IMG/VR virus record: IMGVR_UViG_3300022752_000430
Span: 1 to 22,295 of that record
Length of the DNA: 22,295 bases
From: a virus
Strand: one strand, 5' to 3'
Notes under the pieces: model-generated
Told to the model about the DNA's origin: nothing
The model's database searches: none
Seen by the model: only the letters and a program-made list of their open reading frames with translations
Shown: piece by piece, positions 1-22,295 of the stretch
Layout of the letters: every line of letters starts with the position of its first letter
How positions within the stretch are numbered: position 1 is the first letter of the stretch
Made by a program: the position numbers and the translations under genes

Positions 1-1
1 G

Positions 2-277
2 TCAGTTCTGCGAGCCATCCGGCTCGGCGGCCTTCACGGTGTACGCCTTGTCTGACGATCTCGGTTGTAGCGCATAGAGCAACTTGGTCTGCTCGGTGAT
101 CGCGCCCGCAATCTCACGCTGCGTCTCCCTGACCTCTTTCAACGTCAGGCGGTGCTCCTCCAGCAGGGGGAGCAGGAGGTCACTGCGAATGAACCACGCC
201 AGAGCAATCGCGGCGAGCGTGGGCAAGCCCCACCGCTCGAGGATGCCGAACATGGTTTCCTTCGCTTCGCTCGTCAT
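2..277 (-). CDS. Small membrane protein with hydrophilic C-terminal half; holin-like candidate
   Basis: A 91-residue protein. Its ATG overlaps the stop of the upstream gene as ATGA, which decides the start. It has a short hydrophilic N-terminus, one hydrophobic segment at about residues 14-32 (GLPTLAAIALAWF is its core), then a charged, probably helical stretch with repeated acidic and basic residues (EEHRLTLKEVRETQREI). This layout resembles small phage holin or YvrJ/XhlA-type membrane proteins, but no diagnostic motif is visible. It ends a coupled run of four genes behind the papain-like peptidase. A lysis role is inferred from position and topology only. Confidence 0.7.
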   Translation of the reverse strand: MTSEAKETMFGILERWGLPTLAAIALAWFIRSDLLLPLLEEHRLTLKEVRETQREIAGAITEQTKLLYALQPRSSDKAYTVKAAEPDGSQN

Positions 278-636
278 TTCGTCAACTCGTGTTGCATCAC
301 CTTGAGTATCGCACGATGCGATAGCCGCGAGAGCCACCATGTCACAAGCCACTGTACCGCTGCCACCGCGACGGCTTGCAGCAGGAACACCCAAATGAAC
401 CCATACTCCTGCGGGTCTTTGCCGCTCACCACCTGGTGCTCACGCCTCACCGCTGTCAGCAGGGCATGCACGTAAACGTCACGCTGCTGATTGTCCTGGC
501 ACGCGGCGAGGTAGTCGCCCGACCAGTTCGCCACGGCAAGCTGCACGAGGTCGTTCACCGTGTCGCGGCCCACGAGCCGCTTGCGGATCGGCGGCAGGGC
601 GACCCAGCATTGAGCCTGGAGGTCGGCGAGGGTCAT
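274..636 (-). CDS. Unknown protein with C-terminal membrane segment
   Basis: A 120-residue protein starting MTLADLQAQC. The start codon overlaps the upstream stop as ATGA. The first 80 residues are soluble and mixed-charge. A strongly hydrophobic, Trp-rich segment lies at about residues 80-102 (core IWVFLLQAVAVAAVQWL), followed by a short basic tail. This is the topology of a tail-anchored protein or a single-span phage membrane protein. It is coupled to its neighbours on both sides in the left-end cluster. I do not recognise the family. Longer in-frame starts upstream are rejected because they would run far into the neighbouring gene. Confidence 0.7.
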   Translation of the reverse strand: MTLADLQAQCWVALPPIRKRLVGRDTVNDLVQLAVANWSGDYLAACQDNQQRDVYVHALLTAVRREHQVVSGKDPQEYGFIWVFLLQAVAVAAVQWLVTWWLSRLSHRAILKVMQHELTK

Positions 637-935
637 GGGCGGCACTTCCCGTCTGGGCAGGGCAGCACGACCGGCGGATGCTTGACCACGCTGGCCGGCT
701 TCTTCCCGGTGCCTTTGCAGGCCGGGCACTGCATCACAATGCGCCCGTCGCCAATTTTCCCGGTGCCGTCGCAGTTCTCGCACACGTCCGACTTCGGAGC
801 CGGAGCAATCTCATGTCGCATCACGGTGGCCATCCGGGCCGTCTCGCACGCGAGGTCAGCCGTGATGCTGGTGTCGTTCGGCAGCGATGCCACGCAGCCC
901 ACGAACGCGACAGTGAAACACAGCAGCCACCTCAC
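633..935 (-). CDS. Small exported Cys-rich (CxxCxGTG) protein, possible lipoprotein
   Basis: A 100-residue protein with a cleavable-looking N-terminus (MRWLLCFTVAFVGC). The FVGC tetrapeptide could be a weak lipobox. Residues about 52-77 carry two DnaJ-like zinc-binding repeats, CENCDGTGK and CPACKGTGK, separated by a short linker, with a further C-x4-C near the C-terminus (PCPDGKC). DnaJ-type CxxCxGxG repeats bind zinc in cytosolic proteins, so seeing them behind a signal sequence is odd. The start overlaps the peptidase stop as ATGA. It could be a structural or lysis-accessory lipoprotein, but its function is not recognised. Confidence 0.75.
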   Translation of the reverse strand: MRWLLCFTVAFVGCVASLPNDTSITADLACETARMATVMRHEIAPAPKSDVCENCDGTGKIGDGRIVMQCPACKGTGKKPASVVKHPPVVLPCPDGKCRP

Positions 936-1846
936 AGGATGCCCTCCAGCCAGTTGCCTTCGAGCTTACGGGGAGCGAAGCCCGAGTAGCCCGACAAGGC
1001 AAACGAGTCCTCCCCCTTGAGCATCCGCGTGCACGTCTCGGCTCGCACCCACCCAGCCGACCGCTGGAACTGCACCGGCAGCGTCTTGTCCACGTCACCC
1101 GAGTAGCAGTCGCCCCAGCTATTCACGCACAGCAGGGCCGGATACGGCTTCCACCGCACGCCGGCAAACATCATGCAGTGAGCCCACGAGCCCATCGGCG
1201 TTAGGTAGCCCTCACGCTGGCTCATTGAGAACCCCTGCATGGAGCACACCGCGACCGGGTAGCCGTTCTGGATCGCTTTTGCTGCGTCCTCGAACGTCAT
1301 CACGAGAGCCACGCTACTCACCTTGTGATTCGCGGCGTACTTCTCCAGCCGGTCGGGCACGCCGTCGCGGCCCCATTCCTTCTCTCGTGTGCCGCTGTTG
1401 TCGGTGAACTTGTCGCCGCCGTAGTCGATGCCGTAGTGCAGGGTGCCGTACTTCGTGACCGCCTTCGCGGCAGCACCGCCATAGGAGCCGTCGCCACCGA
1501 GGTTCCGCTGGCCACGCACCTCGACACGAGAGAATGCGTACACGCTCGCCTCGAGCACCCGCCCTCCGTACACCTCGGCTTCACTGCGAACGTGGATGTC
1601 GCACGCGGCGAGGATGTCGCACGAAAGAGCCCAGCCCCAGCCGACGCACGAGCCGATCTTCTGGGCACCACGCTTCCACGCCGGATCGCACTTGAGCAGA
1701 TACGACCCAAGGAACACGTCGCGCGTCTCGTCAAGAGCGAGGTCAGGCCCAGCCTGGGCCAGCGTCGGCTTTGCGAGCGACGCCAGGAACTCGTCGGTGC
1801 CGTCGCGGTTCGGCGAGTAGCCGAACATGGGGATGAAGTCTGCCAC
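932..1846 (-). CDS. Papain-like (C1-type) cysteine peptidase
   Basis: A 304-residue protein with a GTG start, preceded by AAGGGG about 8 nt upstream and 3 nt from the previous stop. The papain catalytic set can be read directly: Gln62 and Cys67 in QKIGSCVGWGWA, His223 in GSWAHCMM, and Asn242 in CVNSWG. The Cys-His-Asn order and the GSC and NSWG contexts match clan CA family C1. There is no signal peptide or prodomain, so it would stay cytosolic unless released by a holin. It is followed by a Cys-rich exported protein and two membrane proteins. It could be a virion maturation protease, an endolysin-like enzyme or an anti-host protease. The fold call is strong and the role is open. Confidence 0.85.
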   Translation of the reverse strand: MADFIPMFGYSPNRDGTDEFLASLAKPTLAQAGPDLALDETRDVFLGSYLLKCDPAWKRGAQKIGSCVGWGWALSCDILAACDIHVRSEAEVYGGRVLEASVYAFSRVEVRGQRNLGGDGSYGGAAAKAVTKYGTLHYGIDYGGDKFTDNSGTREKEWGRDGVPDRLEKYAANHKVSSVALVMTFEDAAKAIQNGYPVAVCSMQGFSMSQREGYLTPMGSWAHCMMFAGVRWKPYPALLCVNSWGDCYSGDVDKTLPVQFQRSAGWVRAETCTRMLKGEDSFALSGYSGFAPRKLEGNWLEGIL

Positions 1847-1849
1847 GCC

Positions 1850-2458
1850 TCACCCCTTGTTGATGCCAGCCCACGCAATCGCTCTCGCCATCTCCGCGTA
1901 CCGCTCACGCAGATCCTTCGTCACCGGCACTTCCTCGTCGCCCATGACGCTGGCGTAGACAGCCTCGACAGCTTTCCGCAGGGGCTCATTGTCACCCGGG
2001 GCGTGCCGCCCAATCCGCCGCCAGGCGATGTCGAGAGCCAACGCAGTGAACGCCCGCAGGCTCCGCGTGTCCGCGAACGCGACTTCCTTTGCGGCCACGT
2101 CGCCGGCCACAACCAGGGCCGCCTTGCTCCACGTGTCGGCCCACACGGCACGGTCTACAGGATTCATTCCGGCCATCGCAGCGGCCACCGCCTGCACGCT
2201 CGCTTGCATCGCATCACTCGGCGTCTCGACCTTCACTGTCTGCACAGCCGCAGGCAACGCCAGCGACGGCACCGGCACCTTGCCCCACGCTGCCGCGACG
2301 ATCAGGGCTGCGGCGGCAATCCTGCCGAAGTACCCGCCGTGGGCTTGGATGAACCGCCACGCGGACGCCGCTGCGGCTTGGATTTGTGCCCGGTAGGGAG
2401 CAGCGAGTAGAGCAGCCGCAGCAACGACGGCTGCGATGCGAAGTGACGAGTCATTCAC
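1850..2458 (-). CDS. Ala-rich membrane-associated protein of unknown function
   Basis: A 202-residue protein. The GTG start is chosen because it overlaps the upstream stop as GTGA. The longer in-frame ATG at 2674 would overlap the upstream gene by more than 200 nt and gives an Arg-rich, non-protein-like leader. It has two hydrophobic segments, at about residues 8-24 (IAAVVAAAALLAAPY) and 40-62 (IAAAALIVAAAW). The C-terminal half is soluble and helical. No catalytic motif is seen. It lies just upstream of the papain-like peptidase in the same operon and may be part of the same lysis or virion cluster. Confidence 0.7.
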   Translation of the reverse strand: MNDSSLRIAAVVAAAALLAAPYRAQIQAAAASAWRFIQAHGGYFGRIAAAALIVAAAWGKVPVPSLALPAAVQTVKVETPSDAMQASVQAVAAAMAGMNPVDRAVWADTWSKAALVVAGDVAAKEVAFADTRSLRAFTALALDIAWRRIGRHAPGDNEPLRKAVEAVYASVMGDEEVPVTKDLRERYAEMARAIAWAGINKG

Positions 2459-2760
2459 GACCGCATCCTCTCGATCTTTGCGACCGCCCACCGCACGAGC
2501 TGCTCGCCCTCTGCGGTCTTGAGCAGCGCCGCGAGGTGCCGCACGAGTTCGTCGTCGAGGCCGCTGTCCGTTTTGCTTGCCAGCCATTCGGCAAACTCCG
2601 AGACCACCACTGCCCGGGCGAACGGATCGAACGCGGCGAGGTAACGCTGCCCGAACGTGAGCAGCGGAGCCCATGCCTGGATCAGCGCGATCTTCTCCCA
2701 GATCGTGAGCGTTGCACCGTACTGCCCGACTTCCTCGGGCGTCATCTCGAAACTGGGCAT
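2455..2760 (-). CDS. Small helical protein of unknown function
   Basis: A 101-residue protein. The ATG has AGGAGA about 10 nt upstream. The predicted protein is helical and acidic to neutral, with conserved-looking Trp-rich patches (TIWEKIALIQAWAPLL and QLVRWAVAKIERM). It has no membrane segment or cysteine motif. Its stop overlaps the GTG of the next gene, so the two are coupled. The family is not recognised. Confidence 0.7.
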   Translation of the reverse strand: MPSFEMTPEEVGQYGATLTIWEKIALIQAWAPLLTFGQRYLAAFDPFARAVVVSEFAEWLASKTDSGLDDELVRHLAALLKTAEGEQLVRWAVAKIERMRS

Positions 2761-2778
2761 GGGCGTTGTCTCCTGCGT

Positions 2779-3030
2779 CTATTCCGTTTTCGCTGGCGGC
2801 TCCCCCTCCCTTGCAGAGTCATCGGGATACCCCCCGTTTATCGTGTCATTCAGCCAGTCGTAGATGAACGAATACAGGTCAACCACCTCGCCGATAGCGT
2901 CCTGCCGGTCGAGCCTAAACGGGTGGGCGAAATGATCTTCATCCACCACCTTCCCCTCGCCGTCGCACCGGAAGATGCTCACGTACTTCCGCGACACGTC
3001 GATGACGATCTTCCCTTCAACCGGGTTCAC
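2779..3030 (-). CDS. Small acidic protein of unknown function
   Basis: An 83-residue protein. The GTG at 3030 overlaps the upstream TGA as GTGA and has GGGAG about 10 nt upstream, so I prefer it over GTG codons at 3033 and 3039. The N-terminal half looks like a small beta sheet (KIVIDVSRKYVSIFRC). The C-terminal half is helical and acidic, ending in a disordered Pro/Glu-rich tail. No recognised motif. It is coupled to the HTH protein upstream. Confidence 0.65.
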   Translation of the reverse strand: MNPVEGKIVIDVSRKYVSIFRCDGEGKVVDEDHFAHPFRLDRQDAIGEVVDLYSFIYDWLNDTINGGYPDDSAREGEPPAKTE

Positions 3031-3428
3031 CACTGGCACTCCCGGTTCAAGTCATCGAACGTGTTCCGCAATTCCTCTGGCATTTCGACCGGCCGCATCT
3101 GAAACATCTCAGGCTTCGCCACCTGCCGCGCCGCCCGCACCTCGTCGGTCCAGTGAGCCGAGACGCACGTTGCCCGTGCCGCCACCCACGGGGCAAGGTC
3201 GAGGCTGGCTTCGCTGGCGGCGATCTCTTGCGGCGTCGGCTTCTCCGCTCGGGGCGGGCGGAACCGCAGCCGCCGGTCGTGACGCAGCGGCAGCGGCAGC
3301 ACATCGCGCAGCCTCACGAGTTGATCGCGGGTCACGGTCCAGAACGCGCAGATGGCGGCGTAGCTCGAGTGGCTCGCCCACTGGACGCGGAGGGTCTCGA
3401 TGTCGATGCGTGAGGTGTCACCCGCCAC
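3027..3428 (-). CDS. HTH protein with C-terminal DLxPWVxAR motif (paralogue of the 7204-7551 gene)
   Basis: A 133-residue protein with a GTG start and GAGGAAAC upstream; it overlaps the preceding gene by 11 nt. Residues about 14-48 form a probable helix-turn-helix (YAAICAFWTVTRDQLVRLRDVLPLP). A basic linker follows, and then SLDLAPWVAARATC ending in WTDEVRAAR. The same layout, HTH then DLSPWVKAR then WTQASR, occurs in the gene at 7204-7551, so the two look paralogous. A small DNA-binding regulator is the likely role. It lies directly downstream of the glycosyltransferase cassette. Confidence 0.65.
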   Translation of the reverse strand: MAGDTSRIDIETLRVQWASHSSYAAICAFWTVTRDQLVRLRDVLPLPLRHDRRLRFRPPRAEKPTPQEIAASEASLDLAPWVAARATCVSAHWTDEVRAARQVAKPEMFQMRPVEMPEELRNTFDDLNRECQW

Positions 3429-4341
3429 GTTTCGTTTCCTCTGGAATCCAGAACGACACGCAACGCATCGCCGGATTGAGTGCCATGCGGGTGCCGCCCG
3501 GCCCGTGGTAGTAGTCGCCCTCTTCCTCCATCGCCGCTGATTGGATGCTCCGATGGAAGGTCACATGCTCGCAGTCGGAGCCGTGGTATCGTCCTTGCAG
3601 AAAACGCAGCCCGTCGTAGATCGCAAGCTGGCCGAAGGCAGAGTTCACTTCGACCGGCGGCGAGCCGATTGGCGGATGCCAGTGGTGGAACCACTGCTGA
3701 TCCCGTTGCCTCCAGTGATTCAGACGGCAGGCGAAGGCGTCGTAATGAATCGCCATCGGTCTCGGCGCGATCGGCGGCTCCCACTCGCCCCACGAGTAGG
3801 ACGCCAGCCCGTAGAGCGTGCTATCCCACGCCATGTGGGCCACGCTCGTCGCTACGCCGTCCACGCCCCAGCCGCCCCAGGGGTCGGTGTCGAACACGAT
3901 CACGTAGTCGGGCCTCTCGCCGTTCCGCACAAACGTCTGGCACGCGGCGCGGTACTCGGCAAGGGCATGAGTCCGCACCGGAGCGGTCGTGTAGTTGAGG
4001 TGCGGGCGACCGTAGTCATTCAGCGATACGTGCCGCTTCTGGCCGTCGCTCCACGCGGCGAGTACTTCCTTCGTCTCGTCTGCCGAGTCGTTTTCGTGAA
4101 TGTATGCCGACCACTCGCGGAACATCGCGCCGGTCTGCTCGACAAGCTCCAGCGTTCTCGGCAGCCAGGGCATCGCGTTGCGGCAGATCGCGACGAGGGC
4201 GACCGTCTTCGTCTTGGCAATCTCCCGCCCGGCCTGCACCGCCGCCGCGTAGTCATCCGCGAACTCAGGGTCGGGCGGCAGCAGCACGTCGGGATGGTGC
4301 CGCTCGATCTCGTCTAGCGTGATGGTTGCCATGCCCGCCAT
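3418..4341 (-). CDS. GT-A-type glycosyltransferase, CAP59-like
   Basis: A 307-residue protein; a second in-frame ATG at 4332 is equally possible. Residues about 47-110 contain VALVAICRNAMPWLPRTLEL and YIHENDSADET, matching the N-terminal nucleotide-sugar region of GT-A enzymes related to CAP59-type mannosyltransferases. DYVIVFDTDPWGGWG provides the DxD metal site. The C-terminal part has VNSAFGQLAIY, GSDCEHVTFH and a GG-rich tail, typical of processed-acceptor GTs. It is the last of three consecutive glycosyltransferases. It probably transfers a sugar to a cell-surface or virion glycan; the substrate is not determinable. Confidence 0.75.
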   Translation of the reverse strand: MAGMATITLDEIERHHPDVLLPPDPEFADDYAAAVQAGREIAKTKTVALVAICRNAMPWLPRTLELVEQTGAMFREWSAYIHENDSADETKEVLAAWSDGQKRHVSLNDYGRPHLNYTTAPVRTHALAEYRAACQTFVRNGERPDYVIVFDTDPWGGWGVDGVATSVAHMAWDSTLYGLASYSWGEWEPPIAPRPMAIHYDAFACRLNHWRQRDQQWFHHWHPPIGSPPVEVNSAFGQLAIYDGLRFLQGRYHGSDCEHVTFHRSIQSAAMEEEGDYYHGPGGTRMALNPAMRCVSFWIPEETKRGG

Positions 4342-4354
4342 CGTCGCGCCAGCG

Positions 4355-4975
4355 TCAAGCCTGCGGCCACTCGTGATGCACCATCCGACCCGTCACTGCC
4401 ATCGTCGTGAGTTCGGGGTACGCATACGTGCCGACCACGCTCATCTCGCCTTCGCCGCGACCCGTGCCCTTGTGGTTGTGATGCGTGCGGATCGAGAGAG
4501 CCGGGTTCACCACGGCATAGCCCGCTTTCATCGCCTCGCCTGCTATGGCGTTGTCGCAGCCGATGAACCCGAGCGGGATGCGGTCGCCGATCCCGACAAG
4601 CTCGCCGCCCATGAATGCCCACACATCCTGCGAGCCTGAGTAGAACCGCTCGCCCTTGTAGTGGCCCATCATGCGTGGCGTCGCGGGAGACTCCCACCTC
4701 GTCAGCGTGACGAGCCGCTTCTCGGTGACGGCACCTTCCAGCAGCCTCGCGGTGTAGTCGAACTGAATGTCGGCGTTCGCAAGCACGCAGATCCGACCCG
4801 CGAACTGTTTCGCACACAACCGGAACACATGCCCGTACCGCAGCCGCTCCTCGCCTACGCTCATCGGCACGATGTGCTCGAACACGCCGAGTTCCATGTT
4901 CGCCTTGAGCGTGCCGTCGAGTTCGGCGATTCGCTCAGGGTCGCTCGGCTTGTAGTGCTCGATCAGCAGGATCAC
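4355..4975 (-). CDS. GT-A-type glycosyltransferase (ANADIxFD / SQDxW / GCDNxIA family)
   Basis: A 206-residue protein whose GTG start overlaps the upstream stop as GTGA. Diagnostic blocks are ICVLANADIQFD (DxD-like site), YSGSQDVWAFM, IPLGFIGCDNAIAGEA and IRTHHNHKG near the C-terminus. I recognise this block order from bacterial glycosyltransferase-like proteins that lack a long N-terminal signature. There is no membrane segment. It is coupled to the GT2-like gene upstream and 13 nt from the CAP59-like gene downstream, so the three act in one pathway or on one acceptor. Confidence 0.75.
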   Translation of the reverse strand: MILLIEHYKPSDPERIAELDGTLKANMELGVFEHIVPMSVGEERLRYGHVFRLCAKQFAGRICVLANADIQFDYTARLLEGAVTEKRLVTLTRWESPATPRMMGHYKGERFYSGSQDVWAFMGGELVGIGDRIPLGFIGCDNAIAGEAMKAGYAVVNPALSIRTHHNHKGTGRGEGEMSVVGTYAYPELTTMAVTGRMVHHEWPQA

Positions 4976-5670
4976 AGTCGCGGCTCCACTTCCACGAAGT
5001 CGCGGATTATCTCGCCGCCCAGGTCATCGGCAGTCACAGGTACATGGTGGTACTTCGCGTGCCACTCCGGCCCCGAGACGTGCGTGCCCTTCTCTGCGCC
5101 GATGTTCTGAATCCGGCTGACTGTCGGGAACGCTTCCCACCGCGTGCGGCGGATCACGTTGTTCAGGATGATGTCCCACGATGGTCCGTCCTTGCTCGTC
5201 CATCGCGGAGCCATCTCGACCCAGCGATCCACCCACGTTCCCCAGCCCCAGGGCGTGAACCAGCGTCGCGTGCCGCACTCCTCGAGCCGACCGTTGCTCT
5301 GCTGCTGGTAGCCCGAGACCGTGAACACGTTCTTGTCGTGCCGGTACTGGTCGCGTGCCCAACTGAACCAGAGCAAGGCATCGCGGGTCGGTACGGTGTC
5401 ATCCTCGAAGTGCAGGTGGAACTCGCTCTGCATGATCTCGAACCCGTACCGCATGCACGTATAGATCGCGTCATTGCACCCGGCGCGTTCCTCGAACGTC
5501 AGGCACTCAAACCCGTACTTCGCGGCGATCTCCTTGCTGGCTTCGGTCTCTTCGCACGGATCGAGCAGCACCGCGACGCGGCAACTCGACACGCCGACGC
5601 AACGCGAGACGGCATGACAGGTCTGGTCAAGGTACTGCGGGCGGTTGTAGCCGCTGATGGTGATGTTCAT
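4972..5670 (-). CDS. Glycosyltransferase family 2-like protein
   Basis: A 232-residue protein starting MNITISGYNRPQYL. The ATG overlaps the methyltransferase stop as ATGA. Residues 1-15 are the GT-A start, with the N-R-P turn that binds the nucleotide. HLHFEDDTVP supplies the EDD metal site at about residues 87-93. WFTPWGWGTWVDRW resembles the acceptor region of GNT-I-type and GT2 enzymes. Soluble and without a transmembrane anchor. It is part of the methyltransferase-GT-GT-GT cassette. Donor and acceptor sugars cannot be predicted. Confidence 0.8.
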   Translation of the reverse strand: MNITISGYNRPQYLDQTCHAVSRCVGVSSCRVAVLLDPCEETEASKEIAAKYGFECLTFEERAGCNDAIYTCMRYGFEIMQSEFHLHFEDDTVPTRDALLWFSWARDQYRHDKNVFTVSGYQQQSNGRLEECGTRRWFTPWGWGTWVDRWVEMAPRWTSKDGPSWDIILNNVIRRTRWEAFPTVSRIQNIGAEKGTHVSGPEWHAKYHHVPVTADDLGGEIIRDFVEVEPRL

Positions 5671-6302
5671 TTCTTCACGAAGATCGCCGCGCCGTTGCGG
5701 ACATAGGACGAAGCCCAGACCAGATGCCATGCCGGATCACTGAGCAGTTCGGCCCGAGCCTGCGTGCACTTGTAGGCGTGGAACGCATCATCCAGCATGA
5801 AGCAACTCACGCGGTCACGGAGCAGCCGGAACTCGTCCCAGCCGGTGAACTCGGAGCCGTCAATCAAGGCAACGTCGAACCGCTCGCCGGGCGTCTCTTC
5901 GATGTAGCCAGGAACGCCGCCCGGCTTGCCCGCCATGTAGCCCACGAACTTCTGCCACCATCCGGCAACGGCTTCCTCGGGATACCTCAGCCCGTTGTAC
6001 GGCGACTGCCACACGTCAGCGAAGCATTGCGGCGTCAGCGAACGCTGCGAGATGGATGAGCCGTGATAGCAGTAGACCCACGACTCACGGCGGTAGCGTT
6101 CCGCCAGCCGCTCGAACCGCATGCGGTCGCTCTCAATCGCCACGAGACGCGGCGAGACATGCTTGCCGAGCGTGCTGGCAAGGATCGCCGTTGAGCCAGA
6201 GCCGTCCCACGAGCCGATCTCGATGGCACTGCGGAAGCCGTAGTTCAGCACCGTCTGTGCGATGGCCCGCCCGAAGTCGTCGTTCAATGTGATTTCTGGC
6301 AT
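5667..6302 (-). CDS. Class I SAM-dependent methyltransferase (small-molecule or sugar type)
   Basis: A 211-residue protein starting MPEITLNDDFG. The ATG overlaps the rusA stop by one base (TGATG). IEIGSWDGSGSTAILA at about residues 26-41 is the glycine-rich SAM loop. VAIESD follows as the acidic end of strand 2, and FDVALIDGSEFTGWDEF is a motif shared with O-methyltransferases and cephalosporin-hydroxylase-like proteins. It lacks the (D/N/S)PP(Y/F/W) motif of DNA methylases. Next to three glycosyltransferases, sugar O-methylation is the best inference. Confidence 0.75.
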   Translation of the reverse strand: MPEITLNDDFGRAIAQTVLNYGFRSAIEIGSWDGSGSTAILASTLGKHVSPRLVAIESDRMRFERLAERYRRESWVYCYHGSSISQRSLTPQCFADVWQSPYNGLRYPEEAVAGWWQKFVGYMAGKPGGVPGYIEETPGERFDVALIDGSEFTGWDEFRLLRDRVSCFMLDDAFHAYKCTQARAELLSDPAWHLVWASSYVRNGAAIFVKK

Positions 6303-6709
6303 CAGCAGATCCGCACTGTGGTGCGGCCCTCCGTTCCCCACGACTTCTCGACCACCACCCGCCCGACCTGGGTGTCATCCGCCCACGCCACGCCGTTCAA
6401 TGAATCCTCAATTCCCTTCAAGCAGTTCGAGCAATCGGCCCTCGGCAGCTTCGGGGCGTCATCTCGCAGCCCGCTCTTGCGGAAATGCGACTTCGGGCGG
6501 GCGAACACCAGATCGACAATCAGCGTGATCGGTGCCGCGTCAGTCGGCGTCGCCCCAGCCTCGACGGCAGCCGCAGCAATCGCAGCCCGGTAGGCGTGAA
6601 TCTTGTGGTCGCCCGGAGTGTAGGCGTGCCCATGCCTGCCTCGCACCGTGATGCGTGGACGCGGTTGCGGCACCGGATCGCCTTCGACTGTGAACGAGAT
6701 CGACATCAT
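6302..6709 (-). CDS. rusA: RusA-family Holliday junction resolvase
   Basis: A 135-residue protein, close to the usual RusA length of about 120. ATG codons at 6709 and 6706 are both possible; the first overlaps the upstream stop as ATGA. The N-terminus ISFTVEGDPVPQPRPRIT is the typical RusA beta strand and PxPQxRPR segment. The catalytic region is PRADCSNCLKGIEDSLNGVAWADDTQV. The first Asp, the later Asp and the DD pair of the usual D-x-D-N...D...DD pattern are present, but the second Asp position is Ser. RusA cleaves four-way DNA junctions, here fitting recombination-dependent phage replication together with RecT. Confidence 0.9.
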   Translation of the reverse strand: MMSISFTVEGDPVPQPRPRITVRGRHGHAYTPGDHKIHAYRAAIAAAAVEAGATPTDAAPITLIVDLVFARPKSHFRKSGLRDDAPKLPRADCSNCLKGIEDSLNGVAWADDTQVGRVVVEKSWGTEGRTTVRIC

Positions 6710-6852
6710 CCCCTCGCCGCGAGATACAGCCCGACGTTGGCGAACGCATACCCGAGGTAGGCGAGACCTAGCCCCGCTTTGCCATGCAGGGCCAGGTCTG
6801 CCGCCACCACGAGGTAGATCGCTCCCGTCAATGCGATCAACCAAGGTGCCAT
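6706..6852 (-). CDS. 48-residue membrane protein with two hydrophobic segments
   Basis: The protein begins MAPWLIALTGAIYLVVAADL, continues with GKAGLGLAYLGYAFANVGLYL and ends in a short basic tail. Two hydrophobic helices are separated by a short polar turn, so both ends should lie on the same side of the membrane. The stop overlaps the rusA start as ATGA, and the start lies 3 nt from the upstream stop, so it is part of the operon. Small two-helix proteins of this pattern are common in phage early regions, with unknown function. Confidence 0.7.
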   Translation of the reverse strand: MAPWLIALTGAIYLVVAADLALHGKAGLGLAYLGYAFANVGLYLAARG

Positions 6853-6855
6853 GGG

Positions 6856-7152
6856 TCACCGATACCGGATGACGGCGAACCACATGCGGCGAGCCGGCGA
6901 GTAGGCCACTCCTTCCTCGACGATCTGCCGCTTGCCGAAGAAACAGCAGTTGCGCCGGGCAGCCTCGGGCGTCGCGCCCATGCCGATTCCCTCGTACTGG
7001 TTGCAGTGCGAATGCACCAGCGAGCCACGGCGGGCGATGATCGTGGCGTGATCCTGGGCCGTCACGACGGCAGGGCCACGAACGATTACGGTCGTGTCAG
7101 CCTGAGCCGAGACAGCAGCGAGACAGACGAGCACAGCGAACAGACAACGCAT
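6856..7152 (-). CDS. Small exported protein of unknown function
   Basis: A 98-residue protein with a clear signal peptide: MRCLFAVLVCLAAVSAQA with probable cleavage after AQA at about residue 18. The mature part has a Cys/Arg-rich core (ATPEAARRNCCFFGKRQ) and ends in an aromatic strand (RMWFAVIRYR). A phage early-region protein sent to the envelope or periplasm could be a superinfection-exclusion or surface-modifying factor, but that is inference. Its SD GGAGG, 9 nt before the ATG, lies inside a strong hairpin at 7160-7191. Confidence 0.75.
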   Translation of the reverse strand: MRCLFAVLVCLAAVSAQADTTVIVRGPAVVTAQDHATIIARRGSLVHSHCNQYEGIGMGATPEAARRNCCFFGKRQIVEEGVAYSPARRMWFAVIRYR

Positions 7153-7159
7153 GGCGTGT

Positions 7160-7191
7160 CCTCCGGGGGTGATGAAACCACGCCCCGGAGG
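7160..7191 (-). promoter_or_regulatory. Leader hairpin enclosing the ribosome-binding site of the exported-protein gene
   Basis: Arms CCTCCGGGG (7160-7168) and CCCCGGAGG (7183-7191) are perfectly complementary. An inner GTG/CAC pairing separated by a one-base bulge adds to the stem. On the minus-strand mRNA the 3' arm contains GGAGG, the SD for the ATG at 7152. The stem would hide the SD unless it is opened. It might instead act as a partial terminator after the HTH gene, but no U-tract follows. Confidence 0.45.
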
Positions 7192-7203
7192 ATGCCAAGC
7201 GTG

Positions 7204-7551
7204 TCAAGCAAACCGGCTCGCCTGCGTCCACTCGCCAGCGAGGTTGAGTTCGCGGATTCTCGCCTTCACCCACGGCGACAGGTCGCACGTCTCTTCCGCC
7301 TCGGGCTCGCCCCAGGCGTCAGGGCAGTCGTCCGCGCCGCTGCTGCGAAACATGGACGGCCTCTTCGGCAAGGCGTGCTTGCGTGCCAGGGCGTACAGCT
7401 GCTTGTCAGTGACGCCTAGCCGTCGCGCCACCTCCGCGAACGTCAACGTGTTGTCGGCCCAGGCCGCAAACAACACAGTCGCCGACACTTCCGCCTGACG
7501 GCGGCGCGCCTTGGGTGGACGCGCCGCCGCCGTGAACATCTCCAGTTGCAT
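7204..7551 (-). CDS. HTH protein with DLSPWVKAR C-terminal motif
   Basis: A 115-residue protein. The ATG at 7551 has AGGA about 10 nt upstream; a TTG at 7569 is the alternative. The clamp gene ends 4 nt upstream. Residues about 30-62 give a homeodomain-like HTH (TFAEVARRLGVTDKQLYALARKHALPKR). A C-terminal block TCDLSPWVKARI and WTQASRFA follows. The same two-block layout occurs in the gene at 3027-3428. A sequence-specific DNA-binding regulator is likely; its target is unknown. Confidence 0.7.
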   Translation of the reverse strand: MQLEMFTAAARPPKARRRQAEVSATVLFAAWADNTLTFAEVARRLGVTDKQLYALARKHALPKRPSMFRSSGADDCPDAWGEPEAEETCDLSPWVKARIRELNLAGEWTQASRFA

Positions 7552-7555
7552 CGCT

Positions 7556-8662
7556 TCAGTCCTTTGCAAGGGGCATAATGACGCCCGTGAACGTGTCGGT
7601 CTTCATCACCACCGCCGACAGGTGATCCTTCGCCTGGATCGACACAGTAGGCTCGCCATCCGCCGGCAGGCCAGTCAGCCACTCCCGCACGAAGATCGGA
7701 TCAAGCTTCACCGTGCAGGCGTGGCCCGCCTCCACGATCTCGCACGTCACGCTCGACTCACCGGCCTCGGACGACTGGCCGTGCAGGTGAATACCCTCGG
7801 CGGTGAACGTGTAGTCCACGCCCTTCGACTGCTCGCTGGTCACGACCGCCGCCGCCCTGGTCGCCGACAGCAACTGCTCGGCAGTCACCGTGGTCGGCTC
7901 GACATCGTGCTCTGGCGCGGCGTCACGCCAACGCGGGAACCGACCGTCCACGAGCCGACCAGTGACCGTCGTGGTGCCGATCTCGAAGATCACCTCACTC
8001 GAGGTCGCGTCGATCTGCACACCCTCGTCTCCGACCGCATGGGCGAACTTGCTGACGATGGACGCCAAGCGGCTGGCCACCAGCGTCGCAGAATCGTCCA
8101 CCGCCAGGTCGTGCTCCATCTCGGCAATCGACAGGCGTCGCCCGTCCGTCGCCACGAACGTCACCTTTTCGCCCTGCACTTCGAGCAGCACAGCCCCCAA
8201 GGCGTAGCGGCTGCTCTCGCCGTCCACGGCGTAGCCAACGCCCCGGATCGCCCGGGCCAACTGATCGGCAGGCAGCCGCGTGATGGGCTTCGCGTCCACG
8301 GGCTCCCAGATCGGAAACTCTGCCGCGTCCTCGGTGGGTAGCGTCCACGTTCCAGATCCGCACCGCACGACGCACTTCGTGCCGTCATGAGTCAGCGTCA
8401 CTTCCTCGCCACTCGACGCCTGCATGATCGCGAGCAGCCGCCCGTGAGGCAGCAGGATCGCGTCGCCGTGGTAGTCGATCGCCGCGTCGATCCGCACCTC
8501 GAGATCCGTGCCAGTGACGAGCCCGTCACCCAGACGCACGTTCGTCAGGATGGGCTTTGGTGCCCGGCTTGGCACCGCCGGGCTGACCGTCAATAGAGCG
8601 GTCGTAAGGTCTGATGACAGCAGCGTGATGCCGCCGGTCTTTTTTCGTGTTGCAGTAGCCAT
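7556..8662 (-). CDS. dnaN: DNA polymerase III beta sliding clamp (phage-encoded DnaN homologue)
   Basis: A 368-residue protein, the normal length for a bacterial beta clamp. The ATG has GAAAGGAAG about 9 nt upstream. Landmarks are LGDGLVTGTDLEVRI at about 44-58, FVATDGRRLSIAE at about 169-181 at the domain II centre, VDGRFPRW in the inter-domain region, and a C-terminus VIMPLAKD equivalent to the VVMPMRL end of DnaN. A ring-shaped dimer would tether a polymerase to DNA. No replicative polymerase is recognised in the window, so it probably serves the host Pol III. Its N-terminal coding region overlaps a membrane-protein gene by 137 nt in another frame. Confidence 0.93.
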   Translation of the reverse strand: MATATRKKTGGITLLSSDLTTALLTVSPAVPSRAPKPILTNVRLGDGLVTGTDLEVRIDAAIDYHGDAILLPHGRLLAIMQASSGEEVTLTHDGTKCVVRCGSGTWTLPTEDAAEFPIWEPVDAKPITRLPADQLARAIRGVGYAVDGESSRYALGAVLLEVQGEKVTFVATDGRRLSIAEMEHDLAVDDSATLVASRLASIVSKFAHAVGDEGVQIDATSSEVIFEIGTTTVTGRLVDGRFPRWRDAAPEHDVEPTTVTAEQLLSATRAAAVVTSEQSKGVDYTFTAEGIHLHGQSSEAGESSVTCEIVEAGHACTVKLDPIFVREWLTGLPADGEPTVSIQAKDHLSAVVMKTDTFTGVIMPLAKD

Positions 8663-8771
8663 TGAACGCTTCCTTTCGTTTCAGAGAACAACCAACCAGA
8701 ACGCCAAGAACGAACGTCAAGGCGTTGAGCGTCATGCCGATGGTCACGGCGGTAAATTGCTCGAGCGTCAT
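8526..8771 (-). CDS. Small single-span membrane protein overlapping the clamp gene
   Basis: An 81-residue protein starting MTLEQFTAVTIG. The ATG overlaps the upstream stop as ATGA. One hydrophobic helix at about residues 9-29 (MTLNALTFVLGVLVGCSL) is followed by a basic, polar tail. The first 36 residues look like a typical short phage membrane protein. The remaining 45 are encoded out of frame within the first 137 nt of the clamp gene and look unstructured. The start and helix are well supported; the long overlap may be tolerated or accidental. Confidence 0.6.
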   Translation of the reverse strand: MTLEQFTAVTIGMTLNALTFVLGVLVGCSLKRKEAFNGYCNTKKDRRHHAAVIRPYDRSIDGQPGGAKPGTKAHPDERASG

Positions 8772-8959
8772 CGCTTCGCCTCGATTCTCTCCATGTGCAT
8801 CGCCTGCCTGACAAGCCGCACCATCAGCACGCGGATCGTGCGAGACGCAAGCTCGAGGGCCACGCGAGTCTCATCATCCACGTCATCGTCCCACGCTCGC
8901 CGGCGACACATGGCAGCGACAGACGCGGGCGGCGGCAGCTTTGGGGAGTCAGGCGACAT
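8768..8959 (-). CDS. Small helical protein of unknown function
   Basis: A 63-residue protein starting MSPDSPKLPPP. GGAGG lies about 5 nt upstream of the ATG, which makes this start much better than the in-frame ATG at 9037 inside the HNH gene. A Pro-rich N-terminus is followed by an acidic stretch (WDDDVDDETRVAL) and a basic amphipathic helix. It overlaps HNH by 11 nt and the membrane gene by ATGA. Family not recognised. Confidence 0.65.
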   Translation of the reverse strand: MSPDSPKLPPPASVAAMCRRRAWDDDVDDETRVALELASRTIRVLMVRLVRQAMHMERIEAKR

Positions 8960-9179
8960 CGCTCCTCCTTTCCTTGTCTGCATGCCTGTGGCACTTCTCG
9001 CACAGCAAGAGCACGTCATCCGGCAGTTCGTTGCCAAGCCGCTCGTATGTCACGTGGTGGGTCTGAAGCGGCACGCCCGTGGCGAAGCAGGCTTCGCAGT
9101 ACGATGGCCGAGACGCTCGCACGCGCCGCTTGAACTTCCGCCACTTAAGCGAACGCATGTGACGCTGGTAGGGAGTCAT
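8949..9179 (-). CDS. HNH endonuclease
   Basis: A 76-residue protein starting MTPYQRHMRS. The ATG overlaps the LexA-like stop as ATGA, which decides it over an upstream in-frame start. It has a basic N-terminal region, then the HNH fold: CEAC (28-31), THHVTYERLGNE (40-51, catalytic His pair and Asn) and LLLCEKCHRHADKE (57-70, zinc Cys pair and final His). The four Cys form the structural zinc site. In phages HNH proteins of this size are homing-type or packaging-associated nicking nucleases. Its place beside replication genes favours an early DNA-processing role. Confidence 0.85.
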   Translation of the reverse strand: MTPYQRHMRSLKWRKFKRRVRASRPSYCEACFATGVPLQTHHVTYERLGNELPDDVLLLCEKCHRHADKERRSDVA

Positions 9180-9415
9180 GCGTCGCCCTCCACCGGCATG
9201 ATCGTGCGGGCGCGGTTCGGCTCCCAGGTAATCCACCCTTTCGCCCGCAGCGGCAGAATGTGCGACACCGCACCGTTCTGCGATTGAAAGCCAAACGCTT
9301 GGCAGATGTCCCTCACGGTCGGGCTGTAACCGTGGCCAACGCGGTACTTGACGATGAAGTCAAGCACCTCGCGTTGACGCTTAGTCAGCGGACGGCGTTC
9401 GATGGTGACGTTCAT
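9176..9415 (-). CDS. LexA-type DNA-binding domain protein without peptidase domain
   Basis: A 79-residue protein. PLTKRQREVLDFIVKY, GYSPTVRDICQAFGFQSQNGAVSHILPL and RAKGWITWEPNRART together make the complete LexA N-terminal winged helix (three helices plus wing). The C-terminal Ser/Lys self-cleavage domain is absent: the protein stops right after the wing. ATGA overlap with the initiator upstream. It could be a small repressor acting at SOS-like or phage operators but unable to self-cleave. A fragment of a longer repressor is less likely because the start and stop are both coupled to neighbours. Confidence 0.85.
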   Translation of the reverse strand: MNVTIERRPLTKRQREVLDFIVKYRVGHGYSPTVRDICQAFGFQSQNGAVSHILPLRAKGWITWEPNRARTIMPVEGDA

Positions 9416-10353
9416 AGATCCTCCTCCTTGAGTTTGAGGCCAGCCGCCAGCGCGGCGACTTGCTTGGGTGTGCGGTACGCGGCCGGGGACAGCCCGGCGA
9501 ACTCACGGGCCTTGCGATCCAACGCGGCCCGCTTGTCTGCGTCGCCTGGCGTTCTGCCTGGGCTGCGGTTCGTGCCGCCCTGGTCCTGGCACCGGGACAG
9601 CCAGCGGACGACGAACGCCCTCCAGTTGCGGCGTCCTGCCCGGCTGGGGTTCGCCTTTAGCCAGGCGGTGGCCTTGGCGAGCTCCTGGTCGAGCACGGCA
9701 CCTGGGTAGGCGGCTGCCCATTCCTGGCGGTCGCCGTCCGTGATGCCCTGCCAGCCGTCTGCAGCCGTCCACGACACGGCGGACTTCGCCCGCGAGCGAG
9801 CCGCAGGCTTGCTCGTGGGAACCGGCGCAGCCGGTATATATTCTTCTTCTCTACTCTTATCTTCTGGTCGTGACGCGCCGTGACGTTTCGTGACGCGCTC
9901 GCCGCCACGCTTCCGCTCCCGATATTCCTTGGCTCGCTGGGCGTCCGACTTAGGCTCCGACCGCATTTTCTGGGGCACGTTGTGCTCAGAAAAGTTCGGA
10001 AAAACAAGGCCTTTTTCGTCGTGGAGCGTCACCCAGCCTACAGCCACCAAGGCGTCCCCAAACCCAGGCACTCCGACGATGTCATCTATGTCACTGACGG
10101 CCATGTATGGAACCCAACAGTCGCCACCGACCACGTCGTTCAGCGCGAACCAGAGCTCAGTGAGCGCACACGCCGTGACGCGCGTCACGTTTTCAAACGT
10201 GACGATTTCCGTGACACTGTGACGGCACGACATGCGGACAGGATCGGACCACCAGGCCATGAACTCAGGGTTATGCGACAGGTGGCGAGCGAGCGCCACT
10301 GTCTTCGGCAGCTGCCGGATGCCTCTCCTGATGCGAATCCAATCACTAGCCAT
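9412..10353 (-). CDS. Probable phage replication initiator (replisome-organizer type)
   Basis: A 313-residue protein with a start at ATG 10353 (10356 also possible). GGAGG lies just upstream. The N-terminus DWIRIRRGIRQLPKTVALARHL and the following helical region are typical of phage replication proteins of the DnaD/lambda-O kind. A basic linker (REYRERKRGG) follows, then a Pro/Ala-rich hinge, then a C-terminal domain with NPSRAGRRNWRAFVVRWLSR. The gene carries two clusters of GTGAC repeats and an AT-rich pyrimidine tract (9835-9895 and 10174-10224), as in the lambda O gene where the origin is internal. The initiator role is inferred. Confidence 0.7.
   Translation of the reverse strand: MASDWIRIRRGIRQLPKTVALARHLSHNPEFMAWWSDPVRMSCRHSVTEIVTFENVTRVTACALTELWFALNDVVGGDCWVPYMAVSDIDDIVGVPGFGDALVAVGWVTLHDEKGLVFPNFSEHNVPQKMRSEPKSDAQRAKEYRERKRGGERVTKRHGASRPEDKSREEEYIPAAPVPTSKPAARSRAKSAVSWTAADGWQGITDGDRQEWAAAYPGAVLDQELAKATAWLKANPSRAGRRNWRAFVVRWLSRCQDQGGTNRSPGRTPGDADKRAALDRKAREFAGLSPAAYRTPKQVAALAAGLKLKEEDL
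9835..9895. repeat. Iteron-like array of three CGTGACG repeats at exact 10-bp spacing next to an AT-rich pyrimidine tract
   Basis: CGTGACG occurs at 9869, 9879 and 9889, exactly one helical turn apart. A 10-bp period cannot be produced by codon repetition. Immediately beside it, 9835-9865 has only 8 G+C in 31 bases and the plus strand has no G from 9841 to 9865. Repeats plus an easily melted tract inside an initiator gene is the architecture of the lambda origin. This is a candidate DnaA-independent phage origin or its first half. Confidence 0.55.
10174..10224. repeat. Second GTGAC cluster with two overlapping perfect palindromes
   Basis: CGTGACGCGCGTCACG at 10174-10189 is a perfect 16-bp palindrome. 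Overlapping it, arms of 10 bp at 10183-10192 and 10195-10204 are separated by two bases (CGTCACGTTT and AAACGTGACG). Further direct copies start at 10210 (CGTGACA) and 10218 (TGTGACG). The same CGTGACG unit forms the three-copy array at 9869-9895 in the same gene. It probably binds the same protein, perhaps the initiator itself. Confidence 0.5.
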
Positions 10354-10422
10354 CATGGCCTCCTTTCCATTCCGCCCCGCCGCGTCGAAGCGGCACCGTG
10401 CCTATCACGGGGGCGGCAACTA

Positions 10423-11001
10423 TCAGACTGCGGAAGCCTCGTTCTTGAAGTGAACACGTCCGCTTCCGTTTCTGACCTCAAGATCAACGACCAGAGAAGG
10501 CTTGCTGTACTTTCCATCCCCTTGCGACCCGCGCTTTGGAAGTTTGCGAGTTCCTTTGAGCAATGCCTTTCTGATCGTTTCGCGCCGGCGTTTGTGTCGC
10601 GCGGCATTGCCCTCAAAGGTCCTGCTTGGCCCTGGTCGCTTGAGCTCAAAGCCTGCCAACCCAGTCACGTCGCGACCTCGATCAAAGTTTTCAATCAAGT
10701 CCCGCATTTCCGACGACAAAATGAATCGCTCAACTCTTCGCTTGCCATCAGGGCCTGGCAGTTCGACATAAGCAACGGACCTCCAGAAAAGAACTTTCGT
10801 GGCAGCAAATTGCCTCTTGCATGCCTGAGCAAACACGCAGCAGCCAGGATCTTTTCTTGTCGCTTTTCGAACGTCTTCTGGCTGTATGAAGACACGGAGG
10901 TCTTTAGGTGCGTCAATAACTTCAATGTCCCCCCAAACTCGCTTGATCTCAGCCAAAGACCTCATTTGCGGGCCGCTACGAAAACTGTTTTTCGTCGCCA
11001 T
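10423..11001 (-). CDS. Unknown protein of atypical base composition
   Basis: A 192-residue protein starting MATKNSFRSGP. GGGAG lies about 10 nt upstream of the ATG; ATG codons further upstream lie in a less protein-like leader. Features: IEVIDAPKDLRVFIQPEDVRKA, DPGCCVFAQACKRQF (paired Cys), a beta strand with SVAYVEL, FDRGRD, and a strongly basic tail (RHKRRRETIRKALLKG). Counted GC in four 60-base lines (10681, 10741, 10861, 10921) averages about 49 percent, against 65 percent at 8161-8220, suggesting later acquisition. Function unrecognised; the basic tail hints at nucleic-acid binding. Confidence 0.7.
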   Translation of the reverse strand: MATKNSFRSGPQMRSLAEIKRVWGDIEVIDAPKDLRVFIQPEDVRKATRKDPGCCVFAQACKRQFAATKVLFWRSVAYVELPGPDGKRRVERFILSSEMRDLIENFDRGRDVTGLAGFELKRPGPSRTFEGNAARHKRRRETIRKALLKGTRKLPKRGSQGDGKYSKPSLVVDLEVRNGSGRVHFKNEASAV

Positions 11002-11075
11002 CTCTCGTCTCCCTTGCTTTCGCGTCCTCTCACCCATCATTCCGCCGGCCCACACGAGCCGATACGGCGTGTTCG

Positions 11076-11393
11076 TTACGCCACCCTCCACACCACCGCC
11101 ATCCGTCCGCTCGCCGTCCGCCTGGTCCCGGCCTCAACCACCATCCCGCGCCGTGCAAGCTCTATCCGCCGTGGCCTCTGCGTTGACGGGTTCATCCCGA
11201 GCCGTCGCTGCATCTCCTCATCGGTCAGCCCATCGGGCGTGGCCTCCAGGAGCTCGAGCACCTTCCGCTGCATGGCATTCAGCGTCGCAGGCCCAATCGA
11301 GTCGGCCGCCTGGGCCGACGTGATCGAGCCGGCGACGGATGGCGCACGTTGGGCGAACAGCGGCAGCGGCAGGTCTGGCCAGTAGTCACTCAC
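11076..11393 (-). CDS. Winged-helix DNA-binding protein
   Basis: A 105-residue protein with GTG start at 11393, inside a GTGA overlap with the stop of the 49-residue HTH gene. The N-terminal 40 residues are flexible and Pro/Ala-rich. Residues about 42-105 form a winged helix: AMQRKVLELLEATPDGLTDEEMQRRLGM, then STQRPRRIELARRGMVVEAGTRRTASGRMAVVW, where the last part is the wing. The STQRPRR recognition helix and SGRxAxVW wing recur in phage early proteins. A repressor or replication-accessory role is possible. Confidence 0.8.
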   Translation of the reverse strand: MSDYWPDLPLPLFAQRAPSVAGSITSAQAADSIGPATLNAMQRKVLELLEATPDGLTDEEMQRRLGMNPSTQRPRRIELARRGMVVEAGTRRTASGRMAVVWRVA

Positions 11394-11539
11394 TTCGCCA
11401 CCACCCTGTACTTGCCGTTGGCGATCAGGCACACCGTTGTGCGGCACACACCCAGCCGCCGCGCGACAGCGTGCTGCGGCACTCCCTCAGCGAGCAGCTG
11501 CTGCACTCGGGCGACGGGTACTGGTCGGCGGGCTGGCAT
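11390..11539 (-). CDS. 49-residue HTH protein
   Basis: A short gene reading MPARRPVPVARVQQLLAEG, followed by VPQHAVARRLGVCRTTVCLI and ending KYRVVAK. The middle block is a resolvase/homeodomain-type HTH (A-x3-LGV-x-R-x-TV). The ATG has AAGGAG about 8 nt upstream, and the stop codon overlaps the GTG of the winged-helix gene. The protein is basic and little more than one HTH motif. It is probably a transcriptional regulator acting with the next gene. Confidence 0.8.
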   Translation of the reverse strand: MPARRPVPVARVQQLLAEGVPQHAVARRLGVCRTTVCLIANGKYRVVAK

Positions 11540-11573
11540 GTCGATCACTCCTTGTCGTCTCGCGTGTGGTTGC

Positions 11574-12464
11574 TCACGCCACCGCTTCCGCGTCGAACAG
11601 CGTCTTGCTGTCCGCTTCGTGCCGTCGCCGCGCGAGGGCTAGGTTCTTCAACGCCTGGGCGTGGTACTCCGGCTTCAGCTCGCAGCCGTAGAACCTCCGG
11701 CCACGCTGGAGCGAAACGTAGCCCTCGCTGCCAATCCCTGTGAACGGCGAGAACACGATTTCACCCGGGTTGCTGTAGAGCCTGACGAGCCGGTCAATCA
11801 CGTCTAGCTGCAATGGGCAGATGTGCTTCGTGTCTTCCTCGCTGCGGGCTTCCTTGACGTTGAGCGTGTTCGTCTCGCGGATGTCGCTCCAACAGCATTC
11901 CGCCCAGTCAATCCACTCGTTCCGCGACACCTCGCCATCGGAGTCGATGGCTACTTCGTTCTCACCTGGAGCCCGGAACTTGATGAGGTAGTCGGGCAGA
12001 CAGCCGCGTTGCTTCGCTCGGTCGCTTTCGAGCCCGGCGAATTGAAGCTCACGGCTCCGCGTGCGAATCGCCTGAGCCTGCGGATTCTTCCGCACCACCC
12101 AGTCGTATTCGTAGACCAGCCCGGCCCGTTCCCCGAGCCGGATGTTGAGCCCGCGATAGTCATGCAGCCCGACTTCGCCGCTCCGCTTCAGTCGCGGGAT
12201 CTGCATGACGTGAACGACCACGGCCCGGCCCGGCTTGAGCACTCGACGCAGCCCGCGAAAGAAGTAGCCAAGGTGGATCTTCGCTTCGCCCCGCATGTCC
12301 TCGCTGTTGCCGATGTCCTCTGCCTTGCTCGTGTAGGCGAACAGGCTCGGGAACGGCGGCGAAAAGACAGCGAAGTCAATCGATTTCGCCGGCATGTCCT
12401 GCATCATGTGAGGGATGCAGTCGCCGTGGTGGACGTGGTAACGGCCAGATTCATTCAGCAGCAT
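11574..12464 (-). CDS. DNA methyltransferase, N4-cytosine/N6-adenine beta-type
   Basis: A 296-residue protein. AGGAGG lies 12 nt upstream of the ATG, and it overlaps the helicase gene by 14 nt. Motif IV is FAVFSPPF at 32-38; the S-P-P-F form is typical of m4C and some m6A enzymes. Motif I, GEIVFSPFTGIGSEG, is near residue 234-248 after motif IV, so the order is beta-type (IV before I). CPLQLDVIDRLVRLY matches the region before motif I in these enzymes. A target-recognition region lies between. It modifies cytosine N4 or adenine N6 in DNA; the specificity is unknown. No cognate restriction nuclease was recognised, so it may protect phage DNA. Confidence 0.87.
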   Translation of the reverse strand: MLLNESGRYHVHHGDCIPHMMQDMPAKSIDFAVFSPPFPSLFAYTSKAEDIGNSEDMRGEAKIHLGYFFRGLRRVLKPGRAVVVHVMQIPRLKRSGEVGLHDYRGLNIRLGERAGLVYEYDWVVRKNPQAQAIRTRSRELQFAGLESDRAKQRGCLPDYLIKFRAPGENEVAIDSDGEVSRNEWIDWAECCWSDIRETNTLNVKEARSEEDTKHICPLQLDVIDRLVRLYSNPGEIVFSPFTGIGSEGYVSLQRGRRFYGCELKPEYHAQALKNLALARRRHEADSKTLFDAEAVA

Positions 12465-13902
12465 CGCGGAACATAGCCTCCTGCTCTCGGGTGTCAGCCT
12501 CGACGCGACGTGCCTTCCTCAGCACGTTCTCAACCATCGGGCGTTCAACGTCAGATACCGGGATGTGGACGTGCAGCGGGCGTGTCGATCCGATCCGGTT
12601 CGACCGCTTCACCGCTTGGTAGTACTCCTCGTAGGAGTCCTGTAGTCCGCTGAAGACTTGGCGTGTGCAGATTTGGAGATTGAGGCCGAAGCCGAGAATC
12701 TTCGGCTTGCTGAGCAGCACGCGAACGCGGCCCGCCTTGAAGTCGTCAACAATCCGCTGCCGCTCTTCGACAGGCGTGTCGCCGTCGATGCTCGCCGCCT
12801 CCGGCAGCACTTGCTCCAGGGCTCGCTGCTCATCGTTGTAGCGGCACCAGATGAGCGTCGATTCATCGGGCCACGACCGCACGAGTTCCGCGATGTACTG
12901 CGGCTTCGGGCTGCTCTCGCACTTCGCCATCCGCGACAACTTTGACCGCGTCGTGATGCCGCCTAGCTCAGTGACGAATAGCTGCCCCGTCTCGGCCCGC
13001 ACCTTCCGCTCTTGCTCATCAGACAGCCGAACCTCTTCGATGCTGACGTGAATCGGCGGGATGCTGTGGACGTTGTCCTTCCAGCCGTAGGTGCTCGGGT
13101 CCGTCAGGAAGATGCACCAGTGCGAAAGGGCACGGTAGAAGGGACGCAGGGCGTGCGGCTTGAGTTCCCAACGCTCATTCGTCTGCCCACGGTTGATAAA
13201 GAAGCGAGCCAGAAACGCATTGACGTTCGGAAAGGCGTCGAGAAATACCGCGTGATTCGCGTACTCGATCCGGTCGTTCGGTGCCGGCGTTCCCGTGAGG
13301 GCGAGCTTCCACGGCACGCCAGCCCCAAGCCGGAGGCAGACTTGCCCCCATTTCCCGTAGTGGCTCTTGAGCATCGAAGACTCATCGAGAATCAGCCCGC
13401 CTAGGTCGCCGGCTGGCGTGTCATCGCGCAGGGCGTCGTAGTTCGTGATGCCGAGCCGACCGCCTGGAGCACCAAGCCACTTAGCCAGATCCTTTGCCGC
13501 AACCTGCTCGATGGGCAGCGAATCGCCGTAGAACTTCGCCGCCTCTTCCATCGTTTGCTTCACCACCATGAGCGGCGAGACGATGAGCACCGGCTTATCC
13601 TGAACAGCCCGGACGTGTCGGGCGAACTCAAGCAGCATCGGCGTCTTGCCGAGCCCGCAGTCGGCGAAGATCGCAAACTTCCGCTTTTGGATGGCAGTGC
13701 GGACGATGTCCCGTTGGTAGTCGAACAGCCACTGAGAAGGCACGTAGTCTGCTGCCCGCTCCGCATCAGCGTCGATGCCGAGCGTCGCGGCGTACTCGTC
13801 GGGCACGACAGCCATCCGTCCGCGAATCGCGTAGCGCGGCAGCGACTTCACCTTCAGGAAGGTGCGGTAGGAGTCGATGCTGTCGTCGAGGTAGATGTCC
13901 AC
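12451..13902 (-). CDS. SNF2-family helicase
   Basis: A 483-residue protein with GTG start and CGAAAGGGA 4 nt upstream. The N-terminal 55 residues are a possible targeting region. Helicase motifs follow in order: Q-like DYQRDIV (61-67), Walker A DCGLGKT (81-87), motif II LDESS (172-176), motif III LTGTPAPN (202-209). The second RecA lobe has WCRYNDEQRAL, then VLLSKPKILGFGLNLQ and motif VI QAVKRSNRIGSTRP. The DESS box and RSxRIGxTRP place it in the SNF2 superfamily 2 group used by many phages. It probably remodels or unwinds phage DNA, working with the overlapping methyltransferase. Confidence 0.9.
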   Translation of the reverse strand: MDIYLDDSIDSYRTFLKVKSLPRYAIRGRMAVVPDEYAATLGIDADAERAADYVPSQWLFDYQRDIVRTAIQKRKFAIFADCGLGKTPMLLEFARHVRAVQDKPVLIVSPLMVVKQTMEEAAKFYGDSLPIEQVAAKDLAKWLGAPGGRLGITNYDALRDDTPAGDLGGLILDESSMLKSHYGKWGQVCLRLGAGVPWKLALTGTPAPNDRIEYANHAVFLDAFPNVNAFLARFFINRGQTNERWELKPHALRPFYRALSHWCIFLTDPSTYGWKDNVHSIPPIHVSIEEVRLSDEQERKVRAETGQLFVTELGGITTRSKLSRMAKCESSPKPQYIAELVRSWPDESTLIWCRYNDEQRALEQVLPEAASIDGDTPVEERQRIVDDFKAGRVRVLLSKPKILGFGLNLQICTRQVFSGLQDSYEEYYQAVKRSNRIGSTRPLHVHIPVSDVERPMVENVLRKARRVEADTREQEAMFRDAAE

Positions 13903-13950
13903 AAAGTCCCTTTCGTGTATTGGCCCCGTGTCGTGGGGCTGCCGGTCGAG

Positions 13951-14013
13951 TCACTCTTGGGAGGCACGAGCCTCGGCTGCGGTGGTTACTCGCCACTCCC
14001 GCAAGGCGGCCAC
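13951..14013 (-). CDS. Possible 20-residue leader peptide, weakly supported
   Basis: The gap 13903-14061 holds no clear gene. One short minus-strand reading frame could start at GTG 14013 and read VAALREWRVTTAAEARASQE before TGA. A hydrophobic stretch, SWLIIAAAVAALREW, continues upstream of it in frame but has no ATG and is closed by a stop. No SD is obvious. I list it only to describe the gap. Confidence 0.15.
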   Translation of the reverse strand: MAALREWRVTTAAEARASQE

Positions 14014-14061
14014 TGCGGCTGCGATGATCAGCCAGCTATGCCCATGGCGGTGCGTTTGTCG

Positions 14062-14256
14062 TCAATCTCCTGTCCATCGCGGACGGTCATACCGATACGG
14101 GCGCGTCCTTTTGTCGTAGGCACACCACACTGCGTTCCACTCTTCCACCGTGATCTGCTTTCTCACCGCCGCCGCGTAAGCCTCTCGACTCACGGCGTAC
14201 GCAGCGTCGTCCGTTTTTGCTGTGCGAATGCGCTCGATGTATTCCTCAGCAGTCAT
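14062..14256 (-). CDS. Small protein of unknown function
   Basis: A 64-residue protein, MTAEEYIERIRTAKTDD at the start, coupled by ATGA to the gene upstream. The acidic N-terminal helix is followed by an Ala-rich helix (AAYAVSREAYAAAVRKQ) and a Trp/Tyr/Arg-rich C-terminus (WNAVWCAYDKRTRPYRYDR). Neither cysteine motif nor HTH is visible. Likely an early accessory protein of the RecT operon. Confidence 0.65.
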   Translation of the reverse strand: MTAEEYIERIRTAKTDDAAYAVSREAYAAAVRKQITVEEWNAVWCAYDKRTRPYRYDRPRWTGD

Positions 14257-14510
14257 GCCGCCACGCCCTTCGCTGCCCGCAGCTCAGACGCCTGGTGCAG
14301 AATCTTTGCGGCCATGGCGGCCACCTCGTCGGCTAGCGACGCCTTGGCCTCGGCCTCGGTGTCGAACCAATCCGGCGTTCGCCGCCAGCGTGTGTCGCCT
14401 CCATCGATCCACGCGCCGCACTCCGAGACGTAGCCGTAGTGGCACCAGACGGTCGCACCACGGTGGTCGAAGTTGACGTGGGCTCTGTAGACCTTCTGTC
14501 GCTCGCTCAT
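14253..14510 (-). CDS. Small protein of unknown function
   Basis: An 85-residue protein. ATGA overlap with the RecT gene upstream and with the gene downstream. The first half looks like a beta sheet with many aromatic residues (VNFDHRGATVWCHYGYVSECGAWI), and the second half is an Ala-rich helix. No recognised domain. The tight coupling on both sides makes it a real gene. Confidence 0.7.
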   Translation of the reverse strand: MSERQKVYRAHVNFDHRGATVWCHYGYVSECGAWIDGGDTRWRRTPDWFDTEAEAKASLADEVAAMAAKILHQASELRAAKGVAA

Positions 14511-15361
14511 GCCCGCACCTCGTGCTCAGCGGCTTCGTGCGGAAACTCCTGGCCCTTGTCCTCCGGCTCGGCCAACAAGAAGTCCAGCTTTCCGTTGATG
14601 AGGTTCAGCAGCTCGTCGGCCTGGCCCGGCGTGTAGAACCGAGACCGCAGACGCTCTTCGACGATGCCCTGCATTCGCTCGAGCTGCCCGGCCGTAGCGG
14701 TCTGGACGTAGTGCCTTGCCTTCCGCATGTCATCGTCGGTGGCCCTCGTGGCGTCGCCAGCCGACTCGGGCGACGGAAACTTCGGACGCACCACCACGGG
14801 CTCCCTGGCGGGCTCTGGCGGCACGACGGGCGTGGGTGCGTCTGCAACCTCGTCCGGGTCGTAGATGCCCACCGCTCCCTCCCAGCCGATGCTCTTGAGC
14901 CCGGCCGTGATGGCACGGCTGCGGAGCATCGCCTTCGGGTGCTTGGCGTAGTTGTCGTTCGACGCCAGGCCGGCACGCTTGGCGTCCTCGATCGTGAACG
15001 TCTCGGTGTGCTCATCGCCGTTTGGATGACGCAGCACGAGCACGGCCCGAGTCTCTGTCAGTTCCTTGAACTGGGCTCGGCCTCCGCACGACTTGAACCG
15101 GGCCAATTGCGAATCAGCCCGCTCGGTTACGGTGCCCTTGATCACCTGCAACTTGCGGCAGGCGGCCATGGTGCCCATGCCAAGCTCGCGGCCCATCAGC
15201 ACGATCGCCGCGAACGACACGCCGTCCTTGATGTGGCTGGGGAGAAATCCAGTGCGACGCAACTGGTCGCCCATGTGGACCAGGCCGTCGAACGACGGCT
15301 CGTCGTGAGAAGATGCGGCCAATGCTGTGGCCATCGGTCGAGTTGTCAGTCCCGTGCTCAT
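14507..15361 (-). CDS. recT: RecT-family ssDNA annealing protein
   Basis: A 284-residue protein. The ATG has GAAAGGGA about 9 nt upstream. The RecT core is visible: LVHMGDQLRRTGFLPSHIKD, then AIVLMGRELGMGTMAACRKLQVIKGT, then VLRHPNGDEHTETFTIEDAKRAGL and YAKHPKAMLRSRAITAGLK ending at the VGIYDPDEV element. After residue about 195 a Pro-rich linker leads to a C-terminal helical part. RecT promotes strand annealing at broken phage DNA. A RecE or other exonuclease partner was not recognised in the window. The gene is in one operon with the SNF2 helicase and DNA methyltransferase. Confidence 0.85.
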   Translation of the reverse strand: MSTGLTTRPMATALAASSHDEPSFDGLVHMGDQLRRTGFLPSHIKDGVSFAAIVLMGRELGMGTMAACRKLQVIKGTVTERADSQLARFKSCGGRAQFKELTETRAVLVLRHPNGDEHTETFTIEDAKRAGLASNDNYAKHPKAMLRSRAITAGLKSIGWEGAVGIYDPDEVADAPTPVVPPEPAREPVVVRPKFPSPESAGDATRATDDDMRKARHYVQTATAGQLERMQGIVEERLRSRFYTPGQADELLNLINGKLDFLLAEPEDKGQEFPHEAAEHEVRA

Positions 15362-15390
15362 CTGTCGCGTCCCTTTCGTGTTGGTTTCTG

Positions 15391-15813
15391 TCAGTTCATC
15401 ACTTCGCCGTTCATGTCACGCCATGTCCCAACTGGTTCGTGCTGTTTAGCCTGCTGCTCGCGCAGAACATCGACGGCCGCGACAAGGTTTCGCAGCGTGT
15501 CGCCGAGTACCGCGATACCGTTATTGATTTCGCACAGGGCAACTACTGCCGCGTCAATCTGCGAGCCGTTCGCGGCTGGCTTGGCTGGCTGCTGCGGCTC
15601 GCTCGCCCTGGCGTTGAGAAAGGCCACGGCGTCAGATTCGCGGACGTACCACCGATTGCTCCCTCCAACACGAATCGCCCGCACCTTGCCTGCGTCAACC
15701 GCAACCCGCAGTTCCTTGTATTCAGGCGAATGGCCGTCGGCCTTGCCCCTGCTGCGGTAGTCCCACTGCGCCAGCGGCACAAAGCCAGCCGGAATGAAAT
15801 CATCCTTGCTCAT
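15391..15813 (-). CDS. Excisionase/MerR-like DNA-binding protein with C-terminal coiled coil
   Basis: A 140-residue protein starting MSKDDFIPAGF. The start is chosen because the same 15-base translation start region found before recT precedes it; an in-frame ATG at 15888 is the alternative. Residues about 30-66 give a wing-type DNA-binding fold (YKELRVAVDAGKVRAIRVGGSNRWYVRESDAVAFL), as in excisionases. After a Pro-rich hinge the C-terminal half is helical with heptad-like Leu/Val spacing (IAVLGDTLRNLVAAVDVLRE). It is probably a transcriptional regulator of the recombination operon. Confidence 0.65.
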   Translation of the reverse strand: MSKDDFIPAGFVPLAQWDYRSRGKADGHSPEYKELRVAVDAGKVRAIRVGGSNRWYVRESDAVAFLNARASEPQQPAKPAANGSQIDAAVVALCEINNGIAVLGDTLRNLVAAVDVLREQQAKQHEPVGTWRDMNGEVMN

Positions 15814-15914
15814 CGCGTCCCTTTCGTTGCGTGATGTGAAAGCCGCTTCCCCGTCCTGGCTCGGCGGCAACGTCCCTTCCTTGGTCATCCCGGTTCCACC
15901 GGGCTCCTTGTTCG

Positions 15915-16187
15915 TCAGAACGGCACCGTCTGCTCCTCGGTGACCGCGTAGTGCAGGCTGCCGTGATCGGGCACATGGCGGCGAACGTGGTAGGTGTCGT
16001 CGGTTAGCACCTCGACCACGACGCCAGCGAGCACCTCGCCGGCTTCAAGCCACTTGATCCGGTCGCCCACGGCGTAGCTCGTGACCAGCTTGCCGTTGAG
16101 GTAGACGCCGCGACCGCCGAATGTCTCGTGCATCTGGGCAACGGCACCGTGATATTCCGCATCACCGGGCATCGTTTCAGTGTTCAT
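15915..16187 (-). CDS. Small beta-rich protein of unknown function
   Basis: A 90-residue protein, first gene after the promoter at about 16213-16240. AGGAGA lies about 9 nt upstream of the ATG. VGDRIKWLEAGEVLAGVVVE and DDTYHVRRHVPDH suggest a small SH3-like barrel. Cys-free and without a membrane segment. As the leader gene of the recombination operon it may be a host-takeover protein, but this is inference. Confidence 0.7.
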   Translation of the reverse strand: MNTETMPGDAEYHGAVAQMHETFGGRGVYLNGKLVTSYAVGDRIKWLEAGEVLAGVVVEVLTDDTYHVRRHVPDHGSLHYAVTEEQTVPF

Positions 16188-16212
16188 CTGTTCAATCTCC
16201 TCTGGCTGGGGT

Positions 16213-16242
16213 GCGTAATGTACTCGCGTACACATAGGGGTC
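16213..16242 (-). promoter_or_regulatory. Candidate sigma70 promoter for the recombination operon
   Basis: On the minus strand, TTGACC is followed 16 bases later by TACATT, giving a -35 with 5 of 6 consensus bases and a -10 with 4 of 6. Transcription would start near 16207, about 20 nt before the ATG at 16187. An imperfect palindrome, TGTACTCGCGTACA (16219-16232), lies inside the promoter spacer and could be an operator. Confidence 0.5.
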
Positions 16243-16254
16243 AAGGGTCTACGG

Positions 16255-16265
16255 AACAATTTGTT
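16255..16265. repeat. Perfect 11-bp palindrome AACAATTTGTT
   Basis: An AT-rich palindrome (5-bp arms around a central T) lies about 20 bp upstream of the -35 element in otherwise GC-rich sequence. It could be a repressor or activator site for the promoter at 16213-16242. No second copy was noticed. Confidence 0.35.
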
Positions 16266-16319
16266 GTGTCGTGTTTTCCAGTGCGAAACGCACATTGGCG
16301 GCGCTCGATTGCAGTAGCG

Positions 16320-16847
16320 TCATGCAGCCCCCACCAACGGTGCCGAGATGCCGAGGTCGGCGAGGCTGAGCACCGCCGGGTCGCACTGCTGCGGGGAAAC
16401 GAGCCACGTGTATGGCCTGCCGCTCGGGTGAATCGACGGTGGCAGCACGCTCTGAGCGGGCTTGCCGCCCATGCGGATCTCAAGGCCACCACGCTTCACC
16501 CATCCGCGAGCCGGCAGCGGGTCCGCGAGGCGGAAGAGGTGGTGCATTCCACGCTGGCTCGACCAGCACGGCGTCTCGATCTCGCAGAGCGGCGTGCCGT
16601 CTGCGGTCTCAAGCTCGCGGAACATCTCGCAGCCGGCGAGGTCGTCGTATTCGATGTCGATCAGCCCGCCCGATCCGCACAGCAGCCCGACGTTGTCGCC
16701 GGCTGCGAGCCACGCGGCGATCTCGGAAGGGTCAGAACTGGCGAGCGTGTTCCACGCCATGCCGAGCGGCGTCTTGCCGCGACGGGCAACGCGGACGCAG
16801 GAGGCACCGCAATCGAGCAGGGCGAGCATGTCAGGGTCGAGGGGCAT
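16320..16847 (-). CDS. Stand-alone primase-polymerase (Prim-Pol) N-terminal domain
   Basis: A 175-residue protein starting MPLDPDMLALLDC; GGAG lies about 9 nt upstream. An in-frame ATG at 16898 overlaps the promoter -10 and is not likely. Landmarks of the bifunctional DNA primase/polymerase fold: LIDIEYDDL (metal-binding acidic strand), SQRGMHHLFRL (Ser-x-x-Gly-x-His), and GLEIRMGGKPAQSVLPPSIHPSG ending in TWLV. The domain is usually fused to a helicase or longer primase; here it stands alone. It probably makes primers for phage replication. Its promoter is at 16900-16928. Confidence 0.8.
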   Translation of the reverse strand: MPLDPDMLALLDCGASCVRVARRGKTPLGMAWNTLASSDPSEIAAWLAAGDNVGLLCGSGGLIDIEYDDLAGCEMFRELETADGTPLCEIETPCWSSQRGMHHLFRLADPLPARGWVKRGGLEIRMGGKPAQSVLPPSIHPSGRPYTWLVSPQQCDPAVLSLADLGISAPLVGAA

Positions 16848-16899
16848 CGGAGGGGCTCCAGCGTTAGAGGCAAACTTGGTTTCGTACGATTCGTGCATA

Positions 16900-16928
16900 T
16901 GTATACGCAGGTCTTTGCATATCGTCAA
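16900..16928 (-). promoter_or_regulatory. Strong sigma70-like promoter for the Prim-Pol gene
   Basis: On the minus strand TTGACG (16923-16928) and TATACA (16900-16905) are separated by 17 bases, close to consensus. The spacer has ATATGCAA followed by GACCTG, an element shared with the promoter at 17834-17862. Transcription would start near 16893, leaving a leader of about 45 nt to the ATG at 16847. Confidence 0.6.
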
Positions 16929-17170
16929 CGGACAATTCCTAGGGCGGCATCGGCAAGGTCGAGAGTCGCCCGGCCAAGCTGCCGCAGACGCCCCGGTTGG
17001 GGCTGCGGCTGGGGTATCGGCTGATAGACCGGCTGGGCGTGGGGTTGCTGGCTGGCGATCCGCGTGGCGATCTCCAGCATGGCGAGCCGCTGGCGGGTCT
17101 CGACCAGGAGTGAGCAGCCGGCGGCGAGCACGGCGATGACGAGCGCGGCCCTGAGCGTGTCGTGGATCAT
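16925..17170 (-). CDS. Small membrane protein or lipoprotein with Pro/Gln-rich region
   Basis: An 81-residue protein. The ATG has AAAGGA about 5 nt upstream. A hydrophobic N-terminal segment (LRAALVIAVLAAGCSLLV) contains AAGC, a possible lipobox; a plain membrane anchor is the alternative. An amphipathic helix follows, then a Pro/Gln repeat region (residues about 44-60) and a final helix. Short anchored, Pro-rich phage proteins are often spanin-like or exclusion factors, but the position in the early region argues against a lysis role. Confidence 0.65.
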   Translation of the reverse strand: MIHDTLRAALVIAVLAAGCSLLVETRQRLAMLEIATRIASQQPHAQPVYQPIPQPQPQPGRLRQLGRATLDLADAALGIVR

Positions 17171-17251
17171 GGCTGTCCTTTCTGTGTGCGATTGCCACCC
17201 GTTTCGCAGCTGTCGGCAGGCCGGGTGGCCCCACCTAAATGGTCGCTTTGC

Positions 17252-17449
17252 CTAACTGGCACGCGATGGAAGCCGGCCGGCGTTTCCCTCCAGAACAGCC
17301 CGTTCGTATTCGGCAATACGCAAATTGCGGCGAGCAGCCTCAGCAACGGCTGCCTCCTTGTGGCTCATCCTGCAAGACGGCTTGCCCTGCACGACTGCCA
17401 AGTACCACCCGCGACTGTCTCGAAACACCTTCCAGCTAACGCTCTTCAT
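17252..17449 (-). CDS. Small basic protein of unknown function
   Basis: A 65-residue protein with GAGGG about 8 nt upstream. The N-terminus is a beta hairpin (VSWKVFRDSRGWYLAVVQG), followed by a basic helix (KEAAVAEAARRNLRIAEYERAVLEG). This beta-beta-alpha layout resembles small DNA-binding or AP2-like domains, but I do not recognise it. A strong hairpin lies 30 nt upstream at 17479-17504. Confidence 0.6.
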   Translation of the reverse strand: MKSVSWKVFRDSRGWYLAVVQGKPSCRMSHKEAAVAEAARRNLRIAEYERAVLEGNAGRLPSRAS

Positions 17450-17478
17450 CGACGTGCCCTCTTGTTCGTTGTGGTGTT

Positions 17479-17504
17479 GCCCGCCGGCCCTGTTGCCGGC
17501 GGGC
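17479..17504. terminator. Perfect GC-rich hairpin without a U-tract
   Basis: GCCCGCCGGC (17479-17488), loop of six bases, GCCGGCGGGC (17495-17504). It lies between the stop of the 17516-17827 gene and the start of the 17252-17449 gene. There is no T run on either side, so if it ends transcription it does so partially or with Rho. It could also be an mRNA stabiliser. Confidence 0.45.
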
Positions 17505-17515
17505 GTGGTGGTTGC

Positions 17516-17827
17516 CTAGAGCAGCGAAGCCTCAACGTCCTTCATCTGCTTCGTGACGTATCGGATGCCGTGCTCAACCAGCCCACAGGCCGCGCTGCGT
17601 ACGCGATCGCTGCCGATCGGACGCCACTTCAGCCACACAACCGCCATGTCCCACGAGCCACTTCCGATCTCGACGCGGGCTTCGTTGATGTCCAGCGTGT
17701 CGGCAAATGCCTGAAGCTTTGCCAGGAACTGCTGCCGCTTTGCAAGCTTGGTTCCAGCGGCCTGAATCTTTGCGGTGGTCATCGTTTCGTCTCCCGGTTC
17801 GCGTCCGCGAGTCTCATTCGCTCGCAT
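17516..17827 (-). CDS. Small protein of unknown function from a possible leaderless transcript
   Basis: Up to 103 residues. The ATG at 17827 coincides with the predicted first base of transcription from the promoter at 17834-17862; a later ATG at 17782 (MTTAKIQ) with GGGAG about 10 nt upstream gives 88 residues. The main part has a basic helix (TKLAKRQQFLAKLQAFADTL), then a beta stretch (EARVEIGSGSWDMAVVWLKW) and a final helix. Family not recognised. Confidence 0.65.
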   Translation of the reverse strand: MRANETRGREPGDETMTTAKIQAAGTKLAKRQQFLAKLQAFADTLDINEARVEIGSGSWDMAVVWLKWRPIGSDRVRSAACGLVEHGIRYVTKQMKDVEASLL

Positions 17828-17833
17828 GCCCCA

Positions 17834-17862
17834 ATCATATCGACAGATCATTGCATATTCAA
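17834..17862 (-). promoter_or_regulatory. Promoter copy B, near-duplicate, positioned for leaderless transcription
   Basis: TTGAAT (17857-17862), 17-base spacer and TATGAT (17834-17839) on the minus strand. TGGGGC follows and then ATG, so the first transcribed base would be the A of the ATG at 17827. From the end of the spacer through TATGATTGGGGCATG it matches the promoter at 18249-18277. Confidence 0.6.
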
Positions 17863-17903
17863 TAGGGGTAAATGCCGGGGAAACTCGCTTTTCCGAAAAT
17901 TTT

Positions 17904-18242
17904 TCAGCCGCCCTTGGCCTTCTTGGCTGGTCGGGCGGACTTTGCCGCCCGCTTCGGCTTGGCCTCTTCGGCCTCGTCCTGCCCGCTGCGGTCACGCCCA
18001 CGAGGAAATCCAACGCCAGCCGGACGGGCCGCCTCTTCCTCGAGGAACTTGGCCACGCTCTTCCGCTGGATCATCCACCCGTGGCCTGGAATCAGCGTGC
18101 CGGCCAGCCGCTTGCCATCGGGACGTGGCTTGTCCTCGTCATAGACGAGCCGCGTGACCGTGCTTGGGGCGCGAGCACCAATCTCGGCCATTACCTGCCG
18201 CACCGTCATGTAGCCCGCGAACGGGTTCGCCATTGCAATCAT
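17904..18242 (-). CDS. Winged-helix excisionase-like DNA-binding protein
   Basis: A 112-residue protein divergent to the integrase. ATG 18242 fits a leaderless transcript; ATG 18233 with GGGG 10 nt upstream is the alternative. TVRQVMAEIGARAPSTVTRL is a helix-turn-helix and GTLIPGHGWMIQRKSVAKFLEE the wing and following helix, as in HTH_17/Xis proteins. The C-terminus is a disordered Lys/Ala-rich tail (PKRAAKSARPAKKAKGG). Its place opposite the integrase makes it the best candidate for the recombination directionality factor. Confidence 0.7.
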   Translation of the reverse strand: MIAMANPFAGYMTVRQVMAEIGARAPSTVTRLVYDEDKPRPDGKRLAGTLIPGHGWMIQRKSVAKFLEEEAARPAGVGFPRGRDRSGQDEAEEAKPKRAAKSARPAKKAKGG

Positions 18243-18248
18243 GCCCCA

Positions 18249-18277
18249 ATCATATCGTCGGATCAGTGCGAATCAAA
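18249..18277 (-). promoter_or_regulatory. Promoter copy A for the Xis-like gene
   Basis: TTTGAT (18272-18277), 17-base spacer and TATGAT (18249-18254) on the minus strand. As in copy B, TGGGGC is followed directly by the ATG (18242), so the transcript would be leaderless. The spacer core CACTGATCCG is related to the AATGATCTG of copy B. Confidence 0.55.
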
Positions 18278-18301
18278 CCGCCGCGACTTTCAATCCTCCC
18301 G

Positions 18302-18350
18302 CTTTGCCCCCGGCAGCCGACCCAGCGTAGGATCGACTGCCGGGGCAAAG
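18302..18350. repeat. Inverted repeat between the divergent int and xis-like promoters
   Basis: CTTTGCCCCCGGCAG (18302-18316) and CTGCCGGGGCAAAG (18337-18350) pair over 14 bp with one bulged base around a 20-base loop. On the plus strand TTT follows, so it could be a weak terminator before int. It could instead be an attachment-site arm or repressor operator. It sits between the two promoters. Confidence 0.5.
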
Positions 18351-18370
18351 TTTCAGCGGAGAGGGCTCCG

Positions 18371-18398
18371 TTGAACAACTGTACACCCCATGTATCAT
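18371..18398 (+). promoter_or_regulatory. Integrase promoter
   Basis: TTGAAC (18371-18376), 16-base spacer and TATCAT (18393-18398). Transcription would begin near 18405. GGGAGG follows at 18410-18415, 7 nt before the integrase ATG, so the leader is about 17 nt. Confidence 0.55.
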
Positions 18399-18421
18399 GG
18401 TCGCCAAAAGGGAGGTGCAAG

Positions 18422-19339
18422 ATGACGATGAGAGAACTGCTCGAGCGGTATGCGCTGCTAATGAACCTGTCGGATCGGTCGGTGATCCTGTACGGGCACA
18501 CCATCGACAAGGTGCGGGAGTTCCTTGGTCGTGAGCCAATGGTTGCGGATCTTGAGGACGTGACCGTCTCGAAGTTCCTGCGATGGCGAGCAACGAACGT
18601 GGCCCGCGGGCGGCTGGTCAGCCCGCACACGGTCGCCAAAGATCGCAGCCAGCTGCTCGCCATCTGGAACTGGGCGTGCCGCAAGAAGCTGCACCCCGGC
18701 GAGTGGCCCGGTTTGCCTCGCCAGAAGAAGGTGAAACGGACTCCGACCGCCTACACCTTGGACGAAATGAGCCGTCTGGTGCGTGCAGCCAAGGCCCGAC
18801 GCGGCAGGATGTCCGGGCTGCCGGCGGCGTGGTGGTGGGGCACGCTCCTACAAGCCGCATGGCAGACAGGCGAGCGGATCGGTGCCCTGCTCGATCTGCG
18901 GTGGCGGGAGGTTGATACGGCACGGTGCAGGCTCGTGTTCCTCGCCGAGACCCGGAAGGGACGCGAGCGGGATCTGGTCTCGCCGATCACGCCCGAGCTT
19001 GCCGCCGAGCTGGAGTCACGCAGGGGCTCGCCTGAGGCTCTGGTGTGGCCCAGGACGGGCCATCCGCTCTCGCACTACGCGAGCATGCGGCTGCTGTGCA
19101 AAACCGCAGGCGTGCCCTCCAGGGCGTTCCACGCCATCCGCAAGGCGTCGGCGTCCTACGTGGCGGCTGCCGGCGGGGATGCCACCGCCCACCTCGGGCA
19201 CGCCGACCCGGCGATGACGCGGGGGCACTACCTCGATCCCCGGATCACAGAGACAAAGCGCGGGCTGGATTTCCTGCCTCCGCTCGATCTGGCGGAGCCA
19301 AAGCCGCCAGAGCAGCCGCCCGGCCAACCAGCGGCATAA
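18422..19339 (+). CDS. int: Tyrosine recombinase (phage integrase)
   Basis: A 305-residue protein. The ATG at 18422 has GGGAGG 7 nt upstream; upstream in-frame codons are non-coding leader. Residues 1-95 form the SAM-like core-binding domain. The catalytic domain has Arg152 (TGERIGALLDLRW), Lys179 (ETRKGRER), His237 and Arg240 (FHAIRKAS), His260 (HLGHADP) and nucleophile Tyr270 (GHYLDP). All six catalytic positions are present, so it should be active. The short N-terminus lacks a clear arm-binding domain. It integrates or excises the phage at att sites and is the only plus-strand gene. Confidence 0.95.
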   Translation: MTMRELLERYALLMNLSDRSVILYGHTIDKVREFLGREPMVADLEDVTVSKFLRWRATNVARGRLVSPHTVAKDRSQLLAIWNWACRKKLHPGEWPGLPRQKKVKRTPTAYTLDEMSRLVRAAKARRGRMSGLPAAWWWGTLLQAAWQTGERIGALLDLRWREVDTARCRLVFLAETRKGRERDLVSPITPELAAELESRRGSPEALVWPRTGHPLSHYASMRLLCKTAGVPSRAFHAIRKASASYVAAAGGDATAHLGHADPAMTRGHYLDPRITETKRGLDFLPPLDLAEPKPPEQPPGQPAA

Positions 19340-19362
19340 TTGGCCCGCGAACGGGGGAGCGA

Positions 19363-19386
19363 CGCGGGGAAAGGGAGAAACCCGCG
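19363..19386. terminator. Possible hairpin between convergent genes
   Basis: CGCGGG (19363-19368) pairs with CCCGCG (19381-19386) around a 12-base purine loop. It lies between the 3' ends of int and the Ig-like gene, where a bidirectional terminator is expected. The stem is only 6 bp and there is no U-tract. Confidence 0.25.
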
Positions 19387-19407
19387 CCGCTCGACCCGCC
19401 CGGATCA

Positions 19408-19821
19408 TCACTCCTCGCGCACGAGCGTCACGCCGAACTGACCCGGCGCAGCCGGCGGAATCGTGTCGGTCGCGACGAACTCGACCACAGCCGGCTCACT
19501 GGGATTGCCAGCGTCATCGACATCGACGAGCGACAGCGTCACCGTCGCGCCTTGGTCGGCCCTGACTTCACCCAGGTTCGTGGCGTCGCCAGCGAACGTG
19601 AGCACGGTGGGAACCTCACCCGCAATATCGACCGTCAACTGCCGCTGCACCACGTCACCATCGACGGGCGGCGCGGCGGAAACCGAATAGATGAGCATGT
19701 TGCTCTCCTGTCTGTTCAATCGAACTCGAACCCTCGGCTGACGCAGCCACTGTGACTGCCGCCGAATCTCTGCTGTGAGTTTGTCGATCGCGTCGGTGAG
19801 CGATCCGAATAGCCATCGCAT
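19408..19821 (-). CDS. Ig/Fn3-like domain protein, possible dual start
   Basis: The full form is 137 residues from ATG 19821 (GGGGG about 7 nt upstream), starting MRWLFGSLTDAIDKL. A second in-frame ATG at 19698 (MLIYSVSAA) has a strong SD (AGGAGA, about 7 nt) and gives a 96-residue form consisting of the beta domain alone. That domain has repeated Val/Thr strands, VDVDDAGNPSEP, and the motif ATDTIPPAAPG followed by FGVTLV near the C-terminus, typical of Ig/Fn3-like domains in phage proteins. The N-terminal extension is a basic amphipathic helix. Possibly a virion decoration protein. Confidence 0.7.
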   Translation of the reverse strand: MRWLFGSLTDAIDKLTAEIRRQSQWLRQPRVRVRLNRQESNMLIYSVSAAPPVDGDVVQRQLTVDIAGEVPTVLTFAGDATNLGEVRADQGATVTLSLVDVDDAGNPSEPAVVEFVATDTIPPAAPGQFGVTLVREE

Positions 19822-19831
19822 GCGAAGCCCC

Positions 19832-19951
19832 CTAGTCAATCCATTCATCTGCCTTGTCGCCCACGGCCTCGGCCAGGAACATCAGCAGCTGCGCCGGGAT
19901 CGCGATGCCCACGGCGAGGATCGAGAGCGTCCAAGCGACGAAGTTACGCAT
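19832..19951 (-). CDS. 39-residue single-span membrane protein
   Basis: The product starts MRNFVAWTLSILAVGI, with a hydrophobic helix at about residues 4-26, and ends in an acidic tail (EAVGDKADEWID). It overlaps the DUF6378 gene by 8 nt and is followed 10 nt later by the Ig-like gene. A longer in-frame start at 20023 lies entirely in the DUF6378 gene and is rejected. Function unknown; a small membrane regulator or holin-like peptide is possible. Confidence 0.6.
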   Translation of the reverse strand: MRNFVAWTLSILAVGIAIPAQLLMFLAEAVGDKADEWID

Positions 19952-20435
19952 TGCGGCACTCCTGATGGCAAGCTGCGTATCCGGCGATGTCCACGGCGGC
20001 ATCGTCTGTGGGGGCAGTGCCACGCTGGCGGGCGATCTTGTCGAGCACCATCACGAGTGCCCAATCGGCAGACGTGAACGTCGTGCCGAAGGCGGCGTTG
20101 ACGAGGGCTGCCGTGCGGGCGAAGTGCTCGGTCGGCGGCCCATACTTGGTGTGCCTGTCACGGACGGCGGCGACAGCCTGACGAAGCGTCTGCTCGGCAA
20201 TCGTGACAACCGGCCACTCGGAGTACGGGTCGCTGTGGTCGCTACGCAGCCGCGTACCTTCGCAGCAGGATTGTCTCGCGAGCAGTTCGGCCGCACATTG
20301 CTGGGCCGGTTCGCAGCCAGCAAGCGGCCCCGGCTTGTATCCCTGCATCTTCGGATCGCTCGGGTCCGTCGCCGCCATCCGCAGGGCCACGGCGTCGCGG
20401 AGTGAATCGTTTGCAGACTCAAGAGTCACGGTCAT
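19944..20435 (-). CDS. DUF6378-domain phage protein
   Basis: A 163-residue protein with GAAAGG about 7 nt before the ATG. The C-terminal 70 residues hold the domain signature: RHTKYGPPTEHFARTAALVNAAFG, then TSADWALVMVLDKIARQR and DDAAVDIAGYAA. This all-helical domain recurs in phages, often near metabolic or DNA genes; its activity is not established. The N-terminal half is Cys-containing and specific to this protein. It overlaps the phosphoesterase gene by 17 nt. Confidence 0.8.
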   Translation of the reverse strand: MTVTLESANDSLRDAVALRMAATDPSDPKMQGYKPGPLAGCEPAQQCAAELLARQSCCEGTRLRSDHSDPYSEWPVVTIAEQTLRQAVAAVRDRHTKYGPPTEHFARTAALVNAAFGTTFTSADWALVMVLDKIARQRGTAPTDDAAVDIAGYAACHQECRNA

Positions 20436-21498
20436 GTTTTGCCTTTCTCAGATCTCGGTCGCAGAACAATGGATATGCCTTGGTCACCTCGTTGCGTCCG
20501 TGGTCGATCACGAACGCGGCCTGGCACGGCGGCTCGTAGTTGGCCTTGATGCGGATAGCGTAGGCACTGTGTCCAATCACGCTGCCGTTCGTGACGTAGC
20601 GACCGCTGCGGCCCCACGAGAACTGATGCCAGTGACCGATGCACGTCAGGTCTGCCCGCGTGGTCGAGTCCCACGCGGCGATAGCCTTGTTGAGCGGGAC
20701 ATGAATCCCGCCGATGCCACCCTGGTAGCGAATCGCATGACCGTGGCAGAACCGCACACGGAACCCGTCGAGTTCCACGTAGTTCAGATGCCCTTCACTG
20801 ACGAGCCAGCGGACGTTCTTCCGCTTCTCCTCTGCCTGCATCGTGAGATACAGGTCATGTTCGTAGCTGGTGTCGGCTTCGTTGGTGCGAAGTTTCTCCG
20901 TGGTGCGACCATGATTTCCGCAAGAAGTCGCCACCACGATTTCTTTCGCATGCTCGCTCGCTTGGTCGATGAACGTGCGGAGCCGAGAGCCAATCCACCT
21001 CTTCGCCGCCAGCGGATGCAGGGCGTTCTCTTCGGCGAGTTCCGGGTGGATCATGCCGCTGATGAGGTCGCCGCCGAGCCAGATGCACACGCGGTCGATC
21101 CGGCACAGTTGCCGCTCGTGCTCGAGCATGGCGAAGAACCGCGACCACAACTCATTGAGCCGCTGTTCGCAGATGTCGAGGCTGTATTCGTTGAGCCCGT
21201 TGACTGTCTCGGGCCGCACCGTCTCTTCGCAGTGAATGTCACTGAGCAGCACGACCATCGTCGCGGCATGCCTGGAACCCTTGACACTACTGGTCAAGGG
21301 CTTGGCAGGCTCGATGCCCTTGAGGCTCACGAGCGAGTCCGCACGCTCACGCTGGCGGTCGATCTCGCCCAGAGCCGCCTTATACCTGTTTCGATATGAC
21401 GCCAACTCCGACCGCAGCCTTGCCAGTTCGGCGTCGGCGGCAAGCTGCGATGCGTCGGCCACCGCAGCATCGATCTCGGTCAGCTTTGAGCGAGCCAT
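20419..21498 (-). CDS. Calcineurin-like metallophosphoesterase
   Basis: A 359-residue protein starting MARSKLTEID. GGGGGTGG lies about 5 nt upstream; an in-frame ATG at 21663 lies inside the upstream gene and is rejected. Residues about 10-60 are probably coiled coil. The metal-binding set follows: LLSDIHCEE (D87, H89), GGDLISG (D144), CGNHGR (N195, H196), CHGHAIRY (H252, H254) and IGHWHQF (H289, H291). This is the phage metallophosphoesterase type related to nucleases of the Mre11/SbcD superfamily. It may process DNA ends or cyclic nucleotides; the substrate is unknown. Confidence 0.87.
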   Translation of the reverse strand: MARSKLTEIDAAVADASQLAADAELARLRSELASYRNRYKAALGEIDRQRERADSLVSLKGIEPAKPLTSSVKGSRHAATMVVLLSDIHCEETVRPETVNGLNEYSLDICEQRLNELWSRFFAMLEHERQLCRIDRVCIWLGGDLISGMIHPELAEENALHPLAAKRWIGSRLRTFIDQASEHAKEIVVATSCGNHGRTTEKLRTNEADTSYEHDLYLTMQAEEKRKNVRWLVSEGHLNYVELDGFRVRFCHGHAIRYQGGIGGIHVPLNKAIAAWDSTTRADLTCIGHWHQFSWGRSGRYVTNGSVIGHSAYAIRIKANYEPPCQAAFVIDHGRNEVTKAYPLFCDRDLRKAKHDRDS

Positions 21499-21740
21499 TC
21501 CGCCACCCCCTTTCGGCTGCAGATTCGCCAATTGCGTTTCTCGGCGTAGTCGATCAGGACGGATGCGAGCGAATACTTCGGAATGTTGTATCCGCCGGCA
21601 TGGAACTTCTCGCGGGCCGCCAGCAGCGTCGCCTTCGCGTCCTCTGGCAGAGCGTCGAACCACGTTCGAGGCTTCAGTGATACGGCGGTCGCCGCCACTG
21701 CGGAGTCGATCTCGTCAAGCAGGCCTGTTGCCTTTGGCAT
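21480..21740 (-). CDS. Small helical protein, possible DNA-binding
   Basis: An 86-residue protein starting MPKATGLLDEID. CGAAAGGAG lies about 6 nt upstream of this ATG; it is 2 nt after the metallopeptidase stop. The C-terminal part IPKYSLASVLIDYAEKRNWRICSRKGVAEWL is HTH-like (two helices and a turn), preceded by PRTWFDALPEDAKATLLAARE. It overlaps the phosphoesterase gene by 19 nt. A small terminase or regulator is possible, but nothing specific is visible. Confidence 0.65.
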   Translation of the reverse strand: MPKATGLLDEIDSAVAATAVSLKPRTWFDALPEDAKATLLAAREKFHAGGYNIPKYSLASVLIDYAEKRNWRICSRKGVAEWLAQS

Positions 21741-21742
21741 GG

Positions 21743-22039
21743 TCACTCCTTTCGTCGCCACCCGAGACCCCAGAGCAGGCGGGCCAGATCCCGAGCGTGC
21801 TGCGAAACGACCGTCTCGTCGTAGGACGGATTCAAGGCGTGATACGCCTCGTGGATCAGCAGTTCGAGGGCGGCCCGGTTCGCCTTCTTGTACGTGCCCT
21901 CGTCAATCAGAATCCGCTCGTTGACGTTTGGGTTCCGCTCGTCCTTCAGGAACGTCCAGCCGATTGCCGAGCCACGCAGTCGCGTGAAACGAATCAACCA
22001 GCGTTTGCCGGCGAGCGTGTAAGCGTGATCCTCTGGCAC
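21743..22039 (-). CDS. Small HExxH metallopeptidase-like protein
   Basis: About 98 residues. AAAGGG lies directly against the ATG at 22045 but 6 nt before the GTG at 22039, so GTG is preferred. The zinc motif HEAYH is in LLIHEAYHALNPSYDE at about residues 62-77. A downstream Asp/His region (SQHARDLARLL) could supply a third ligand. The N-terminal half has beta strands (KRWLIRFTRL and IGWTFLKDE). This looks like a minimal SprT or gluzincin-type domain found in phage genomes. Function unknown. Confidence 0.7.
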   Translation of the reverse strand: MPEDHAYTLAGKRWLIRFTRLRGSAIGWTFLKDERNPNVNERILIDEGTYKKANRAALELLIHEAYHALNPSYDETVVSQHARDLARLLWGLGWRRKE

Positions 22040-22074
22040 GGGCATCCCTTTCGCCCGTCACCGTACGCGGGGTG

Positions 22075-22295
22075 TCAACTCTTCGGCGTCTCTTTGCCCC
22101 ACTTCCCGACCGGGCACTCCGAGTCTGCCCACGAGAGCTTCGACACGTACTGCTTCGCCCGCACGATTGGGCAGCCGCACTTCTGGCAGGCGTTGTCCCT
22201 GAAGAACTCGCACGCCTGGCAGATGTCGTGCCGGCGGATAATCTCCTCGTCGCTCGCCATCGGCATCCCGGCGGCGACGTGCTTGGCAGAGGCGA
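22075..22295 (-). CDS. Cys-rich zinc-ribbon phage protein (DUF6171-like), 5' end outside the window
   Basis: The coding frame is open through the right edge, so the protein is partial. In-frame residues before the first internal ATG (ASAKHVAAG) fit the family pattern of a helix ahead of the zinc ribbon, so the true start is probably beyond 22295. Cys pairs: CQACEFF, CQKCGCP and ECPVGKW, making a four-Cys zinc site. These short proteins occur near phage structural or metabolic genes, and their role is not known. Confidence 0.75.
   Translation of the reverse strand, partial: ASAKHVAAGMPMASDEEIIRRHDICQACEFFRDNACQKCGCPIVRAKQYVSKLSWADSECPVGKWGKETPKS

Follow-up and report, generated by a model that had tools for sequence, protein, structure and literature searches.

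A putative replication origin within a phage initiator gene, with compact one-turn iterons and a candidate exchangeable specificity cassette

Whether a phage initiator gene holds the replication origin on which its own product would act is the question raised by a short segment of a 22,295-bp viral sequence from IMG/VR, the whole of which is referred to here as the window. The original prediction placed three copies of CGTGACG inside the coding sequence of a probable replication initiator, and these were confirmed, with a spacing of exactly 10 bp, at 9869-9875 (linker iteron 3, CGTGACG on the plus strand and conserved in the relatives L032 and L040), 9879-9885 (linker iteron 2) and 9889-9895 (linker iteron 1), the latter two identified by motif scan and by their conservation in relatives. 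The iterons are read in three different frames, encoding RVT, RHG and ASR, and peptide repetition therefore cannot account for them, as had been proposed. The neighbouring tract at 9835-9865 (TATATATTCTTCTTCTCTACTCTTATCTTCT) has the 26% GC first reported for it, and is the lowest-GC 31-mer of the window (overall 64% GC). It is also the longest plus-strand run without G, although its length is 31 nt rather than the 25 bases originally given. The GC and G-free scans, together with the homologues described below, mark 9835-9865 as a putative melting element that is strand-asymmetric and purine-rich on the coding strand. The GC skew of the window displayed no turning point.

The gene that contains these elements extends from 9412 to 10356 on the minus strand and encodes 314 amino acids (313 from the second Met). 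The proposed initiator function is borne out by matches to phrog_2509, 'replication initiation protein' (E=6.2e-24), and phrog_9474 (E=1.8e-9), and by homologues in IMG/VR; Pfam and NCBIfam profiles returned nothing for the protein, and a PDB sequence search nothing for the query A1. The window protein does not match phrog_678, 'replication initiation O-like', the profile matched by the related YdaU across its linker and C-terminus. Judged by profile and homologue matches, the window gene is a member of the phrog_2509/YdaU-like initiators. The AlphaFold2 model (pLDDT mostly 80-93) displays an N-terminal domain, residues 1-120 (9994-10353, minus strand), with a helical start followed by a winged-helix-like fold. 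A basic helix, SDAQRAKEYRERKR (residues 137-150; 9904-9945, minus strand), lies directly N-terminal to the disordered linker encoded by the iterons, and the model and its counterpart in MAGEWIP-type proteins suggest that it is a site-specific DNA contact; it may resemble the basic regions of bZIP proteins. The model and alignments further define a conserved C-terminal domain, residues 189-257 (9583-9789, minus strand), which is common to phages with unrelated N-terminal domains, and the segment that follows the tract, CCGGCTGCGCCGGTTCC, is likewise conserved across unrelated N-domains. Foldseek searches of the PDB with both models gave weak winged-helix-type or unrelated matches, none with E<=0.001. 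A likeness of the C-terminal domain to RecA was considered but not used, a single RecA domain giving E=0.29 and strong matches arising only with fused multi-copy chains; the profile of this domain in relatives resembles a C-terminal segment of RecA (ATAWLKANP), which may be chance.

The gene contains an additional 5' iteron cluster, overlooked in the first reading, at 10174-10225. A motif scan and the site positions in L032 and L040 place CGTGACG at 10174, CGTCACG at 10183 and CGTGACG at 10198, with two decayed sites to ~10225. The cluster is ~130-185 bp inside the initiator gene and 285 bp from the linker cluster. Five close records (L032, L033, L034, L040 and L067, some of them near-identical) retain all six intact sites of the window at the same gene positions, with spacings of 10 and 10 bp and of 15 and 9 bp; in the close relatives the 5' cluster comprises six intact sites, compared with the three intact and two decayed sites of the window, and the three intact window sites coincide in gene position with sites in L032 and L040. 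Base-by-base comparison with L032, L040 and L067 showed that 42/42 iteron bases are identical, while the rest of the region is ~75% identical at the DNA level. The synonymous-site check originally suggested gave the same picture, as third positions within the iterons are 16/16 identical versus 57% elsewhere (hypergeometric p ~2e-4 for these three relatives), and the spacer residues differ (RVTKRHGASRP in the window, RVTARHETSRP in the relatives). Loss of the repeats from homologues that keep the protein, the outcome named as contrary to the original prediction, was thus not seen in L032, L040 or L067, where the six sites are intact. In the L001 group both clusters have shifted together from CGTCACG to CGTAACG, and in more distant homologues the corresponding position holds different repeats, every copy of which has changed in the same way.

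IMG/VR scans provided 123 unique initiator genes for analysis. Most members of this family share the C-terminal domain, whereas their N-terminal domains fall into several types. In nearly all homologues inspected visually, the DNA that joins the two domain codes holds group-specific repeats of 5-11 bp, spaced by approximately one helical turn or by 22 bp. The linker repeat is CGTAACG in the L001 group, GTACGC in L005, GTCCGC in L125 and TGTCCG in L011; L006 contains GATCGCAAACG every 11 bp and L015 CATAGCAAACG every 11 bp, while in L007 GTGACG is paired with CGTCAC in 18-bp inverted units at a spacing of 22 bp. A plain GTNNCG scan of all homologues was discarded as too crude for non-GT iterons. 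Most often a strand-asymmetric tract, rich in purines on the coding strand, comes after the repeats; the L006 type has a pyrimidine-rich stretch instead. A further N-domain type (MAR..SIKP; L172, L213 and L214) has linker repeats of the CCGGGAAAT type, with CCGGGAAATTTCCCGG in L172. In L128 and L125, which are nearly identical locally, every GTACGC of the one, in either orientation, is replaced by GTCCGC in the other, and such concerted change of all copies is as expected for sites bound by one protein. Three relatives were found in bacterial genome bins, two labelled Planctomycetota and one Burkholderiales.

The residues that track the repeats were sought in 50 unique MAGEWIP-type N-domains, identical domains having been removed. 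Alignment column 105 was the best predictor of iteron class (MI/H 0.91 across the 50 domains). When the comparison was confined to clusters of similar N-domains, this column retained 0.837 of a possible 0.895, whereas no column exceeded 0.505 in 500 within-cluster shuffles; it was followed by neighbouring columns of the helix spanning 97-113, which is encoded immediately before the first repeat. Columns beyond ~111 were discounted because they are partly encoded by the repeats. The residues at 105 and 109 are paired with the repeats as follows: H/Q with GTGACG (n=19), D/K with GTCCG (n=12), K/Q with GTAGACG (n=7), E/Q with GTACGC (n=4), N/Q with GTAACG (n=2) and N/A with GTGCGC (n=2). The single D/Q protein, L138 (gene 2896-3729), has a hybrid linker with two GTCCGC and two GTACGC sites, and is possibly an evolutionary intermediate between two specificities. 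L191, a held-out D/K protein fetched afterwards, displayed GTCCG as predicted by the rule. Two further proteins, which do not bear on the rule, gave a poor, mixed array (L192, A/Q, a pair absent from the rule set) and CGTCACG, as in the window (L193, S/K). Helix and repeats thus covary in what looks like a readable recognition code. The N-domain type of the window comprises only two main iteron classes, and we infer that the rule derived from the sister MAGEWIP type extends to the window protein.

The strongest competitor to this reading accepts the origin as proposed and assigns specificity to the winged-helix fold, the helix residues merely hitch-hiking. As the helix adjoins the repeats, linkage alone would yield a correlation, and in lambda the iterons are bound by the amino-terminal half of O (PMC4488673). 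Such an assignment is, however, rather unlikely given that L089 and L097, which are identical over residues 1-96, combine H/Q with GTGACG and D/K with GTCCG, respectively. Furthermore, residue 105 is shared in 0/36 pairs in which residues 1-96 are >=88% alike and the repeats differ, and D or E at 105 with K at 109 accompanies GTCC across several backgrounds, cultured phages included. Aligned as DNA, L091 and L097 share 93-100% identity for their first 270 nt, only 33-53% across ~130 bp that contain the helix, repeats and tract, and mostly 90-100% again thereafter. The confinement of the drop in identity to these elements indicates that a matched cassette was exchanged. On balance it is probable, on the strength of these comparisons, that the region is a portable specificity cassette, in which a helix outside the winged-helix fold would read a 5-7-bp site mainly through residues 105 and 109 and be exchanged together with the repeats and tract. 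This would constitute a natural recognition code, legible in the sequence, from which the origin and the compatibility type of many phages could be predicted. No description of such a helix-repeat code or cassette was found in the open-access literature, to which the search was limited, and its novelty is therefore only provisional.

Directly downstream of the initiator, 9176-9415 (minus strand, 79 amino acids) encodes essentially a LexA DNA-binding domain alone (PF01726, E=1.6e-20), a candidate phage repressor that lacks the peptidase portion. A DNA polymerase III beta-clamp homologue (PF02767, PF00712; phrog_947) is encoded at 7556-8662 on the minus strand, and the window further encodes a primase-like protein (16320-17234), a RecT-like protein (14507-15361), an exonuclease (20419-21663) and a RusA-like protein (6302-6883). 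Genes for a DNA methyltransferase (N6_N4_Mtase) and a SNF2-type helicase lie side by side at 11574-13902 (minus strand) and match parts of the larger phage helicase/methyltransferase families phrog_16, phrog_62 and phrog_67. The 222-residue open reading frame at 10423-11091 (minus strand) has no database match and lies in a stretch with a GC content of 56%, compared with 64% for the window.

The LexA-type protein encoded next door and the location of the 5' cluster, ~130-185 bp inside the gene, could suggest that the repeats are operator sites for the initiator or another phage regulator and that the origin lies elsewhere. This is very unlikely. Both clusters are well within coding sequence, CGTNACG does not occur between the gene start (10356) and 11073, a low-GC tract adjoins the sites in most relatives, and the repeats covary with the helix of the initiator itself and not with a neighbour. 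Less probable still is the proposal that the repeats are recombination or mosaic junctions that ease domain shuffling, with no origin present. N-terminal domains and cassettes are indeed swapped around this point, and the conservation of the post-tract segment across unrelated N-domains would fit such a role; shuffling, however, requires shared sequence, yet relatives diverge most in precisely these repeats, which track two protein residues.

Statistical tests on the window and on the family gave different outcomes. Across the window CGTGACG was only mildly enriched, with 15 occurrences versus 9.0 expected, a count reached in 7/100 shuffles. Within the initiator gene there are six CGTNACG sites versus 2.2 expected (0/500 protein-preserving codon shuffles), the motif having been picked from the window itself, and motif-blind statistics for this gene alone were not significant (p 0.07 and 0.19); no claim is therefore based on window statistics. 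In the family, clustered identical heptamers reached p<=0.05 against synonymous shuffles in 66 of the 123 initiators (54%), compared with 4 of 113 neighbouring open reading frames (4%). A pair statistic at 0.05 detected 99/123 initiators and was judged too liberal because 40/113 control reading frames also reached this level; lambda O was positive by it (33 versus 8.3, 0/500 shuffles) and lambda P was not. Thus, as far as sequence can tell, the case for iterons is secured by the homologues, the window alone being weak evidence. That the repeats reflect chance, codon usage or a low-complexity linker is scarcely credible, for although these window-alone p values and the charged, simple character of the linkers would allow it, the full conservation of the iterons in relatives, their three reading frames, the excess over control genes and the concerted changes all speak against it.

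An origin within an initiator gene is a classical arrangement, found in lambda O and in SPP1 gene 38, and the 7-bp, one-turn form replaces iterons of 18-19 bp. In lambda, gene O carries its iterons midway along, separating the codes of an N-terminal DNA-binding part and a C-terminal partner-binding part, and an A+T-rich tract with strand asymmetry lies next to them (PMC7466680, PMC4488673, PMC6022878). Binding of O dimers to these sites destabilises that tract, and P is contacted through the C-terminal part of O (PMC6022878, PMC7466680, PMC4488673). The parallel with lambda O drawn at the outset holds for layout. As in ori-lambda and its Stx-phage relatives, the window repeats are located mid-gene, between the sequences encoding the N-terminal and C-terminal domains, and as in ori-lambda they adjoin an A+T-rich, strand-asymmetric tract (9835-9865). 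Unlike ori-lambda, with its 18-19-bp inverted repeats 20-24 bp apart, the window has 7-bp sites 10 bp apart, the relative L007 with its 18-bp inverted pairs being nearer the lambda form, and no P-like or DnaC-like gene was recognised in the window. With iteron form and loader gene both unmatched, the segment is regarded as lambda-like in its working and is not classed as a lambda origin. The YdaU/phrog_2509 initiators of epsilon15, phiPSA1, TL-2011b and the Rac type are homologous to the window protein in the N-domain and also have the helix, repeats in the linker (GTAACGC or GTCCGC, usually spaced by 11-12 bp) and, in most cases, the purine tract. They differ in the C-terminal domain, which is DnaT-like in epsilon15, and several of their genes are followed by a DnaC-like gene, whereas none is recognised in the window. 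The oriL of SPP1, inside gene 38, comprises direct repeats and an A+T-rich element bound by gp38 (PMC6316719), and the likeness to the repeats and tract of the window is one of layout; SPP1 differs in that it also has another origin, oriR, and a complete set of helicase-loading functions.

Taken together, the comparisons make it highly probable that the segment is a phage replication origin within the gene of its own initiator, lambda-O-style and compact, with helix, sites and tract forming a ~130-bp exchangeable cassette. From this analysis we infer binding, melting, helicase loading and origin activity for the segment. The initiator would bind CGTNACG in the linker-coding DNA and in the 5' cluster, base specificity coming mainly from the basic helix, whose code immediately precedes the repeats. 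With sites about one turn apart, the bound monomers would line up along one side of the DNA, and the complex would strain and melt the adjacent 31-bp tract at 9835-9865. The conserved C-terminal domain would then recruit the replicative helicase or a loader; the window open reading frames scanned included no recognisable replicative helicase, DnaC-like loader or homologue of lambda P. As a guess, the 5' cluster might provide a second place for loading or a partner in DNA looping. As helix, repeats and tract lie within ~130 bp, recombination would move a matched unit, and the initiator would always carry its own target.

The in-gene layout is also found in cultured phages and prophages, namely epsilon15, phiPSA1, BUCT711, TL-2011b, CP2, Olaya, PAN70, ST11-OXA245phi3.2, Carin1 (in which the purine tract is less clear than in the others) and Rac-type YdaU. 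Ten cultured-phage genes, read by eye, agree with the rule. D or E at 105 with K at 109 accompanies GTCCGC in epsilon15, phiPSA1, BUCT711 and Carin1, while T at 105 with V at 109 accompanies GTAACG in the 442/2 Rac-type YdaU, TL-2011b, ST11-OXA245phi3.2, CP2, Olaya and PAN70. The ydaU gene of E. coli MG1655 (1421119-1421976; L189:2120-2977) encodes a DUF1376-type N-domain unrelated to that of 442/2 ydaU (L179:1228-2016), while the C-terminal 362 bp are ~86.5% identical between 442/2 and K-12-type genomes. By this alignment the difference between the two genes is the same kind of N-domain swap. Their linker repeats also differ, K-12 ydaU containing TGTTCAAACA-like repeats with a pair count reached in 0/1000 shuffles. 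Rac is reported to have an active origin, oriJ (PMC3945230), and oriJ plasmids appear as a cited title in PMC11014345. K-12 ydaU could contain oriJ; as the passages of the two papers give no position, oriJ is not used as proof, and a search of open-access papers revealed no origin mapped to ydaU. The Rac-type prophages of laboratory E. coli offer a convenient test system.

For most phages known from sequence alone, the origin is unmapped. If the rule holds, origin and specificity class would be readable from the initiator gene alone, and the many natural variants would form a data set on how initiator and origin change specificity together while function is retained. Exchange of the cassette would explain how a phage may gain a new replication type in one step by recombination.
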